A DNA stretch of 64,000 nucleotides, from NCBI RefSeq assembly GCF_000374545.1, contig NZ_KB894583.1:124001-188000 (forward strand), in the 5' to 3' direction. Positions 1 through 64,000 of this stretch are shown here, piece by piece. Position 1 is the stretch's first letter, and every line of letters begins with the position of its first letter. The position numbers and the translations under genes are program-made. Origin of the DNA: Anaeromusa acidaminophila DSM 3853. Its GTDB lineage: Bacteria; Bacillota; Negativicutes; Anaeromusales; Anaeromusaceae. Below the pieces are notes generated by a model. The model ran no database searches, was not told the DNA's origin, and saw only the letters and a program-made list of their open reading frames with translations.

Positions 1-904
1 AGAGATGCTGGAAAAAACCGATTTTTCGCATGCGCCCTGGACGTTGGTGGAGGCGGAGGATCAGCGCTTTGCGGCTCTGAAAATATACAATCAAGTAGTG
101 GGCGCGTTAGATGCGGCGTTGCAAAAACCGCGACGAAAGGCGGTTGTCTCGGAGCCGCCTGAGCGCCAAGATGCTGCGGTGATGCATGATTTGGATACTT
201 CCATTTTAGATAAGGCGGATTTGACGTTGCATGTGTCGGAAGGGGACTATAAAAAACGCACGAATGCCCTGCAAGAAGAGCTGCGGACGTTGCAGTATTC
301 GCTGTTTGCCAAGCATGTGCCGACGGTGATTGTTTTTGAGGGCTGGGATGCTGCCGGCAAGGGCGGCTGCATTCGGAGGCTGACGCAAAAGCTGGATCCC
401 CGCGGCTATGGAGTGGTTCCTATTGGCGCGCCCAATGATCTGGAACGGCGGCATCATTACTTGTGGCGTTTTTGGAGGGAATTTCCGAAGGCTGGAGAGA
501 TTGCTATTTTTGACCGCTCTTGGTATGGACGGGTTTTGGTAGAGCGTGTAGAAGGATTTTGTCAGCAGGAAGAATGGAAGCGCGCCTATCATGAAATTAA
601 TGAAATGGAAGAACAATTGGCGTTGGCAGGCGGCGTGCTGATCAAGTTTTGGCTGCATATTGACCAGGATGAGCAGTTGCGACGCTTTCAAGAGCGCCAA
701 GAAAATGCCTATAAGCAGTGGAAGATTACGCCGGAGGATTGGCGCAACCGGGAGAAGTGGCAAACGTATCGCCAAGCCGTGGATGAAATGTTGTTTCGCA
801 CTAGCACAGTCAAGGCGCCGTGGACGCTGGTGGAGGCCAACTCTAAAAATTATGCGCGTTTAAAGGTGCTGGAAACGGTTGTGGCGGCTTTGCGGAAGCA
901 CTAA
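1..904 (+). CDS. pap: Polyphosphate:AMP phosphotransferase (two-domain PPK2), 5'-truncated by the window
   Basis: PPK2-family enzymes move phosphate between polyphosphate and nucleotides; two-domain members typically phosphorylate AMP to ADP in the cytosol. Seen here: the frame is open to the window edge, and the first residues (APWTLVEAED) are the tail of a first PPK2 domain. The motif recurs near the C-terminus (APWTLVEANS), so this is the end of domain 1 plus all of domain 2. Domain 2 has a Walker A-like GWDAAGKGG near position 350, a Walker B-like block with FDRSWYGR near 510, and the RRHHYLWRFW segment between them. The ATG at position 5 is internal, not the start. The family assignment is strong; AMP specificity is inferred from the tandem-domain architecture. 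Confidence 0.88.
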   Translation, partial: EMLEKTDFSHAPWTLVEAEDQRFAALKIYNQVVGALDAALQKPRRKAVVSEPPERQDAAVMHDLDTSILDKADLTLHVSEGDYKKRTNALQEELRTLQYSLFAKHVPTVIVFEGWDAAGKGGCIRRLTQKLDPRGYGVVPIGAPNDLERRHHYLWRFWREFPKAGEIAIFDRSWYGRVLVERVEGFCQQEEWKRAYHEINEMEEQLALAGGVLIKFWLHIDQDEQLRRFQERQENAYKQWKITPEDWRNREKWQTYRQAVDEMLFRTSTVKAPWTLVEANSKNYARLKVLETVVAALRKH

Positions 905-912
905 TTAACTAG

Positions 913-940
913 GTTGCGGAAAAATTTCTTTTTGCAACTT
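913..940 (+). terminator. Possible terminator after the PPK2 gene
   Basis: GTTGC pairs with GCAAC around an inner A5/T5 stem just after the stop codon. The tail is only modestly T-rich. A second small hairpin (CGGCG-TTTGT-CGCCG, 1027-1041) lies further downstream. Nothing else is recognised before the next gene. Confidence 0.35.
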
Positions 941-1112
941 TCTGGGAGCTAGAAAAGACTTGCGCGAAAGCGTGACGCAGAGCGGTATCCTCTCCGACAA
1001 AGATAGTTTATTGCTGTGATGAAATTCGGCGTTTGTCGCCGTTAGATCATAGCTGGCGGCCCTTCCTTTTTGCAGGCCTTCCCTGTATGATGATGCATTG
1101 AGGAGGGTGAGT

Positions 1113-1379
1113 ATGAACGACGAATTGAGACAATTACTGGCGCTGTGCCATCGCTATGTCGAGGGTGAAATGGAGCTGGAAGCTTTTTCGGAGGATTTTG
1201 ATTTGTATTTAACAGAGCACGAAGGCGAACTTCTTTTGCATGAAAGCGCCTATGATCTGTTGGATGAGATCCGGGACTCTCTGATGTATATTCAACCGGA
1301 AGATGCTGGCTTTGCAGCAGAAGAAAGTGACTTGAAAGACCGGATTCGGGCAGGATTGGAACAACTGGACCGATTCTAA
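1113..1379 (+). CDS. Small acidic hypothetical protein (88 aa)
   Basis: I do not recognise this protein. It is 88 residues, strongly acidic and predicted mostly helical, with no Cys, signal peptide or membrane segment. The start is ATG 1113 because AGGAGG at 1101-1106 lies six bases upstream; an upstream in-frame TTG at 1098 overlaps that ribosome site and is unlikely. The gene stands alone between hairpins. The composition would fit a small cytosolic binding or regulatory partner, but that is only a guess. Confidence 0.65.
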   Translation: MNDELRQLLALCHRYVEGEMELEAFSEDFDLYLTEHEGELLLHESAYDLLDEIRDSLMYIQPEDAGFAAEESDLKDRIRAGLEQLDRF

Positions 1380-1382
1380 CAA

Positions 1383-1417
1383 CAGAGGAACTGCTGATTG
1401 TGTCGGCAGTTCCTCTG
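1383..1417 (+). terminator. Perfect 12-bp hairpin after the small acidic gene
   Basis: CAGAGGAACTGC and its exact reverse complement are separated by 11 bases, starting four bases after the stop codon. No T-run follows, so this may be a 3'-end stabilising structure rather than an intrinsic terminator. Confidence 0.45.
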
Positions 1418-1444
1418 CTATCTATAAGAGAGATTAAAGATTGT

Positions 1445-1481
1445 AAAAGTCCGTATCCCTTAAGGGGTGCGGGCTTTTGTG
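1445..1481 (+). terminator. Intrinsic terminator-like hairpin
   Basis: A stem of about 14 bp with several G-U pairs (AAAAGTCCG... pairing with ...GCGGGCTTTT) has a short loop and a TTTT tail. It is a better terminator candidate than the perfect hairpin just upstream. Confidence 0.5.
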
Positions 1482-1505
1482 ATATTCCGGAATTTACAAA
1501 TGAAC

Positions 1506-1532
1506 CGCGAAAGACGCGAAAAACGCGAAAGG
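1506..1532 (+). repeat. Three tandem 9-bp repeats (CGCGAAANN)
   Basis: CGCGAAAGA, CGCGAAAAA and CGCGAAAGG lie head to tail in the spacer before the DUF2157-like gene. The rest of 1482-1630 holds nothing I recognise and no convincing coding frame. Confidence 0.6.
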
Positions 1533-1647
1533 GTTTTAGGAATCAAAATTATATCTCTTTGTTTCGTTCTTGCCTTCTAGAAAATCCGTATTTCCGCAGG
1601 AATGTAGAGGCGTTGTGGCGAAATGAATTTATTTGGAGGTGTAGCGT

Positions 1648-2703
1648 GTGCGGATTGAAAAAAAAGATATAGATGCAGCTGTGCGCAGCGGTATTTTGAA
1701 TAGAGTGCAGGCGGAAGAATTGTGGCAGCTATGGCAGGAGCAGAAAGAGGATGAGCCGCGTTTAAGTCTGTCTCACTTGGCGTATTATTTGGGTGTGCTT
1801 TTGGTTATGGGCGCTATGGGCTGGTTTTTGACTAAGGCGTGGCTGGAATTAAGCGGGCTGGTGCTGTTATGCACAGCCATTTTATATGGTTTTATTTTTC
1901 TTGTGGGCGGCTTATTGTTGCGAGGCCGCCGCGGCGGGCGGCTGCCGGGAGGGCTGGCTGTAACGACGGCTGTGTGCATGACTCCTTTAGCGGTATACGG
2001 CTTTTTGAAATATACCGGCTATTGGGAGGCGCAGCTGACCTTGATGGCTGCCGGCGGTTTTTACAGCCTAGTGCCGCAGCATCGCCTCTGGATGGAAGGG
2101 GCGACCGCGATACTCTCTTTATTGGTGGCTCGGGTGGTTCCCTTTCCTTTTTTACTAGCGCCTTTCGTTATTTCTTTGTGGATGATGGTGCAGGATTTAG
2201 TGCCTCTTTGGCATTGGTTTGTGCCGTGGATTTCTGATGCGTGGGCGAATACGTGGCTGGGGTGCTTGCTCTTTATCTTGGCTGTAGAGGCGGATCGCGG
2301 GCGTTGGCGTCGCAATGGCCCGGATATGGCGTGCTGGCTGTATTTGGCGAGCGGAGCTTCTTTAGCTGCTGGTTTGTATGTTCTAAGCTGGTGGGGATTG
2401 GCTGGCTGGCCGCGCTGGACGACGCTGGTAGCGGCAAGTGTATTTCTGCTGTTAGCGCCGCTTTTCCAACGTTCTATCTTTGTGGTGACAGGCGCTGTGG
2501 GTTATGTAGGATACTTAGGGTACTTGGCGTATGAAGTGTTTGCGGATTCATTGTATTTTCCGCTGGTGCTGAGTGCGTTAGGCGTGCTGTGCGTAGGGGC
2601 CGGCTGGCTGTATCAACGCAAGGCGGCTCGCTGGCGGGCGCAGCTATTAGGGAGTTTGCCAGGCTGGCTTTGTAAACGCTTGCCGCCGTCGGTAGAAGAG
2701 TGA
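1648..2703 (+). CDS. DUF2157-like polytopic membrane protein
   Basis: A 351-residue membrane protein. The N-terminal 45 residues are charged and helical (repeated E/K, WQLWQEQ) and are followed by roughly ten hydrophobic segments. This is the layout of DUF2157-type proteins, whose function is unknown. The start is GTG 1648, with GGAGGT ending about seven bases upstream. It heads a run of five tightly packed genes ending at 5146, with a 19-base gap to the next. The association suggests a membrane partner for the lipoprotein and ligase downstream. The domain name comes from sequence resemblance only. Confidence 0.7.
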   Translation: MRIEKKDIDAAVRSGILNRVQAEELWQLWQEQKEDEPRLSLSHLAYYLGVLLVMGAMGWFLTKAWLELSGLVLLCTAILYGFIFLVGGLLLRGRRGGRLPGGLAVTTAVCMTPLAVYGFLKYTGYWEAQLTLMAAGGFYSLVPQHRLWMEGATAILSLLVARVVPFPFLLAPFVISLWMMVQDLVPLWHWFVPWISDAWANTWLGCLLFILAVEADRGRWRRNGPDMACWLYLASGASLAAGLYVLSWWGLAGWPRWTTLVAASVFLLLAPLFQRSIFVVTGAVGYVGYLGYLAYEVFADSLYFPLVLSALGVLCVGAGWLYQRKAARWRAQLLGSLPGWLCKRLPPSVEE

Positions 2704-2722
2704 GTTTGGAAAGGGAGACAGT

Positions 2723-3175
2723 ATGGCGCGTTTAGAGTATCGTTTACTGGATGAAGCGAAAAACTATCCAGTACTATATGCGTATGAAAGCATTTCGCAG
2801 GGTGAAGTGGCGGCCCGCTTTATTTGTGATCGCTTTGTCAAGGAAAGCACGGCGTATGAGCGCACATCCTGCGCCATAGAACCCGATTGCTTTGTGATTT
2901 ATGTGCAGCCAGACGCTAAGGGGCGGGTTGTTTGGCCAACGGTGGAAACCAAGACGGCTGGTTTACCTTTAGAGCTTGCCGTTTGCGGTAACGGTTTGCT
3001 TTCGGCGCAGCGGCAATTGGTATTGTCTTTTTTGACCTATGAAGAGCTGCACCTGCAGCTGTTGGCTGACTACCGAATGTACCAAGGCGAGGAGTGGTTG
3101 AAGGTATCGGCGGAGTTGGATGAAGATCGTCGGGCCTATGTGTATTATATGGAGAAGGTGAAGGAGGGCGCATGA
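2723..3175 (+). CDS. Hypothetical protein (150 aa) in the ATP-grasp/DUF350 operon
   Basis: I do not recognise this family. The protein is soluble, with alternating beta-like and helical stretches, no signal peptide and no membrane segment. AAGGGAG precedes ATG 2723 at a good distance. Its stop codon overlaps the start of the lipoprotein gene (ATGA), implying translational coupling and a shared role with the lipoprotein and amide ligase that follow. It could be an accessory or scaffold protein for that pathway. Confidence 0.7.
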   Translation: MARLEYRLLDEAKNYPVLYAYESISQGEVAARFICDRFVKESTAYERTSCAIEPDCFVIYVQPDAKGRVVWPTVETKTAGLPLELAVCGNGLLSAQRQLVLSFLTYEELHLQLLADYRMYQGEEWLKVSAELDEDRRAYVYYMEKVKEGA

Positions 3176-3480
3176 AGAAACGTCATTGGGTAGTCGGGCT
3201 TTTTATCGCGGCTTCTTTGGCGGCAGGAGGCTGTTCGTCGTCGACGCAGCAGGCAAAAGAGGCGCCGGGAGATGACGATGAATTAGTGGAGTCCGGAACG
3301 ACTTCAGGGGGGCAGCGACAAGGCGGCGTAGCGCCGGCGCCGTATATTTACGGAGGTTCTCGTTATTTTGGCTCCGGCGGCGGAAGTGGCGGCGTTTCCG
3401 GTGATGGCGCGGCGACTTCCGGTATTTCTCAAGGCAAGGGTGGAATAGGCAGTCAGAGCGCTTCCTCGGGAGGTGGCTGA
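3172..3480 (+). CDS. Small Gly/Ser-rich lipoprotein
   Basis: 102 residues. A lipoprotein signal is clear: MKKRH, a hydrophobic stretch, then an AAGGC lipobox with the lipidated Cys near residue 21. The mature part is low-complexity and flexible, rich in Gly, Ser, Gln and Ala, and ends in SSGGG. It overlaps both neighbours (ATGA upstream, TGATG downstream). In position and character it matches the lipoproteins paired with YjfC/YgiC-type ligases in E. coli (YjfM/YgiB). The terminal glycines are of interest because the adjacent enzyme belongs to a family that amidates a C-terminal glycine. Whether it is the substrate is inference. Confidence 0.8.
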   Translation: MKKRHWVVGLFIAASLAAGGCSSSTQQAKEAPGDDDELVESGTTSGGQRQGGVAPAPYIYGGSRYFGSGGGSGGVSGDGAATSGISQGKGGIGSQSASSGGG

Positions 3481-4697
3481 TGGAGAGCTATGCGGTCCGT
3501 CGCGAACGCTGGTATGGGCCGTTGCGGGATCTGTTTTCCTGGGAAAAGATTGACGGAGAAGAGTATGCGTTAGCCTCCGGGACGCCTGTTTTTTCGCAGC
3601 AATGTCAGGAACTGCAGGCGGCGGCGGAAGGCTTAGCCGCCTTGTGGCATAAAGTGGCTTTGATCGTTTCGCAGGGAGATGTGCGGCTGTTGCGCTGGCT
3701 GGGCTTGCCAGCCGGTATGCAAGAAGCGGTGCGTGAGGGGTTGCAGCTGCCTTGGCTTACGGCCTTGGGTCGTTTTGATTTTGTTCAAACTGTTGCGGGC
3801 TGGAAAGTGTTGGAATATAACTGCGATACACCCAGCGGCGTAGTGGAAGCCTTGGCGGTGAATGGAAAGATTTGCGCTTGCGAAGGGCGAAAAAATCCAA
3901 ATGCCGCCGGCGAAGAACTGCTGCGTCAAGCCATTGCCGAATCGCTATATATAGCGCACCGCGCTGGTTTGGCCGGTGCGGCTGCGTTCAGCGCTTTAGG
4001 AAGCCATAGCGAAGATGCCGGTACGATGAAATACTGGCAATCTCTGGCGGCAGAAGGCTTGTTTGTACCGCTGGAAGAGCTGCGCTATGAAAGGGAGTCT
4101 TTGACTTCCTTGGTTTCGGGGGAGATTGGCTGTTGGTTTCGTCTTCATCCATGGGAGATTATGGTGAAAGAATGCGCTGTCGACGGGTTTCCGACAGGGA
4201 AGCGCGTGCTGGAGTTAGTGGCCGCCAAGAAACTCTTGGCGGTAAATCCGCCCTTGGCAGCCCTTGGTCAATCCAAAGCGTTGCAGGCTCTTATATGGCA
4301 GTTATATGAGGCGGAAGAGTTTTTGACGAAGCAGGAGCGGCAATTGGTGCAGACCTATATGCTGCCTACTTACCGTCAGAATGTGTTTTTAGGAAAAGTT
4401 TCGTATGTACGAAAACCTCTGTGGGGAAGAGAAGGCGGCGGCGTGACGCTGCATGCGGCGGACGGGAGTCTGCTTGCGGGAAGTCGCGGCGGCTGGCATG
4501 GAGCTGCTATCTATCAGCAAGCGGTGGAACTGGAACGTATGCAAGTGATGACGGAGAAGGGCTTGCAGGAAGGCCGGCGCCTTTGGGGCGTCTTTGTGGC
4601 GGGCGGCTCTTTCGCAGGCTTGTTGGTGCGTCTGGGCGCAGCCATTACTGACGACCAAGCTTGGATGACGCCGGTGTATTTGAGCGAGGAGGGATGA
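3480..4697 (+). CDS. Glutathionylspermidine synthetase-like ATP-grasp ligase (YjfC/YgiC type)
   Basis: 405 residues. Family members with the pre-ATP-grasp/ATP-grasp fold form an amide bond between a C-terminal Gly carboxylate and an amine; in authentic GspS these are glutathione and spermidine. Seen here: an N-terminal RRERWYGPL region, the LEYNCDTPSGVVEA block near residue 115 matching the family signature LExNxDxPxxxxEA, and a C-terminal ATP-grasp half. There is no amidase domain, so it is not a bifunctional GspS. The ATG overlaps the lipoprotein stop codon, and the DUF350 gene follows directly. The real substrate is unknown; local context suggests the lipoprotein. Confidence 0.82.
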   Translation: MESYAVRRERWYGPLRDLFSWEKIDGEEYALASGTPVFSQQCQELQAAAEGLAALWHKVALIVSQGDVRLLRWLGLPAGMQEAVREGLQLPWLTALGRFDFVQTVAGWKVLEYNCDTPSGVVEALAVNGKICACEGRKNPNAAGEELLRQAIAESLYIAHRAGLAGAAAFSALGSHSEDAGTMKYWQSLAAEGLFVPLEELRYERESLTSLVSGEIGCWFRLHPWEIMVKECAVDGFPTGKRVLELVAAKKLLAVNPPLAALGQSKALQALIWQLYEAEEFLTKQERQLVQTYMLPTYRQNVFLGKVSYVRKPLWGREGGGVTLHAADGSLLAGSRGGWHGAAIYQQAVELERMQVMTEKGLQEGRRLWGVFVAGGSFAGLLVRLGAAITDDQAWMTPVYLSEEG

Positions 4698-4699
4698 GG

Positions 4700-5146
4700 A
4701 TGATGATGTTAAACATGCAGGGGCAAATACCTCATGTCGTAAATTTTCTGCTATACCTTGCGGTGGCGCTGCCGCTTTTGGGAATCGGCGTTTGGCTTTT
4801 TGCCAGGCTGACTCCTTATAAGGAAGGCGAACTATTGCACAATGGCGCGCAAGACGGGATGGCCGGACGGGCGGCGGAAGCGGCGGCGCACGACTTGGGC
4901 GGCAAACTGTTGGGACTTACGTTGGTCTTGGCTTCCGCTATTTTTCATTCCGTGCATATTTGGGATTTACTCTTTTGGGGCGCTGTGGGTATTGTCAGCC
5001 AGGTGCTCGTGGCCAATCTTTTTGAAAGAATCACTCCATACCGGGTGGCGCAGGAAATTCCCAAAGGCAACGTGGCGGTGGGGATTTTTTCAGCCCGTCT
5101 CAGTGTGGCGGCGGGATTGCTTTTGGCGGCATTGATCAGCTATTAA
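4700..5146 (+). CDS. DUF350 (YjfL-like) membrane protein
   Basis: 149 residues with four predicted membrane helices in two related halves. A TPYKE motif after helix 2 and TPYRVAQEIPKGN after the second half reflect the internal duplication typical of DUF350. Several in-frame ATGs lie at 4694-4706; I chose 4700 because AGGAGG at 4687-4692 is seven bases upstream. It overlaps or abuts the ligase gene. DUF350 proteins regularly accompany GspS-like ligases (E. coli yjfL with yjfC) and their biochemical role is not established. Confidence 0.82.
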   Translation: MMMLNMQGQIPHVVNFLLYLAVALPLLGIGVWLFARLTPYKEGELLHNGAQDGMAGRAAEAAAHDLGGKLLGLTLVLASAIFHSVHIWDLLFWGAVGIVSQVLVANLFERITPYRVAQEIPKGNVAVGIFSARLSVAAGLLLAALISY

Positions 5147-5220
5147 GCGAGGAAATGATGCTTGGCTCACATACTTAGTCAGAATGGTCTTTTTTGCGTC
5201 AGTCTTTGTCAGAAAGCCTC

Positions 5221-5239
5221 GGCAGAGCGCCGCTCTGCC
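5221..5239. repeat. Palindromic hairpin in a 216-base spacer
   Basis: GGCAGAGCG, one base, then CGCTCTGCC. The surrounding 5147-5362 spacer also carries scattered GTCAG/CTGAC words in both orientations, but no T-run and no clear promoter. It could end the upstream operon or fold the next leader. Confidence 0.45.
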
Positions 5240-5362
5240 TGCGTTTTCTTTCGCGTCTGACGGAAAAATCCTCGCCCTGACGAAGCGTTCGCTCAAGTGT
5301 CATCTCCTCGAAATTTGATTGGCAGATGAGTTGTTTTAATTAGAAGTTGGAGGATGGATAAT

Positions 5363-5668
5363 ATGGGACGTAAAATTCAAAAAAACCGTAGTGATTCGGA
5401 TATGTTTCAAGGGTATGTAGAGGAGCGTTCTTTTGAGCACCAATGGTTGGGCGAATCTACGCCGCAGCCGAGACCGGCGGTAGGGCGCAAAGGAAGTAAA
5501 AACGCGGAAAGTGAATCGTTTTTGCCTGTAAAGACGAGGGAAGAGCTGGAAAAAGCGTTAGTGGCCATTAAGCTGGAGTTATATAAAGAGGGCGTGCAAG
5601 AGTATCATCTGCAGGTGAAACGAGCGGGTAACAGCATTACGTTGACGGTGCTTCCAGGCAAAGGCTAA
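5363..5668 (+). CDS. Hypothetical protein (101 aa)
   Basis: Not recognised. It has a basic, polar N-terminal half (residues 1-55), likely disordered, and a compact C-terminal half from about residue 55 that looks alpha/beta. I chose ATG 5363 over 5354 because GGAGG at 5349-5353 touches the earlier ATG but is nine bases from this one. It lies 12 bases before the HPr-fused regulator gene, so the two are probably cotranscribed. No membrane segment or cysteine motif. Confidence 0.6.
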   Translation: MGRKIQKNRSDSDMFQGYVEERSFEHQWLGESTPQPRPAVGRKGSKNAESESFLPVKTREELEKALVAIKLELYKEGVQEYHLQVKRAGNSITLTVLPGKG

Positions 5669-5680
5669 GCGGAGGATTTC

Positions 5681-7732
5681 ATGGCATACGAGCAGCGGAT
5701 AGTTTTTCGGCATCCCAAGGGGCTTCATACCCGGGTAGCGGCTATGGTGGTGCAGCGTTTCCAAGAACTCAGGCAGCGCTACGGCAGCGAGATTACCTTG
5801 CGTAAGGAAACTGGCAAAGTAGTGCCGGCCAATAATTTAATGCTTCTAGTGGGCCTAAAGGTGCGCGCTGGAGATGTGTTATGGGTTGGCGCTGATGGCG
5901 CTGAAGCGGGAGAAGCTGCGCAAGAGATGGCTGCGTTTTTGGAAGGGGATTTTTCTTTGGCGGCGGCCCCTGCCTGGCAGGGCATGGATGCCGTGTTGCA
6001 GGAGAATGCCTTTACGGCGGAACAGATTTTTCGCAGTATCGCCAGCGGCTTGATGGTTACGGATCAAGAGGACCGCATTACCGTGTTCAATCCGGCGGCG
6101 GAGCGCATTATGGGTGTGACTGCGGCGGAAGTCATCGGTCGCAAGGTGTTCGAAGCCATTCCTGGTTCTCGGTTGCATATTGTCAACCAGACGGGAGAAG
6201 CAGAGTTGGGGCAACGGCAGTTAACAGGGCGTTCGGTGACGGTTACCAATCGGACGCCGATTGTGATTGACGGCAAAGTTTGCGGCGCTGTAGCTGTTTT
6301 TGAGGATATTTCGATCTTAGAGCGCGTTTCCGGGGAATTGCAAGAGGTAAAGGAACTAAAAGAGCGCCTGCAGCTGATTTTGGAATCGGTGCAGGACGGC
6401 ATCTGCGTTTTTGATAAACAAGGTGTGATTACCTATGTGAATGATGCGTATGTGGCGATGTGCGGTGAGAAACGGGAAGACCTTTTGGGGCAGCGTGTAG
6501 GCGATATTTCTCCCGGTGGGGGGCGTAGTTTGATGCTGACAAGCGGCCAAGCGGTGCTGGGCAGCATCAGTCGCAAACGCAGCGGCGTGACGTTGATTTC
6601 GAATATTAATCCGATTTTTGTGGATGGCGCCTTGACTGGCGGTTTGTCGGTCAGTAAAAATACAACGGAACTGCAATTACTGGCGGATAAGCTGAACGAG
6701 GCGAATGCGCGGGCGGACTATTTGGAAGAAGAGTTGCTTCGTACTCGACGGCCTCATGCGGCGTTTCACAATTTCATTGGTCGCAGCGGCAAGGTGAAAG
6801 ATTGCCTGGCGATGGCTTCGAAAGCGGCGGCGGCGCAGGCTACGGTGCTCATACGAGGCGAAAGCGGCACCGGCAAGGAATTGGTTGCCGAAGGTATCCA
6901 TTATGCCAGCCCTCGTTCCCAGGGACCTTTTATCCGGGTTAATTGCGGCGCCATTCCTTCGGCGCTCTTGGAAAGCGAGCTTTTTGGCCATGAAAAAGGC
7001 GCTTTTACTGGAGCTGTGCGGCGGAAGCTGGGGCGATTTGAATTGGCTGACGGCGGCAGTCTGTTTTTGGATGAAATCGGCGAAATGGATAAGACTATGC
7101 AAGTGAAGCTGCTGCGAGCGCTGCAGCAACGGGAGATAGAACGTGTCGGCGGCGAAGAGACGGTGCGTGTGGATGTGCGAATTATTGCCGCTACCCATCG
7201 GGATCTGGAGGCCATGGTAGCTGCTGGAGACTTTCGGGAGGATTTGTATTATCGCTTGAATGTAGTACCGGTACTGTTGCCGCCTTTGCGGGAACGTAAA
7301 GAAGATATTCCTCTTTTGGCGGAATATTTTTTAGAAAAAGTTTCCCGGCGCGAAGGGTTTTCCTGCCAAGGGTTTCAACGGGAAGCGCTGGAAGCGTTTC
7401 AAGGATACAACTGGCCAGGAAATGTGAGGGAATTAGAGAATGTAGTAGAGCGTATGGTGACGCTGACCGAAGGGGTTCAGTTGGGCTTGGAGGATTTACC
7501 TCTCTATTTGCGCAAGGAAATGGGCGTGGAACCGGTTTTGCCAGCTTTGCGACAGGAAGAGCCGCTGTTGCCCTGGACAGAGTATGAAAAAAATATCATT
7601 GCTTTAGCGTTAGAACGCTGCGGCAGTTATAATGCAGCAGGTAAGGCGCTAGGTTTGACGCATAAGACGATTGCGGCGAAGGCGCGCAAGTATGGCTTGG
7701 AAAAACAGACATCTTGGGTAAAAACGGACTAA
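5681..7732 (+). CDS. Sigma-54-dependent activator with N-terminal HPr-like domain (dha regulator)
   Basis: 683 residues. Order of domains: HPr-like domain at about 1-90 with the phospho-acceptor motif KGLHTR (His16); two PAS-like domains at about 110-215 and 225-335; AAA+ core at about 365-600 with Walker A GESGTGKE at 393 and the sigma-54-contacting GAFTGA at 440; and a Fis-type helix-turn-helix at the C-terminus (NAAGKALGLTHKTIAAKA). It lies directly upstream of a sigma-54 promoter and dhaKLM-HPr-EI, so it is very likely their activator. The retained His suggests PTS phosphorylation tunes its activity. E. coli DhaR instead senses DhaK/DhaL through a GAF-PAS region. GCGGAGG precedes the ATG at good spacing. 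Confidence 0.9.
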   Translation: MAYEQRIVFRHPKGLHTRVAAMVVQRFQELRQRYGSEITLRKETGKVVPANNLMLLVGLKVRAGDVLWVGADGAEAGEAAQEMAAFLEGDFSLAAAPAWQGMDAVLQENAFTAEQIFRSIASGLMVTDQEDRITVFNPAAERIMGVTAAEVIGRKVFEAIPGSRLHIVNQTGEAELGQRQLTGRSVTVTNRTPIVIDGKVCGAVAVFEDISILERVSGELQEVKELKERLQLILESVQDGICVFDKQGVITYVNDAYVAMCGEKREDLLGQRVGDISPGGGRSLMLTSGQAVLGSISRKRSGVTLISNINPIFVDGALTGGLSVSKNTTELQLLADKLNEANARADYLEEELLRTRRPHAAFHNFIGRSGKVKDCLAMASKAAAAQATVLIRGESGTGKELVAEGIHYASPRSQGPFIRVNCGAIPSALLESELFGHEKGAFTGAVRRKLGRFELADGGSLFLDEIGEMDKTMQVKLLRALQQREIERVGGEETVRVDVRIIAATHRDLEAMVAAGDFREDLYYRLNVVPVLLPPLRERKEDIPLLAEYFLEKVSRREGFSCQGFQREALEAFQGYNWPGNVRELENVVERMVTLTEGVQLGLEDLPLYLRKEMGVEPVLPALRQEEPLLPWTEYEKNIIALALERCGSYNAAGKALGLTHKTIAAKARKYGLEKQTSWVKTD

Positions 7733-7733
7733 T

Positions 7734-7780
7734 TGTTCTTTTTTACCAACAAAAAACGAGATGTCTGTTCTTTTTTACCA
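7734..7780 (+). promoter_or_regulatory. Upstream activator sites: two perfect 15-bp direct repeats
   Basis: TGTTCTTTTTTACCA occurs at 7734-7748 and again at 7766-7780, a 32-bp period, close to three helical turns. An approximate inverted copy (CTTGGGTAAAAAC) lies at 7713-7725 in the end of the regulator gene. The repeats sit about 50-90 bp upstream of the -24 element, the right place for enhancer binding by the adjacent activator. Confidence 0.75.
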
Positions 7781-7822
7781 AGAATTAAAAGGAAAGGGGG
7801 CTTAGTTGCAGCAAAAACGCGT

Positions 7823-7838
7823 TGGCATGGGTTTTGCT
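7823..7838 (+). promoter_or_regulatory. Sigma-54 (-24/-12) promoter of the dha operon
   Basis: TGGCATGGGTTTTGCT matches the consensus TGGCACG-N4-TTGCT, with GG at 7824-7825 and GC at 7836-7837 at exact spacing. Transcription should start near 7849, about 45 bases before dhaK. Confidence 0.88.
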
Positions 7839-7861
7839 AATATACTCTACGGAAACGGCAA

Positions 7862-7876
7862 GCCGGTCAGACCGGC
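7862..7876. repeat. Inverted repeat in the dhaK leader
   Basis: GCCGGT-CAG-ACCGGC, just downstream of the expected start site. It could be a small RNA hairpin or an operator; nothing decides between them. Confidence 0.4.
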
Positions 7877-7893
7877 AGAAGGGAGAATTAAGG

Positions 7894-8892
7894 ATGAAAA
7901 AAGTCATTAATGTACCCGAGCAAGTTGTAGAGGAAATGCTTCAGGGGGTTGTCGCGGCACATCCTCAATATGTACGTCGTGTAGAGGGTTTTGACGTTAT
8001 TGTGCGCGCCCAAGCTCCTGTACAGGGTAAAGTGGCCTTGGTCAGCGGCGGCGGCAGCGGCCATGAACCTTCTCATGGCGGTTTTGTCGGTAAAGGGATG
8101 TTGGACGGAGCGGTAGCCGGAGCGGTATTTACGTCTCCGACTCCGGATCAAGTGTATGAAGCGGTGAAAGCGGTAGATGGCGGCAAAGGCGTACTACTGG
8201 TCATCAAAAACTACACTGGCGATATTATGAACTTTGAAATGGCTGCGGAAATGGCGGATGCCGAAGGCATTAAAGTAGAAAAAGTAGTTGTCAATGATGA
8301 CGTTGCGGTAGAGAATAGCACGTGGACTACTGGTCGTCGCGGCATCGCCGGTACGGTGTTTGTGCATAAAATTGCTGGCGCTAAAGCGGAAACAGGCGCT
8401 TCGCTGGAGGAAGTGAAAGCGGTCGCGGATAAGGTTGTCGCCAATGTTCGTTCCATGGGCATGGCTCTGGCGCCTTGCACCGTACCGGCTGCAGGCAAGC
8501 CTAGCTTTGTCTTGGGCGAAGACGAAATGGAAATTGGCATGGGCATTCACGGCGAACCGGGAACGCATCGGGAAACTGTGAAAAAAGCGGATGAAATTGC
8601 AGCGCATTTGCTGGATAAAATTTTAGCTGATATCACTTTGTCCGCAGGAGATGAAGTGGCTGTGCTGGTCAACGGCCTAGGTGCTACGCCGTTGATGGAG
8701 CTGTACATTGTGAACCGTAAAGTGGCGGAAACTTTGGCTGCTAAAGGCATCAAAACCGCCAAGACTTTTGTAGGAAATTACATGACCTCTCTAGAAATGG
8801 CCGGATTCTCCATTACATTGTTGAAATTGGATGCGGAATTAAAAGAGTTGCTGTTGGCCCCGGCGGATACGCCGGCTTTGGTGCAGTTTTAA
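7894..8892 (+). CDS. dhaK: Dihydroxyacetone kinase, Dha-binding subunit DhaK
   Basis: 332 residues, normal family length. DhaK binds dihydroxyacetone covalently through a histidine and presents it for phosphorylation by DhaL-ADP. Seen: GGGSGHEPSHGGFVGKGML near residue 55, and the substrate-binding His219 in GMGIHGEPG. The ATG at 7894 follows AAGGGAG; an earlier in-frame codon at 7822 lies within the sigma-54 promoter and can be excluded. First gene of dhaK-dhaL-dhaM-ptsH-ptsI. The product, dihydroxyacetone phosphate, enters glycolysis. Confidence 0.96.
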   Translation: MKKVINVPEQVVEEMLQGVVAAHPQYVRRVEGFDVIVRAQAPVQGKVALVSGGGSGHEPSHGGFVGKGMLDGAVAGAVFTSPTPDQVYEAVKAVDGGKGVLLVIKNYTGDIMNFEMAAEMADAEGIKVEKVVVNDDVAVENSTWTTGRRGIAGTVFVHKIAGAKAETGASLEEVKAVADKVVANVRSMGMALAPCTVPAAGKPSFVLGEDEMEIGMGIHGEPGTHRETVKKADEIAAHLLDKILADITLSAGDEVAVLVNGLGATPLMELYIVNRKVAETLAAKGIKTAKTFVGNYMTSLEMAGFSITLLKLDAELKELLLAPADTPALVQF

Positions 8893-8955
8893 AGATTCCC
8901 AAGAATCACTTGGTGCAAAAACGCTAGCGTTCTTGGCGGTAGCGAAAAGGAAGCT

Positions 8956-8985
8956 GGCAGCGGGTGAAAGCCCGCTGCCTTTCTT
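8956..8985 (+). terminator. Hairpin with short T-tail between dhaK and dhaL
   Basis: GGCAGCGGG-TGAAAG-CCCGCTGCC is a 9-bp GC-rich stem followed by TTTCTT. It may be a partial terminator or processing site giving more DhaK than the downstream subunits. Confidence 0.5.
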
Positions 8986-9011
8986 GAAACGGACGATGGG
9001 AGGAAACAGGC

Positions 9012-9647
9012 ATGAATACGAAAGCAACAGAGCTCATCAATGCGGTGGGAGCTATGGTAATAGAGGAAAAACAATTTCTGACGGATTTGGACGCCGCTAT
9101 TGGCGATGGTGATCATGGAATTAATATGGCTCGCGGTTTCGAGGCGGTTAAAACCAAACTGGCCGGAGCTCCCGAGGGAGATGTCGGTGCGGCGTTGAAA
9201 CTAGTGGGCATGACCTTGATTTCGACTGTGGGCGGCGCCGCAGGACCTTTATATGGTACGGCGTTCTTGCGGGCTGCCGGAGCGGCGCAAGGGAAAGAAA
9301 TGGTCGACGAGGATACGGCGCAAAAAATGCTGGAGGCTGCAGTCGGCGGCATCAAGGAACGCGGCAAGGCGACTCGAGGGGAAAAGACCATTCTAGATGC
9401 CCTGGAGCCCGCAACCGAAGCCTTTGCACAGGCTAGAGAAGACGGCAAGACTATGCTGGAATGTTTAGAAGCGGCCCAAAACGCCGCGGCGGCAGGGGTC
9501 GAATATACCAAAACCATTATTGCTACAAAAGGACGCGCTAGCTATCTGGGAGAACGCAGCATCGGGCATCAAGATCCCGGCGCTACTTCGACAACCTTGA
9601 TGCTGCAGACCTTGTATCGGCAGCTGGCTGAGAAACAGGAGGGATAG
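9012..9647 (+). CDS. dhaL: Dihydroxyacetone kinase, ADP-binding subunit DhaL
   Basis: 211 residues. DhaL holds a permanently bound ADP that is rephosphorylated by phospho-DhaM and passes the phosphate to dihydroxyacetone on DhaK. The metal/nucleotide-binding aspartates are visible in DLDAAIGDGDHGIN near residues 26-39. Other family blocks include GGAAGPLYGTAF and SYLGERSIGHQDPGATS near the C-terminus. GGAGG precedes the ATG. One base separates its stop from dhaM. Confidence 0.95.
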   Translation: MNTKATELINAVGAMVIEEKQFLTDLDAAIGDGDHGINMARGFEAVKTKLAGAPEGDVGAALKLVGMTLISTVGGAAGPLYGTAFLRAAGAAQGKEMVDEDTAQKMLEAAVGGIKERGKATRGEKTILDALEPATEAFAQAREDGKTMLECLEAAQNAAAAGVEYTKTIIATKGRASYLGERSIGHQDPGATSTTLMLQTLYRQLAEKQEG

Positions 9648-9648
9648 C

Positions 9649-10041
9649 ATGGTAGGAATTGTAATTGTATCCCATAGCGTCAAAGTTGCGGAAGGGATTT
9701 GTGAAATGGCGGCGCAGATGGCGCGGGCGGAACAGAAAATTTTGGCCGCTGGCGGCACAGCGGACGGCGGCATTGGTACGGATGCCACATTGGTAGCTGA
9801 GCGTATTGCTCAAGCGGATGTAGGCGAAGGCGTGTTGGTGCTGGCGGATCTGGGCAGCGCGGTGCTCAGCGCAGAAACCGCACTGGAATTTTTAGATGAA
9901 AAGCTACGCAAACGCGTACAGATTGCAGATGCTCCGATTTTGGAAGGCGCTATTAGTGCGGCTGTCGAGGCGTCGCTAGGAAGTTCGTTGGCTTCGGTGG
10001 TGGCAACTGCAGAAGGAGCTCGGGATTTGCACAAGTTATAG
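9649..10041 (+). CDS. dhaM: Dihydroxyacetone kinase phosphotransfer subunit DhaM (EIIA-type)
   Basis: 130 residues: only the EIIA(mannose-like) domain, as in short DhaM forms, without the HPr and EI domains fused in E. coli DhaM. The phospho-accepting His is residue 9 in IVIVSHSVK. GGTADGGIGTDA and VLADLGSAVLSAE are characteristic of the family. HPr and EI are encoded as separate genes immediately downstream, so the relay fused in E. coli is split here. Confidence 0.93.
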   Translation: MVGIVIVSHSVKVAEGICEMAAQMARAEQKILAAGGTADGGIGTDATLVAERIAQADVGEGVLVLADLGSAVLSAETALEFLDEKLRKRVQIADAPILEGAISAAVEASLGSSLASVVATAEGARDLHKL

Positions 10042-10062
10042 GCGGAGAAGAGGAGAATTTAT

Positions 10063-10326
10063 ATGGAAGCAATTGTTCAGATTACCAATCCCACAGGCCT
10101 GCACGCTCGGCCGGCGGCGCAGTTCGTGCAGCAGGCGGCTAAATTTAAAAGCAAAGTGGTGATTGAAGGCAACGGCAAAAGCGCTGATGCTAAAAGCATT
10201 TTAGGGGTTATGTCGTTAGGGGTAACCAAGAATACAGATTTAAAGATTTCCGCGACCGGCGAAGATGAAGTTGCTTGTGTACAGGCTTTGGTAGAACTAG
10301 TAGAAAGTCGTTTCGGAGAGGAGTAA
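10063..10326 (+). CDS. ptsH: Phosphocarrier protein HPr (dha-operon copy)
   Basis: 87 residues. HPr carries phosphate from enzyme I to DhaM. The His14 site is intact (PTGLHARPA). A serine aligned with regulatory Ser46 is also present (KSILGVMSLG, Ser45), as in Firmicute HPr acted on by HPr kinase. It sits between dhaM and ptsI, which argues that it serves the kinase; it may also be the cell's general HPr. An HPr-like domain on the upstream activator could be charged by the same enzyme I. Confidence 0.94.
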   Translation: MEAIVQITNPTGLHARPAAQFVQQAAKFKSKVVIEGNGKSADAKSILGVMSLGVTKNTDLKISATGEDEVACVQALVELVESRFGEE

Positions 10327-10330
10327 GATC

Positions 10331-12046
10331 ATGGAAAAGCTGCAAGGACTGGCTGTGGTGCCGGGCAGCGCCATGGGACCGCTTCTGGTGTTGCGGGATG
10401 AATTGACGGCGGCATTAAAGACGTATGCGCCTTCGGCGACGGCAGAAGAACTGGAAAAGCTGGAGTCGGCTGCGGCGACAGCGGCGTTGCAGCTGGGAGA
10501 GGCGGCTAGCCGTTGTCGGGAAGCCGGCCAAGATGAGCAGGCGGGAATTTTAGAGGCGCATCAACTGATGGCTCAAGATACGGCCTTGCTGATGGCAATG
10601 CAAGAGGCGGTCGACGCGGGCGCTCCGGCGGCGGCGCTGCAGGCTAGCGAGCAGTATGCGGCTATGTTTGAAGCCATGGATGACGCCTATTTGCGAGAGC
10701 GCGCCGCGGATGTGCGCGATGTAGGCAAGCGCATCGCCAAGGTGCTGCTGGGGTTGACGGAGCCGAAGCCTGTAGAGGGAGGCGCCATATTAGCGGCGGA
10801 GGATGTAGAGCCGTCTTATCTAGCGGCGTTGCCGGCAGGCGCGGTAAAAGCGGTTCTGTTAGGACAGGGCAGCACTACGTCACATGCGGTAATTATTGCT
10901 AAGGCGAGGGGCATTCCGGCCATTGTAGGGTTAAATCAGGTTTTAACGGGCTTGACTAGCGGCCAGGAAGTTTTTGTGGATGCGGGGCGCGGGGAAGTTT
11001 GGGTGGAGCCGGATATGAAAACTCGCGAACAGGCGCTGCAGCAGATTCAAAGAGAAGCCGAGCAGCTCAAACGCGATTTGTCGCTGGCCGGGGAAACGGC
11101 AGTGACTACCGATGGGCTGAAAATGACTTTGGCGGCTAACATCGGTTCGCCTCAAGACATGGAAACCGCGGTGCGCTATGGCGCGGAAGGGGTCGGCCTT
11201 TTTCGTACGGAATTTCTTTTTATGGGACATGACAGCGCCCCCGACGAAGAGGAACAGTATCAAGCGTATAAAGCGGCCATTGAAGGCTGTCAAGGAGCGC
11301 TGTGCGTCATCCGGACGATGGATATTGGCGGTGATAAGCCGTTGCATTATCTACAGGTTCCTAAAGAAGATAATCCGTTTTTGGGCTGGCGGGCCATTCG
11401 AATCAGTCTGGAGCGGGAGGATCTGTTCTTGCCGCAGTTAAAAGCCATTCTGCGGGCGGCGGTGCATGGAAAAGCAGCCATTATGCTGCCCATGGTGAGC
11501 CAGGTAGAAGAGATTCGCCAAGCAAGGCTGGCTTTGCAGCGCGCTCGAGAAGCGCTGCAAAAAGAAGGCAAGTCTTTTGGAAACGAGGTTCCCTTAGGTA
11601 TCATGGTGGAGACGCCTGCAGCGGCGGCCATGGCGCCGCTATTAGCGCAGGAATGTGATTTCTTTAGTATCGGTACGAATGATTTAGTGCAATATACCTT
11701 GGCGGTAGACCGGGGCAACTCGAAAATTAGCGGTCTTTACAGTCATTTTCATCCGGCGGTGCTGCGTTTGATTCAGCAGACGGCGCAGGCGGCCCATGAA
11801 GCAGGAATTTGGGTTGGCATGTGCGGAGAAATGGCGGGAGATCCCCTGGCTACCCCGTTACTGGTGGCGTTGGGTTTTGATGAACTCAGCATGAGCGCTC
11901 CGGCGCTGCCGCGCGTAAAGGAACGGGTCCGCTCTTTATCTCGCCATGAAGCGGACGAATTATTGGCGCAGGTGTTGAGTTTGAAAGAAAGCACTGCGAT
12001 TCGCGAACTCTTGCGTCGAAATATGGAACAAGAATCAGAAGGCTAA
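10331..12046 (+). CDS. ptsI: PTS enzyme I (phosphoenolpyruvate-protein phosphotransferase)
   Basis: 571 residues, standard length. It autophosphorylates from PEP and charges HPr. The active-site His is residue 185 in STTSHAVIIAKARGIPA. The PEP-binding barrel shows EGVGLFRTEFLFM, GIMVETPAAA and the Cys-containing GMCGEMAGDP near the C-terminus. It starts four bases after ptsH. No sugar-specific EII gene is nearby, so its main local client appears to be DhaM. Confidence 0.95.
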   Translation: MEKLQGLAVVPGSAMGPLLVLRDELTAALKTYAPSATAEELEKLESAAATAALQLGEAASRCREAGQDEQAGILEAHQLMAQDTALLMAMQEAVDAGAPAAALQASEQYAAMFEAMDDAYLRERAADVRDVGKRIAKVLLGLTEPKPVEGGAILAAEDVEPSYLAALPAGAVKAVLLGQGSTTSHAVIIAKARGIPAIVGLNQVLTGLTSGQEVFVDAGRGEVWVEPDMKTREQALQQIQREAEQLKRDLSLAGETAVTTDGLKMTLAANIGSPQDMETAVRYGAEGVGLFRTEFLFMGHDSAPDEEEQYQAYKAAIEGCQGALCVIRTMDIGGDKPLHYLQVPKEDNPFLGWRAIRISLEREDLFLPQLKAILRAAVHGKAAIMLPMVSQVEEIRQARLALQRAREALQKEGKSFGNEVPLGIMVETPAAAAMAPLLAQECDFFSIGTNDLVQYTLAVDRGNSKISGLYSHFHPAVLRLIQQTAQAAHEAGIWVGMCGEMAGDPLATPLLVALGFDELSMSAPALPRVKERVRSLSRHEADELLAQVLSLKESTAIRELLRRNMEQESEG

Positions 12047-12049
12047 GTA

Positions 12050-12078
12050 TTGAAAACACTCTGCAAAGACGTTATAAT
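12050..12078 (+). promoter_or_regulatory. Sigma-A promoter ahead of the second sigma-54 activator
   Basis: TTGAAA, a 17-base spacer and TATAAT, starting just after the ptsI stop. The predicted start is near 12085, so the transcript would run straight through the hairpin at 12114. Confidence 0.8.
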
Positions 12079-12113
12079 TAGAGCAGTATTTTGGATAAGA
12101 TAACGGCAGTGTG

Positions 12114-12142
12114 GCCGCCTTGAGTAATCAAGGCGGCTTTTT
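12114..12142 (+). terminator. Intrinsic terminator, possibly a leader attenuator
   Basis: GCCGCCTTG-AGTAAT-CAAGGCGGC is a perfect 9-bp stem followed by TTTTT. It can end the dha operon, but it also lies about 30 bases into the transcript from the promoter at 12050. Confidence 0.85.
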
Positions 12143-12164
12143 GTCTTTGCAGGGAGGGTGCGAG

Positions 12165-13568
12165 ATGGAAGGGGTTCGTGAGGAATCATTGGAAGTAGCC
12201 GAATTGAAAGAGCGTCTTGCCTGTATGGAGGCGCGCCTAGCTGCGGTGCTGGCCGCTGTGGATGAAGCCGTCTGTATAGTGGATGAACGTGACTGTGTTG
12301 TGGCTTGGAATCGCTATGCCACTGATTTATACGGCATTTCTTCGGATGAGATTGTCGGCAAGCATATTGGCATGTTTTTTTCCAATCTGCTGTTAACTCA
12401 GGTTGTGCAGGAGCGCAAAGAAGTCCGCGGACGCTATCATACTCCCTGCCCGGACAAGCATGTGCTTATTAACGCTATGCCGGTGCATTTGGCGGAGCGC
12501 AATGTCGGCGGCGTTTGCGCCGAACGTGATATTACGGAAGTAGTTCAATTAAATGAAAAGCTCTTTCGCACCAGTGAAGAAATGGTGGCCCTGCAGCAAC
12601 GCATAGAAGGGCGAGCGGTGGATTCCTTTGCTTCTATTTACGGGCATAGTCAAGGTATCCAGGAAGCTATAGCCATGGGACGGCGCGTAGCCGCCTCGCC
12701 GGCGCCAGTGTTGATTCGAGGGGAAAGCGGTTGCGGCAAAGAGCTCTTTGCGCGGGCATTGCATCAGGCAAGCGGCCGTACTGGCGCTTTTGTGGCCATC
12801 AATTGCGGCGCGATTCCGGAAGGCCTTTTTGAGAGCGAACTTTTTGGCTATCAAGGAGGCGCCTTTACCGGAGCGGATCGCAAAGGCAAGGCGGGTTTGC
12901 TCGAAGAAGCTCATGAGGGAACTTTGTTTTTGGATGAAATCGGCGATATGCCAAGAGAAGCGCAGGTTAAGCTGCTGCGGGCCCTGCAAGAGAAGAGCTT
13001 TTATCGTGTAGGCGGTTCTAAAGCGGTGCGAGTGGACGTGCGTATTGTGGCGGCGACCCATCGGAATTTGGAGGAAATGGTGGAACGCAAGGAATTCCGC
13101 GAGGATTTATACTACCGTCTAAATGTCGTCACTTTGTGGCTGCCGCCGCTGCGGGATCGCCGCGATGACATTCCGGAATTGGTGCATAAAGGGCTGCAGC
13201 ACTTTGGGGCGGTATATGGCAAGCTGATTACTAAGGTAGACCCGGATGCGATGGCCATGCTTTTAGAGTATCCTTGGCCTGGAAATGTAAGGGAATTGTT
13301 TAATGTTTTAGAGCGCATTGTAGTTCTGGCGGAAGGAGATGTGCTGGAAAGCCGGCATTTGCCGCAAGAATGGATGCAGCACCGCCCCTTGCCGCCCATG
13401 CTTGTGAAGGGGAATTTCAACTTGGCTGACGCTTCGAATCAGTGGGAAAAAGAAGTCATCCGCCGTGTGCTGAAAGAAAACCATTACAATAAGGCGGCTG
13501 CTGCCAAGAAGCTTGGCATTCCCAGGACGACTCTTTATTATAAGCTGCGTCAGTTAGAACTGGATTGA
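12165..13568 (+). CDS. Sigma-54-dependent PAS activator of the proline-type oxidation cluster
   Basis: 467 residues. A short coiled N-terminus and one PAS domain (about 15-125) precede an AAA+ core at about 155-395, with Walker A GESGCGKE at 186 and GAFTGA at 232. A Fis-type helix-turn-helix ends the protein ([20 protein letters not shown]). The ATG at 12165 follows AGGGAGG by seven bases. A near-perfect sigma-54 promoter at 13690 drives the next operon, so it presumably senses that substrate or a derived signal through PAS. PAS-type activators of amino-acid catabolism (RocR, PrdR) are close functional analogues. Confidence 0.88.
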
Positions 13569-13611
13569 CGGCGACCCGACAAAAACGTCGAAAAGTAGAC
13601 GGAATGTACGC

Positions 13612-13646
13612 AAAGACGCGTCTGGCAACAGAGCGTCTTTTTGTGT
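13612..13646 (+). terminator. Intrinsic terminator of the second activator gene
   Basis: AAAGACGC pairs with GCGTCTTT, with an inner TCTG-GCAA-CAGA tetraloop hairpin and a T-rich tail. Confidence 0.85.
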
Positions 13647-13689
13647 TTAACCCTTGAAAAACCTGGCGGGATGAAACATCCTGCTATGT

Positions 13690-13705
13690 TGGCACGGACC
13701 TTGCT
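13690..13705 (+). promoter_or_regulatory. Sigma-54 promoter of the amino-acid dehydrogenase operon
   Basis: TGGCACGGACCTTGCT agrees with the TGGCACG-N4-TTGCT consensus at every fixed position. Expected start near 13716. An imperfect inverted repeat (GCGGGATG-AAA-CATCCTGC, 13666-13684) lies just upstream; no clear enhancer pair was found. Confidence 0.92.
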
Positions 13706-13733
13706 ATATAGAGGGCAGGAGGTGTTGGGAAGC

Positions 13734-14039
13734 ATGAGAATTACAGAACATCCGATTTTAGAGTTCTCCCAAGAGGGACTGGTTGAATTTTCTTTTGACG
13801 GTCAAACCTTGAGCGGGCGGGCCGGAGAACCCATTGCCGCCGCCTTGCATGCGGCAGGCGTACGGGCTTTGCGTCACAGCCACCGCCATAATCGGCCGCG
13901 CGGCTTGTTTTGTGCGATAGGAAATTGTTCGTCCTGTTTGATGACGGTTGACGGCGTACCCAATGTTCGGGTTTGCGTGGAGCCTTTACAGGCTGGCATG
14001 CAGGTAGAAACCCAGAAAGGGAACGGGTACTTGAAATGA
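13734..14039 (+). CDS. [2Fe-2S] subunit of a proline dehydrogenase/HcnABC-type complex
   Basis: 101 residues. Ferredoxin-like subunit expected to carry electrons from the flavin subunits. Plant-type ligands are visible in CAIGNCSSC near residues 61-69, with a further Cys in VRVCVEP about 14 residues later. Start ATG 13734: AGGAGG lies 11 bases upstream, slightly long, but GTG/TTG codons closer to it would be too close. The stop overlaps the next start (ATGA). Related to HcnA of hydrogen cyanide synthase and small subunits of dye-linked proline dehydrogenases; the neighbourhood favours amino-acid oxidation over HCN formation. Confidence 0.85.
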   Translation: MRITEHPILEFSQEGLVEFSFDGQTLSGRAGEPIAAALHAAGVRALRHSHRHNRPRGLFCAIGNCSSCLMTVDGVPNVRVCVEPLQAGMQVETQKGNGYLK

Positions 14040-15130
14040 TAAAGACATGTGATATTTTGATTATTGGCGCCGGCCCGGCTGGATTGGTCGCCGCCAAGGA
14101 AGCGGCCCAAGCAGGCGCACAAGTGCTGCTTTTGGAGCGTTCCAATCATTTAGGCGGACAGCTGATTAAGCAGACGCACAAATTTTTCGGTTCTAAAGAA
14201 GAGTTTGCCGGGGAACGAGGCGTAGCTATTGCAGAGCGTCTCTTGGCGGAAGTAGGGGAGAATCCTGGTATTGAAGTGTGGTGCGGCGGTACGGCGCTAG
14301 GGATTTATCAGGAAGACGGCATTGTAACGGCTGAATATAAGGGCGTTTTTCACAAAATTAAAGCGAAACGCTTGATCGTAGCAACCGGAGCAGCGGAAAA
14401 GACACTGCCTTTCCCCAATTCGGATTTGCCTGGTATCTACGGAGCTGGAGCCGTACAGACGTTGATGAATGTGCATGGCGTGCTGCCTGGAAAACGAATC
14501 GTTATGCTTGGGGCTGGCAATATTGGCGTCATCGTAGCCTATCAGCTTCTGCAAGCGGGCGTAGAGGTAGCGGCTATTGTCGAAGGCGCTCCGGTTATCG
14601 GCAGTTATTGGGTGCATGCGTCGAAAGTCCGACGCTGCGGCGTTCCCATTTACACTTCTCATACGATCGTAGCGGCGCATGGTAAAGAAAGCCTCGAAGC
14701 GGTGACTATCGGCAAGGTAGATGAAAAATGGCAAGTAGTGCCGGGAAGCGAGCAGACGATAGAGGCGGACGGTTTATGCTTGTCCGTGGGGTTGTCGCCG
14801 TTGACGGAGCTTCTGTGGCAGGCGGGCTGCGATATGACTTTTGTGAAAGAATTAGGCGGCTATGTGCCGTGGCGCGATGCGAATCTGATGACGTCAAAAA
14901 AAGAAATTTTTGTAGCCGGTGATGTGGCGGGGGTGGAAGAAGCTTCCGCCGCCATGGTCGAAGGTAAAATTGCCGGGTTGTATGCGGCGTTCTCGCTGGG
15001 CATGCATTTGCCGGACTTTCAACAGCAATATCAGCAGGCGAAAGGGCAATTGGCCGCCTTGCGTTCCGGGCCGACAAGCGCCAAGGTTTGCAAGGGCTTA
15101 TGCAAAGTAACCTTTGAGGAGGCGATGTAA
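14036..15130 (+). CDS. FAD/NAD(P)-binding oxidoreductase subunit (HcnB / PDH alpha-like)
   Basis: 364 residues. Two Rossmann motifs are visible: GAGPAGLVAAKEA near residue 11 (FAD) and GAGNIGVIVAYQ near 162 (second dinucleotide). The FAD-closing motif VAGDVAGVEEASAAMVEG lies near 292-309. HcnB and PDH1 alpha subunits usually carry a C-terminal BFD-like [2Fe-2S] domain; here that domain is missing and appears as the separate gene at 15616. Expected role: accept electrons from the catalytic flavoprotein and pass them on. Translationally coupled to the [2Fe-2S] gene. Confidence 0.87.
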   Translation: MIKTCDILIIGAGPAGLVAAKEAAQAGAQVLLLERSNHLGGQLIKQTHKFFGSKEEFAGERGVAIAERLLAEVGENPGIEVWCGGTALGIYQEDGIVTAEYKGVFHKIKAKRLIVATGAAEKTLPFPNSDLPGIYGAGAVQTLMNVHGVLPGKRIVMLGAGNIGVIVAYQLLQAGVEVAAIVEGAPVIGSYWVHASKVRRCGVPIYTSHTIVAAHGKESLEAVTIGKVDEKWQVVPGSEQTIEADGLCLSVGLSPLTELLWQAGCDMTFVKELGGYVPWRDANLMTSKKEIFVAGDVAGVEEASAAMVEGKIAGLYAAFSLGMHLPDFQQQYQQAKGQLAALRSGPTSAKVCKGLCKVTFEEAM

Positions 15131-15619
15131 ATGCTGTCGAAAACCGGCATTCCGGACAAGGAGCAGATTGCAGCAGTGCTTCCTTGTGAAGCAAGAAAAA
15201 AAGAAGGCGCTGTAGCAATTATTGAATGCTACCAGGAAATTCCCTGCAACCCCTGCGCCGATGCGTGCCTGCGAGGCGCTATCACCGTGGATCCCATTCA
15301 TGAGCGGCCTAAACTGGACGCAGAAAAATGCAATGGCTGCGGTATCTGTTTAACCCATTGCCCTGGGCTGGCTATTGTTGTAACCGATTATCAATATACT
15401 GAGACAGAAGCGTTATTAAAACTGCCTTACGAATTTTCACCATTGCCTCAGGAGGGTGAGATTCTGGCCGGCTGCAATCGAGAGGGAGAGGCGATTGTGG
15501 ATGTAAAAGTGCTTCGCGCGCAGCGCAGCGCCAATAAGACGCACGTACTTTGGCTGGCTGTACCGAAAGAACAGGTAGATGAGGTGCGGTTTGTTCGCCG
15601 GAAGGAGGCAAAAGCATGA
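15131..15619 (+). CDS. 4Fe-4S ferredoxin-like subunit
   Basis: 162 residues. It has a CNPCADAC group near residues 40-47 and a classical CNGCGICLTHCPG group near residues 67-79, consistent with one or two [4Fe-4S] clusters. The C-terminal half is a non-Cys domain that I do not recognise. The ATG directly follows the previous stop, and its own stop overlaps the next start. In the complex it would relay electrons between the flavoprotein subunits and an external acceptor. Confidence 0.85.
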   Translation: MLSKTGIPDKEQIAAVLPCEARKKEGAVAIIECYQEIPCNPCADACLRGAITVDPIHERPKLDAEKCNGCGICLTHCPGLAIVVTDYQYTETEALLKLPYEFSPLPQEGEILAGCNREGEAIVDVKVLRAQRSANKTHVLWLAVPKEQVDEVRFVRRKEAKA

Positions 15620-15894
15620 AAGACGAGACAATCATTTGTCGGTGTGAAGATATTTCTTTAGGAGAGATTCGCGAACGCATTGCCAAGGGAGATCATTCGC
15701 TAGAGGAAGTGAAGCGTGCTTGTCGCTGCGGCATGGGACCCTGCCAGGGGCGGACGTGCATGCCTTTGATTGCGCAGGAAATCGCTACAGCAACAGGTCG
15801 GAAAGTAGAAGAAGTTGCACTGCCCACCTTCCGGCCGCCGACAGCGCCGATTTCTCTGGGCGTGCTGGCAGGAGGGACTGAGGATGAAAAATAA
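15616..15894 (+). CDS. BFD-like [2Fe-2S] protein
   Basis: 92 residues. The bacterioferritin-associated-ferredoxin-like fold is marked by CRCEDISLGEI near residue 8 and CRCGMGPCQGRTC near residues 36-48, giving four ligands. In related dehydrogenases this domain is the C-terminal part of the alpha subunit; here it is freestanding. The C-terminal tail (FRPPTAPISLG) is the motif that normally follows the domain. It overlaps the genes on both sides (4 and 11 bases), so stoichiometric synthesis is likely. Confidence 0.87.
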   Translation: MKDETIICRCEDISLGEIRERIAKGDHSLEEVKRACRCGMGPCQGRTCMPLIAQEIATATGRKVEEVALPTFRPPTAPISLGVLAGGTEDEK

Positions 15895-17032
15895 AGCAGA
15901 TGTGGTGGTCATCGGCGGCGGTGTTGTAGGCTGCTCGATTGCCTATAATTTGGCCCGTCTAGGCGCCGGTAAAGTGGTTCTTCTTGAAAAAGGATATCTC
16001 GCCAGCGGCGCTACGGGCCGTTGCGGCGCCGGCGTGCGTATGCAGTGGGGGACGGAAACCAACTGTCTTTTGTCCCGGGAAAGCGTGAGGATGTTTTCAC
16101 ACCTTCCGGAGTATCTCGGGGTGGATGTTGATATTGAATTTGAACAAGGCGGCTATTTGCTGCTGGCGTATACGAAGAAAATGGAAGATCAGTTCCGTAA
16201 AAACCTGCAGCTGCAAAAACAGCTGGGCATTGAAGCGTCTTGGGTGACGCCGGAAGAAGCGAAAGAAATCGTACCGATGTTGAATACGGAAGGTATGCTG
16301 GGGGCCACGTTCTGCGCAGAAGACGGTCACTGCAATCCGTTCCGCGTTACTGAGGCCTATGCGCAGGCGGCTCGCAAGCAGGGCGTAGAGATTCGCACCT
16401 TTTGCGAAGTGACGGATATTGTTACTGAAGGCTCTAAAATTGTGGCAGTGCGTACGGCGCAGGGCGATATTTTGACCGATACTGTCGTTAACGCCGCTGG
16501 CGGACATGCGAAGTGGGTGGGAAGAATGGCTGGCGTGGAACTGCCTATTTTCCCGGAACGGCACGAAATTTTGGTGACCGAGCCGGTGGAAGCCGTCATG
16601 GAACCCATGGTCATGAGTTTCTATCACAACCTGTATTGCCAGCAAAGTCCTCATGGCAGCTTTATTATGGGCATCGGTCATCCAGATGAGCCGGAAAGCT
16701 TGAATATGACTTCCAGCTGGCACTTCCTTGAAGCTATGGCGCAGCGCGTCACCAAGCTGCTGCCGCCGTTAGCCGGTTTGAAGGTGGTGCGCCAATGGGC
16801 GGGCGTGTACGATATGTGTCCGGATCGGACGCCTATTTTGGGCAGCGCGCCTTGCCAGCCGCGTTTCTTTACGGCTGCCGGTTTCAGCGGTCATGGCTTT
16901 ATGATTTCTCCAATCACCGGCGAACTAATGGCACAGCTGGTACTGGGGCAACAGACGACCCTGCCGGTAGACGTATTTCGTGCAGAACGCTTTGAAGAAG
17001 GCGAATTGTTTGTCGAGCCCTCTGTGGTATAA
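15884..17032 (+). CDS. FAD-dependent amino-acid dehydrogenase, catalytic subunit (HcnC / PDH beta-like)
   Basis: 382 residues in the DAO/glycine oxidase superfamily. The N-terminal FAD motif GGGVVGCSIAYNLAR lies near residue 11, followed by LLEKGYLASGATGRCGAGVR. The C-terminal FAD-contact block GFSGHGFMISPITGELMAQL is also present. This subunit should oxidise the substrate amine: proline, hydroxyproline, glycine or sarcosine are all used by relatives. The P5C-dehydrogenase-like gene 33 bases downstream makes proline the best guess. The ATG at 15884 overlaps the previous gene by 11 bases. Confidence 0.85.
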   Translation: MKNKADVVVIGGGVVGCSIAYNLARLGAGKVVLLEKGYLASGATGRCGAGVRMQWGTETNCLLSRESVRMFSHLPEYLGVDVDIEFEQGGYLLLAYTKKMEDQFRKNLQLQKQLGIEASWVTPEEAKEIVPMLNTEGMLGATFCAEDGHCNPFRVTEAYAQAARKQGVEIRTFCEVTDIVTEGSKIVAVRTAQGDILTDTVVNAAGGHAKWVGRMAGVELPIFPERHEILVTEPVEAVMEPMVMSFYHNLYCQQSPHGSFIMGIGHPDEPESLNMTSSWHFLEAMAQRVTKLLPPLAGLKVVRQWAGVYDMCPDRTPILGSAPCQPRFFTAAGFSGHGFMISPITGELMAQLVLGQQTTLPVDVFRAERFEEGELFVEPSVV

Positions 17033-17065
17033 GTCACAACTATAAATCGAAGAGGGGATTAGAAC

Positions 17066-18610
17066 ATGATTGAATACAAAAATGAAGCATTTACCGATTT
17101 TAGCCAAGAAGGAAATCGGCAGCAAATGGAGGCGGCTTTGTCCAAAGTTGCTTCCGAAAAAGGCGCCTACTATCCTTTGATTATCGACGGTGTGGAAGTC
17201 AATACGGAAGCGCGTATTACCTCTTTGAACCCCTCTTTGACCAGCGAGGTAGTGGGAACCGTAGCTCGGGCGAACACGGACTTGGCGGAAAAAGCCGTGC
17301 AAGTGGCGGCGCGGACCTTTGAAAGCTGGAAACACGTAGCGCCGCAGGTGAGGGCGTCCCTCTTGTTCAAAGCGGCGGCTATCTTGCGGCGTCGTAAATT
17401 CGAATTTTCCGCTTGGCTGACGGAAGAAGCCGGAAAAACCTGGCCGGAAGCCGATGCCGATACGGCGGAAGCTATTGACTTTATGGAGTATTATGCACGC
17501 CAGATGCTGCAGTATGCCAAAGGCATGTCCGTGTATCCGTATCCGGGAGAAACTAATGAATGTGTATATATCCCCTTGGGCGTCGGCGTGGTTATTCCGC
17601 CCTGGAATTTCCCCTTGGCTATTTTGGCGGGCATGACCGCTGCGGCTGCCGTGTCCGGCAATACGGTTATCGTTAAACCGGCCAGCGCTACGCCGGTAGT
17701 GGCTGCTAAACTGATGGAAGTTTGGGCGGAAGCGGGCTTTCCGGCGGGGGTTATCAACTATCTTCCCGGCAGCGGCGGCACCATTGGAGACTATCTGACG
17801 ACGCATCCTTTAGTGCGTTTCATTAATTTTACCGGCTCTAAGGAAGTGGGCTTGCGCATTAATAAGCTGGCTGCCGATGTAGCGCCTGGACAGAAATGGA
17901 TCAAACGGGTCATTGCGGAAATGGGCGGCAAGGACGCCATTGTTGTCGATAATGAAGCTAATCTGGAAGAAGCAGCGGCAGGTATTGTCGCCTCTGCCTT
18001 TGGGTTCCAGGGACAAAAATGCTCTGCTTGCTCCCGGGCCATTATTGTGGCTGACGTTTACGAGGAAGTGCTGGCTAAAGTAGTGGCTAAAACGAAGGCT
18101 TTAAAAGTGGGTTGTGCTGCGGATCCGGCGATGAATATGGGACCGGTGGTCGATGAAAACGCCTACAAGAAAATCCTGGAGTACATTGAGATCGGTAAAA
18201 GCGAAGGCAAGATTGTCATTGGCGGTAAAGCCGGCGATGCGGCAGGCTATTTTATTGAGCCGACGGTCATTGCCGATGTGGACGCCCATGCTCGCGTTGC
18301 GCAAGAAGAAATTTTTGGGCCGGTGCTGGCGGTGATTAAGGCCGAAGATTACGATCATGCCTTGGCGATTGCCAATGACACGGAGTACGGTTTAACAGGC
18401 GCTGTGTTTTCCCAGAATCGGGCTAAATTAGAGCAGGCTCGGCGAGATTTCCATGTAGGCAATCTCTATCTGAATCGTAAGTGCACCGGCGCATTGGTTG
18501 GCGTACAGCCTTTTGGCGGCTTCAATATGTCCGGTACTGATTCCAAAGCCGGCGGCGCTGATTATCTGCTGTTGTTCATGCAGGCAAAATCCATTTGCGA
18601 AAGATTATAA
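17066..18610 (+). CDS. rocA: L-glutamate gamma-semialdehyde (P5C) dehydrogenase-like
   Basis: 514 residues, typical of RocA/PruA-type aldehyde dehydrogenases, which oxidise P5C semialdehyde to glutamate with NAD+. Catalytic Cys319 lies in GQKCSACS, the general-base Glu in [12 protein letters not shown], and the nucleotide-binding region reads [10 protein letters not shown]. The C-terminal [16 protein letters not shown] block fits this subfamily. With the upstream dehydrogenase it would convert proline to glutamate. The next promoter lies 38 bases beyond its stop. Confidence 0.9.
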
Positions 18611-18647
18611 TGGCAAGCAAGAAATAACCATATTTAGAAAAAAATGC

Positions 18648-18676
18648 TTGTAAAATGAACCGCAGACAAGTATAAT
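18648..18676 (+). promoter_or_regulatory. Sigma-A promoter upstream of a strong palindromic terminator
   Basis: TTGTAA, a 17-base spacer and TATAAT. The predicted start near 18683 is about 40 bases before the terminator at 18723 and over 200 bases before the binding-protein gene. Confidence 0.7.
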
Positions 18677-18722
18677 GAAGATCAAATTAAAGAAATATTC
18701 CGGATGAATGTATGAGGCAACG

Positions 18723-18775
18723 AGGCTTCTGGAAAGAACAGCATGCTGTTCTTTCCAGAAGCCTTTCTTTTTTTG
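18723..18775 (+). terminator. Strong terminator: 40-bp perfect palindrome plus T-run
   Basis: Positions 18724-18763 are an exact palindrome with centre GCATGC, followed by TTTCTTTTTTT. It probably terminates the dehydrogenase operon and could also cut short the transcript from 18683. The rest of 18776-18899 is a plain leader with no recognised element. Confidence 0.92.
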
Positions 18776-18899
18776 CAGATGCCCTAAGAGGCATGGAATG
18801 AGAAGCGCAATATAATGCAAGAAGACGCGGTGAGAGGAGGAATGGCGGGAAGTAACGGGGGTCATGAAATAAGAATGTAAGTGAAGGAGAGAGACGCGT

Positions 18900-20072
18900 A
18901 TGATGAAAATGGGGAAAATGAAAAAGATGGCAGCCCTCTTGAGTGCGTTGGCGCTGACTACCGGTTTGATCGCCGGCTGTGGAGGATCTTCCAGCAAAGA
19001 CATTAAAATCGGCGTGGTGTACGAACTGACAGGCAATACAGCTTCCTTCGGGACGGCGGCAGCAAATGGCGCAAAGCTGGCCTTTAAAGAAATTAATGCG
19101 AATGGCGGCGTGCTGGGCAAGCAAATTCAGCTGGTTGTTGCCGATAATAAAGGCGAGCCTTCGGAATCTTCCAATGCGATGACCAAAGTTATCAGCCAAG
19201 ATAAGGTTGTGGCGGTAACAGGCTTTACTACCAGCTCTAACGGCATTGCCGCTTCCAGCGTGGCGGAAGCGAATAAAATTCCTTTTGTAGCCGCAGCTAC
19301 GACCAACCCCAAAGTAACTATTAATGAAGCGTCCGGTAAAGCTAAGGACTATACCTTCCGCGTTTGCTTCATCGATCCTTTCCAAGGCACGGTAGGCGCC
19401 AACTTTGTGTTGAACACGCTGAAAGCTAAAAAAGCAGCAATTATGGTTGATAACTCCAGTGACTACAGTAAAGGTCTTGTATCCGTCTTTAAACCGGCGT
19501 ATACTGCTGGCGGCGGCGCGATAGTGGCTGAAGAAGCGTACTTGCAGAAAGACCAGGATTTCAAAACCATCCTGACCAACATCAAAGCGGCCAATCCCGA
19601 TGTCATCTACTTGCCAGGCTATTATGAAGAAGTGGGTAAAATTGTCAAGCAGGCTCGTGAATTGGGGATCACGGCTCCCTTTGTCGGCGGAGACGGCTGG
19701 GATTCTCCGAAACTGGCTGAAATCGGCGGCGCGGCAGCCCTGAACAACACCTATTTCACTAACCACTATTCGGTAGAAGACAAGAGCCCGAAATCCCGCG
19801 CTTTCGTAGAAGCGTACCAGAAAGAGTACGGTCAGCAACCGGACGCTATGGCGGTTCTTGGCTATGACGCCGCGTACGCTCTTGTTGACGCGATCAAACG
19901 CGCTGGCAGCGCAGAACCTCAGAAAATTCGCGATGCTTTGGCCGCTACGAAAAACTTCCCTGCGGTTACCGGCGATCTGACTTTGAACGAAAAGCATGAC
20001 GCTGTGAAGAGCGCTGTTATCATCGAAATGAAAGATGGCAAACAGGTTTATCGCGAAACCATCAAACCGTAA
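18900..20072 (+). CDS. Branched-chain-type amino-acid ABC transporter binding lipoprotein (LivK-like)
   Basis: 390 residues. A lipoprotein signal (hydrophobic stretch ending LIAGCGG, lipidated Cys near residue 27) leads into a periplasmic-binding-protein type I fold: IKIGVVYELTGNTASFG, LAFKEINANGGVLGKQ, GFTTSSNGIA, and a later YDAAYALVDAIKRAG block. It would capture an amino acid outside the membrane for import. No permease or ATPase gene lies in the window, so the rest of the transporter is elsewhere. Its place after the proline-type operon suggests a related ligand. AAGGAGA precedes ATG 18900. Confidence 0.9.
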   Translation: MMKMGKMKKMAALLSALALTTGLIAGCGGSSSKDIKIGVVYELTGNTASFGTAAANGAKLAFKEINANGGVLGKQIQLVVADNKGEPSESSNAMTKVISQDKVVAVTGFTTSSNGIAASSVAEANKIPFVAAATTNPKVTINEASGKAKDYTFRVCFIDPFQGTVGANFVLNTLKAKKAAIMVDNSSDYSKGLVSVFKPAYTAGGGAIVAEEAYLQKDQDFKTILTNIKAANPDVIYLPGYYEEVGKIVKQARELGITAPFVGGDGWDSPKLAEIGGAAALNNTYFTNHYSVEDKSPKSRAFVEAYQKEYGQQPDAMAVLGYDAAYALVDAIKRAGSAEPQKIRDALAATKNFPAVTGDLTLNEKHDAVKSAVIIEMKDGKQVYRETIKP

Positions 20073-20128
20073 TTCTCTTCTCGTTTCCAATCGGTAGAGC
20101 CTCCGAATCCGCTAGCATGGATTTTGGA

Positions 20129-20172
20129 AATAAGAAACCGGCGTCACAAAATGGTGATGCCGGTTTCTTATT
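20129..20172. terminator. Bidirectional terminator between convergent genes
   Basis: A 19-bp stem with one G-U pair (AATAAGAAACCGGC... pairing with GCCGGTTTCTTATT) lies between the binding-protein gene and the minus-strand glycosylase. It is A-rich on one side and T-rich on the other, so it works in both directions. Confidence 0.88.
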
Positions 20173-20213
20173 CGGTATTTCTAATTTTTAAGGATCTCCG
20201 AGCGTTCTGATGG

Positions 20214-20879
20214 TTACGTTCGCATGCGTCGGCTGTTGCGCCGTTCCTCGTATAAAGAGAGAAGATCGGTCGGCTCGTCGCTTTTAGAAATCCAATCAGG
20301 AGATTCTTCTTTGCATTTGGCTACTGCCGATTGCAGATCGTAGAAGACCTCCCACTTGGCCTTGACGAGTGCCGGACCGGTCAGGCGCAGCAAGTAGGCT
20401 GGATGGTAGGTGGCAATGGCCGGAATGCCGTATTTAGTCTCGAACCATTGTCCGCGGTCCTTGGTAATGCGGCTGTGAGGGTCCTTTAAGTATTTTAAAG
20501 CTACGCTGCCTAGGGCGATAATCACTTTTGGCTGTATCAGGCCCAGCTCTTCGTCTAGCCAGCGGTTGGCGCAAAAAGAGCCTTCTTCAATAGTCGGGGT
20601 GCGATTGCCTTTGGGGCGGCATTTTAAGACATTCGTGGTGTAAATGCAATTACGTGTAACTCCCACGCTCCAAAGCGCCTTGTCCAAGAGCTTTCCAGAA
20701 GGACCTACCAGCGGTACTCCATATTCATCCTCGACGCCGCCAGGGCCTTCGCCGACGATGGCCAGCGGACTGGTAACGCTGCCGTTGGAGGAAGTAGGGC
20801 CAATGGCATCCTTGTAAAGAGAGCAGGCGTTACATTGCAGCAAAGCCTCCTCTAAGTTCTCGTGATTGGGAAACGACAT
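20214..20879 (-). CDS. Family 4 (Fe-S) uracil-DNA glycosylase
   Basis: 221 residues. It excises uracil from deaminated DNA. Family 4 hallmarks: motif A GEGPGGVEDEYGVPLVGPSG, four Cys compatible with a [4Fe-4S] cluster (CNACSLY near the N-terminus, CRPKGNRTP and FCANRW in the middle), and the HPAYLLR motif. GAGGTGA precedes its ATG on the minus strand. It is convergent with the binding-protein gene and divergent from serS, with 195 bases to the serS start. Confidence 0.92.
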   Translation of the reverse strand: MSFPNHENLEEALLQCNACSLYKDAIGPTSSNGSVTSPLAIVGEGPGGVEDEYGVPLVGPSGKLLDKALWSVGVTRNCIYTTNVLKCRPKGNRTPTIEEGSFCANRWLDEELGLIQPKVIIALGSVALKYLKDPHSRITKDRGQWFETKYGIPAIATYHPAYLLRLTGPALVKAKWEVFYDLQSAVAKCKEESPDWISKSDEPTDLLSLYEERRNSRRMRT

Positions 20880-21074
20880 GGAATCACCTCGTAGTAAAAG
20901 TGTTATTCTTTCTTAACTTCGACCATATACCTGGTTTTCCTTTACAAAGGAAAGAACATTATTGTAAAATGGGAAAGTACATAGCAAGCAAAAATAGCCA
21001 CTTCCGCTGAGGAAGGATGCGTTTCGGCACTCTCAGGCGGGGGTGTCATTTTGCTGTCAGGAGGTTCAGCTGTC

Positions 21075-22346
21075 ATGTTGGATATGAAATTTGTGCGGGA
21101 GAATCCCGAAGCGGTGCTGGCAGGATTGCAGAAAAGAGGCAGCGCCTTAACGCTTGATGATTTCCTGGCCCTGGAGAAAAAACGCCGGGAAGTGTTGACG
21201 GAAGTGGAAGCGCTGAAAAGCCGGCGCAATACGGTTTCTCAAGAAATTAGCCGACTGAAAAAAGCCAAAGAAGATGCTGAAGCTTTGATCCTGGAAATGC
21301 GCAGCGTCGGGGAGAAAATCTCCGAACTTGATGAAACGGTGCGCCAGGTGGAGGCGGAGCTGAAGGAAATTTTGCTCAGTATTCCTAATTTACCCCATGC
21401 TTCCGTGCCGGTAGGCCGGGATGAAGCGGATAATCCGGAATTGCGCCGTGTAGGCGAAGTCCCCTCCTTTTCCTTTGAGCCGAAAGCGCACTGGGATTTA
21501 GGCGAAGACTTGGGAATTCTTGACTTTGAGCGGGGCGCTAAAGTAACTGGGGCGCGTTTTACGTTTTATCGGGGCTTGGGAGCGCGTTTAGAACGGGCTT
21601 TGATTAATTTCATGTTGGACGTGCACACCCGTGAACACGGCTATACTGAATTTTTCCCGCCGTTTATTGCAAACAAGGATAGCATGACCGGTACCGGTCA
21701 GTTGCCGAAATTTGCCGAAGACATGTTTAAGCTGGAAGGCTTGGATTATTATCTTATCCCAACAGCGGAAGTGCCGATTACGAACTTGCATCGCGGTGAA
21801 ATTTTGGATGCTAAGGATCTGCCTAAATATTACACCGCTTATAGCGCTTGTTTCCGTGCGGAAGCCGGTTCAGCCGGGCGAGATACCCGGGGCATTATCC
21901 GGCAGCATCAGTTTAATAAGGTGGAAATGGTTAAATTCTGCTTGCCGGAAGACTCCTATGACGAGCTGGAAAAATTGGTGGGTAATGCGGAACGCATTCT
22001 GCAACTGTTGGAATTGCCGTATCGGGTAATTACCCTTTGCAGCGGTGATATTGGCTTTTCTTCCGCGAAGACCTATGATTTGGAAGTCTGGCTGCCTAGC
22101 TTTAACACCTATCGAGAGATTTCCTCCTGTTCGAATTTTGAGGATTTCCAGGCTCGACGGGCGGACATTAAATTCCGTCGGGATGCGAAATCCAAACCGG
22201 AGTATTTGCATACATTGAATGGCTCCGGACTGGCCATTGGCCGGACTGTGGCTGCTATTTTGGAAAACTATCAGCAGGCTGACGGCTCGGTTGTGGTGCC
22301 AAAGGTACTGCGCGCTTTTATGGGCGTAGATGTGATTCAACCTTAA
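21075..22346 (+). CDS. serS: Seryl-tRNA synthetase
   Basis: 423 residues. An N-terminal coiled arm (about 30-100) precedes the class II catalytic core. Motif 2 region: [21 protein letters not shown]. Later blocks: [17 protein letters not shown] and, for motif 3, [19 protein letters not shown]. Start ATG 21075: AGGAGG at 21059-21064, and [12 protein letters not shown] is the usual SerRS N-terminus. I saw no T-box signature (AGGGTGG-type antiterminator) in the leader. It charges the tRNA-Ser(CGA) encoded at 40435, among others. Confidence 0.97.
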
Positions 22347-22349
22347 AAG

Positions 22350-22386
22350 CAAAAAAACGCTTCGCACAGTGTGCGGAGCGTTTTTT
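22350..22386. terminator. Bidirectional terminator between serS and the EAL-HDOD gene
   Basis: AAAAAACGCTTCGCAC pairs with GTGCGGAGCGTTTTTT (one G-U pair), just after serS and just before the end of the minus-strand gene. Confidence 0.9.
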
Positions 22387-22393
22387 ATTGCTC

Positions 22394-23605
22394 TTATTCG
22401 CGGAAAAATTCTTTTTCCCAAGAGATGGCAGACAAGTATTTGGGGGCCAACTGGCTCGAAGGAAGCTGTAGCTGACGGCTGTATTGCAATACTTGAGGCC
22501 AGTCGCCTCGTTCGTAAGCAATAACCAGATCCAACAGTTGACGCAGCCTGTTTGGCTGACCTAGCAAAGCTTGGCAGACTTCGTCGGGAATAGGGAGATA
22601 GGAGAGAATATCTTTAATCGGCCGTCCTAGAAAAGCGTCTAAAAGTGAAAATAAACCGGTAAAAAAGAAATAATCAGGTGCTAGAGTAGTCTGGAGATGT
22701 TCGGACAACAGCTCGCAATGTCGCCCGCGGATAACAGCGAGATGTAATAGTTCCGGAGGCTGTTCGCTGCTGAGATTGCGCAAGGTCACTAAGGCAATCC
22801 ACTTGGATAGTTCGCGTTGCCCTAATAAAGCTGCGGCGTGGCGGATGGACTGAACCGGCGAGTGAAAGCCGAAAAAAGCGGAATTAGCGTACTTTAGCAG
22901 TTGGTAGGATAAGGCCATATCACGTTTGACAATGGCTTCAAAGCGATGAATATTGACAATACGGGCGTGAAGCTCGCGGGAAAGATATAAGTGGTGAGCG
23001 CTGACAATCGGTATTTCTTTTTGAGAGAGTACGGTAGGTTTGCTAAAAAAATAGCCTTGAAAAAAAGTATATCCTTGAGCCCGCGCTTGTAAAAATTCGT
23101 CTTTGGTTTCTATTTTTTCCGCTAAGAAACGTGGGTGGTAGATGCCGTGACGATACAGAAAGCTTTTGGTTTGCAGACTTTTGGCATCACGGAAATCTAC
23201 TTTGATGATATCGGCCAAAGTGGCTAAAGGCAGCCATTCCGGCGACGGGATAAAATCATCAAGCACCAGCCAATAACCGTCTCTTTTTAATTGTACACAA
23301 GCGTCGATAACCTCTTGGCTGGGGGAGACGGTTTCTAATATTTCGACGGCCAATACATCCGGCGGCAAAAGTTGCGGAATTTTTTGCTGAAGCAAGGACG
23401 CACTAAAATTGACGAAGGCTTTTTTACCTTCGGTAATGGTATCAATACCCATTTGCAGGAAGACATTCACCAAAACTTCTTTTGTTGCCTGATTATCATC
23501 AACATATTCGGCCTGGTTAATTTCGCTGTTGCGAAAAAGAAGTTCATAAGCAACTACCTGGGAATTGGTATTGAAAATCGGTTGTCTGGCTACAAATATA
23601 TCCAT
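22394..23605 (-). CDS. EAL-HDOD (YuxH-like) signalling protein, degenerate EAL
   Basis: 403 residues. The N-terminal EAL-type domain (MDIFVARQPIFN, about 1-200) reads VEILE where active phosphodiesterases have ExLxR-type residues, so catalysis is probably lost. The C-terminal HDOD domain (about 200-400) contains LLKYANSAFFGFHSPVQSIRHAAALLG. YuxH/CdgJ-type proteins influence motility and c-di-GMP-linked behaviour without being proven phosphodiesterases. It lies 27 bases downstream of the HD-GYP gene on the same strand, so the two probably form an operon. Confidence 0.88.
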   Translation of the reverse strand: MDIFVARQPIFNTNSQVVAYELLFRNSEINQAEYVDDNQATKEVLVNVFLQMGIDTITEGKKAFVNFSASLLQQKIPQLLPPDVLAVEILETVSPSQEVIDACVQLKRDGYWLVLDDFIPSPEWLPLATLADIIKVDFRDAKSLQTKSFLYRHGIYHPRFLAEKIETKDEFLQARAQGYTFFQGYFFSKPTVLSQKEIPIVSAHHLYLSRELHARIVNIHRFEAIVKRDMALSYQLLKYANSAFFGFHSPVQSIRHAAALLGQRELSKWIALVTLRNLSSEQPPELLHLAVIRGRHCELLSEHLQTTLAPDYFFFTGLFSLLDAFLGRPIKDILSYLPIPDEVCQALLGQPNRLRQLLDLVIAYERGDWPQVLQYSRQLQLPSSQLAPKYLSAISWEKEFFRE

Positions 23606-23632
23606 GATTCATCCTCGTGCAACGTAAGCTGC

Positions 23633-24862
23633 CTAATGGGTGCCGCCGTTAGCAAAGTGAAGCGGGGGAATAAAGCGCAAGGGGCGGACTAAGTGGTTCC
23701 CTTGGAGATCCAGTACTTCTTTTTCCGGGGTTTGTACAACAAGCGAATGCGTACCAGTTAATTCCCAAAACAGAAGCTGGGCAAATCGGCCATCGGTCAG
23801 TTCCAGCCATTCTCCTGCAAGATGGTTCTGCATGAGTTTTAGAAACGCTTGTCCGCAGTGCGTATCTAACTGACCGGAGAGAATTGAGCTTTGAATTTCA
23901 TCTAAGGCGACAAACGAACTGTGTTGGGTGCCATAACTTTTTTGCGAGGTCATGGCGTCGTATACGTCGGCTATTGCGATGATTTTAGCGAAGACATGCG
24001 TCTTGTCGCTCTTGGTATGAAGAGGGTAGCCGCTGCCGTCTAAGCGCTCATGATGCTGGAGAACGCCCATGAGGACAGGCAAATCATATTCTTTCTGTTT
24101 TTGAAGAAAACGAAACCCTAGCAGGGAATGTAAACGAACTTTTTCTTTTTCATCTTCCGACAAGGGCTGTTGCTTTCCCAACACTTCTAAAGAAACACGT
24201 AATTTTCCTACGTCATGCAGTAGGGCAGACAGCGTAAGCGCCTGCAGCCGTTCTTCGGAAAAATCGCATTGTTTGCCAATCAAGGCGGAAAGAAGCGCCA
24301 CATGCAAGGTATGATGGAATATATAGGGGGAATTTCGCGGGTGCAAATGCAAACAGCGCAGAACCTGTACCGGAGAAGCGGTTAACGCAAGGAGATCGCC
24401 AGCTAAGGTTTCTAGCAGTTCCTTCTCTAAGCGGCCATGTAAACGCGCGGAAGAAAAAATATGTTTGATTTCTTCCAGCAAACGGCGATAATGCATACTT
24501 AATTCACTTTGGGGAGACTGATTCCAAAAAGCATCCCAAAGCATTTGAAAAGGAGCCGGTGAAGTAATCGGTTCTTTTGGTGCGGGCAAGTCTAACATCG
24601 GTGCTGTTTCTGCAAACTCTTCTTCTATGGAAGGAAATTCTGAAACGGCTTCCGGGGTTTCGTCAAGCAGGCTTGGTGGCCGGTCTACCCAAATGGTCAC
24701 CTGCATGATAAGCAGGTTTTGCAAAAGGGAAATGTGTTTGGCCGATAAAACCACTCCCTGGCTGAGCAGCATTTTCCCGTTGAAGTCATAGACTGGTGAA
24801 GCCAGGCGCATACCAGCTTGGAGATTGGATATATCACAAATCTTGGCTTGAAAGGGATGCAT
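23633..24862 (-). CDS. HD-GYP domain protein (putative c-di-GMP phosphodiesterase)
   Basis: 409 residues. Residues 1-60 resemble the small N-terminal domain found in front of many HD-GYP proteins. A variable linker follows, then the HD-GYP domain at about 185-340 with LLHDVGKL and HHERLDGSGYP, both metal-binding and GYP motifs intact. It should hydrolyse c-di-GMP. The C-terminal 60 residues are not recognised. AAGGAGGA lies eight bases before the ATG. First gene of a two-gene minus-strand operon with the EAL-HDOD protein. Confidence 0.9.
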   Translation of the reverse strand: MHPFQAKICDISNLQAGMRLASPVYDFNGKMLLSQGVVLSAKHISLLQNLLIMQVTIWVDRPPSLLDETPEAVSEFPSIEEEFAETAPMLDLPAPKEPITSPAPFQMLWDAFWNQSPQSELSMHYRRLLEEIKHIFSSARLHGRLEKELLETLAGDLLALTASPVQVLRCLHLHPRNSPYIFHHTLHVALLSALIGKQCDFSEERLQALTLSALLHDVGKLRVSLEVLGKQQPLSEDEKEKVRLHSLLGFRFLQKQKEYDLPVLMGVLQHHERLDGSGYPLHTKSDKTHVFAKIIAIADVYDAMTSQKSYGTQHSSFVALDEIQSSILSGQLDTHCGQAFLKLMQNHLAGEWLELTDGRFAQLLFWELTGTHSLVVQTPEKEVLDLQGNHLVRPLRFIPPLHFANGGTH

Positions 24863-24925
24863 GCACGGCGTCCTCCTTTAGAGTGGGACTTTTTTAGTAT
24901 GATATAATCAAGTATATTGTTATTG

Positions 24926-24939
24926 TACCAAATTTGGTA
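24926..24939. promoter_or_regulatory. Palindromic operator candidate
   Basis: TACCAAATTTGGTA, a perfect 14-bp palindrome in the AT-rich region between the divergent HD-GYP gene and the membrane-protein gene. A TATAAT word lies at 24903. The cognate regulator is unknown. Confidence 0.5.
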
Positions 24940-24988
24940 ATAAATGTCGTGCAGAACCTTGAAATTGTGTGAATTTTGGAGGAAGGTC

Positions 24989-25675
24989 ATGGCTTGGAGC
25001 GTTGGATTGTCCTGGCAAGTTTTAGTAGGCGTATCTTGGGCTTTGTGGGGGCGGTGGCGGCAGCAGCCGCGGCTGGTTCGGCCGCTTATGTTTTTTTTAG
25101 TGGGTTGCGGCGTTGCCCTCGAAATGGTTGTTTTTTTCTTGTGGGAAGCTTGGCCGGCGTCTGAAGAAAATGTCTGGCTGGCATGCTATGTTTTAGCAAT
25201 TATTGTTGGAAAACGGCTGCCGGGAATGGCGTGGTGGCTGGCTCTGTTAGGCGGGGCTTTAGGGGCGATTTTATTAGGAGGGCAAGCGGCGGCAATGGCG
25301 TCTTTACCGGGAGCTCCCACATCAGCGATAATCTGGCTGAGCTTTTTTGGCAGCGCTTTTGGCGGCGGAGCTCTCTTATATGCAGCATTGTCTGCACAGT
25401 GGCAAGCAGAAATGCATTTGGGCGTACTGAATGTACTGGCAGTGGGCGTTTTAGCGACAGCAGTCTTAACGGGCAGTCAACTTTGGCTATTTCTAAATGG
25501 GCCGTTTTCGCTAGCGTCTTGCTTGGCTATGGGGGGGCTTGTTTATAGCGGCATAGTGCAGCCTATGAAATGGCTGCGACAGCCGGGAATACTGCAAAGG
25601 AGCCTGCTTTGGTGTTCCGTTATCCTCTTTCTTTGTTGTACTTGGTGGCTGCGTAATGAGTATTATTTTCATTGA
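24989..25675 (+). CDS. Hypothetical polytopic membrane protein (228 aa)
   Basis: Not recognised as a named family. Composition and hydropathy suggest about seven membrane helices, with short loops rich in Trp and Arg. The ATG at 24989 follows GGAGG by six bases. It ends just where the feo promoter starts (TTGACA overlaps its last codon), so it is a separate transcription unit. No catalytic motif is visible. Confidence 0.65.
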   Translation: MAWSVGLSWQVLVGVSWALWGRWRQQPRLVRPLMFFLVGCGVALEMVVFFLWEAWPASEENVWLACYVLAIIVGKRLPGMAWWLALLGGALGAILLGGQAAAMASLPGAPTSAIIWLSFFGSAFGGGALLYAALSAQWQAEMHLGVLNVLAVGVLATAVLTGSQLWLFLNGPFSLASCLAMGGLVYSGIVQPMKWLRQPGILQRSLLWCSVILFLCCTWWLRNEYYFH

Positions 25676-25701
25676 CAGTGCTTGGTTTTATTTCGTATAA
25701 T
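25672..25701 (+). promoter_or_regulatory. feoAB promoter
   Basis: TTGACA, an 18-base spacer and TATAAT. The expected start near 25708 is immediately followed by a Fur-box-like site. Confidence 0.75.
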
Positions 25702-25711
25702 ACAGGTAGAA

Positions 25712-25730
25712 ATTAATGATAATTAATTTC
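25712..25730. promoter_or_regulatory. Fur box 1
   Basis: Matches the 19-bp Fur consensus at about 14 positions and lies within the near-palindrome 25709-25730. Its place at the start site fits iron-dependent repression. Confidence 0.7.
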
Positions 25731-25784
25731 AATGGTTTTGCAAACTTGGCTAAAGCCTGTTTGCCTTTTTTTACTCGTTAACGT

Positions 25785-25803
25785 GATAATGATAATCGAG
25801 ATC
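25785..25803. promoter_or_regulatory. Fur box 2
   Basis: GATAATGATAATCGAGATC matches the Fur consensus at 16 of 19 positions, just upstream of the feoA ribosome-binding site. Confidence 0.8.
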
Positions 25804-25816
25804 ATGGAGGGGTACT

Positions 25817-26035
25817 ATGACACTGGATCAAGTACAGCGAGGACAGAAAATACGAATTTTAGCCATCCCTCAAGAAGAAATACGAGCGCAAGCCATTCGG
25901 TTTGGCATTTCTATTGGTGCAGAGGTGGAATGCGCGGAAAAAATTATGGCCGGGCCCATTGTGCTTTCTAAAGGAAAACAAGAAATTGCTATTGGCCGTC
26001 GGTTGGCGGAAAACATCAAAATTGCTTTAGCGTAA
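25817..26035 (+). CDS. feoA: Ferrous iron transport protein FeoA
   Basis: 72 residues, a single SH3-like domain. FeoA is a small cytosolic partner of FeoB. Typical features are the start MTLDQVQRGQKIRI, a central G-x-G-x-E pattern (FGISIGAEVEC) and a C-terminal IAIGRRLAENI. GGAGGGG precedes the ATG, 21 bases separate it from feoB, and two Fur boxes lie upstream. Confidence 0.93.
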   Translation: MTLDQVQRGQKIRILAIPQEEIRAQAIRFGISIGAEVECAEKIMAGPIVLSKGKQEIAIGRRLAENIKIALA

Positions 26036-26056
26036 CTAGAAAAGGAGACAGCCGAC

Positions 26057-27964
26057 ATGTCTTGTCATAACAAGAGCTGCTGCCATGAAAAGAAAAATAA
26101 CGTCTCAGGACAAAAGCATTGTGGGCTGGGACACACTTCGTTAGAGGGCGTGGTGCCGTCGGGCGCCAGAAAGATTGTTTTAGTGGGCAACCCGAATGTG
26201 GGTAAATCGGTATTCTTTAATTATTTGACCGGCTTGTATGTGGATGTGTCCAACTTTCCCGGTACAACGGTAGATATTTCTTATGGAAAACTGGGAGAAG
26301 ACGTTGTGATTGACACTCCCGGCGTATATGGGATTTCTTCGTTTAACGACGAAGAGCGCGTGGCCAGAGATGTCATTCTTGCGGCTGATCTGATCATTAA
26401 TGTGGTGGATGCGGTGCACTTGGAACGAGATTTGTTTTTGACGTTGCAGGTGATTGACACCGGCATTCCCGTGCTGGTAGCCTTAAATATGGTGGATGAC
26501 GCCGCGCAAAAGGGCATTCGGGTAGATGCGCACTTGTTGGAGCATTTGCTGGGAGTTCCCGTCGTTTCTACGGTGGCCGTCAAGGGGCAGGGTTTGGAAC
26601 AGATTCGCGAACGCTTGGAGGAGGCTAGAACCGGCATTGTACCCGCACCGCTGCAAAGAGAGCTGAAAGAAACTTTGAACCGTATTAGCAGCCAAGCGGA
26701 GGCGCTGTTGGTTCTCGAAGGAGATCCGCACGTGGCGGAGCGGCATGGCATTGCGCCGGGTGATCGCCGTGAGGCTATTTATAGTGACCGCCGTGAGCGT
26801 GTGAATGATTTGGTTTGCCATGTTTTGAGCGAGACGCAGCAAGGCGTGGATTTTGCCACGCGTTTGGGGCGTTGGATGCTTCGGCCAGCGACAGGAGTGC
26901 CTTTTTTTCTGTTGGCCGTTTCGTTGATGTTTTATTTCATCGGGGTCTTTGTGGCCCAAGATGTAGTTGGTTTTACCGAAGAGACGTTGATGCAGGGCTA
27001 TTATGAGCCGATGGTACGGGGCTTGATTGGACGGTATGTCGCAGAAGAATCGGTGTTGGGAGCCTTTTTGATTGGCGAATTCGGACTGATGACAATGACC
27101 GTCACCTATGTAATGGGACTTTTATTGCCGTTGGTTGTGGCGTTTTACTTCATGCTTTCCATTATGGAGGATTCGGGGTATTTGCCCCGTTTGGCCACTC
27201 TGGTAGACCGGATGATGAACTTGATCGGTCTTAACGGAAGAGCGATTATTCCAATGATCCTTGGCTTTGGCTGCATTACGATGGCTACCATTACGACGAG
27301 GTTGCTGGGCTCGGAGCGGGAACGGACCATTGCGACGGCTCTTTTGGGACTGGCTATTCCCTGTTCAGCGCAGCTGGGGGTTATTGTGGGCCTCTTATCC
27401 GGCATTGGCGCCTATTACACGATGCTGTACGTGGGGATCTTGGTGCTGGTGCTGGGCGTGACAGGAAGGGTGCTGAGCAAGGTATTGCCAGGAGAAACCA
27501 GCGACCTTCTTATCGACTTGCCGCCTCTTCGTCTGCCTCGTTTGGAAAATGTCTTGAAAAAGATGGCCACCAAGTCGTATGCATTTTTGAAAGAAGCGGC
27601 GCCCTTATTTGCGTTGGGAGCGCTGATTATTACGACCTTGCAGGTGACGGGCCTTTTGGAGAGTATCCAAGATGTGCTGGCCCCTGTAACGGTCGGCATG
27701 CTCAAGCTGCCGCGAGAATCGGCAACCATTTTTATCATGGGCATGATCCGGCGTGATTTTGGCGCTGCCGGGCTGACCGATATGGCGATTTCGCCGGAAC
27801 AAATGTTAGTTTCCTTGGTGACCATCACCTTGTTTGTGCCCTGTATTGCTTCGGTACTGGTAATGTTTAAAGAACGAGGCCGTATGGAAGGCACGATTAT
27901 TTGGCTGGGCTCCTGGGTTGCGGCCTTTGCAGTGGGCGGCTTGGTAGCTGCGGTACTGCTCTAA
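26057..27964 (+). CDS. feoB: Ferrous iron transporter FeoB
   Basis: 635 residues. An N-terminal GTPase (GNPNVGKS at 44-51, FPGTT, DTPGVYG, NMVD) and a helical linker lead into the polytopic transport core with its two Gate motifs. The core is at the short end of the family. A 38-residue extension before the GTPase holds Cys3, Cys8, Cys9 and Cys22 plus His4, His10, His21 and His26, a possible metal site not present in E. coli FeoB. It imports Fe(II) across the cytoplasmic membrane. Confidence 0.96.
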   Translation: MSCHNKSCCHEKKNNVSGQKHCGLGHTSLEGVVPSGARKIVLVGNPNVGKSVFFNYLTGLYVDVSNFPGTTVDISYGKLGEDVVIDTPGVYGISSFNDEERVARDVILAADLIINVVDAVHLERDLFLTLQVIDTGIPVLVALNMVDDAAQKGIRVDAHLLEHLLGVPVVSTVAVKGQGLEQIRERLEEARTGIVPAPLQRELKETLNRISSQAEALLVLEGDPHVAERHGIAPGDRREAIYSDRRERVNDLVCHVLSETQQGVDFATRLGRWMLRPATGVPFFLLAVSLMFYFIGVFVAQDVVGFTEETLMQGYYEPMVRGLIGRYVAEESVLGAFLIGEFGLMTMTVTYVMGLLLPLVVAFYFMLSIMEDSGYLPRLATLVDRMMNLIGLNGRAIIPMILGFGCITMATITTRLLGSERERTIATALLGLAIPCSAQLGVIVGLLSGIGAYYTMLYVGILVLVLGVTGRVLSKVLPGETSDLLIDLPPLRLPRLENVLKKMATKSYAFLKEAAPLFALGALIITTLQVTGLLESIQDVLAPVTVGMLKLPRESATIFIMGMIRRDFGAAGLTDMAISPEQMLVSLVTITLFVPCIASVLVMFKERGRMEGTIIWLGSWVAAFAVGGLVAAVLL

Positions 27965-27980
27965 AAGGGAGGTTGACGCT

Positions 27981-28133
27981 ATGACACAATGTCCCACTTG
28001 CTCTTTTCCTCTTACCGCCCAGGCGGGGCTGCGTTGCCCCCGGTGTCGGACGCTGTTGGTGACTCCTTGCTGCGGCTCTTGTTCTAAATGCCGGCAAAAA
28101 GAGGACTGTAAGCAAAACGGAAAGAATTCCTAA
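27981..28133 (+). CDS. 50-residue Cys-rich small protein at the end of the feo operon
   Basis: A short open frame with GGGAGG seven bases before the ATG and a strong terminator after it. Ten of its 50 residues are Cys, in CPTC, CPRC, PCCGSCSKC and DC groups, so it resembles a double zinc ribbon or metal-binding knuckle. There is no membrane segment, unlike the known FeoB-associated Cys-rich membrane proteins. It starts 16 bases after feoB, so it is probably cotranscribed and Fur-regulated. Possible roles are metal delivery or sensing, or FeoB assembly; none is shown. Confidence 0.75.
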   Translation: MTQCPTCSFPLTAQAGLRCPRCRTLLVTPCCGSCSKCRQKEDCKQNGKNS

Positions 28134-28173
28134 GCGGGCGCTATAAATAGCATGTAAAAATTAAATCATAAGG

Positions 28174-28217
28174 GAAGAATTGTCTTTTGATAAACAAGGC
28201 AATTCTTCTTTTTTTAT
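28174..28217 (+). terminator. Intrinsic terminator of the feo operon
   Basis: A 13-bp stem (GAAGAATTGTCTT with AAGGCAATTCTTC, two G-U pairs) followed by a long T-run. Confidence 0.9.
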
Positions 28218-28290
28218 TTCGTTTTTAATGCAAAATGCAGTATACTTTTCGTTTAAATGTATACAATGGGATAGTTTTCACTTTATAAAG

Positions 28291-28319
28291 TTGAATAATG
28301 GTTTTAAAAGTAGTATAAT
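28291..28319 (+). promoter_or_regulatory. Promoter of the hydrogenase operon
   Basis: TTGAAT, a 17-base spacer and TATAAT. Start expected near 28326, giving a leader of about 40 bases. Confidence 0.75.
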
Positions 28320-28368
28320 ACGGACAATATAAAAGATTCTATAATTTGTGCAAGGGAGCGGCAGAAAA

Positions 28369-29883
28369 ATGGGCGCAAAGAATAGCACTTCATTTTCAAG
28401 ACGGAATTTTTTACGCCTCTGTGGTCTGGGGGTAACGGCAGGAGCACTAGGTAGTGCTGGCTGCGGTCGTGAAACGGTAGGCGGACATGGTTGGCTGCCG
28501 GCGCAGTATCGACAGCCGGCGACCGCTTTAGCTGCCTTGCGGGGACGAGTATCCTTGGAAGAAGACGATCCGGCTCTGAGCCGTGATGACCGCAAATGCA
28601 TTCTTTGCGGGCAGTGTCTGCAAGTCTGTCGGGATGTGCAGACTGTATACGGACAGTATGAATTGCCTGTGCGTGATGCGGCCATTTGTGTGCACTGCGG
28701 TCAGTGCGCTCTTTCCTGCCCGACTGGAGCTATCCGCGAAAAGAATGATACCAAGCGTGTTCAAGAGGCGCTAGAGGATAAAAGTCGGCAAACGGTGATT
28801 CAATTAGCGCCGGCGACACGCGTGTCCCTTGGCGAAGCCTTTGGCCTTGCTCCGGGGAGTATTACGGCGCAGCAGCATGTGGCGGCATGGCGGCAAGGCG
28901 GAGCGGCGGCTGTGTTTGACACGGCTTTTGCCGCCGATGTGACGGTATGGGAAGAGGCGGCGGAGTTTCAGCAGCGTTGGGATAAAGGGGCGCTGCCGCA
29001 TTTTACGTCTTGCTGTCCGGCGTGGGTGAAGTTTTGCGAGTATTTTTACCCTCAATGGCTGCCGCGCTTGTCCACGGTCAAATCGCCGCAGCAAATACTG
29101 GGAACGTTGCTGAAGTCCGAGTATGGAAAGAACTATGGCTTGCGGCTCAAGGATATTTTTTCTGTAGCGGTAATGCCTTGTACTGCGAAAAAATTTGAAT
29201 GCTTGCGTCAAAAAGAAGCCTCCGGCTTGCAGGCGGTAGACGCCGTGCTGACCGTGCGGGAAGCTGCGGCTTTGTTTCAGCGACAAGGCATGGCAGTACC
29301 GTCGTTAGCGCCGCGCGAATTTGACGCGCCTTTTGGCGTCGCCAGCGGCGGCGGTCGCATTTTTGGCGCTCGCGGCGGCGTGAGCGAAGCAGTCGTCCGC
29401 AGTCTTTGGCGGCAGGGTTCAGACGCGGATTTGCCGCCTGCCGCGCTGCAATGGCGGCAACGAGAGGATTTAAGAGGCCTGCGAGAGGCAAAATTGACTC
29501 TGCCCCAAGGCGTGACGCTTCGTCTTGCGGCGGCGCAGGGCCTGGGGCAGGCGCGGGCCATGCTGGAAGCGTTGCAAAGCGGACAAGGAAGCTGGGATTT
29601 TATTGAGGTAATGGCTTGCCCTGGCGGCTGTGTTGGGGGCGGCGGTCAGCCGTTAAGTCAATTGCCGCCTACCGAAGAAGGGCGGCAGGCGCGCATCGCC
29701 GCCATGCGCGCGCAGGATCGGCAGGATCTTCGTTCCAGTCATGAAAGCCAGGAGGCACGTAATGTATATGAGACTTTTTTAGGCGAGCCTTGCGGGGAAA
29801 AAGCCGAAGCGTTGTTGCATACTTCGTTTCAAGATCGACGGCAAGCATTTGCGGCTAAGGCGCAGCCGGAAAGGAGACTATGA
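28369..29883 (+). CDS. Tat-exported [FeFe] hydrogenase catalytic subunit
   Basis: 504 residues. The N-terminus carries a twin-arginine signal (SRRNFLRLCG) followed by a lipobox-like GSAGC near residue 33, so export and possibly lipid anchoring are predicted. Two [4Fe-4S] motifs follow (CILCGQCLQVCR; CVHCGQCALSCPTG). The H-cluster motifs are complete: TSCCPAW at 213-219, MPCTAKKFEC at 269-278 and MACPGGCVGGGGQP from 415. Typical cytosolic enzymes lack the signal. The two downstream genes supply a ferredoxin subunit and a membrane subunit, so it probably oxidises H2 outside and feeds quinone, or the reverse. ATG 28369 follows AGGGAG by ten bases. Confidence 0.93.
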   Translation: MGAKNSTSFSRRNFLRLCGLGVTAGALGSAGCGRETVGGHGWLPAQYRQPATALAALRGRVSLEEDDPALSRDDRKCILCGQCLQVCRDVQTVYGQYELPVRDAAICVHCGQCALSCPTGAIREKNDTKRVQEALEDKSRQTVIQLAPATRVSLGEAFGLAPGSITAQQHVAAWRQGGAAAVFDTAFAADVTVWEEAAEFQQRWDKGALPHFTSCCPAWVKFCEYFYPQWLPRLSTVKSPQQILGTLLKSEYGKNYGLRLKDIFSVAVMPCTAKKFECLRQKEASGLQAVDAVLTVREAAALFQRQGMAVPSLAPREFDAPFGVASGGGRIFGARGGVSEAVVRSLWRQGSDADLPPAALQWRQREDLRGLREAKLTLPQGVTLRLAAAQGLGQARAMLEALQSGQGSWDFIEVMACPGGCVGGGGQPLSQLPPTEEGRQARIAAMRAQDRQDLRSSHESQEARNVYETFLGEPCGEKAEALLHTSFQDRRQAFAAKAQPERRL

Positions 29884-30662
29884 TGCCGAAGAGCGTATTG
29901 GTGGATGTGACGCGCTGTATTGGCTGCGGGGCCTGTACGGTGGCGTGCAAGTTGTGGAACGGCCTAGCTTATGATGAGCAGGTTCCCCATAGCGGTTCCA
30001 AAGCGCAGCTAAATGAGCGCAACTGGACGATTTTAGAGAAACGCCAGGTAAACGGGAGTCAGCGGCGATATGTAAAAAAACAGTGCATGCATTGCCTGGA
30101 ACCGGCGTGCGTGTCGGCTTGTTTTTCGAAAGCGCTGCAGCGGGATGAACACGGCGCGGTCATCTATCATCCGGAGTTGTGCGTAGGCTGCCGATACTGT
30201 ATGGTGGCCTGCCCCTTTGAAGTGCCCAAGTATGAGTGGGGCAAGCAAATTCCTCTGGTGGCTAAGTGCCAGTTTTGTTTTACGAAGCTGGCGGCGGGAG
30301 AGGCCCCTGCTTGTGCCGGCACTTGTCCGACGCAGGCTCTCTTGTACGGAGAACGCTCCGAACTGTTGGCGGAGGCGCATCGTCGCTTGCAAAACGGTTC
30401 CTATGTGCCCCATGTTTACGGCGAAAAGGAAATCGGCGGCACTTCTTGGTTATATCTGTCAGATGCGCCTTTTGCACAACTTGGCTTTCCGGAAAAGCTG
30501 GGCGAGAAAAGCCTGCCTGCCTATACGCAGGGATTTTTGTCGCAGACGCCATGGCTGGCTGTGGGCTGGGGCGGCTTTTTGGCAGGCATGTCCTGGTATA
30601 CCCGGCGTCGGCGGCGTTTGAAAAACGAAGACAAGGAAGGCGGCGAGGAAGATGAAGGTTAA
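29883..30662 (+). CDS. HybA/DmsB-like four-cluster ferredoxin subunit
   Basis: 259 residues. Four Cys groups typical of 16-Cys electron-transfer subunits: CIGCGACTVACK, CMHCLEPACVSAC, CVGCRYCMVACPF and CQFC with CAGTCPT. A single hydrophobic segment near the C-terminus (AVGWGGFLAGMSWY) followed by Arg-rich residues would anchor it, as in HybA. It has no signal peptide, so it may be exported by hitch-hiking with the Tat hydrogenase. Start at 29883 is preferred over 29880 from its spacing to AAGGAGA; it overlaps the previous stop (TGATG). Confidence 0.9.
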   Translation: MPKSVLVDVTRCIGCGACTVACKLWNGLAYDEQVPHSGSKAQLNERNWTILEKRQVNGSQRRYVKKQCMHCLEPACVSACFSKALQRDEHGAVIYHPELCVGCRYCMVACPFEVPKYEWGKQIPLVAKCQFCFTKLAAGEAPACAGTCPTQALLYGERSELLAEAHRRLQNGSYVPHVYGEKEIGGTSWLYLSDAPFAQLGFPEKLGEKSLPAYTQGFLSQTPWLAVGWGGFLAGMSWYTRRRRRLKNEDKEGGEEDEG

Positions 30663-31836
30663 CTTGTTTGGCTGGAATTTTACAGTGACGCCTGCACGGT
30701 ACTTCCTGACGGCGGTGGCGCTCTTAGGGATTATTGTCATCGTTTTTCGTTTGGTTACCGGCATGGGTGCGGTGACGAATCTAAGTGATGAGTGGCCCTG
30801 GGGGCTTTGGATCGCTTTTGACGTTCTCACCGGCGTTGCTTTGGCAGGCGGCGGCTATTCGACGGCGTTGATTGTGCATATTTTGCATCAAGACCGCTAC
30901 TATCCGGTAGCACGGGGGGCTATGCTGACATCTCTTTTAGGATATCTGCTGGTTATGGCAGGTCTTTTTTTGGATATTGGCCAATGGTTTAATTTCTGGC
31001 GTCCTTTTGTTTCCTGGGGCCATGCGTCGGTGCTGTTTGAAGTTTTTTGGTGCGTTTCCATTTATACAACCATTCAATTTTTGGAATTCGGGGAAGTGGT
31101 TACCGAACGCATCGGTCGAAAATGGCATCTGTATTTTAAAAAAATGATTCCTGTGCTGATGATTATTGGCGTTGTACTACCCACGCTACACCAATCGTCA
31201 TTAGGAGCGCTTTTCTTGATCGCCGTACACAAGGTATATCCTTTGTGGTGGTCCGAATGGCTGCCTGCGTACTTTTTGCTGTCTTCCTTTTTTGTGGGTC
31301 CGGCGATGGTATGCGTGGAGTCCATCTTGTCCGGCCGCGTGTTTCGGCATCCGGTACCGCTCCATGTTTTGCGCGGTTTAGCCTATATTGGCGGCGTGAT
31401 GATGTTTTTGTATCTCTTGTTGAAGGTGCATGATTTTACGGTGCGTGGTTTGTGGCCGCTGGTATTTCAAGGGAATTTGCAGAGTTGGTTTTTCTTTTTC
31501 GAAATGGGCCTGTGCCTTTGCTTGCCCTTGGGAATTCTATTTACCCTTTGGGGGCGTACGAAGAACGGCCTTCTGACTTACGGCGTACTAACCAGCCTAG
31601 GAGTCATCATGAACCGCCTGAATACGGCGATTACCGCAATGGTCATGGAAGGAAAGAGCTTGTATTTTCCGTCGATATGGGAAATCATTGTCAGCGCCGC
31701 GCTGTTGGCGATGGGCTGTTTGTTGTATTGCTTTATTGTGGAAAATTTTTATATTTTGGACTATAAGCCGAAAGCGGAAAAAGAAAAAGTTTCCGTGCAG
31801 CACCGCCTAGCGGAGGCGGAACTGGAGCATCAGTAA
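30652..31836 (+). CDS. HybB/NrfD-type integral membrane subunit
   Basis: 394 residues, about ten membrane helices, NrfD/PsrC superfamily. These haem-free subunits exchange electrons with menaquinone. The family-typical WPWGLWIAFDVLTGVALAGGG segment and TPARY near the N-terminus are visible. It overlaps the ferredoxin subunit gene by 11 bases and is followed by a terminator, so the operon is exactly hydrogenase, HybA-like, HybB-like. No maturation genes (hydEFG) lie in the window. Confidence 0.92.
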   Translation: MKVNLFGWNFTVTPARYFLTAVALLGIIVIVFRLVTGMGAVTNLSDEWPWGLWIAFDVLTGVALAGGGYSTALIVHILHQDRYYPVARGAMLTSLLGYLLVMAGLFLDIGQWFNFWRPFVSWGHASVLFEVFWCVSIYTTIQFLEFGEVVTERIGRKWHLYFKKMIPVLMIIGVVLPTLHQSSLGALFLIAVHKVYPLWWSEWLPAYFLLSSFFVGPAMVCVESILSGRVFRHPVPLHVLRGLAYIGGVMMFLYLLLKVHDFTVRGLWPLVFQGNLQSWFFFFEMGLCLCLPLGILFTLWGRTKNGLLTYGVLTSLGVIMNRLNTAITAMVMEGKSLYFPSIWEIIVSAALLAMGCLLYCFIVENFYILDYKPKAEKEKVSVQHRLAEAELEHQ

Positions 31837-31871
31837 TTTTAGTGAGAAATGCATAGAACCATGTTTGCAGC

Positions 31872-31903
31872 AAAAAGAGGCGCTCGAGAGAGGCCTCTTT
31901 TTA
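31872..31903 (+). terminator. Terminator of the hydrogenase operon
   Basis: AAAAAGAGGC pairs with GCCTCTTTTT around an 11-base loop. Confidence 0.9.
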
Positions 31904-31970
31904 GTTTCAGACGATGAAGCTGTTTTTCTGGTAGTTTCTTGCTGAATTAGGAGAAGAAAGAGCAATTTCC

Positions 31971-32000
31971 TTGACAGGCAGGGGAAAAAAGGAGTACACT
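31971..32000 (+). promoter_or_regulatory. Promoter of the MarR/MFS operon
   Basis: TTGACA, an 18-base spacer and TACACT. Expected start near 32007, right at the operator-like palindrome. Confidence 0.7.
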
Positions 32001-32011
32001 ACAAAAAATAG

Positions 32012-32023
32012 TTAACTGGTTAA
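32012..32023. promoter_or_regulatory. MarR-type operator candidate
   Basis: TTAAC-TG-GTTAA inverted repeat inside ATAGTTAACTGGTTAAG, overlapping the predicted start site. This placement suits autorepression by the MarR protein encoded next. Confidence 0.6.
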
Positions 32024-32057
32024 GTATTTTTAAAAATCCTAAAATAGGAGGCTGTTG

Positions 32058-32504
32058 ATGGACTTGCACGGGATTTTTCATGGTTTGCACCAGGCGGTAC
32101 GCGGTATTGACAAAGGCGTCAACCAAGTGTTGGCGCCTTATGAAATTTCCGCTTCGGAATGGGCGGTGTTGACGTCGCTAGACAAGTGGGGCGAGTTGAC
32201 GCAAAAAGCGTTAGCAGAGTATATGCATTTAGAGGCGGCGGCGATTTCCAAGAGCGTTGCCAAGTTGGAAGCGAAAGGCCTTGTGGTGCGCAAAACGGGC
32301 GCGGATCGCCGAGAGCGCAAGGTGGCCTTAGCGCCAAAGGCTAAAGAGGCCTATGCCTGCTGGATGGAGTGTACAGGCAGGCATCGTCAGGCTGTACTGG
32401 CTGATTTTACGGAAGAGGAGCTACAGACGCTTTTGCAGGCTCTACAGCGTTTGCAGCAGAATGCAGATAAGTGGAAGGAACATGAGGTGGCAACGCATGA
32501 GTAA
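32058..32504 (+). CDS. MarR-family transcriptional regulator
   Basis: 148 residues. Winged helix-turn-helix at about 35-105: SEWAVLTSLDKWGELTQKALAEY, then recognition helix AAAISKSVAKLEAKGLV and wing RRERKVALAPKA. ATG 32058 lies six bases after AGGAGG. It overlaps the transporter gene by eight bases and an operator-like palindrome sits at its promoter, so it probably represses itself and the transporter until a small ligand binds. Confidence 0.9.
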   Translation: MDLHGIFHGLHQAVRGIDKGVNQVLAPYEISASEWAVLTSLDKWGELTQKALAEYMHLEAAAISKSVAKLEAKGLVVRKTGADRRERKVALAPKAKEAYACWMECTGRHRQAVLADFTEEELQTLLQALQRLQQNADKWKEHEVATHE

Positions 32505-33696
32505 GAGTAATTCGGAATCATTGTGGACTAAACGCTATATATTAACAATTCTGGGGATGCTGTTTGTTTTTGTGCCGTATTCGTTGTATTTGCCGATTAT
32601 GCCTTTGTATGTACTGGAAGAATTGGGGCAGAGCGTGGAAATGGCCGGCTTGAGCAATGCGTTGTTTTTACTGGCTTCGGTTTTGTTTCGGACGCAGACG
32701 GCGGGACTGGAAAGCCGTTTTGGACATCGCAAGGTGCTGCTAGGCAGCTCGTTTCTTTTCTTTCTTTCGCATTTATTGTTTTTAGTGGCGGCGCAGCCGC
32801 TGTGGGTACTTTCAGTGCGCTTTTTTGGCGGAGCTTGCTTTGCCATTGCCAATACGGCTATTATGTCCATGGGCAGTCGCTTTGTGCCGGACAGCCGCAA
32901 GGGAGAAGGCATTGCCTATTTGACTACGGTAGTAACGGCAGGCTCTGCGATCGGACCGTTTGTGGGCTTGCAACTGGAAGCTCTTTTTGGCTTTCAGGCG
33001 ATTTTCCTTTTTTGCGGGCTTTCAACATTGCTTGGTTGGGCGTTGCTGTTGCCGATTCGGGAGCAAACACAAGGCGCCTTTGTGCAAGAACTTACTTTCT
33101 CGCCGAAGAAACTTTTGGAGTGGCAGGCTATTCCGGTGTGCAGCGTAATTTTGCTTGTGTCCCTTGCGTATGCAGGCGTGCTGACCTTTGCGGCGGTATA
33201 TGCTAAAGAACAAGGCTTGGCGGAGCTGACAGACTGGTTTTTTGTGGTCTTGGCGTTTTGCGCCGTCATGGTGCGGGTGTTTACCGGGCGCATCATGGAT
33301 CTGCATGGTCCTAATGTAGTATTGTATCCGGCCTTTGCGCTTTTAGCGGCAGGCATGATTCTTTTAGGCGCTATGCCTTCCATGTTGGGCATGTTGGGAG
33401 CGGCGGCCTTGATTGGCGCTGGTTACGGGGTCCTTGTGCCGACGGTACAAACCATTGCGGTACAAAAATCGCGGCCCGAACGCGCCAGCGTGGTGACGGC
33501 AACGTATTTTACTTTCTTAGATCTGGGCCTGGCTGCGGGAGCGTATCTTTTAGGAACGCTGGTTTCTTCTTTTGGATTAGGGCATATGTATTGGCTGCTG
33601 AGCTTTTTCGTTATTGGCGTCTGGGGTGTGTATGTACTAGTCCATGGCCGGCATGTATTAGCTTCCAAGGTGGAGCTGAATAAAGAATTGTCATGA
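32497..33696 (+). CDS. Major facilitator superfamily transporter
   Basis: 399 residues, about twelve helices. The loop 2-3 signature appears as SRFGHRKVLLGSS, altered from the GxxxDRxGRR consensus. Helix 5 has a GSAIGPFVGLQLE motif typical of drug-type exporters. Pairing with MarR suggests efflux of a toxic compound, but the substrate is unknown. ATG 32497 lies in the end of the regulator gene. Confidence 0.88.
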   Translation: MSKSNSESLWTKRYILTILGMLFVFVPYSLYLPIMPLYVLEELGQSVEMAGLSNALFLLASVLFRTQTAGLESRFGHRKVLLGSSFLFFLSHLLFLVAAQPLWVLSVRFFGGACFAIANTAIMSMGSRFVPDSRKGEGIAYLTTVVTAGSAIGPFVGLQLEALFGFQAIFLFCGLSTLLGWALLLPIREQTQGAFVQELTFSPKKLLEWQAIPVCSVILLVSLAYAGVLTFAAVYAKEQGLAELTDWFFVVLAFCAVMVRVFTGRIMDLHGPNVVLYPAFALLAAGMILLGAMPSMLGMLGAAALIGAGYGVLVPTVQTIAVQKSRPERASVVTATYFTFLDLGLAAGAYLLGTLVSSFGLGHMYWLLSFFVIGVWGVYVLVHGRHVLASKVELNKELS

Positions 33697-33771
33697 GACG
33701 ATAACTGCAAAGTATGGTATACTCATATTTTGATACGAACGTAAAGTTTGAAGAAGAGAAGAGTGATTACC

Positions 33772-35253
33772 ATGCTGGTGCATCATTTAATATTTCAGGG
33801 GAAACAAGAGGATTTTGCTTTTTTAGGGGCTCGCGATGAAGCAGTTACGTATGGACAATTGCAAAGCCATGTTGCAGCCTATCGCAATTTTTTCTACGCC
33901 CAGGGCATTCGGACGGGGGAAAATGTAGGGCTTTTTTCTAGAAACTGTGTGGAATTTGTGTACAGCTACTTGGCTATTGTCAGTTTAGGGGCGGTCGTAG
34001 TGCCTCTTAACTTTCAATTAACGGAACAAGAGGCAGCATATATTTTAAAAGATGCTCAAGTAAATTATCTGGTGACGGAACGGGACATGGATTTGCCTGT
34101 AACACGCCTAGTGTTTGCGGAGTTTAAAGAGGCTGTAGCGTTGAAGAACGATCCGGCAGTGCCAGTGCTAGAGGACAGTCCGGAAAATGAGCAGCGTCCC
34201 TGCGCCATTATCTACACTTCCGGTACGACAGGAAAGCCTAAAGGAGCGGTGCTGAGCCATCGGAATTTAATTAGTAATGCACATTCCTATCGGCAAGTGC
34301 TGCCGATGGTTCCCAAAGACCGCGTACTTTGCGTGCTGCCTATGTATCACTGCTTTGCCTGGACCTGCTCTGTGCTGACGACCTTGCTGGGCGGGGCGGC
34401 GATTACTATTTTGGACGCCTTCGCGCCGAAAGAGACGCTGGCGGCCATTCGCGACTACCAGGTTACGGTTATCTATGCAGTGCCTACCATGTACAATGTG
34501 TTGCTGCGTACAGGGGAAGCGGCGGATTTGGCAAGCGTGCGCGCCTGCATATCCGGCGGAGCGCCGCTGCCGGAAAAAATAGCCAAGCGATTTCAGGGAA
34601 AATTTGGCCAGGAAATTTTAGAAGGCTATGGCTTGTCCGAGGCTTCGCCGGTGGTGAGCTTGAACCCGCCAGGCCGGGTGAAGCCCTGCTCTATCGGGCG
34701 TCCTCTTCCGGGGGTGAACGTAAAAATCGAAGGCGGTAAAGGCCTAGTACCACCCGGGACGGTAGGGGAGCTCTTGGTCCAAGGCCCCAATGTCATGCTG
34801 GGGTACTACAATCTGCCCCAGGAGACGGCGCGAGCGTTGCGGCAAGACTGGCTGCATACAGGCGATTTGGCGTATCTTGATGCGGAAGGCTATATTCATA
34901 TTGTGGATCGCCTCAAAGATATGATTATTGTTAGCGGTGAAAACATTTACCCGCGGGAGATCGAAGAATTATTGTATAAATACCCTGGCATTGTAGAGGC
35001 CGCCGTTATTGGCGTGCCGGATGAGCTGCGCGGGCAGGCGGCCCGGGCGTATCTTGTTTTTGCAGAGGGACATGTTTTTAACAAAAAAGAGATGCGTGAT
35101 TATTTGCAGGAAGCTCTGGCGGCGTATAAGGTTCCCAAAGACTTTGTCGTGTTGGACGTCCTGCCCAAGAATCAAACCGGCAAGATTTTGAAGCGCGTTT
35201 TGCGAGATCGGGCGCTTGGCGAAGAAGTGGATTCAGAAGAGAAAGAAGGGTAA
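33772..35253 (+). CDS. AMP-forming acyl-CoA ligase
   Basis: 493 residues, adenylate-forming superfamily. P-loop-like signature IIYTSGTTGKPKGAV near residue 152, then GYGLSEASPVVSLN and HTGDLAYLD. The C-terminal VSGENIYPREIEELL block contains the hinge region, and the catalytic Lys region reads PKNQTGKILKRVLR. It activates a carboxylic acid, probably a fatty acid, to its CoA thioester in the cytosol. The ribosome site is weak (GAAGAG). A 75-base gap separates it from the MFS gene, and a broken peptidase gene follows. Confidence 0.88.
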   Translation: MLVHHLIFQGKQEDFAFLGARDEAVTYGQLQSHVAAYRNFFYAQGIRTGENVGLFSRNCVEFVYSYLAIVSLGAVVVPLNFQLTEQEAAYILKDAQVNYLVTERDMDLPVTRLVFAEFKEAVALKNDPAVPVLEDSPENEQRPCAIIYTSGTTGKPKGAVLSHRNLISNAHSYRQVLPMVPKDRVLCVLPMYHCFAWTCSVLTTLLGGAAITILDAFAPKETLAAIRDYQVTVIYAVPTMYNVLLRTGEAADLASVRACISGGAPLPEKIAKRFQGKFGQEILEGYGLSEASPVVSLNPPGRVKPCSIGRPLPGVNVKIEGGKGLVPPGTVGELLVQGPNVMLGYYNLPQETARALRQDWLHTGDLAYLDAEGYIHIVDRLKDMIIVSGENIYPREIEELLYKYPGIVEAAVIGVPDELRGQAARAYLVFAEGHVFNKKEMRDYLQEALAAYKVPKDFVVLDVLPKNQTGKILKRVLRDRALGEEVDSEEKEG

Positions 35254-35273
35254 CTCGAAGAGGAGGGCTTGCT

Positions 35274-35694
35274 GTGAACTCCGTAAAAGAAGGGTTTCTT
35301 GCTGTGCCTGGAGGAAAGGTAGGGTATCGCATTGTAGGCAAAGAACGGCCTGGTATGCCGCTGGTAATTCTGCATGGCGGACCGGGAGCGCCGCATGATT
35401 ATCGTTTACCTGAGCATGTGCGGTTCGAGTGAGTTTACCATGACAGGAAGTCTCGGAAAAACCGAATTAGTAAGCCGGTTAAACGAGATCAAGGTTCCTG
35501 TTCTCTTTACTTGCGGTCGTTATGATGAGGCGGCTCCAGAGACTACGGCGATTTATCAGCAGGCGTTACCTGGTTCCGAAATGGTGGTTATAGAAGACGC
35601 ATCGCACGAGCATCACCTGGAAAAGCCCCAAGAGTATCTTGATGTGGTGAGGGAGTTTCTGCGACGTACAGAGCGTAGGAAAATTGCAGAATAA
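35274..35694 (+). pseudogene. Proline iminopeptidase remnant with internal deletion
   Basis: Frame 1 starts at GTG 35274 with AGGAGG seven bases upstream. It encodes the N-terminus of a proline iminopeptidase-type hydrolase up to LHGGPGAPHDY (about 43 residues), then goes out of register and stops at 35430. From about 35404, in the +1 frame, the C-terminal third resumes: VYLSMCGSSEFTMTG, TCGRYDEAAPE and the catalytic-His region ASHEHHLEKP, ending at 35694. The middle roughly 150 codons, including the nucleophile elbow, are missing. An intact ribosome site suggests recent decay. The size of the loss is estimated from family knowledge. Confidence 0.85.
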
Positions 35695-36059
35695 GAAGCA
35701 TTTATGGATTAAATGATTTCTGTAGATACTAGTTGTTTTTGAGGGTTTTGTATTATTTTATGAGATCAAATTAATAGTTGTTCTTTATAGAGGAGCCTGT
35801 CATCGAGGAGGCTCCTATTCTTTTTTATCTAAAATCTAGGAGCCTTTTTATGGGGTATAATAGATCACCATGGCAAGACCGTTTAATTTCTTATTGTCTT
35901 ATTAGGAGAAGCATATTACTTGCGACCTAGTATGGATTTTGGTGGAAATGTTTTGTTTTTATGGAAAATAACTACATATAGTGATAAAATTGTTCCATGA
36001 GCCTTTAAGCAATCTTTGCGTAAAATAGCGGCTCAACTAAATGAAGGGGAGGATATAAA
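35695..36059. other. 365-base gene-free stretch after the pseudogene
   Basis: AT-rich. It holds one clear terminator (35791-35827), a partial repeat of its stem sequence (TAGGAGCCTTTTT, 35837-35849) and a TATAAT word at 35859 without a good -35. The end is the leader of the secreted-protein gene with AGGGGAGG at 36045-36052. I see no coding frame. Confidence 0.6.
35791..35827 (+). terminator. Terminator, related in sequence to the one at 36977
   Basis: AGGAGCCT, ten bases, AGGCTCCT, then ATTCTTTTTT. The word AGGAGCCTGTCA is shared with the hairpin at 36977-37008. Confidence 0.8.
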
Positions 36060-36539
36060 ATGTTTCGAAAAGTTTTATCTTTACTATGCATGCTTTTTGC
36101 ACTGACGGTATTACCAGCAGCAGCCGCACCACCTCCGTTGCCAAACGACGTTAATATCATTGCTCCAGGTCCGGATGTTCCGGAAAAACTAGCATCACTC
36201 TCTGGGAAATGGGTCGGAAAGTTCAACTGGACCGGACGGAACGGCGGCAATAATGGGAGTCGTGAAATTGTATTAATTGTAGAAAAAATTGAAGGCAATC
36301 AAGTTAGCGTAATTGTTTCTTATGGTTCTGATCCTAGATCCGGCGAAACAAAATGGACACGCGCAGTGGGGAATGTGTCTATGTTTGGCAAGATAAAGCT
36401 TCCTCTAAAACCGCCGTTTGCTCGTTCTGATATGACGCAGGAGTATACATTGAAGCCAGATGGAACTTTAGAGTATTGGCTCGCTGCAACATCTCCCTAT
36501 GCCTCTGATTATAGCGGCATCCTGAAAAAACAGCCATAA
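36060..36539 (+). CDS. Secreted hypothetical protein (159 aa)
   Basis: A signal peptide (MFRKVLSLLCMLFALTVLP, cleavage near AAA-AP at about residue 23) precedes a Pro-rich linker and a compact domain of alternating beta strands (GKWVGKFNW... YTLKPDGTLEYW). The pattern recalls small lipocalin-like barrels, but I do not recognise a family. It stands alone between terminators. The ATG follows AGGGGAGG by seven bases. Probably exported through Sec; function unknown. Confidence 0.7.
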   Translation: MFRKVLSLLCMLFALTVLPAAAAPPPLPNDVNIIAPGPDVPEKLASLSGKWVGKFNWTGRNGGNNGSREIVLIVEKIEGNQVSVIVSYGSDPRSGETKWTRAVGNVSMFGKIKLPLKPPFARSDMTQEYTLKPDGTLEYWLAATSPYASDYSGILKKQP

Positions 36540-36608
36540 AACATTGTTTGAAATGAAATGTTTCTAGCCTGATGGATGAAGGCAAAGCTATAGTAATGAA
36601 GAATAGAG

Positions 36609-36652
36609 AATACCCTTCCGGGGCTGAAGTGGCTGAGGGAGGGTATTTTATT
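36609..36652 (+). terminator. Terminator of the secreted-protein gene
   Basis: AATACCCTTCC pairs with GGAGGGTATT (one bulged base), with a TTTTATTT tail. Confidence 0.75.
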
Positions 36653-36917
36653 TGCACTTACGCGTGTTGACGATGGAACATCAAAAAAAGAACCATCCTT
36701 CAAAGATACCATCAAGATTGTTGCAAAACCTCGATCTTTCAGCTATAGAATTTTGTTGCGAAATATGTAGCAGCTTACTATGTAATTATTTTGCAAAACT
36801 TTGATATATCGATTATTAATTTATCAAGCGCTTTGCCAAGTGCCGCGCTATAAATAGTATCAAGTGATGCACTTCCATTACCAAGGCAGTGCGGGAGCGT
36901 TGGATAATCCTTTGTGT

Positions 36918-36946
36918 TTGACAGTATCAAATAAGAACTGTATAAT
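36918..36946 (+). promoter_or_regulatory. Perfect consensus sigma-A promoter with no gene after it
   Basis: TTGACA, exactly 17 bases, TATAAT. Start expected near 36953. Confidence 0.8.
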
Positions 36947-36952
36947 AATAAC

Positions 36953-37008
36953 AAATGAATAATGCTTATTATTTGGAGGAGCCTGTCACCAAGGGCTCCT
37001 TCTATTTT
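36953..37008 (+). ncRNA. Candidate short RNA (about 55 nt)
   Basis: Bounded by the consensus promoter and a terminator hairpin (AGGAGCC-N10-GGCTCCT, 36977-37000, then T-rich). The 5' half contains a small AATAA-TGC-TTATT hairpin. The next plus-strand gene is nhaA, 360 bases away, beyond the antisense tRNA. No known RNA family is recognised; expression is inferred only from the signals. Confidence 0.45.
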
Positions 37009-37019
37009 TTGCGGTGAAA

Positions 37020-37053
37020 CAAAAAAAGTCTGACGCCCAAAGGCATCAGACCT
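37020..37053 (-). terminator. Terminator of tRNA-Gly
   Basis: On the minus strand, GTCTGATGCC-TTTG-GGCGTCAGAC (one G-U pair) is followed by seven T. Confidence 0.9.
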
Positions 37054-37062
37054 CAAATTTGC

Positions 37063-37137
37063 TGGAGCGGGTAAAGGGATTCGAACCCTCGACCCACGGC
37101 TTGGGAAGCCGGTACTCTACCACTGAGCTACACCCGC
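37063..37137 (-). tRNA. tRNA-Gly, anticodon CCC
   Basis: 75 nt with encoded CCA. Acceptor GCGGGTG/TACCCGC (one G-U), D arm GCTCAGTGGTAGAGT, anticodon loop TTCCCAA, T arm GAGGG-TTCGAAT-CCCTT. The anticodon CCC reads GGG codons. The first anticodon-stem pair (27-43) is C-U, a mismatch, while the other four pairs are standard. Confidence 0.95.
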
Positions 37138-37185
37138 TCGGAATTATGTCAAAACAAGGCAAACGTGCTTGTTCCGACGGACTTT

Positions 37186-37214
37186 ATTATAGCTCATGAG
37201 GCTTGAAAAAACAA
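37186..37214 (-). promoter_or_regulatory. Promoter of tRNA-Gly
   Basis: On the minus strand: TTGTTT, 17 bases, TATAAT, ending about 49 bases before the tRNA. Confidence 0.7.
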
Positions 37215-37367
37215 GCAGCAAAGCAGCTATTGAAGAAGGAACGCAAAGACTAAAAGAGAAATTCTTGAAAAGAGAGTGGAAGAGAAGTAAATGGTAAGGA
37301 AAAATAGCAAGGCAAGTCTTTGGAAAAGGCTGATCTCTGGGAGTGAAAATAGTTTGGAGGTGGCGAT

Positions 37368-38744
37368 ATGCGTAGAAGCCGCTTGAAATTGAGGATTGCA
37401 AGGCAACTGCAATATATTGTAACTGAACCATTTAAAAAGTTTATGCAAGCGAACTCGTTAGGGGGGAATCTTCTTTTAGTAGCGTTGGTTATTGGCATGG
37501 TGTGGGCCAACTCCAGTTTTTCAGAGCAGTATCATGCATTGTGGGAAGAGTCGTATTTAGGCGTATTCCTGGATGGCTTTATTTTGCAGAAAAGCTTACA
37601 TCATTGGCTCAATGACGGTTTGATGGCGATTTTCTTTTTTCTGATTGGGTTAGAAATCAAAAGAGAGCTTCTCGTAGGAGAACTGTCGGTTTGGCGCAAA
37701 GCCTTGTTTCCGGTGGCTGCCGCGGCGGGCGGTATGATTATGCCGGCCGTGTTCTTTACGGCGCTCCAAGGAGGCAGCCCCGAGACTCTAAGAGGGTGGG
37801 CGATTCCTACGGCGACAGATATAGCCTTTGCTTTAGGCGTGTTGTCTTTGTTGGGCAAGCGTGTGCCGGTTACGATGAAAATATTTTTGACGGCGCTGGC
37901 GATCGTGGATGATATTGGGGCCATTTTATTAATTGGACTGTTTTATTCCCCGGCGCCGGTGTGGGAGTGGCTGGGGACTGGTGCGGGTATTTTTGTCTTT
38001 ATGCTCTATTTAAATCGTTCTGGAGTACGGAATGTAAGTTCTTATTTAGGGTTGGCCGTGTTGCTGTGGGGGGCGATCCTTTTTTCCGGTGTACATGCCA
38101 CTTTGGCAGGCGTCCTGGCAGCCTTTGCCATTCCAGTGCAAACCCGAATCTCCAGGGCTAAAGCGGCGGAAAAAGGCGATGCGTTGACACGTAAATTGCA
38201 GACCTTAAGTTCTTCCGAGAAAAACGTTTTAGCAGATCCGGTCTATCATGATGTGCTGGCGCAAATTGCCAAATTGTATCAAGATGCAGGCACTCCCTTG
38301 CAGCGTTTGGAGCATGCGTTGCATCCGACGGTTGCGTATGGCATTTTGCCGTTGTTTGCGTTAGCTAACGGCGGGGTAACTATTCAAGCGGAGCTGTTAG
38401 GCAGCGTCGCCGAGCCATTGTCGGTAGGAATTATTGTCGGGCTTTCGCTGGGTAAGCCGTTGGGAATTGTGAGCGTGTGCTGGCTTTTGGAGAAGCTGGG
38501 AGTTGCCGAGCGTCCTAGTGGCATGTCGTGGCGGCAGATGTGGTCGGCGGGATGTTTTGCAGGCATTGGGTTTACGATGGCTATCTTTATTGCGAACCTG
38601 GCTTTTGTGGAAGTGCGTTTTTTGGAGTCGGCCAAATTAGCAATCCTTCTTGCCTCGCTAGCATCCACTTTTTTGGGCGTGGCTTTGCTGCTGGGAGGCA
38701 GCCATGCCTCTAAAAACGAAACTTTGTTAGATAAAAAGATGTAA
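37368..38744 (+). CDS. nhaA: Na+/H+ antiporter NhaA
   Basis: 458 residues, about twelve helices, longer than E. coli NhaA (388) because of an N-terminal basic extension and a 40-residue hydrophilic loop around residues 260-320. The ion-binding aspartate pair is intact (AIVDDIGAI, Asp181-Asp182), and the family blocks GLEIKRELLVGEL and PTATDIAFALGVLSLLG are present. It exchanges Na+ for H+ at the cytoplasmic membrane for pH and salt homeostasis. TTGGAGGTG precedes the ATG. Single gene ending in a strong terminator. Confidence 0.95.
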   Translation: MRRSRLKLRIARQLQYIVTEPFKKFMQANSLGGNLLLVALVIGMVWANSSFSEQYHALWEESYLGVFLDGFILQKSLHHWLNDGLMAIFFFLIGLEIKRELLVGELSVWRKALFPVAAAAGGMIMPAVFFTALQGGSPETLRGWAIPTATDIAFALGVLSLLGKRVPVTMKIFLTALAIVDDIGAILLIGLFYSPAPVWEWLGTGAGIFVFMLYLNRSGVRNVSSYLGLAVLLWGAILFSGVHATLAGVLAAFAIPVQTRISRAKAAEKGDALTRKLQTLSSSEKNVLADPVYHDVLAQIAKLYQDAGTPLQRLEHALHPTVAYGILPLFALANGGVTIQAELLGSVAEPLSVGIIVGLSLGKPLGIVSVCWLLEKLGVAERPSGMSWRQMWSAGCFAGIGFTMAIFIANLAFVEVRFLESAKLAILLASLASTFLGVALLLGGSHASKNETLLDKKM

Positions 38745-38752
38745 TAAACGTA

Positions 38753-38800
38753 AAAACTGCCGTTAGAATGCGAAAATGCTTGCTAACGGCAGTTTTGATT
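38753..38800 (+). terminator. Terminator of nhaA
   Basis: AAAACTGCCGTTAG pairs exactly with CTAACGGCAGTTTT around a 16-base loop. It may also serve the small minus-strand gene that converges on it. Confidence 0.92.
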
Positions 38801-38894
38801 TAGCTTGTGCAAATTTTTAAGCTGAAAAACAGGTTTTAGATAAGCGGTCTCGAAATTTGTATAAACGACAAAGCAACAAAGTTGCAAATCTTTC

Positions 38895-39116
38895 TTACGA
38901 ATTAAATTTGGCGCAGATGGAGTCATAACGTTTTCGTAGCTGTCGCTCAAAGAAGGCGAAGATGGCAACGACGAAAAGATAAGCAAAGGAAACCAGAAAA
39001 AGAGTGGTTATGTCGTAATCTTGGTAAATCAAAACAAAAGCGGCGTATACATAGCCGATAACTAAACCATATTTGCAGATCGATAACATGCGGATTAAGG
39101 TATCGAGGTATTTCAT
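38895..39116 (-). CDS. Small two-helix membrane protein (73 aa)
   Basis: Not recognised. Starts MKYLDTLIRM. ATG 39116 follows AAGGAGG by about five bases, a better start than the upstream in-frame ATG at 39143. Two hydrophobic segments (about 12-30 and 38-55) precede a basic C-terminal tail (ERQLRKRYDS). It is divergent from a Crp/Fnr regulator gene 110 bases away, which may control it. Confidence 0.7.
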   Translation of the reverse strand: MKYLDTLIRMLSICKYGLVIGYVYAAFVLIYQDYDITTLFLVSFAYLFVVAIFAFFERQLRKRYDSICAKFNS

Positions 39117-39226
39117 AGAGTCCTCCTTGAGAGTTTCATGCAAGAACAGATGTGGTAAACATTAAAGTTATTCTAACATGTTTGGATAGGGTCGGCAACT
39201 AAATGAAGAAACGGTAGGGATGCGAA

Positions 39227-39901
39227 GTGGAATATTTGAAGCAAGTGCCGCTGTTTGGCGATTTGCCGACAGATGTGTTACAGCGAATTGATGCGGTTGT
39301 TTTGGAGAGGACGTATAAAAAAGGGGAAAGCATTTTTTTAGAAGGAGAACCAGGAGAAGGACTCCATTTTGTGCGCACAGGGCGAGTGAAAATTGTCAAA
39401 ACGGCGGAAGACGGGAGGGAGCACATTATCAAATTTCTAAAAACGGGAGAGATTTTTGCGGAAGTGCTCTTATTTAACCATTTACCATATCCTGCTGCTT
39501 CGATAGCGGTTGAAGACAGTCGGATTGGCTTGATTCGCAATGAGGACCTGGAAAAATTAATTTTGGAAAATAACGCCTTGGCTTTGCTCTTGATTCGCTC
39601 GTTGAGTCAGCGCTTACTGTACGCCCAGCAAAAAATCAAGGAATTGGCGTTGCAGGATGTACCTGCTCGGACGGCGGAATTATTGCTGCGCTTGAGCCGG
39701 GAGCAGGGAAAACGAGACGCAGCAGGGAAGCCGCTTTTGGAATTACCGGAATCCCGGCAGGAGCTGGCTGGCTTGATGGGAACCTCGCGGGAAACTCTAA
39801 GCCGTACGTTGAGTGATTTTAAAAGGCGCAAGTGGATTTCGATGGAGGGGAATCGCATTGTCTTATTACAGGAAGAACAGCTTCTTGAATTGTCTTCTTA
39901 A
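39227..39901 (+). CDS. Crp/Fnr-family transcriptional regulator
   Basis: 224 residues. cNMP-type effector domain at about 1-120 (FLEGEPGEGLHFVRTGRVKI; EIFAEVLLF), then a dimerisation helix and a winged helix-turn-helix with SRQELAGLMGTSRETLSRTLSDF. There is no N-terminal Cys cluster, so it is not an Fe-S FNR; the ligand is unknown. The start is GTG 39227 with AGGGA six bases upstream. Divergent from the small membrane-protein gene. Confidence 0.9.
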   Translation: MEYLKQVPLFGDLPTDVLQRIDAVVLERTYKKGESIFLEGEPGEGLHFVRTGRVKIVKTAEDGREHIIKFLKTGEIFAEVLLFNHLPYPAASIAVEDSRIGLIRNEDLEKLILENNALALLLIRSLSQRLLYAQQKIKELALQDVPARTAELLLRLSREQGKRDAAGKPLLELPESRQELAGLMGTSRETLSRTLSDFKRRKWISMEGNRIVLLQEEQLLELSS

Positions 39902-39907
39902 GTTTTC

Positions 39908-39936
39908 TTGACTAGCTAAAGGGGCTATTCTATAAT
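39908..39936 (+). promoter_or_regulatory. Promoter of tadA/tRNA-Ser
   Basis: TTGACT, 17 bases, TATAAT; start near 39943, about 20 bases before tadA. Confidence 0.85.
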
Positions 39937-39964
39937 ACCTCTAGCATGAAAACGGAGGCTAGAT

Positions 39965-40429
39965 ATGCTGCAGCAGGAACTAGACGACTATTATATGGGA
40001 TTGGCTTTGGAAGAAGCGCATAAAGCCGCCGAAAAAGGAGAGATCCCCATTGGGGCGGTATTGGTCTATGAAGGTAAAGTATTGGCAACGGCGCATAACC
40101 TGCGCGAAACCGGCCATGACGGTACAGCACATGCGGAGATGCTGGTGATTCGCCAAGGTTGTGAGAAATTGTCGCGCTGGCGTTTGACTGGGACAACGCT
40201 TTATGTTACAATTGAGCCGTGTTCGATGTGTGCGGGAGCCCTTGTAAATAGCCGTGTTACACGCCTTGTCTATGGCAGTGCGGACGCTAAAGCTGGCGCA
40301 GTGGAGTCCTTGTTCAATATCGTACAGCATCCTGCATTGAACCACTCCTTAGAGGTTACCTCTGGAGTACGGCAGGAAGAATGCGCTGGTATTATGAAAG
40401 AGTTCTTTCGGCAGCGGCGCAAAAAATAG
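39965..40429 (+). CDS. tadA: tRNA-specific adenosine deaminase
   Basis: 154 residues. Converts A34 to inosine in tRNA-Arg(ACG). The zinc site is complete: HAEML (His and catalytic Glu) and EPCSMCAGAL (two Cys). Family blocks EIPIGAVLVY and GALVNSRVTRLVYG are present. GGAGG precedes the ATG by six bases. tRNA-Ser(CGA) starts five bases after its stop, so the two are probably on one transcript, an arrangement of tadA near tRNA-Ser also known from Bacillus. Confidence 0.95.
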   Translation: MLQQELDDYYMGLALEEAHKAAEKGEIPIGAVLVYEGKVLATAHNLRETGHDGTAHAEMLVIRQGCEKLSRWRLTGTTLYVTIEPCSMCAGALVNSRVTRLVYGSADAKAGAVESLFNIVQHPALNHSLEVTSGVRQEECAGIMKEFFRQRRKK

Positions 40430-40434
40430 CATTT

Positions 40435-40524
<90 letters not shown>

Positions 40525-40538
40525 TTTTAAAGGGATTG

Positions 40539-40568
40539 AAGCTATCGATTAAATCGGTAGCTTTTTTG
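40539..40568 (+). terminator. Terminator of tadA/tRNA-Ser
   Basis: AAGCTATCGAT pairs with ATCGGTAGCTT (one G-U pair), followed by TTTTTGTTTT. Confidence 0.9.
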
Positions 40569-40789
40569 TTTTGCGTGCTTATATTTTGCTTCATTTTAAG
40601 ATAGAATGTGCCAACTTCACCGTTCGTAAAAATTCGTATTATATAGAGGTTTTTTGATGTAGGAATTGAATAATAAAATTGTACTTCCTTTCTATCCTAT
40701 TTTTAGGGGCATAAAGGAATGTTGTATAATTACATCTATTTGTTATCGTCCGTTGAATTAGCGCTGTGCTATGCTTGAAAGGAGAAAAA

Positions 40790-42772
40790 ATGTTTCGTTC
40801 TATTAAGACTAAGTTGATTGTCTTTATCTCCGTAATGCTTGCGGTGATCGGAATTGCTGTTATGAGTGCAGTTTTGTACTTCTTTACGGATTATTCCGAT
40901 ACCACGGCTAGAAATCTAGCGCAATCCGGAGTGAACGGCCTACATAATGTCTTGGAAGATGCCAAACAGGAGATGAAGTTGCGGGCGATTCTAATTGCCG
41001 CTAATCCTGATGTTGCTAGTGCAGTGGAGGCTAAGGACACAGCTCGAGTGTTGGCAGTAGTCGGACAGCTTATCAAAGATGTCCCCGTCGATTCGATTAC
41101 GATTTCGGATGAAAAAGGAATCGTAATCGCTCGGACGCACGAACCGGCAAAAAAAGGGGACAGCGTTGTTGGGCAGGCGAATGTACGGGAGGCGTTGAAA
41201 GGTAAGGTGACGGCTGGAATAGAACCGGGAACGGTAGTGAAGCTGTCGGCTAGAGCTGGAGCGCCGGTCCGAAACGGGCAGGGGCAGATTGTGGGGGTTA
41301 TTACTCCAGGAGTGACTCTGACAAAAAATGAAGTAGTCGATAAAACCAAAAAACTGTTCAATGTTGACGCAACCCTTTTCAAGGATGATGTTCGCGAGTC
41401 AACTACTATCACCCAAAATGGACAGCGCCAGATTGGAACCAAACTAGATCCAGCCATCGCCGATATTGTCCTGAAGCAGGGAAAGTCATTCAATGGTACA
41501 GCAAATATTTTGGGTATGGATTACTTTACGGCATACGAACCGATCATTGATCCTGCGGGTAAGCCGGTGGGAGTCTTGTTCGCTGGCGAATCCATGGCTC
41601 AAGTCCACGATTCTCGAAATAAAATGGTTGTTACCGTAGCGGTTACGCTTTTGATCGCCATTGTTCTGGCCTTTCTCGCTGCATTGTGGATGGCGCGAAA
41701 AATCATTGGGCCGTTGTTGCAACTTGGGGCAGCAGCCAGCACGGTTGCAAACGGCGATCTGACTCAGTCTGTGGCAGTAAATTCCTCGGATGAGGTTGGC
41801 ATTCTGGCGCAGAATTTCAATGCAATGCTGTTGCATTTGCGAGAATTGGTTAAGCATGTGCATGACCTGTCGCAAACGCTGGCCGCTTCTTCGGAAGAAT
41901 TGACGGCCAGCGCCGAACAGTCGGCGAGAGTAAGTCATCAAGTTGCCCAGGCGATTACGGAAGTGGCGGCTGGCACATCAAAGCAGTTAGGTGCTGTCAA
42001 TGACGCTTCGACGATAGTTCGGCAAGTTTCCTCTCATACGGAATCAGTGGCGGTTACGGCAGAAACTATTACTGGATTAAGCGATAAATCCTCGGCGGCC
42101 ACTGCGCAAGGAAGTCAAGCGATCGAGCGTGCAGTCCAGCAGATGGGGAGCATTGGAGAAGGGAGCAAAGCAGTTAACAGCGCGGTCAAAAAGCTGGCAG
42201 AATCATCCCGCCATATTGGCGAAATTGTCAACGTGATTTCCGAGATTGCTGGGCAGACCAATTTGTTAGCTCTCAACGCCGCGATTGAAGCTGCTCGGGC
42301 GGGTGAACAGGGCCGAGGATTTGCAGTGGTAGCGGAGGAAGTCCGCAAGCTGGCGGAACAATCGGAGACGGCTGCTAAAGAAATTACGGATTTGATTCAA
42401 CAAAATCAAGCAGATCTTCAGGTCGCTGTCCAGGCTATGGAAGAATCCGCCGGATCGGTACAAGTCGGCATTACTGTAGTGAATGATGCGGGGCTGACTT
42501 TCCGCGATATTTCCCAAATGACGCAAGAAGTATCCGGCCAGATGTTGAACATCTCTTCTGCTATTGGTGAAATTGCTAAAGGGAGCGAGAAGATCGTTTC
42601 TTCAGTCTTGGACATTGAAAAGGTAAGCCAAGGCTCTGCCAGCCAGGCCGAACATGTGTCGGCAGCGGCGGAAGAAATGACAGCGTCGATGATGGAAATT
42701 TCTACTTCGAGCCAAAGTCTGGCCGAGCTTGCGCAGGAGTTGCAGGAAGCGGTAGACAAGTTCCGGCTGTAA
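40790..42772 (+). CDS. Methyl-accepting chemotaxis protein with periplasmic Cache-type sensor
   Basis: 660 residues. Membrane helix at about 8-32, extracytoplasmic Cache-like sensor at about 33-280 (KEDs with [17 protein letters not shown] and DYFTAYEPI), second helix at about 285-308, HAMP to about 360. The signalling domain carries the conserved hairpin tip around [21 protein letters not shown]. There is no C-terminal CheR/CheB tether pentapeptide. AAAGGAG lies six bases before the ATG. It modulates CheA and so the flagella encoded further on. The ligand is unknown; small organic acids are usual for such sensors. Confidence 0.92.
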
Positions 42773-42810
42773 AGCGTAAAATCATAGCTCTGAATCGTAT
42801 GCTCGATGTA

Positions 42811-42848
42811 AAAAGGCTTTGCAGGTTTTGCTGCAAAGCCTTTTGGCT
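42811..42848 (+). terminator. Terminator of the chemoreceptor gene
   Basis: AAAAGGCTTTGCAG-GTTTTG-CTGCAAAGCCTTTT, a 14-bp perfect stem. A near copy occurs at 45257. Confidence 0.92.
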
Positions 42849-42856
42849 TATAGTCT

Positions 42857-42881
42857 ACATGCATGCATACATACATGCATG
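42857..42881. repeat. Simple ATGC/ATAC tetranucleotide repeat
   Basis: CATGCATGCATACATACATGCATG, nearly self-complementary. The remainder of 42882-43080 is AT-rich leader with one cre-like site and a small ACTAC/GTAGT repeat at 42968-42983. Confidence 0.6.
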
Positions 42882-42920
42882 AGCGATTGCTTTTGGCTGG
42901 ATATGAAGCGAAATAGCAAT

Positions 42921-42934
42921 GGAAAGCGCTTACA
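42921..42934. promoter_or_regulatory. cre-like (CcpA) site
   Basis: GGAAAGCGCTTACA matches the catabolite-response consensus TGNAARCGNWWWCA at 13 of 14 positions, upstream of the exported-protein gene. Confidence 0.5.
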
Positions 42935-43097
42935 CGCTGAAATGCGAAGGAGTGAAAATTCTTTAATACTACCCAATAGTAGTGTAAAATAACAACAGAA
43001 TACATAGAGGTACGTGGCAGCGGTTTCAAAGCCTAAAATTGGGAAGGAGTTTTAAATAAATAGATTCAGTTAAAAATTATTCATGGAGGTCTGGGAG

Positions 43098-44042
43098 ATG
43101 AGAAAGCGTTTACAAAAAAGAAACTGGGGAATTGCGGTTCTGTGGAGTCTGCTAATGGTATTGTTGTATAACCCGATCGCGCTGGCAGAAGAAAATACAG
43201 TGGATAGGACTTATTTGCGCGATGTATACAAAACTATGGCTTCTGTTCGGAGTGTGCACTATGATATAACGGCTAAAGGGGATAGTCCTAAGGGGGATCT
43301 TCAACTTGCCGCCAGTGGAGATTTACAGGGAAATCCGCTGAAGTTTAAACAGGACCTCAGCTTTTTATATCATGATCTATTGAATAAAGAAACGCGGTTT
43401 GAGGTAAAACAGTGCGGGGAAGCGGATCAGGAAAACTTGGTAGTCTATATGCTCCAAGGTGATAAATGGCTCAAAAAAACAGTGCCCGTAGGGACTGCTT
43501 TGAGTAAAGCGCCCACGGAAGCGGAGCGAACAGCCGCTCAAGAAGAAATGATGCAGTATTTAAAATTGGTAAAAACGACTAGAGAAACACCTAGCTACAA
43601 GACATTGGAAATTACCCTGGATGCTATGAAACTCAGCGATGCGATGGAAGTCGCTATGCAGCAGCAAGCGCAGAAGTTGGTCGATCCCAAGCAAGGGGAA
43701 GAACTGAAAAAAGCGGCGGCGCTGATGCGGATCGGTTTGTTGGCGGCTGGGGATATTAAATATACCGTGAAAGTCGATAAAGCAACTAAGATGATAAAAG
43801 AAATCGAAATGGATCTTACTGGTCCGATTCGCAAAGGAGCTAGCTTGTTTTTGAATCTGGCCCCAGCGAAAGATCGGGAAGAAATGAACGATTTTATCCA
43901 AAAATCGACCTTGAACTTACAGGTAACTTATTCGAAATTTAATCAAACCGGTCCGGTGGATGTTCCGCAAGAAGCGAAGGATACAGCGCGGGAAATAGAA
44001 GTTAAAGGTAAAGAGGCGCTTGCGAAACCGGCGGTTAAGTAA
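43098..44042 (+). CDS. Exported DUF6612-like protein
   Basis: 314 residues. A basic N-terminus and hydrophobic stretch end near ALA-EE (about residue 34), a Sec signal peptide. The mature protein resembles DUF6612-type exported proteins with a LppX/LolA-like half-barrel layout (repeated amphipathic strands, YDITAKG, YTVKVDKATKMIKEIEMDLTG). The ATG at 43098 follows GGAGGT by seven bases; the earlier in-frame ATG at 43083 lies before that site. Function unknown; lipid or hydrophobic-ligand binding would suit the fold. A possible CcpA site lies in the leader. Confidence 0.65.
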   Translation: MRKRLQKRNWGIAVLWSLLMVLLYNPIALAEENTVDRTYLRDVYKTMASVRSVHYDITAKGDSPKGDLQLAASGDLQGNPLKFKQDLSFLYHDLLNKETRFEVKQCGEADQENLVVYMLQGDKWLKKTVPVGTALSKAPTEAERTAAQEEMMQYLKLVKTTRETPSYKTLEITLDAMKLSDAMEVAMQQQAQKLVDPKQGEELKKAAALMRIGLLAAGDIKYTVKVDKATKMIKEIEMDLTGPIRKGASLFLNLAPAKDREEMNDFIQKSTLNLQVTYSKFNQTGPVDVPQEAKDTAREIEVKGKEALAKPAVK

Positions 44043-44085
44043 GCATAAGCAGGCGTTAGTGTTCGGAAGAAAAAGACACAATACC

Positions 44086-44118
44086 AGCGAGTCATTGAAA
44101 AATGGCTCGCTTTCGTCT
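44086..44118 (+). terminator. Terminator of the exported-protein gene
   Basis: AGCGAGTCAT pairs with ATGGCTCGCT (one G-U pair), followed by TTCGTCT; the T-run is weak. Confidence 0.5.
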
Positions 44119-44186
44119 ATGCGTGTGATAGCATAACTGTCTTTTCGGCGTATGATTTTATAGATAATCGACAAAAGGAGATTCTA

Positions 44187-45155
44187 ATGGCCAAAGTACA
44201 TGCTTCGCCAAGCTATTTGCAATCAAAAGCCATTGCTAATCTGTTTTTAGCAAGTCTGTTCGTTTTACCATTGCTCTTGTACTTCTATTTCTTTTTTAAA
44301 TATAGCTTTCATTTTGACGTTTATTTTCATTTGATTCCGGTGTTGCTTACCGTTCCTGCTAACTTTTATCTGCAAAAAGCCTTTAAACTCTTTTCGGGGG
44401 CTAGGGGTGAAAGCGATGCCAAGAAGTATCTTGGAAAACTACCCAGCGACTATTGCGTTTTTAGCAATTTTCATTTGCAGTATGAAGGAAAAGAATGTGA
44501 GATCGATCTGCTGGTAATAGGAAGTAACGGGATTTTTGCCGTTGAAGTTAAAAATCACAAGGGGAAGATATCGGGTGAAGCGGATGCAGACTATTGGGAG
44601 CAAAAAAAGACAGGGAGACAAGGCGGCGTTTACACTGCGAAGATGAAAAACCCGATTAAGCAAGTAAAACGCAGTGTATACATTCTTTCCCGGATTCTAG
44701 AGGAAAACCAAGTGCGATTTTGGATTACTCCGATGGTTTTTCTAACAAACCAACCTTCTGGAGTGGATGTTGAAAGTAATAAGGTATATACTTGCGGGAA
44801 GTCGCTTGTTTATGAGATAGAGAATACTAAGGCGCGGGAAACCTTAGGTCACAAAAAAATGAGTCGGTTGAAAAATGTGCTGCTGCAAGAAGATTCCAAA
44901 TCTAGCAGAACCTCGTTCGTATCTGAAGTGATTTTTACGAAAAACAATGCAATCGCGGCTGTTCTTTTTGCGGCAGTGTTGGGAGTTTATTCGCAGCTTC
45001 CTTATGGAAATGGTAGACACGTACAGTCTTTTAAGATGGAAGCAGGACAAGGTCGTATGGAGAGCAATCTATTCTTGGGAGAATATCAAAAACTAAAGGA
45101 AGAAGTCGAGCGGAGACAGGCTGAGCAGGAACAAAGAGTGAAAAAGGCATATTAA
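44187..45155 (+). CDS. NERD-domain membrane protein
   Basis: 322 residues. Two hydrophobic segments at about 16-65 are followed by a NERD (nuclease-related) domain at about 75-190: SGARGESDAKKYLGKLP, ECEIDLLVIGSNGIFAVEVKN with the Asp and Glu-x-Lys pattern of this endonuclease-like fold, then PIKQVKRSVYIL. A third hydrophobic segment (about 250-270) and a charged coiled tail (KLKEEVERRQAEQEQR) finish it. NERD proteins are suspected DNA-processing enzymes, with no settled role. AAAGGAG precedes the ATG. No restriction or defence genes accompany it. Confidence 0.82.
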   Translation: MAKVHASPSYLQSKAIANLFLASLFVLPLLLYFYFFFKYSFHFDVYFHLIPVLLTVPANFYLQKAFKLFSGARGESDAKKYLGKLPSDYCVFSNFHLQYEGKECEIDLLVIGSNGIFAVEVKNHKGKISGEADADYWEQKKTGRQGGVYTAKMKNPIKQVKRSVYILSRILEENQVRFWITPMVFLTNQPSGVDVESNKVYTCGKSLVYEIENTKARETLGHKKMSRLKNVLLQEDSKSSRTSFVSEVIFTKNNAIAAVLFAAVLGVYSQLPYGNGRHVQSFKMEAGQGRMESNLFLGEYQKLKEEVERRQAEQEQRVKKAY

Positions 45156-45500
45156 TGTGCTTCTCTGTCCTGTGAATAGACATGAGGAATTGTTCAGTGT
45201 TATTTCAAAAATAGCTATCGATTACAGCGATGCTTATAAAAAATAGTAAGAAAATCAAGGCTTTGCGGATTTTGCTGCAAAGCCTTTTTGTCGTTTGCTA
45301 AAGAGTCGTACAACATATAGGATTTTTTCCTACGTGTTTTTCATTTCTTTTCTGATAGTCAAAGAAGCCATATTGTGTGACAATTCAGAAGGAGATAAGC
45401 AGGAATAAAAAAAGGAAGGAGGACTAGCGCGGTTATCATTTTTGATATTTGCGGCTTTTCTGAGACAATCAAAATTTAGAGAAATGAGGTAGATTTGATT
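45156..45500. other. 345-base gene-free stretch
   Basis: It contains the terminator at 45257-45289 and then an AT-rich leader for the transporter gene. No consensus promoter, riboswitch or small reading frame with a good ribosome site was found. Confidence 0.55.
45257..45289 (+). terminator. Terminator after the NERD gene
   Basis: AAGGCTTTGC pairs with GCAAAGCCTT and is followed by TTTG; a sibling of the hairpin at 42811. Confidence 0.85.
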
Positions 45501-46847
45501 ATGGGAGCTCTTTGGAACTTCTTTAAATCTGGGCCGAATGCAACTCCGCTGACAGATGAAAAAGAAATCAAATCCAAGTTTAATTTATTCCGTTGGCAAG
45601 TATTTGGTTCTATTACCATTGGTTATGCTTTGTTTTATGTATTGCGTCTTAATTTTTCGGTTATCAAAAAACCTCTTATGTCTATGGGCATTTTGAATGC
45701 ACAGCAATTGGGCCTTATGGGTTCAGTATTCTTCATTACGTATGGTATTGGCAAATTCACCAACAGCTTTTTGGCAGATAGGGTTAATAATAAACGCTTT
45801 TTCGCTTTCGGACTTTTTATATCTTCAGTTGCCAGTACGCTGATGGGTTTTTGTAACGAATTTATGCCTTTGGTGGTTTTATGGGGCATTAATGGCTGGT
45901 TCCAGTCCTTTGGCGCTGGTCCTTGCATCGTAGCCCTGAACCAATGGTTCACCAACAAAGAACGCGGCACATACTATGGTATTTGGTTTACTAGCCATAA
46001 TCTTGGTGCAGCCTTTACGTACTTGGTAACCGCTGTGTTGGTTACTTCCTATAGCTGGCAGATGGGCTTTATCGTTCCGGGCGTTGTTTGTGCGATCGGT
46101 TCGCTGGCGATTCTGTTCTTCATGCATGACCGCCCGGAAACCAATGGTTTGCCGAATGCGGAAGTATATCGCGGCGGCGTACAGCCGACAGCTATTAAAA
46201 CGGATAAGACCGTTGCGCAGTTGCAATGGGAAGTTGTTAAGAATCCGGCTGTTTGGATTCTTGGTTTGTCCAGTCTCTGCTGCTATATTACCCGCTATGC
46301 TATCGAAAGCTGGGGCGTAGTTTATTTGACCGCAGCTAAAGGCTATTCAACGGTTGGCGCTGCAGGCGTACTTGGCGGTATGCAGATTGCCGGTATTCTT
46401 GGCGCTATGACTTGCGGTCTTTTCTCGGATAAATTTTTCAACCATAAACGCAACATGCCTTGCTTGATTTACGGTGTGCTGTATGCCGGTTCGGTTGCGG
46501 CATTCCTGTGGGCGCCGCCGAGCTTTACCATGGATATGGTCAGCTTGTCGGTTTACGGCTGGGTAATGGGCGCATTGGTGTGCTACTTGGGCGGCCTGAT
46601 GGCGGTTGACATTGTGCCGAAGCGCGCAACTGGCGCTGCAATGGGTATGATTGGTTTGCTGAGTTATGCTGGTGCGGCTCTTCAAGAAGCGGTCAGCGGC
46701 TACTTTATCAATGCCCATATGACGATTGTCGAAGGCCAAAAGATCTATGACTTCACCTATGCTGGTTACTTCTGGGTAGGCGCTGCAGTGGTTTCCGCCC
46801 TGCTGGCCTTGTTGGTTTGGAATGCCAAACCGAAAGAAGTAGTTTGA
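45501..46847 (+). CDS. Organophosphate:phosphate antiporter (GlpT/UhpT/PgtP type)
   Basis: 448 residues, about twelve helices, OPA subgroup of the major facilitator superfamily. Features: GYALFYVLRLNFSVIKKPL in helix 1 with the family Tyr/Arg, and WGINGWFQSFGAGPCIVALNQWF, which matches the family block (W-x2-NGWxQ-x-x-G-x-x-P). It exchanges phosphate for a sugar phosphate, glycerol 3-phosphate or phosphoglycerate; sequence alone does not say which. ATG 45501 follows a GAGGT site at long spacing; a TTG two codons earlier is an alternative. Strong terminator downstream. Confidence 0.88.
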   Translation: MGALWNFFKSGPNATPLTDEKEIKSKFNLFRWQVFGSITIGYALFYVLRLNFSVIKKPLMSMGILNAQQLGLMGSVFFITYGIGKFTNSFLADRVNNKRFFAFGLFISSVASTLMGFCNEFMPLVVLWGINGWFQSFGAGPCIVALNQWFTNKERGTYYGIWFTSHNLGAAFTYLVTAVLVTSYSWQMGFIVPGVVCAIGSLAILFFMHDRPETNGLPNAEVYRGGVQPTAIKTDKTVAQLQWEVVKNPAVWILGLSSLCCYITRYAIESWGVVYLTAAKGYSTVGAAGVLGGMQIAGILGAMTCGLFSDKFFNHKRNMPCLIYGVLYAGSVAAFLWAPPSFTMDMVSLSVYGWVMGALVCYLGGLMAVDIVPKRATGAAMGMIGLLSYAGAALQEAVSGYFINAHMTIVEGQKIYDFTYAGYFWVGAAVVSALLALLVWNAKPKEVV

Positions 46848-46873
46848 TTATAACTAGGTAATTAACTAAAGGT

Positions 46874-46916
46874 AAGAGGCTATGATCCTTCTGGATAGGA
46901 TCATAGCCTCTTTTTT
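46874..46916 (+). terminator. Terminator of the antiporter gene
   Basis: AAGAGGCTATGATCC pairs exactly with GGATCATAGCCTCTT, followed by TTTT. Confidence 0.93.
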
Positions 46917-47023
46917 GCCCCCAAGGGCATGGGGGTGAAGAATTTAAAAGGAGTTTTCTTTTGTTATGGTGAATATTAAAAATACATAATTTCGTGTGAA
47001 TATTGCGTTAGGGAGTTGATGCT

Positions 47024-49078
47024 GTGTCAATTCGCCAAAAAACGTTTTTCATATGCGCAGGTTTTGCTTCTGTTGGGCTACTAACATTGGTGATTTTAGT
47101 GCGGTTATTTTTTGGCACTCATATGGAGAATGTGGAACGTCAGGCTGTTACTAGGGATGCAGAGCGGATGGTGCGCGCAGTGGCCTATGAGGTGGATTCT
47201 GTATCCGACTTTACCGCTGACTGGGCGGAGTGGGATGATATGTATGCATATCTGCAGGACGGCAATGAGGAATTTGAAGAAGCGAACCTGACTAAGTCTG
47301 TTTTTCAGCAGCAAAAGCTGAATTGGATGGCTTTAGGCGATAAAGAGGGAACTCTTTTGTTTTTGCGGACCTATGATGGAGAACAGGAGACGTTCTGGCC
47401 GGCGGCGCCGCGGGAACAGGAAATCGTACGGCAGTTGCTTGCACGAACTGCGAAGCAGGATCAAAATTCTCTTACTGGTGTATTGCGGCTGCCGCAAGGG
47501 CCGCTGCTTTTCTCTGTTCATCGTGTCATGGATTCCAAGAAAACGGTGCAAGGGGATGGTTGGCTATTTATGGGGCGTTACTTAGGGGCGTTTCCGGGCG
47601 GGCCTATTCAGTGGACTGTTGACGGGCAGGTTTCTTGGAGTACGGCAGAGGGAACGGGGGTTACGGCTTGGCTAGATGAGCAAGGCTACAAAAACGTCCT
47701 TTTTCGTCTCTGGAACGACGAAGAGAAAAATTATGCAGAAGCAGATTTGGCAGATGTTTTGGAAGAAGGTTATTTGCAACTGCATTTGGAAGAAGAGCGG
47801 ATTTACTATCGCCAAAGCGTGTCTATGTTTTGGAAACTAGTAGCGGTATTGGCGGCGATGATGGTTTTTGGCGGCGTAGGTACGTATTTTCTGATGGAAT
47901 GGCTGGTTTTGCGCCGGGTAACGAAGCTGACTCGTTATTTAGAGACAATCCAGGATTTTTCCCGGGAGTTTTCGACGCTGCCGGTGAAGGGGAACGACGA
48001 GATCGCGGTACTGACAAAGAAACTACAGCAAATGCTGCGGCAGCTTTGGGATAATCATCAACAGATGCAGTATCTTGGTTGGTATGATGGGTTAACAGGC
48101 GCCCGTAACCGCTTGGCTTATGAAGCGGATTTGCAGCAGCGGGCTGCGGCGAATGCTTCAACGCCATTAGGATTGATTCTTTTTGATATTGACGGCCTGA
48201 AGCTGGTCAACGACGCCTTGGGGCATGATAAGGGTGATGAGCTTTTACGCAACATGGTGCAGACGGTAAAAACAGTGGTGCAAGATCGAGGAGAACTATA
48301 CCGGATTGGCGGGGATGAGTTTGTTTTTGTTATGCAAGATCTTGAAGAAGAGACGTTGCATGGCTATGCGGAAGTGTTGCGGAAGCGCCTTGGCTTTGTA
48401 GCGTTGGAGGGCGGTATTCCGTTTAGTGTATCCATCGGTTTTGCCTGGGGAGAGCAAAACCGGGAAGGCGAGCTCACGCGAAGTGCGGACCGCATGATGT
48501 ATGGTGAGAAGCTTTTTCGGCAGCATAGCCGCTGCAATGAGGTGGTGCAGTCTTTGCGGGAGGCCTTGGCGGCACGAGATCATATTACGGAAGGACATGC
48601 CGGGCGTTTAGGCGAGCTGGCAGTGGCTGTGGCCAGACGAATTGAAAGCCCCTTGGAGTCGCTGGGAGATTTGCGATTGTTAGCGGAATTCCATGATGTA
48701 GGGAAGATTGGCGTGCCGGACCGAATTTTGAACAAACCGGGACGTCTGGAACCAGACGAGTGGAAGGAGATGCGTAAACATAGCGAGATCGGCTATCGTA
48801 TTGCGCAAGCGACACCAACGCTGCAGCCTATTGCGAGTTTCATTTTGCACCATCATGAATGGTGGGATGGCCAGGGATATCCGTTGGGACTGGCTGGCGA
48901 CGAGATTCCCTTGGCCTGCCGTATTTTGTCAATCGTTGACGCATATGACGCTATGACGAATGACCGTCCGTACCGCAAGGCTATGTCGAAAGAGGAAGCC
49001 TTGGCAGAACTAAGAAGAGGTGCTGGTAGACAGTTTGATGCGCAGCTAGTGGCTGCTTTTGAAGAAGTTTTACAATAA
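47024..49078 (+). CDS. CHASE4-GGDEF-HD-GYP c-di-GMP turnover protein
   Basis: 684 residues. Helix at about 8-30; extracytoplasmic CHASE4-like sensor at about 35-260 (DFTADWAEWDDMYAYLQ); second helix at about 267-290; HAMP; GGDEF at about 355-500 with intact RIGGDEF; HD-GYP at about 510-684 with EFHDVGKIG and HHHEWWDGQGYP. Both cyclase and phosphodiesterase motifs look active, so the sensor may switch between making and degrading c-di-GMP. It starts at GTG 47024, eight bases after AGGGAG. The flagellar and HemAT genes downstream are plausible targets. Confidence 0.93.
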   Translation: MSIRQKTFFICAGFASVGLLTLVILVRLFFGTHMENVERQAVTRDAERMVRAVAYEVDSVSDFTADWAEWDDMYAYLQDGNEEFEEANLTKSVFQQQKLNWMALGDKEGTLLFLRTYDGEQETFWPAAPREQEIVRQLLARTAKQDQNSLTGVLRLPQGPLLFSVHRVMDSKKTVQGDGWLFMGRYLGAFPGGPIQWTVDGQVSWSTAEGTGVTAWLDEQGYKNVLFRLWNDEEKNYAEADLADVLEEGYLQLHLEEERIYYRQSVSMFWKLVAVLAAMMVFGGVGTYFLMEWLVLRRVTKLTRYLETIQDFSREFSTLPVKGNDEIAVLTKKLQQMLRQLWDNHQQMQYLGWYDGLTGARNRLAYEADLQQRAAANASTPLGLILFDIDGLKLVNDALGHDKGDELLRNMVQTVKTVVQDRGELYRIGGDEFVFVMQDLEEETLHGYAEVLRKRLGFVALEGGIPFSVSIGFAWGEQNREGELTRSADRMMYGEKLFRQHSRCNEVVQSLREALAARDHITEGHAGRLGELAVAVARRIESPLESLGDLRLLAEFHDVGKIGVPDRILNKPGRLEPDEWKEMRKHSEIGYRIAQATPTLQPIASFILHHHEWWDGQGYPLGLAGDEIPLACRILSIVDAYDAMTNDRPYRKAMSKEEALAELRRGAGRQFDAQLVAAFEEVLQ

Positions 49079-49157
49079 AATATTAAAACGGAAAGGAAAT
49101 TGGCTTTTAGAAGCGAAATGAAAATATAGTATACGAGGTGTGCTTATGTAATCGCAC

Positions 49158-49171
49158 GGAAAGCGGTTACC
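49158..49171. promoter_or_regulatory. cre-like site upstream of the globin receptor
   Basis: GGAAAGCGGTTACC matches the CcpA consensus at 12 of 14 positions, about 35 bases before the start codon. Confidence 0.35.
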
Positions 49172-49203
49172 TTGGGCTATAAGGGCAAGAGGAGGACGTA
49201 AGG

Positions 49204-50487
49204 ATGTTTGGCAGAGGGAAAAGAGAAACAAGCGGCACTATTGTTCCGGGAAGTTATTCGGTGAGTAATCCAATCGCCAGGAAATTCTTAGCGTTAGATA
49301 ATGCGACCCTAGGGCATTTGGAGTGCTTGAAACCGATTATTGAGGGGAATTTGGATCCGATTGCCAATGAGTTTTATCGGCGTTTGACCGATGTGCCGGA
49401 AGTAGAGGCTTTTATTAAGCAGCATTCTACCGTGGAACGGCTTAAAGTGACTTTGAAGCAATTGCTGCAAAAGCTGTATGTGACGAATATTACGCCGGAG
49501 TATATGGCGAACATGCACCGGGTCGGTGAAGTACATAATCGTATTAAATTGCCTGCGGATTGGTTTATCCTGGCATGCGGAGCCTTGCGACACGTATTGG
49601 TTCCTCATATCGTGCGAGCATACGGCAGAGATGCAACGAAGCTGACTTTGGTGCTGCAAGCATTGGATCAGATTATGCAGTTGATCGAAGCGGAAGTAAA
49701 CCAGTCTTTCATTGAATCCTTTGCGAAGGAATTGGACAAAAAAGAAGAACTGGAAGCGTTAATGGAAGAGCAAACTGCTTTGGTTAGAAAGGTGCAGGAT
49801 TCCAGCCAGACCTTAGCGGCGACGGCGGAGGAGACGACGGCATCAGCTTCCCAAATGGCGCACGCTTCGGTGCAGATTATGGACGCTTCTGAACATGCGA
49901 AAAATGCAGCGGAAGAAGCGCGGGCGAGCGCTGGCGAAGGCGAACGGCTTTCCAGAGAAACCCTGGCTCAGGTGGAGGCGATGGTGGCCTCCAACCAGGA
50001 AGCGCAGGAAAAAGTGGCGTCCCTTGAGGCTACTTCGCAGGCTGTTGGGAATATTGTGGAAACCATTACTGGCATTGCCGGCCAAACGAACTTACTGGCG
50101 CTGAATGCGGCTATTGAAGCGGCTCGCGCAGGGGAAGCCGGACGCGGCTTTGCCGTGGTGGCGGAGGAAGTGCGGAAGCTAGCGGAACAAAGTCGTTCGG
50201 CGGCTAACGAAATTGTTGAGCTGATTCAACGCAACAATGCATCTACTGGCGAAGTGGTTTCCAGTATGGCTCAACAGGCGGAAACCATGAATCGTGTGGG
50301 TACGGCAGTTAATGAGACCGCTGGGAGAATGACGCAGATCATGGGATCCATTGCTAATAATTACAAGCAGGTGGAACATATCAATACGGCAGTCGCCAGC
50401 TTGGTGGAAACCTCGCATGAGATTGAAAAAGCGTCGGATGAAGTAGCCGGAGCGGCTACCGATTTGTCGGCTATGGTTGTAAAATAA
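49204..50487 (+). CDS. HemAT-like globin-coupled chemotaxis transducer
   Basis: 427 residues. Globin-like sensor at about 20-185 with a candidate proximal haem ligand His111 in [14 protein letters not shown], a match to the globin-coupled-sensor pattern. A soluble MCP signalling domain follows, with [21 protein letters not shown] at the tip. There are no membrane helices, so it is a cytosolic aerotaxis receptor binding O2 through haem. In an anaerobe it would mediate oxygen avoidance. GAGGAGG precedes the ATG. No terminator was recognised in the 215 bases after it. Confidence 0.93.
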
Positions 50488-50702
50488 GCAAGGTGCAGAA
50501 ACTAGAGTGAAAAAGCGCTTGCTTTCTATGAACTAAATTACAAAGTGGTAGAAGGAAACGGATAGCCAGTGAGGCTGTTCGTTTCTTTTTTTGTAAAAAA
50601 ACATAGTGTAACGGAAAAAAACGCAATATCCAAGAAAAATCCAAGGAAATAAAGGCATAATAAAAATAGGTGAGTTATCAATCAAATTAAGGGGGCATAA
50701 AA

Positions 50703-51101
50703 ATGCAAATTGGTTCTGTGAGTAGTACAGCAAGCAGTATGCAGCAAACACTTAGTAAAAGCTCGTCTAGCAGTTCGAGTTCTTCGAGTAGCTCGGACTC
50801 TACTCTGGAAAAATTGAAACAGCAAAAAGCGCAGATTGAAAAGCAAATTGAGAATCTGAAGGAACGCATTAAAAACGACAAAGATAATCAGGCGTTGCAG
50901 CAACAACTGCAACAGCTTCAGTCTCAACTCCAAGAAGTCAATTCGGAGATTGCCGATGCGGAAAACAGCAGCAGTTCAAGCAATGCTAGCGGTAGCCCGA
51001 AAGGGGCCGCTCCGGCAAGTGCGCCGCCTGCTTCCGGGGGCGGGACGGGAGCCTCCGCTTCGGGGACGGTTTCTGCGAGCAAAGTGGATATTCAAGCTTG
51101 A
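50703..51101 (+). CDS. FlxA-like coiled-coil protein
   Basis: 132 residues. Start MQIGSVSSTASS, a poly-Ser tract of about 15 residues (19-33), a coiled coil at about 34-90 (KLKQQKAQIEKQIENL; QLQQLQSQLQEVNSEI), then a low-complexity Ser/Gly/Ala/Pro tail. This matches FlxA-like proteins, which are often co-regulated with flagella but have no proven role. AAGGGGG lies seven bases before the ATG. A 17-bp hairpin follows the stop. Confidence 0.75.
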   Translation: MQIGSVSSTASSMQQTLSKSSSSSSSSSSSSDSTLEKLKQQKAQIEKQIENLKERIKNDKDNQALQQQLQQLQSQLQEVNSEIADAENSSSSSNASGSPKGAAPASAPPASGGGTGASASGTVSASKVDIQA

Positions 51102-51108
51102 ATTCGAT

Positions 51109-51147
51109 GTCGTGGGGCGGTTGCCGGGCAGGCAATCGCCCCACGAC
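51109..51147. terminator. 17-bp hairpin after the FlxA-like gene
   Basis: GTCGTGGGGCGGTTGCC, five bases, then its complement with one G-U pair. No T-run follows, so termination is uncertain. Confidence 0.55.
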
Positions 51148-51275
51148 AAAGGAAGCTTGGTTGACAGAGCGCATATGGCATGGTACTTTCATATAAAATA
51201 TTAAGAAGGCAGGCTGCAGGGAAGCGGCTGTGTACGAAAGCAAGGAGCGTGTTTTCGTAGAAGGAATGGGAACTT

Positions 51276-51953
51276 ATGAGACTGCTGCTTGTAGAAGATG
51301 AACCTAAGCTCTTGGAAGCGTTAGAGTATTTATTGAAGCGAAACGGTTATGCTGTCGATACGGCGGCGGATGGGGATAGCGCTGTGGATTTGGCTGCTAG
51401 CGATGTCTATGATCTGCTGGTCTTGGATTGGATGCTTCCCGGTCGTAGTGGTTTGAGTATTGTACAGGAATTGCGTAAGAGCGGCATAGCTGTGCCGGTT
51501 TTGTTTTTAACGGCGCGAGATTCGCTGGAGGATCGGGTGGCTGGCTTGGATGCCGGTGCGGATGATTATTTGGTAAAGCCTTTCTCGACCGAGGAACTTT
51601 TGGCCCGCCTGAGGGCGTTATGGCGAAGAAAAAGCAAAAACTTTTTGGGAAATACGATTGCAGTAAATGAATACACTTTGGATCCCTTAAAGGGAGAAGT
51701 GAAAACAGATACGGAAATTATTCGCTTAAGTGTCAAAGAAACCCAACTTTTGGAGATGCTTATGCTGAATTACGATAAGGTAATTAGTAAAGAGCGCTTG
51801 TTTGAACGCGTATGGGGATATTGTTCGGACGCGGAGGTATCTAATGTAGAGTTGTACGTCCATTATTTGCGAAAAAAGCTAAACACTTGGCGCATTCGCA
51901 CGGTGCGCGGCGTAGGCTACTATTGGCAGAATGGAGAAGGGCATGTTTCGTAG
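51276..51953 (+). CDS. OmpR-family response regulator
   Basis: 225 residues. Receiver at about 1-115 with acidic EDE near the N-terminus, phospho-acceptor Asp51 (VLDWMLPG), TAR and VKPFS. The winged-helix effector at about 130-220 ends RTVRGVGYYW. First gene of a regulator-kinase-regulator set. It overlaps the kinase gene by 11 bases. The signal and targets are unknown. Confidence 0.93.
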   Translation: MRLLLVEDEPKLLEALEYLLKRNGYAVDTAADGDSAVDLAASDVYDLLVLDWMLPGRSGLSIVQELRKSGIAVPVLFLTARDSLEDRVAGLDAGADDYLVKPFSTEELLARLRALWRRKSKNFLGNTIAVNEYTLDPLKGEVKTDTEIIRLSVKETQLLEMLMLNYDKVISKERLFERVWGYCSDAEVSNVELYVHYLRKKLNTWRIRTVRGVGYYWQNGEGHVS

Positions 51954-53208
51954 ACTTCATGCACAGTTTGTTTTTATAAACTTAGTAGTTATTGCATGTG
52001 TGTTTTCGGTACTGGCATTAGGAAGCTATTGGTTTTTACGGGCGCATTTTACGGAGAAAGCGACTTTTTTTGCGGAACGCATGGTTGAGGACGCAGAACG
52101 AGGGAGTTTGCCGATGCCGATGCATAATGGTGAACAGCCTCCTCCGCCGCCTCCTCCAAGGCCAATGGAATTATACCTGGGAATAGTGGATTCGCAGGGC
52201 GCTTTGGCAGGACCCTCTATGGATCCTTGGGCGAGAGCTATCCCTAATGTGGAAGAAATAACTGCGTTGGTTGCAGCGCAGCATGCAGGGCAAGGCTTTG
52301 TGGAGTGGAAGGGGACGGAATACTTCTTTTTTCGCAAAGGCTTGGAAGACCGTTTCGGCTATATTGTGATGGTGCAGAATTTTGAGCATGATAATGAAAT
52401 ACTGCAGAATCTGATACTAGCTTTATTGGGAACCGGGTTTGCCTGTATGGTATTGTCTTTACTTGGGAATTTATATTGGGGTCGAAATGCCGTAGAACCG
52501 GTTCGCAAAGCGTGGGAGCAGCAGCGTGATTTTTTGGCGGATGCCTCTCATGAGTTACGGACGCCGTTAACCGTGATTTTGACGAATTTGAGCTTGCTGA
52601 GAGATGAACCTGATTCGCAACGATATGGGCGGCGCCGCTGGCTGGAAAATATGGAAGAAGAAATTCATCATATGAGCGATTTAGTCGACGGCCTTCTTTT
52701 TTTAGCTCGCAGCGATGCGAAGCAAAAAGTGTTGAACTGCAAGCCGTTTTTGTTATCGGAAAGCATTGCGGGGTTGGTAGCGGCCTTTCGTCCGCTGGCG
52801 CGGGGAAAAAAAGTGGAGCTGCGCTTGTCCTGCGAAGAAGACATTTGGCTGGATGGCGATGAAACCAGAATGCGTCAGGTTGCGGAAAATTTACTGAACA
52901 ATGCCTTGCGGCATACGCAGGAAGGCGGACGGATTGAAATTAGTATGGATCGGCAAGATGGAACTATTAGCTTAGTTGTGGCAGATACCGGAGAAGGGAT
53001 TTGCGCAGAAAATTTGCCGCATATTTTCCAACGCTTTTATCAAGGAGATCCGTCCCATTCGCGGGGCAAAGGCGGCTTGGGTTTGGCGATTGTCAAAAGC
53101 ATTGTCGAGAACCACGGCGGCAAGGTGAGTGTAAGCAGCCAAGTGGGAGAAGGCACTGAGTTTTTGGTGTTTTTACCTGCGTTGACGACTGAGAATATGG
53201 GGGAATAA
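51943..53208 (+). CDS. Membrane sensor histidine kinase
   Basis: 421 residues. Two membrane helices (about 9-33 and 151-175) flank a 115-residue extracytoplasmic sensor containing a run of seven prolines near residue 70 (EQPPPPPPPRPM). DHp domain with His203 in ASHELRTPL; ATPase domain with NLLNNALRHT, DTGEGI and GKGGLGLAIVKS. ATG 51943 was chosen over 51931 because AGAAGG sits just before it. It should phosphorylate the regulator upstream and perhaps the second one downstream. Confidence 0.92.
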   Translation: MFRRLHAQFVFINLVVIACVFSVLALGSYWFLRAHFTEKATFFAERMVEDAERGSLPMPMHNGEQPPPPPPPRPMELYLGIVDSQGALAGPSMDPWARAIPNVEEITALVAAQHAGQGFVEWKGTEYFFFRKGLEDRFGYIVMVQNFEHDNEILQNLILALLGTGFACMVLSLLGNLYWGRNAVEPVRKAWEQQRDFLADASHELRTPLTVILTNLSLLRDEPDSQRYGRRRWLENMEEEIHHMSDLVDGLLFLARSDAKQKVLNCKPFLLSESIAGLVAAFRPLARGKKVELRLSCEEDIWLDGDETRMRQVAENLLNNALRHTQEGGRIEISMDRQDGTISLVVADTGEGICAENLPHIFQRFYQGDPSHSRGKGGLGLAIVKSIVENHGGKVSVSSQVGEGTEFLVFLPALTTENMGE

Positions 53209-53210
53209 TT

Positions 53211-53945
53211 GTGGAATTGTCAATACAAGCTAATGAAAGCATGGCTGGGGGCTGGTGGCAGACGCCAACAGCTCCAGGAGAGCCTAGAATTAATTTGCTG
53301 GATGAAGATACGGCTTATAGCCAGGTGATGGCTTATTGCTTGGAACAGGAAGGTTGGCAGGTGCAATGCTGTCCCCCCGAAGAAAAAGAAGCGTGGCTGC
53401 AAGGTGCAAAACCGGATGCCTGGGTTATTGACGGGGATAGTGCAGAAGGATTTCGCTTAATGCGTGAACTTCGGCGCACGGAGGGAGCTGTGCCGATTGT
53501 CTTGACGATGGCGAAGGAGCGTATTTTGGACCGTGTTACCGCGTTGGAGTTGGGATGTCAGGATTTAGTGATGAAGCCCTTTTCTCCCAAAGAATTGGTT
53601 CTGCGGCTGCGGCGCGTTTTGGCGATTCCTAAGCCAGCGGTAGTTGGTAATGGTATGGTTTCAGAACGAACCTTGCAAATGTACCGTCTTTGCTATGAAG
53701 AGCGCAGCGTTGTTGGTGAAGGCGGCGCTATCTATCTTACCAATAAAGAGTTTGCTTTAATGGATTGCTTTGCAAAACATAAGGGCGTGGCGCTATCGCG
53801 CGATCAGATTTTACGCCATGTATGGGGTGATAGCTACTTTGGGTCGGACCGAGTTGTGGATGATTTAGTGCGGCGTACACGGAAAAAACTGCAGGATTTG
53901 CGCGTGCAAACCTTATACGGTTATGGATATCGTGTAAATGCATGA
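53211..53945 (+). CDS. Second OmpR-type response regulator
   Basis: 244 residues with a 20-residue N-terminal extension before the receiver (INLLDEDTAYS). A plausible phospho-acceptor Asp74 lies in WVIDGD, and KPFS keeps the conserved Lys. The winged-helix domain at about 155-243 ends LYGYGYRVNA. The start is GTG 53211, two bases after the kinase stop codon. The receiver is divergent, so it may be a weakly phosphorylated or constitutive regulator. It ends about 210 bases before flgD. Confidence 0.88.
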   Translation: MELSIQANESMAGGWWQTPTAPGEPRINLLDEDTAYSQVMAYCLEQEGWQVQCCPPEEKEAWLQGAKPDAWVIDGDSAEGFRLMRELRRTEGAVPIVLTMAKERILDRVTALELGCQDLVMKPFSPKELVLRLRRVLAIPKPAVVGNGMVSERTLQMYRLCYEERSVVGEGGAIYLTNKEFALMDCFAKHKGVALSRDQILRHVWGDSYFGSDRVVDDLVRRTRKKLQDLRVQTLYGYGYRVNA

Positions 53946-53954
53946 TGTTGTAGG

Positions 53955-53990
53955 AAAGGACTACTTGTTTGAGACAGTAGTCCTTTTTCT
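53955..53990 (+). terminator. Terminator of the two-component operon
   Basis: AAAGGACTAC pairs with GTAGTCCTTT, followed by TTTCT. Confidence 0.88.
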
Positions 53991-54157
53991 CCACAAATTG
54001 CTTTGTTCGTTCGGCAGTGAAGCAGGTTTTTGAGGTATCCATAGGGAACATAGCTTACTTGGCTTTAGTTTTTTTCGATTCTGTTCGATAATACAAATGA
54101 GCATGGACAGCGGGAAAAAATGCGCAGGGATGCGCGTAGAAAATAGGAGGAAAAAAG

Positions 54158-54601
54158 ATGAGCACAAGCGTAACAGGGACAACCTCGGATTATTGGAAAA
54201 ACCCTACAGTCGTAGACACTGGTTCGTCAGCAGGCGGTACGGACAGCCTAAGTACGGTAGATTCTTTTTTGAAAATCCTGGCGACGGAGCTGCAGAACCA
54301 AGACCCGACAGAACCGGTCAGCAACACCGAATATGTAGCGCAGTTGGCGCAGTTCAACAGTTTGCAGCAAATGTCGGCGTTGAATGGTAGCATGAGTAAG
54401 TTCCAAGCGTATTCCTTGATTGGCATGCAAGTTTCTTATACAGCTACCGATTCGGCAGGTACTACTACGAGCGGCACAGGTATTGCTAAGTCGGTTGTGA
54501 CTAGTGGCAATGACGTGTATGTAATGGTCGACGGGAACAAAATCAAGCTTTCTTCGATTACGAAAGTGGAAACGCCGACCACAACAACTACTACAGGCTG
54601 A
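54158..54601 (+). CDS. flgD: Flagellar hook capping protein FlgD
   Basis: 147 residues. FlgD caps the growing hook and guides FlgE assembly outside the cell. The conserved N-terminal core is clear: FLKILATELQNQDPTEPVSNTEYVAQLAQF at about 38-67, then LIGMQVSYTA. The C-terminal Ig-like domains of E. coli FlgD (231 residues) are absent, as in short Firmicute forms. TAGGAGG precedes the ATG. The spacer upstream has a TTCGATAA word at 54084 that could be a flagellar-sigma -10 but lacks a clear -35. First gene of flgD-flgE-flgK-flgK2-flgL-fliD. Confidence 0.93.
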   Translation: MSTSVTGTTSDYWKNPTVVDTGSSAGGTDSLSTVDSFLKILATELQNQDPTEPVSNTEYVAQLAQFNSLQQMSALNGSMSKFQAYSLIGMQVSYTATDSAGTTTSGTGIAKSVVTSGNDVYVMVDGNKIKLSSITKVETPTTTTTTG

Positions 54602-54700
54602 ACCTAAGGCGCGGCTGGACTCGCAAGAGAAGCTGCTGCTATTTCGGAATGACCGATGAAATAGCGTTCTATTTTTATTTAAGAGCAGGAGGAATTCATT

Positions 54701-56662
54701 ATGATGATGTCCATGTACTCTGCTGTATCCGGTTTGAAGTCGCAGCAGACAAAATTGAACGTAATCGGCAACAATGTTGCCAATATCAATACCCTCGGCT
54801 ATAAAGGCCAAAGCGTTGGTTTCAGTGATTTACTGAGCCAAACGATTAGCTCCGCCAGTGCTGCAAGGGGTAATCAGGGCGGCACGAACGCTAAGCAGAT
54901 CGGCCTAGGAGCCCAGGTGGCTTCGATTTCCACCAATATGGGTGTGGGCAGCGCCCAATATACGGGCAGTGATCGTGATGCCGCGCTAAGTGGCGATGGC
55001 TTTTTTATCGTCCAAGGCGGCGGTACAGGTAAATACCAGTTTACCCGGGCGGGAAATTTTGGCGTGGATGTAGACGGAAATTTAGTCGTCAACGGCATGA
55101 AGGTTTGCGGCTGGAACGACTACTCGGTGGCGGCTGACGGGACGATTACCTATAAAACGACGTCTGATGTTGCGGCACTCAATGTTTTCGGTACGGCGCA
55201 GAGAACTAAGACTGTAGCTGCCTCGGCTACGACTGGGGCCATCTCGGTGGGAAGCTTAAACGCCACGGCGTTTGGTTCTACAGTTACTGCCGATGTAGTA
55301 GCGCTGGCTGAAGATGGAACTGAAACAACGCAAACAATTACTTTTACCAATACGGATGCTGCCGCTCCAATTTTACAGTTAAAGGGGACCTTGAAAACAT
55401 CAGATACAGGAGCTGCCAAAAAAGAGCTTTCCCTGGATATTCCTAAAGGTGAAGGATCTACTGAAACCCTTAAGTTTGAATTTGTACAGAGTGCAACCAA
55501 AAATGTTTGGAATTGGACTTGTGGCGCTAGTTCTGGTACGGTTACTTTTGATCCAACCACCGGAGCTGTTACTGGTACTACAGGCGATACGAACGTTCAA
55601 GTCGGCGCTAACACGGTTGATGTTAATTTTGCTGCGCTAACAGGAAGCACAACGAGTTCGCTAAGTGTAGCGGATATTGACAGTACGTGGACATGGAGCG
55701 GTGGCGGTAGTTCAGGAACGATTGTATATAATGCGTTGACAGGCAAAATTAAAAGTGGTGATTCTGGTCGTATTAATATGACAGGCACTCCGCCTCAATA
55801 TGTTGATTTGTACTTCAATGGAGCAGTTAGCACGATTGCCGCAGCAACCAAAATAGAAATGGTAGAAGACGGCAAAGTGGGCGGCGAAGAAACGGTTGTG
55901 GTAAACAAACGAACTTTAGCGCCGGAAGCGACTACGTTTGCCAATCTCGCTGGCAATCTGGATACCTCGTCAACGACAGCAGCAACGACAGTGACGGTAT
56001 TTGACTCGCTGGGCGCTTCCTATGATGTGAAAATTACGTTTACCAAAGACAGTACTGCAGCTAACACCTGGAACTGGGTCACCTCTTCGACCGATGGCAG
56101 TATTGGAGTTGGCGGCAGAGGAACGATTGAGTTCAACGAAGACGGGACGATTACTAGCGGTGGTAAGGGATCTCTTTTGATTGCGACGACGAATGGCTCG
56201 GATGTAATTAGTGCTAGCTTAGATTTATCCGGTATCTGTCAATATAAGACTAGTACCGGATCCAGCAGTGTGACAGTGGGAAGCAAAGATGGTTACACTT
56301 CCGGTTCGTTGCAGGACTTTAGTATTGGCACGGATGGTATTATCATGGGCAGCTACAGCAATGGACAGAAGCAGCCTTTAGGGGATTTGGGATTGGCTGT
56401 ATTTACGAACTCACAGGGCCTAGAAAAAATCGGGGATAATCTGTATACAACGACTGTTAACTCGGGGGACTATACTGGTGCAGTTGAAGTTGGCACTAAT
56501 GGCGCAGGCGGTTTGACAACGGGCGCTCTGGAAATGTCTAATGTGGATTTGGCGAATGAGTTTAGTGAAATGATGATTACCCAGCGTGCTTACCAGGCGA
56601 ACAGTAAAATTATTACTACGTCGGATACGCTGCTGGAAACTCTGATTAATATGTCCCGTTAA
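54701..56662 (+). CDS. flgE: Flagellar hook protein FlgE
   Basis: 653 residues, long for the family because of extra surface domains. N-terminal rod helix block (MYSAVSGLKSQQTKLNVIGNNVANINTLGY) and C-terminal block (LANEFSEMMITQRAYQANSKII) form the coiled D0 core and mark an export-apparatus substrate. The middle has repeated modules: W-W, GxG(T/S)I, TG-x-I-x-SG patterns at about 268-292, 329-353 and 455-488. AGGAGG lies eight bases before the ATG. Extracellular; builds the universal joint. Confidence 0.95.
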   Translation: MMMSMYSAVSGLKSQQTKLNVIGNNVANINTLGYKGQSVGFSDLLSQTISSASAARGNQGGTNAKQIGLGAQVASISTNMGVGSAQYTGSDRDAALSGDGFFIVQGGGTGKYQFTRAGNFGVDVDGNLVVNGMKVCGWNDYSVAADGTITYKTTSDVAALNVFGTAQRTKTVAASATTGAISVGSLNATAFGSTVTADVVALAEDGTETTQTITFTNTDAAAPILQLKGTLKTSDTGAAKKELSLDIPKGEGSTETLKFEFVQSATKNVWNWTCGASSGTVTFDPTTGAVTGTTGDTNVQVGANTVDVNFAALTGSTTSSLSVADIDSTWTWSGGGSSGTIVYNALTGKIKSGDSGRINMTGTPPQYVDLYFNGAVSTIAAATKIEMVEDGKVGGEETVVVNKRTLAPEATTFANLAGNLDTSSTTAATTVTVFDSLGASYDVKITFTKDSTAANTWNWVTSSTDGSIGVGGRGTIEFNEDGTITSGGKGSLLIATTNGSDVISASLDLSGICQYKTSTGSSSVTVGSKDGYTSGSLQDFSIGTDGIIMGSYSNGQKQPLGDLGLAVFTNSQGLEKIGDNLYTTTVNSGDYTGAVEVGTNGAGGLTTGALEMSNVDLANEFSEMMITQRAYQANSKIITTSDTLLETLINMSR

Positions 56663-56683
56663 TGAGCGGAAAGGAGCAGGCAG

Positions 56684-58180
56684 ATGAGCACAATCTGGAG
56701 CGGCTATAGCGTCTCCTATTCCGGCATGTCGACAGCCCAGCGTTCGCTGGGCGTCACAAGCAGTAATATCAGTAACACCAGTACCGAAGGGTATACTCGC
56801 AAACGGGCGGTAGGGCAAGACCTTTATGTAAGCGGAGATGGTTCTAATACGGGGATTGGCGCAACTGTACAATCTATACTGCGTGTTCGCAACCAGTTTT
56901 TAGACCTTCAATATCGGGAGCAAAATACGGACACAGGCTACGCTCAGGGAAAGAGCAGCTTATTGGCGAGTATGCAGGAAGTCATTAATGAATTCAATGC
57001 TATCGATAAGACGTCTGCAAGCACTAGCAATAATGGGCTTCAGGAAACCATGAATAAGTTTCTAAACAGCTGGACGGAACTGTCGAAAGACCCTGCCAGC
57101 GCCAGCTGCAAAAGCTCGGTCTTGGAGAATGCAGACTCGATGTTAGGCGCATTCAATGAAATGGCGACTACGCTCTTAACCTTACGGGAAAGCATGGCGA
57201 ACAATGTGCGGGACGGCGTAGATGATGTAAATAATTTGGCCAGTCAAATTGCTATGTTGAATGACCATATATTACAAGCGGAAACCCGCAATGTAGAAGC
57301 CAGTGACTTGCGGGATGCCCGGGATTTGCTGATTGATAAAGTTAGTTCATTGGTTAACATTACAACAGCGGAACAAGAAAATGGTATAGTGAATGTTTAT
57401 ATCAATGGAGTCAGTCTGGTAAGCGAGAATAAGGCGAGGGAAGTGGAGGCGACCGGTTTAGGAACGGCCAAGAATCCAATTAAAGTGCAATGGAAAGGTT
57501 TAAACGAAGAGGTATCGCTGACTGGCGGCGCATTACGATTCTATTTAGATGAAGCTAACCCGAATGGTGTAGATGATATTGCTATCACTACAACTCCAAC
57601 GTATACGCCGTATGATTGGTCGACAACAGCGAATAGAAGCGCACTGACGACGATGACCAACGGCTTAAATGATTTACTGGTGACTTTTGCGACCGCAGTC
57701 AATAATATCTACAATCCTACTCATGCTGTTGGTCAAGATTTCTTTACGACTATTGACGCTACTGCGTCTATGGGCTTGAAAAACGTGCAAGTCAATGCTG
57801 ATTACGAAGCGGACTATACAAAAATAAAGGCCAATAGTGATGGAACAGCTGGTAATAACGACATTGCTAAGGCCCTTGGCGTTTTGAGCAGTCAAAGCGG
57901 CTTGTATCAATGCGACGGCATTTCCATGAATATGAATACCTTTTACTCGGCTTTTGTTTCTTGGTTGGGAACGACTGGCGATACGGCAACGGCGAATTAT
58001 ACCACGCAAAGCGGTCTGCTGACGCAGATTCAAACGCAGCGCAATGGTTTGAGCTCGGTATCATTGGATGACGAGATGTCGACCATGATCACGTATCAAC
58101 ATGCTTACAGTGCAAGCGCGCGGGTTATGAATGTCGTGGATACGCTGGTGGCGGGATTGATTTCGGATTTAGGCGGCTGA
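56684..58180 (+). CDS. flgK: Flagellar hook-associated protein FlgK (first copy)
   Basis: 498 residues. The D0 N-terminus (SVSYSGMSTAQRSLGVTSSNISNTSTEGYTR) and C-terminus (DDEMSTMITYQHAYSASARVMNVVDTLVAGLI) are typical of HAP1, which joins hook to filament. GAAAGGAG precedes the ATG. A second FlgK-type gene follows 15 bases later with only family-level similarity, so the two arose by an old duplication. Confidence 0.9.
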   Translation: MSTIWSGYSVSYSGMSTAQRSLGVTSSNISNTSTEGYTRKRAVGQDLYVSGDGSNTGIGATVQSILRVRNQFLDLQYREQNTDTGYAQGKSSLLASMQEVINEFNAIDKTSASTSNNGLQETMNKFLNSWTELSKDPASASCKSSVLENADSMLGAFNEMATTLLTLRESMANNVRDGVDDVNNLASQIAMLNDHILQAETRNVEASDLRDARDLLIDKVSSLVNITTAEQENGIVNVYINGVSLVSENKAREVEATGLGTAKNPIKVQWKGLNEEVSLTGGALRFYLDEANPNGVDDIAITTTPTYTPYDWSTTANRSALTTMTNGLNDLLVTFATAVNNIYNPTHAVGQDFFTTIDATASMGLKNVQVNADYEADYTKIKANSDGTAGNNDIAKALGVLSSQSGLYQCDGISMNMNTFYSAFVSWLGTTGDTATANYTTQSGLLTQIQTQRNGLSSVSLDDEMSTMITYQHAYSASARVMNVVDTLVAGLISDLGG

Positions 58181-58195
58181 TGGGAGGGCTAGCAA

Positions 58196-59746
58196 ATGGC
58201 ATCAACTTTTTTTGGAGTGAGTATAGCAAATAGCGGCCTGCGCAGCAGTCAGGCCGCCTTGACTACAACTAGTAATAACGTAGCCAATGTGAAGACCACC
58301 GGCTATTCCCGTCAGGTTGTGACCCAGGTGGCAGCCGGCGCTGCTGCTGTTTATAACGGCAGCGGCATCATTGGCGGCGGTTCGGAAGTGACAGCCATTG
58401 AGAGGGAACGAAATTGGCGTTTGGACCAAAGCTACTGGTCGCAGAATACTGTACAGACTACATGGCAGACGAAATCGGATACAATGTCACAAATTGAGTC
58501 GGTTTTCGGCGAACCGTCGGATAATGGCTTTACAACAATGATGAAAAATTTTCATGACGCTTTGGAGAACTTGAGTAAGGCCTCGCCTGATCCGTCAGTG
58601 CGAACGACTGTAGAATCTTATGGAGAAGCTTTTTGTCAGTATCTGCATGATGCAGCGGCGACGCTACAGGCGCAGCGTGAAGGTGTTAATCAAGATGTCA
58701 AAGCCAGCGTGGATCAGATTAATTCCTATGCCAAGCAGTTGGCAGATTTGAATCAAACCATCGCCCAGGCGAAAGCCAGCGGTTCGGCAGCCAATGAACT
58801 GCAGGATCAGAGAGACTTGCTGCTGGATAAGCTGTCGGCGGTTACTGGCATTACGGTGACGAAAACGGCTCAAAATGGAGATGAAAGCAATCCGATTTGG
58901 TCGGTGAGTATTGGCAGTCAGATGCTTGTTAATGGTGGGAGTTACGATACGATTAAATGCACAGCAGGAACTGACAATATGTTTACCCTTCAATGGGAGA
59001 AAGCAGGAGATGTCTTTGTTCCTAATGGCGGTTCCCTGGGTTCGCAGCTAGAGCTGCGGGATGGTACTGGCACGGGTGGGACTTATCAAGGAGTTCCCTA
59101 TTACCAGGCACAGTTGGATGAATTTGCACGGACCTTTGCGCGTTCCTTCAATGAAGGAAGTACTACCAGTACCACTAGCCAAAAAGGCGGGCATGCAACT
59201 GGGTATGGCGCCGATGGTTCTACAGGGTTGTGCTTTTTCACTTCATCTACGAACAACAGCACGGCTGCGTTTCGGGCCATTGACAATATCGGTAGCGATG
59301 CTTTTGATAACCAATATGCTACGATAACGGCAGCGAATATTTCTGTGTCCTCGGACATTAAAGACAATGTAGCGAAGATTGCTGCAGCTAGTGCTAACCC
59401 TACAACGACTTCTGGCGAGAGCGATAACAACAATGCCAAAGCCTTGGCAGACTTGCTGCAATCGAAAAATTGCATGGGTACAGACAAGGGGACGCCGGAA
59501 GATGCTATTAACGCTATTGTTACGACGATGGGTACGAACAGTGCCTATGCGAAACGCATGGCTACGAACTTGAGCTCGGCGGTGGCCACGATTTCGACGC
59601 GGCGTTCGTCCGTATCTGGCGTGTCAACAAATGAAGAAGCTTCGAACTTGACGATGTATCAGCAGGCTTATGAGTCATCGGCAAAGGTGCTGAATACGTG
59701 GGATGATATTTATACGACTACCTTGGATTTGTTAAACGGTGATTAA
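58196..59746 (+). CDS. Flagellar hook-associated protein, FlgK family (second copy)
   Basis: 516 residues. N-terminal block GVSIANSGLRSSQAALTTTSNNVANVKTTGYSR and C-terminal block TNEEASNLTMYQQAYESSAKVLNTWDDIYTTTLDLL again give the HAP1 pattern. The middle differs from the first copy. With both copies in one operon with flgL, the junction may contain two HAP1 proteins in layers, or the copies may serve different filaments. I cannot say which is the functional equivalent of B. subtilis FlgK. Confidence 0.88.
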   Translation: MASTFFGVSIANSGLRSSQAALTTTSNNVANVKTTGYSRQVVTQVAAGAAAVYNGSGIIGGGSEVTAIERERNWRLDQSYWSQNTVQTTWQTKSDTMSQIESVFGEPSDNGFTTMMKNFHDALENLSKASPDPSVRTTVESYGEAFCQYLHDAAATLQAQREGVNQDVKASVDQINSYAKQLADLNQTIAQAKASGSAANELQDQRDLLLDKLSAVTGITVTKTAQNGDESNPIWSVSIGSQMLVNGGSYDTIKCTAGTDNMFTLQWEKAGDVFVPNGGSLGSQLELRDGTGTGGTYQGVPYYQAQLDEFARTFARSFNEGSTTSTTSQKGGHATGYGADGSTGLCFFTSSTNNSTAAFRAIDNIGSDAFDNQYATITAANISVSSDIKDNVAKIAAASANPTTTSGESDNNNAKALADLLQSKNCMGTDKGTPEDAINAIVTTMGTNSAYAKRMATNLSSAVATISTRRSSVSGVSTNEEASNLTMYQQAYESSAKVLNTWDDIYTTTLDLLNGD

Positions 59747-59775
59747 GCCGTTTGAGCCGGAAAGGAGTGAACCAG

Positions 59776-61134
59776 ATGCGTATTACCAATAATATGATGT
59801 TTGACAGCAGTATCCGCAATCTGAATAATAACTTGCAGCGTCTCAGCGATGCGCAGACCAAATATTCGACACAATCGAAGATCCAGGTGCCCTCGGACGA
59901 TCCGGTCATTGCCACGCGCGCCATTAAGTATCGCGATTATGTGGCTGATGTGGAACAATACCAGAAAAATACGTCTGATGCGACGTCCTGGATGCAGGTA
60001 ACTGACGACGCGCTCCAGGGTGTTGCGGATTATATGACCCGCTTGAAGGAGCTGGTTGTTAACGGTGCCAATGATACTAACTCTACTGCCAGTAAAACGG
60101 CGATTGCGGACGAGATTAAGGAGATTCGCAAAGGGATTATTGATACGATGAATACGTCGTATGCTGGTCGCTATGTCTTTGCAGGGTATAATACAGATGA
60201 GGCTCCGTATAAGCTGGTAACCGAAACCTTGAGCAGTGGAGCTACTGTAGATAAAGTATTCTACAAGGGGCAGAGCCTTAGCGTGGGAGGGCCTGTGTCA
60301 ACCTCGGTGTCTGACGCTGACATTCTAACGTTTTGTGATGATAAGGTAGCTAAGTCGACGCCGGTATATAATCAGATGGGAACGTGGACCTTGACGGCTA
60401 ATGGTATAGAGTGCTCAGTGGACTTAAGTACGGTAACAAGTGTGGCTACATTGCAATCTGCCATTGATACAGCGGCAGGAATAGGAACCTTTACGGTAGG
60501 AACGAACGGTTCTGGCTATTTAACATTAACGCCGGCAGGCACTGTTGCTTCTTATAAAATCGGTTCACAAAGCGATTTAGGATTTGCTTCTTCATACAAG
60601 TCCGGTTCGACTGCCCAGGATATTAGCTATCATGTAAGCAACGGTAGCGAAGTAAAGGTCAATGTTGAAGGACAAAATGTGATTGGCTGGTCTGGGGATT
60701 CGACTAGTGGCGGTTATACGTCTGCAGGGACGAATCTTTTTGATACTCTTGATAAAATTTTGCTTGGCTTAAGCGGCGAATCTTCTTATAAAGTGGCTAC
60801 TAACTCTGGTGGTGTGTGGTCGGTGCAGACCTTGCCGACGTCGACGCAAACTAGCAGTCAGTTAGTTAGTGCTTGTCTTGGTGACCTGGAAAAAGACTTG
60901 GACCGTCTAACAAAGTCCCAATCGGAGCTTGGAGCACGCATGAATTACGTGGATTCCACTGACAGTCGTCTGGCGAGTAATGAAATCACCTTTACGAAGT
61001 TGCAAAGCAACAATGAAGACATTGATGTGGCCAAGGCTTCGGTGGAGGTCAGCTCAGCGCAGTCGGTTTATGAAGCGGCATTGTCGGTAACAGCTAAGGT
61101 GACTAAAGCGTCCTTGGTTGATTATCTGCGGTAA
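59776..61134 (+). CDS. flgL: Flagellar hook-associated protein FlgL (HAP3)
   Basis: 452 residues, longer than the usual 300 because of a large central insertion (about 150-350). Flagellin-like ends: MRITNNMMFDSSIRNLNNNLQRLSDAQTK with SDDPVIATRAIKYR, and at the C-terminus VEVSSAQSVYEAALSVTAKVTKASLVDYL. HAP3 adapts FlgK to the flagellin filament. ATG 59776 lies eight bases after AAAGGAG. Confidence 0.93.
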   Translation: MRITNNMMFDSSIRNLNNNLQRLSDAQTKYSTQSKIQVPSDDPVIATRAIKYRDYVADVEQYQKNTSDATSWMQVTDDALQGVADYMTRLKELVVNGANDTNSTASKTAIADEIKEIRKGIIDTMNTSYAGRYVFAGYNTDEAPYKLVTETLSSGATVDKVFYKGQSLSVGGPVSTSVSDADILTFCDDKVAKSTPVYNQMGTWTLTANGIECSVDLSTVTSVATLQSAIDTAAGIGTFTVGTNGSGYLTLTPAGTVASYKIGSQSDLGFASSYKSGSTAQDISYHVSNGSEVKVNVEGQNVIGWSGDSTSGGYTSAGTNLFDTLDKILLGLSGESSYKVATNSGGVWSVQTLPTSTQTSSQLVSACLGDLEKDLDRLTKSQSELGARMNYVDSTDSRLASNEITFTKLQSNNEDIDVAKASVEVSSAQSVYEAALSVTAKVTKASLVDYLR

Positions 61135-61149
61135 GGAGGATTATGCTTT

Positions 61150-63036
61150 ATGGCAACCACTAGCTCAGGTGCGGTTACGACATCGACTGTCAACGGCACC
61201 TCGCGGATTACCGGCTTGTCATCCGGCCTTGACGTCGATTCGATCGTTAAAGGCCTTATGGATGCGGAAAAAGTTAAGCTCTATAAAATGGAGCAGCAGG
61301 AAGACCTGCTGACTTGGCGACAGGAAGCGTATCGCAATACGATGGGGACGATGAATACATTTTCCTCAACATATTTGGACACGCTGTCTTCCAGCAGCAT
61401 TACCAAGCAAGGGAATTTCTTGCAATATGAAGCGGAGAGCAGCGATACGGCTTATGCTACGGCAGAAGCAAGTGCCAATGCTAAAGTGGGCAGCCATACC
61501 TTGGCTGTATCGCAATTAGCGACAGCGAGCACCCGGAGCAGCAGTGCGGCTGTTAGCAAAGGAATTCAAGGATCGGCAGCACCTACCTATGGGATCACGT
61601 CAGGAACAACATGGAAAATGTATGTTGACGAAAAGGCATATACGGTAGATTTATCCGGTGTGACGGATACGGCAACGCTGCAGACGGCTATCAATAAAGC
61701 GGTAGGCAGCGGTAAAGTTACAGTTGGAACGAATGCAGGCAGCTTAACTTTAACGTCTGCAGATAGCGGTGTGCAGTATATCTCGGTAGAAACGCAGAAT
61801 CTTCTTGGTTTTACTACTTCTGGTGTACTGGCTAATCGCATCACCACCAGCCAGACTTTGAGCAACATTACTTCGTCTTTAAATTCACCGTTTTCTTTTA
61901 ACAGCTCTGATGAAATTTCATTTACCATTAACGGGGAAAGCTTTACCTTTGATAAAGATGATACGCTAAGTGCTGTGATAAGCACGGTAAACAAAAGCGA
62001 CGCTGGCGTTACGATGTCCTACGATTCGATCAACGATAAACTTGTATTGACATCTAAGACCTTTGGGGCGGGAGCGACATTGACCGCAAGTGATAATACC
62101 GATGGTGGTTCGTTTATTAGCACTCTTCTGAGTACTGATACAGCTGGTAAGGACGCCAAGTTGACGTTAGACGGGCAGGCATTGACTCGCAATAGCAATA
62201 CCGTGACCATGGATGGCGTGACGTATACGCTGAATAAAGAAACTACCAGCGATATCACGATTGGCGTGACCCAGAATTCTGACGCAACTTTTGACGTGAT
62301 CACTAAGTTTGTAAACGGGTATAATACGCTCATTGAGACCATTCGTGGCAAGCTGACGGAAAAGTATAGCCGTGATTATCAACCGTTGACAGATCCTCAG
62401 AAAAGTTCGATGTCGGAAGCGGATATTACGGCGTGGGAGAAAAAAGCAAAGACAGGCTTACTGCAGCGTGATGATATGCTACAGGGTTTTCTGGATGAAC
62501 TTCGTAACGCTTTTATGACGAGCGTACCCGGTGTGTCGCAGACGCTGAAATCCATTGGTATTACTAGCAGCAGTTATGCGGACTATGGTAAGCTTACGAT
62601 TGATGAGTCTACATTGAAAGCGGCTATAAAGACCGATCCGGAAGGGGTTATGAATCTTTTTAGTCAGAAGTCGACGACGTATAGTACTTCGGCGGTGCGG
62701 TCTCTTAGCGGTAGTGAGCAGACAGTTCGGTATAAAGAAGAAGGCTATGGCATGCGTTTCTACGATATATTCCAAAAATATGTCGGTACCAGTCGTGACT
62801 CTGCAGGCAATAAGGGATTGTTATTGGAAAAAGCAGGTCTGGCAGATGATGCTAGTTCGACGGACAATTCTCTTAGCGATCAATTGGAAGACATGAAAGA
62901 GCGCATTACCAACGAGGAAAAGCGTTTAAGCTTGGTGCAAACGCGATATTATACGGAATATACGAATATGGAAACGTATTTGAACAAGCTGACGACGCAG
63001 ATGTCGGTATTCAGTAATAACAGCAGTGGTGGATAG
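61150..63036 (+). CDS. fliD: Flagellar filament cap protein FliD (HAP2)
   Basis: 628 residues. N-terminal block ITGLSSGLDVDSIVKGLMDAEKVK and a C-terminal coiled block (ITNEEKRLSLVQTRYYTEYTNMETYLNKL) are typical. The cap promotes flagellin folding at the filament tip. The ATG at 61150 follows AAGGAGGA by nine bases. The central region is Thr/Ser-rich and variable. fliS and flagellin genes are not in the window. Confidence 0.94.
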   Translation: MATTSSGAVTTSTVNGTSRITGLSSGLDVDSIVKGLMDAEKVKLYKMEQQEDLLTWRQEAYRNTMGTMNTFSSTYLDTLSSSSITKQGNFLQYEAESSDTAYATAEASANAKVGSHTLAVSQLATASTRSSSAAVSKGIQGSAAPTYGITSGTTWKMYVDEKAYTVDLSGVTDTATLQTAINKAVGSGKVTVGTNAGSLTLTSADSGVQYISVETQNLLGFTTSGVLANRITTSQTLSNITSSLNSPFSFNSSDEISFTINGESFTFDKDDTLSAVISTVNKSDAGVTMSYDSINDKLVLTSKTFGAGATLTASDNTDGGSFISTLLSTDTAGKDAKLTLDGQALTRNSNTVTMDGVTYTLNKETTSDITIGVTQNSDATFDVITKFVNGYNTLIETIRGKLTEKYSRDYQPLTDPQKSSMSEADITAWEKKAKTGLLQRDDMLQGFLDELRNAFMTSVPGVSQTLKSIGITSSSYADYGKLTIDESTLKAAIKTDPEGVMNLFSQKSTTYSTSAVRSLSGSEQTVRYKEEGYGMRFYDIFQKYVGTSRDSAGNKGLLLEKAGLADDASSTDNSLSDQLEDMKERITNEEKRLSLVQTRYYTEYTNMETYLNKLTTQMSVFSNNSSGG

Positions 63037-63051
63037 GGGAGGGAAACTTCC

Positions 63052-63456
63052 TTGACGGAAATGGAAGGCCAAGCTTTTTTTAAAGAAGAGCTGCGGCTTT
63101 TAGAAAACTTGGCGGAAAACAGCAAACGGCAAATGCATAAGCTGGAAAAGCGTCTTTGGGTGGGCTTGCGCCGGCTGAGTGAAGAACGCGACGGATATTT
63201 ACGCCTTTGGCAGGAGCGGAAGAGCCAGCGTGAAGAAGCCTGGAAGGTTGGGAGCAGTTCTTTGCAAGCCTTGCGGGAACAAGTTCGTTCTAAACAGGCG
63301 GAAGTGGAACGGCTTCATGCAGAATTGATGCAAGAAACCGAATGCGCTAAGCGGGTTCAAGCCTTGAAATTACAACAGGTTAACAAAGGGCAGGTTATGA
63401 AAAATCAATATGAAGGTCCGGCGCCCACCTCTATACGGTGGAATATTCAAGGATGA
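63052..63456 (+). CDS. Helical protein after fliD, possible flagellar chaperone
   Basis: 134 residues, all helical and highly charged, with LLENLAENSKRQMHKLEKRL near residues 16-35 resembling FlgN/FliT-like chaperones, which guard FlgK/FlgL or FliD before export. The family match is weak. The start is TTG 63052, nine bases after GGGAGGG; ATG 63061 would be too far from that site. A terminator follows, making it the last gene of the hook/filament operon. Position supports a chaperone role; sequence alone does not prove it. Confidence 0.6.
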   Translation: MTEMEGQAFFKEELRLLENLAENSKRQMHKLEKRLWVGLRRLSEERDGYLRLWQERKSQREEAWKVGSSSLQALREQVRSKQAEVERLHAELMQETECAKRVQALKLQQVNKGQVMKNQYEGPAPTSIRWNIQG

Positions 63457-63460
63457 TAAA

Positions 63461-63498
63461 ATGCCTGGTGGAATCGGAAATTTCACCAGGTGTTTTTT
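63461..63498 (+). terminator. Terminator of the flagellar operon
   Basis: ATGCCTGGTG pairs with CACCAGGTGT (with G-U pairs) around a 13-base loop, followed by TTTTTT. Confidence 0.85.
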
Positions 63499-63522
63499 AT
63501 GTCTGGGTATGGGTGGTGTGAA

Positions 63523-64000
63523 ATGAAAACATACACAGTGGAGGAAGGCTTGAATCTGGCGCATGGCGGCAAGCTTCGGGAAGCGGCTATTTATTTCTGT
63601 CAGGCTGTCAAAGAAGAGCCGCATAATCCGGCGCTATATCAGCGCTTGGGCGAACTGCTGGTAGCATTAGAAGAATGGGATCATGCGCAGGCTTGCTTTG
63701 GACAACTGCTGGCCTTAGCTCCAGAACACGCAGAGGCCTATAACTATATGGGCGTTATTTTGAAGCGCAAAGAGTACTTGGCAGAAGCGGAGGCATGCTA
63801 TCGGGAAGCGGTTGAATTAAAGCCAGATTATGCGGAAGCCTTTCATAATATGGGGAATTGCTTGCTGCGCCAGGAAAAGTATGCCGAAGCAGAGGCGGCG
63901 TACTTGAAGGCGGTGGAATTGCAACCGGATTTGTTGAAAGCCCGTTTCTCGTTAGGGATCTACTACTTGCTTATGGGGCAGCGAGAAAAGGGCTGGAAAT
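63523..64000 (+). CDS. TPR-repeat protein, 3'-truncated by the window (probable TPR-glycosyltransferase)
   Basis: 159 residues are visible before the window ends. At least four 34-residue TPR units appear (ALYQRLGELLVALEEWDHAQ; AYNYMGVILKRKEYLAEAEA; AFHNMGNCLLRQEKYAEAEA; ARFSLGIYYLLMGQREKGW). The last unit ends in GQREKGWK, the motif that leads into the glycosyltransferase-like C-terminus of TPR proteins found beside flagellar genes. A flagellin-glycosylation or maturation role is therefore likely but unproven here. ATG 63523 has only a weak GGTGG ahead. Confidence 0.75.
   Translation, partial: MKTYTVEEGLNLAHGGKLREAAIYFCQAVKEEPHNPALYQRLGELLVALEEWDHAQACFGQLLALAPEHAEAYNYMGVILKRKEYLAEAEACYREAVELKPDYAEAFHNMGNCLLRQEKYAEAEAAYLKAVELQPDLLKARFSLGIYYLLMGQREKGWK

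Follow-up and report, generated by a model that had tools for sequence, protein, structure and literature searches.

At nearly every locus that we sampled, a ligase resembling YjfC of E. coli is encoded together with an exported protein carrying a Ser/Gly-rich C-terminal tail, and the last residue of this tail is by far its most constrained position: it is Gly or Ser, and Glu in one clade. We studied this pairing starting from a 64,000-nucleotide stretch of the Anaeromusa acidaminophila DSM 3853 genome (class Negativicutes; contig NZ_KB894583.1), the whole of which is referred to here as the window. On balance we think it probable that the YjfC-like ligase amidates the C-terminal carboxylate of the candidate tail with a polyamine before the protein is exported.

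The operon and its ligase

The genes of ORF-A, the lipoprotein, the ligase and the DUF350 protein overlap by 1-4 nt at all three junctions and form one operon (Table 1). A preliminary description of this DNA had reported three overlapping genes, coding for a 102-residue lipoprotein ending in SSGGG, a GspS-type ligase lacking the amidase half and a DUF350 protein, and this description proved to be accurate. The likely start of the DUF350 gene is the ATG at 4694, which overlaps the ligase stop codon (ATGA) and gives a protein of 150 aa, rather than the TTG at 4661.

Table 1. Features of the operon and its surroundings (positions counted from the first nucleotide of the window)
Feature	Position	Strand	Remark
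ORF-A, 150 aa, orphan, predicted intracellular (LEYRLLDE...)	2723-3175	+	without Pfam match
Lipoprotein, 102 aa, proposed substrate	3172-3480	+	lipobox AAGGC with Cys21
Conserved C-terminal tail GKGGIGSQSASSGGG, residues 88-102 of the lipoprotein	3433-3477	+	KGGIG-type core; G/S terminus common across phyla
GGAGGTG, Shine-Dalgarno sequence of the ligase gene, within the tail Gly codons	3469-3475	+	sequence
GspS-type ATP-grasp ligase (YjfC/YgiC-like), 405 aa, without amidase domain	3480-4697	+	PF03738, 154 bits
DUF350 membrane protein (YjfL-like), 150 aa	4694-5146	+	PF03994, 107.3 bits, above the cut-off
Possible terminator: GC-rich hairpin followed by a T-rich tail	5221-5239	+	sits in a repeat with ~40 genome copies

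The intergenic element downstream of the operon (5150-5310) contains GC-rich hairpins and has ~40 similar copies in the genome, which are 72-92% identical; an element of this type is also found upstream of the operon in a sister species (locus L037). Farther downstream the window encodes a sigma-54 activator (5681-7732) that combines an HPr-like domain (PF00381) at its N-terminus with two PAS domains and an AAA+ domain, and just downstream of it lies a gene similar to that of a dihydroxyacetone kinase subunit (7822-8892).

The ligase matches PF03738 (GSP_synth) with 154 bits, the cut-off being 29.3, and the match covers residues 19-399 of 405. According to the Pfam profiles and its length of 405 aa, the protein consists of the ligase domain only, the N-terminal amidase domain of GspSA being absent. 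The closest fold to its AlphaFold model (pLDDT 93) is that of YjfC (7uk6; Z 43.2, rmsd 2.3, 359 residues aligned, 25% identity); the Z score was 38.4 with GspSA (2ioa) and 37.2 with YgiC, and RimK and D-Ala ligases were among the distant fold matches. The window ligase keeps R98, D100, E112, N114, K312, R317, E318, Q346 and R384, residues that do not vary across a range from E. coli to Cyanobacteria. We take the first four to be the equivalents of GspSA R316, D318, E330 and N332, and an alignment with GspSA agrees with this pairing. The signature DTPS is close to DTPT of YjfC and differs from DSAS of GspSA. The ligase is 86-89% identical in the three other genomes of the genus, and it is conserved far beyond the genus; the nearest named relative, judged by the ligase, is Negativicutes bacterium INTA.CYC.032 (89% identity).

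YgiC and YjfC of E. coli are reported to be peptide-spermidine ligases (PMID 36745518), and a second paper, as cited by others, states that YgiC does not have GspS activity. The RefSeq product names of YjfC and YgiC are also peptide-spermidine ligases. The E. coli yjfL/M/C genes had been described as a set of similar composition, uncharacterised as a pathway; the similarity stands, but the pathway is less unknown than that, because YjfC and YgiC are reported to have this activity. The activity is one seen in vitro; to our knowledge no natural substrate has been assigned to YgiC or YjfC, and we found none in the literature searched. By analogy with the reported activity of the E. coli homologues, the window ligase may also be a peptide-spermidine ligase; its own genome encodes SpeE (226 bits) and SpeD (114 bits).

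The tail proteins and their last residue

The N-terminus of the lipoprotein is basic; the protein also has a hydrophobic stretch and the lipobox LAAGGC (Cys21), and ends with GKGGIGSQSASSGGG. It did not match any Pfam profile, PF06693 (DUF1190) included, and DUF1190 was found in 0/149 genomes of the phylum Bacillota and not in the lipoprotein's own genome, thus membership in this family was rejected. The tail type of the DUF1190 proteins YgiB and YjfM, a [KR]GG[FYI]G core and a small last residue, is present in the lipoprotein. Except for a weak chance match, no second tail protein was found elsewhere in its own genome.

A family search in Negativicutes detected PF03738 in 63 of 300 genomes, and at all 63 loci the ligase gene is adjoined, on the same strand, by the gene of an exported protein whose tail is rich in Ser and Gly. 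These tails are of the type KGGIGSS..GGGG in the clade of the window and KSGFGSAGARSSSS in the other clade, and the neighbours of the E. coli ligases have the C-termini SRGGYGRSSSARGHWGG (YjfM) and TRGGFGES...SSRSMGG (YgiB). Adjacent tail proteins were seen at 17 loci from Pseudomonadota, Actinomycetota, Deinococcota, Cyanobacteriota and Bacilli, including E. coli YgiB/YjfM; like tails occur in Rhizobium, Vibrio, Pseudomonas, Sulfitobacter, Acinetobacter, Asticcacaulis, Tsukamurella, Deinococcus, five Bacilli and two Cyanobacteria. Scanning the GTDB genomes added 80 loci from Bacillota, 77 of them with an adjacent tail protein (69 detected automatically, 8 by eye). Loci L203 and L223, which are full-length, have no tail protein between ORF-A and the ligase; at the third remaining locus, L179, the sequence available upstream is too short and there is a run of N close by. 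Automatic detection relied on Ser/Gly content, which biases the tally of last residues slightly; the eight tails found without this criterion also end with G or S.

The usual core of the tail, in the Ser/Gly-rich tails of loci sampled from five phyla, is [KRHS][GS]G[FILYW]G. The Lys of the core was considered as an acceptor and rejected, because Arg, His or Ser frequently takes its place. The motif [KRHS][GSTA]G[FILWYVM]G was found in the last ~30 residues of 64/77 distinct partners, compared with 10/1790 other ORFs of the same DNA, and three of these ten turned out to be additional tail proteins that accompany the same ligase (L061-L063). At these three loci there are two tail proteins per ligase, one directly upstream, the other (186 aa, ending with KSGFGSAGARSSAS) ~1.6 kb downstream. 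The bodies of the partners vary while the tail is constant: the body is DUF1190 in Pseudomonadota and not DUF1190 in Bacillota. The anchors vary as well, most partners have a lipobox, and an N-terminal TM segment is found in the second Negativicutes clade and at three loci of the first. We did not find a tail partner for the PF03738 relatives that adjoin a gamma-glutamylcysteine-ligase-like gene (L146-L150, this gene having been identified by eye), for the double-length PF03738 ligases (L134, L135, L140) or for a distant homologue from Azospirillum, therefore the tail accompanies the YjfC-like enzymes and not the whole family. The double-length proteins have ~820-860 aa and consist of two ligase halves in tandem.

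The last residue of 125 distinct tails is G in 62, S in 59 and E in 4, the tails with E belonging to one clade, whereas the remaining positions of the tail tolerate 6-15 residue types. A tree of 156 labelled ligases shows 14 changes in total at position -1, one of which left the G/S pair, as compared with 10-26 at positions -2 to -15. The core motif was lost in Shimazuella and Thermoflavimicrobium, where an SSGG or SFGG end was retained. The preliminary description had proposed an alignment of the paired lipoproteins, asking whether the C-terminal Gly is invariant; with these numbers, and by the refuting condition given in that description, a strictly invariant Gly had to be given up. Its main idea is borne out: ligase and exported protein are coupled, and it is the C-terminal end of the latter that has been kept fixed in evolution. 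The data fit a C-terminal carboxylate that has to enter the active site, not a strict Gly rule. It must be noted that in a low-complexity tail rich in Ser and Gly, ends with G or S are less surprising in themselves.

Parallel and related systems

Operons made up of genes for PspA, DUF4178, DUF350, a lipoprotein and a membrane-fused spermidine-synthase-like enzyme have been described (PMC11237479). DUF4247 lipoproteins encoded beside such an enzyme in Bacillota (L118-L121, L235-L241) all end with GK (11/11), usually as RGGGxxxGK, and four DUF4247 proteins without an adjoining enzyme end with RRR or GRR. In an Alteromonas operon (enzyme, SpeD, DUF4178, DUF350) an unrelated lipoprotein of 510 aa ends with PSSGK (L244:8692-10224); on the Ensifer and Burkholderia plasmids no such lipoprotein was seen adjoining the enzyme. 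An aminopropyltransferase needs an amine as acceptor and a ligase needs a carboxylate, thus the GK and the G/S ends fit their respective enzymes. If the analogy holds, the GK ends would lend independent support to the C-terminus as the reactive site. It is a real possibility, somewhat short of probable, that the ligase and the membrane-fused aminopropyltransferase each add a polyamine-like group to the C-terminal residue of an envelope lipoprotein, as an amide on Gly/Ser in one case and as N-aminopropyl on Lys in the other, and that the end of the lipoprotein evolved to suit the enzyme. If both enzymes do modify lipoprotein ends, C-terminal modification of proteins in the bacterial envelope would be widespread and would form a class that has gone unrecognised.

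It is instructive to compare the window operon with the known systems. With the operons just mentioned (PMC11237479) it has in common DUF350, a lipoprotein with a conserved Gly-rich end and an enzyme of polyamine type, but there an aminopropyltransferase goes with a Lys (GK) end, whereas in the window a ligase goes with a G/S end. The likeness to E. coli YjfLMC/YgiBC extends to the ligase fold (Z 43.2 and 37.2), the catalytic residues, the DUF350 neighbour of the yjf set, and the exported neighbours with an RGGYG/RGGFG core and a GG end. Unlike in the DUF1190 proteins YjfM and YgiB, the body of the window lipoprotein is not DUF1190; in Negativicutes ORF-A stands where E. coli has DUF2170/PspA/DUF2491, and sequence identity to E. 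coli is just 22-25%. GspSA and trypanothione synthetase share with the window ligase the ATP-grasp ligase half and the residues of the R-x-D / E-x-N / KP..RE motifs, but the window ligase has no amidase half, has DTP[ST] instead of DSAS, lacks a glutathione partner and is paired with a tail protein. A spermidine amide at a C-terminal Gly is formed in eukaryotic SUMO-spermidine conjugation (PMC12270671), which, in contrast to the window system, uses E1/E2 chemistry and unrelated proteins. The enzyme, DUF350 and this type of operon are already known. We did not find the shared tail, the cross-phylum rule of a terminal G/S or the GK counterpart in the searchable literature; the study on the YgiC/YjfC ligases may contain a part of this.

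Proposed modification of the tail and competing readings

We propose that, using ATP, the ligase would activate the carboxylate at the C-terminal end of the lipoprotein tail and link it to the amine of a polyamine, spermidine being the likeliest. The Gly/Ser-rich tail, its [KRHS][GS]G[FILYW]G core included, would be the arm that the ligase recognises, and its small last residue would enter the active site. The difficulty with topology that had been raised at the outset, namely that the lipoprotein is exported, is borne out: each tail protein has a single hydrophobic segment, at its N-terminus, which puts the tail outside the membrane, and the ligase is cytoplasmic; in a simple hydropathy scan most of the proteins did not show a second TM segment that would return the tail inside. 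With the tail exported and the ligase in the cytoplasm, modification would need to precede export. The completed preprotein would probably be modified in the cytoplasm, ahead of Sec export and lipidation, and the product would be a membrane-anchored envelope protein with a polycationic C-terminal cap. The conservation of the tail provides, for each genome, a candidate substrate of the YgiC/YjfC-type ligases, down to the residue. If the proposal is true, envelope lipoproteins of bacteria carry polyamine caps, and polyamine metabolism would be tied to the envelope-stress (PspA, DUF350) operons that contain these genes.

The ligase could, alternatively, modify the C-terminus of the tail with a different amine (an amino acid, putrescine, ethanolamine or an amine of the envelope), or the tail could be a docking arm and the product a small molecule. 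ATP-grasp ligases accept varied amines, as illustrated by RimK and the D-Ala ligases among the distant folds, and DUF350 and ORF-A are not known to have a particular role. We nevertheless regard this alternative as unlikely, since the closest fold is that of YjfC, a reported user of spermidine, SpeD and SpeE are present in the genome, and the parallel SpeE-type systems likewise indicate polyamine chemistry.

The Gly codons of the tail also make up a strong Shine-Dalgarno sequence (GGAGGTG), therefore a rival reason for the terminal Gly was tested: it could be a mere by-product of the codons GGA GGT GGC serving as Shine-Dalgarno sequence for the ligase gene that overlaps the tail, the G/S ending being otherwise due to low-complexity drift. 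GGAGGTG stands immediately before the ligase ATG in the window, and in the 80-locus set the tail genes located at most 14 nt from the ligase end with G in 30, S in 8 and E in 2 cases, those farther away with S in 27 cases and G in one. However, when the tail gene is more than 14 nt off, downstream of the ligase or remote, 41/41 tails still end with G or S (7 with Gly), and close-gap tail genes with Ser ends use codons such as TCG/TCC, which are not part of a Shine-Dalgarno sequence. A test of gap against Gly corrected for relatedness showed no association (12 independent pairs, p ~1), and drift in a G/S-rich tail would not fix position -1 alone so strongly. On account of the far-gap loci and the independent pairs, the Shine-Dalgarno sequence was rejected as the only reason for ends with G or S, and we consider this explanation as a whole quite improbable; gene overlap may favour Gly over Ser, which does not explain the G/S rule. 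It is very improbable that the last residue is held for some other reason (avoidance of C-terminal degradation signals, binding to DUF350 or to a protease) with the ligase acting elsewhere: DUF350 occurs in both the ligase and the aminopropyltransferase systems, thus DUF350 might be what reads a shared tail, but many ligase/tail pairs keep the tail without an adjoining DUF350 gene (46/62 have one), and the terminal residue tracks the type of the enzyme, G/S with the ligase and K with the SpeE-like enzyme.

In the polyamine amidation that we favour, DUF350 and ORF-A would be accessory factors of an envelope system. DUF350 and a DUF2157-like protein had been suggested as membrane partners. The first suggestion agrees with the frequency of the DUF350 gene, found at 70/80 and 46/62 of the related loci. 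The DUF2157-like gene (1648-2703) scored 26.9 bits with PF09925 (cut-off 32.4) and lies beside the ligase at 1/80 and 3/62 loci, all of the same genus; because it was found there in this genus only, it was rejected as a conserved partner. ORF-A is part of the conserved set at 72/80 named loci and at 18/62 Negativicutes loci. None of its 56 orthologues had a Pfam match above chance. The AlphaFold model of ORF-A (pLDDT 91, pTM 0.87) is beta-rich, with two similar beta-alpha-beta halves, and no confident match was found for it in the PDB, the best one (Z 4.6, to a part of MrfA) being unconvincing. Comparison of ORF-A with DUF2491, DUF4178 and DUF2170 (E. coli YjfK, E. coli YjfI and a DUF4178 protein) by hhalign, with a single sequence on one side, gave probabilities of at most 0.2%. 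The ORF-A family is widespread beside these ligases in Bacillota, and its conserved residues are E28, R32, E84, W125, D133, E134, R136 and Y142.
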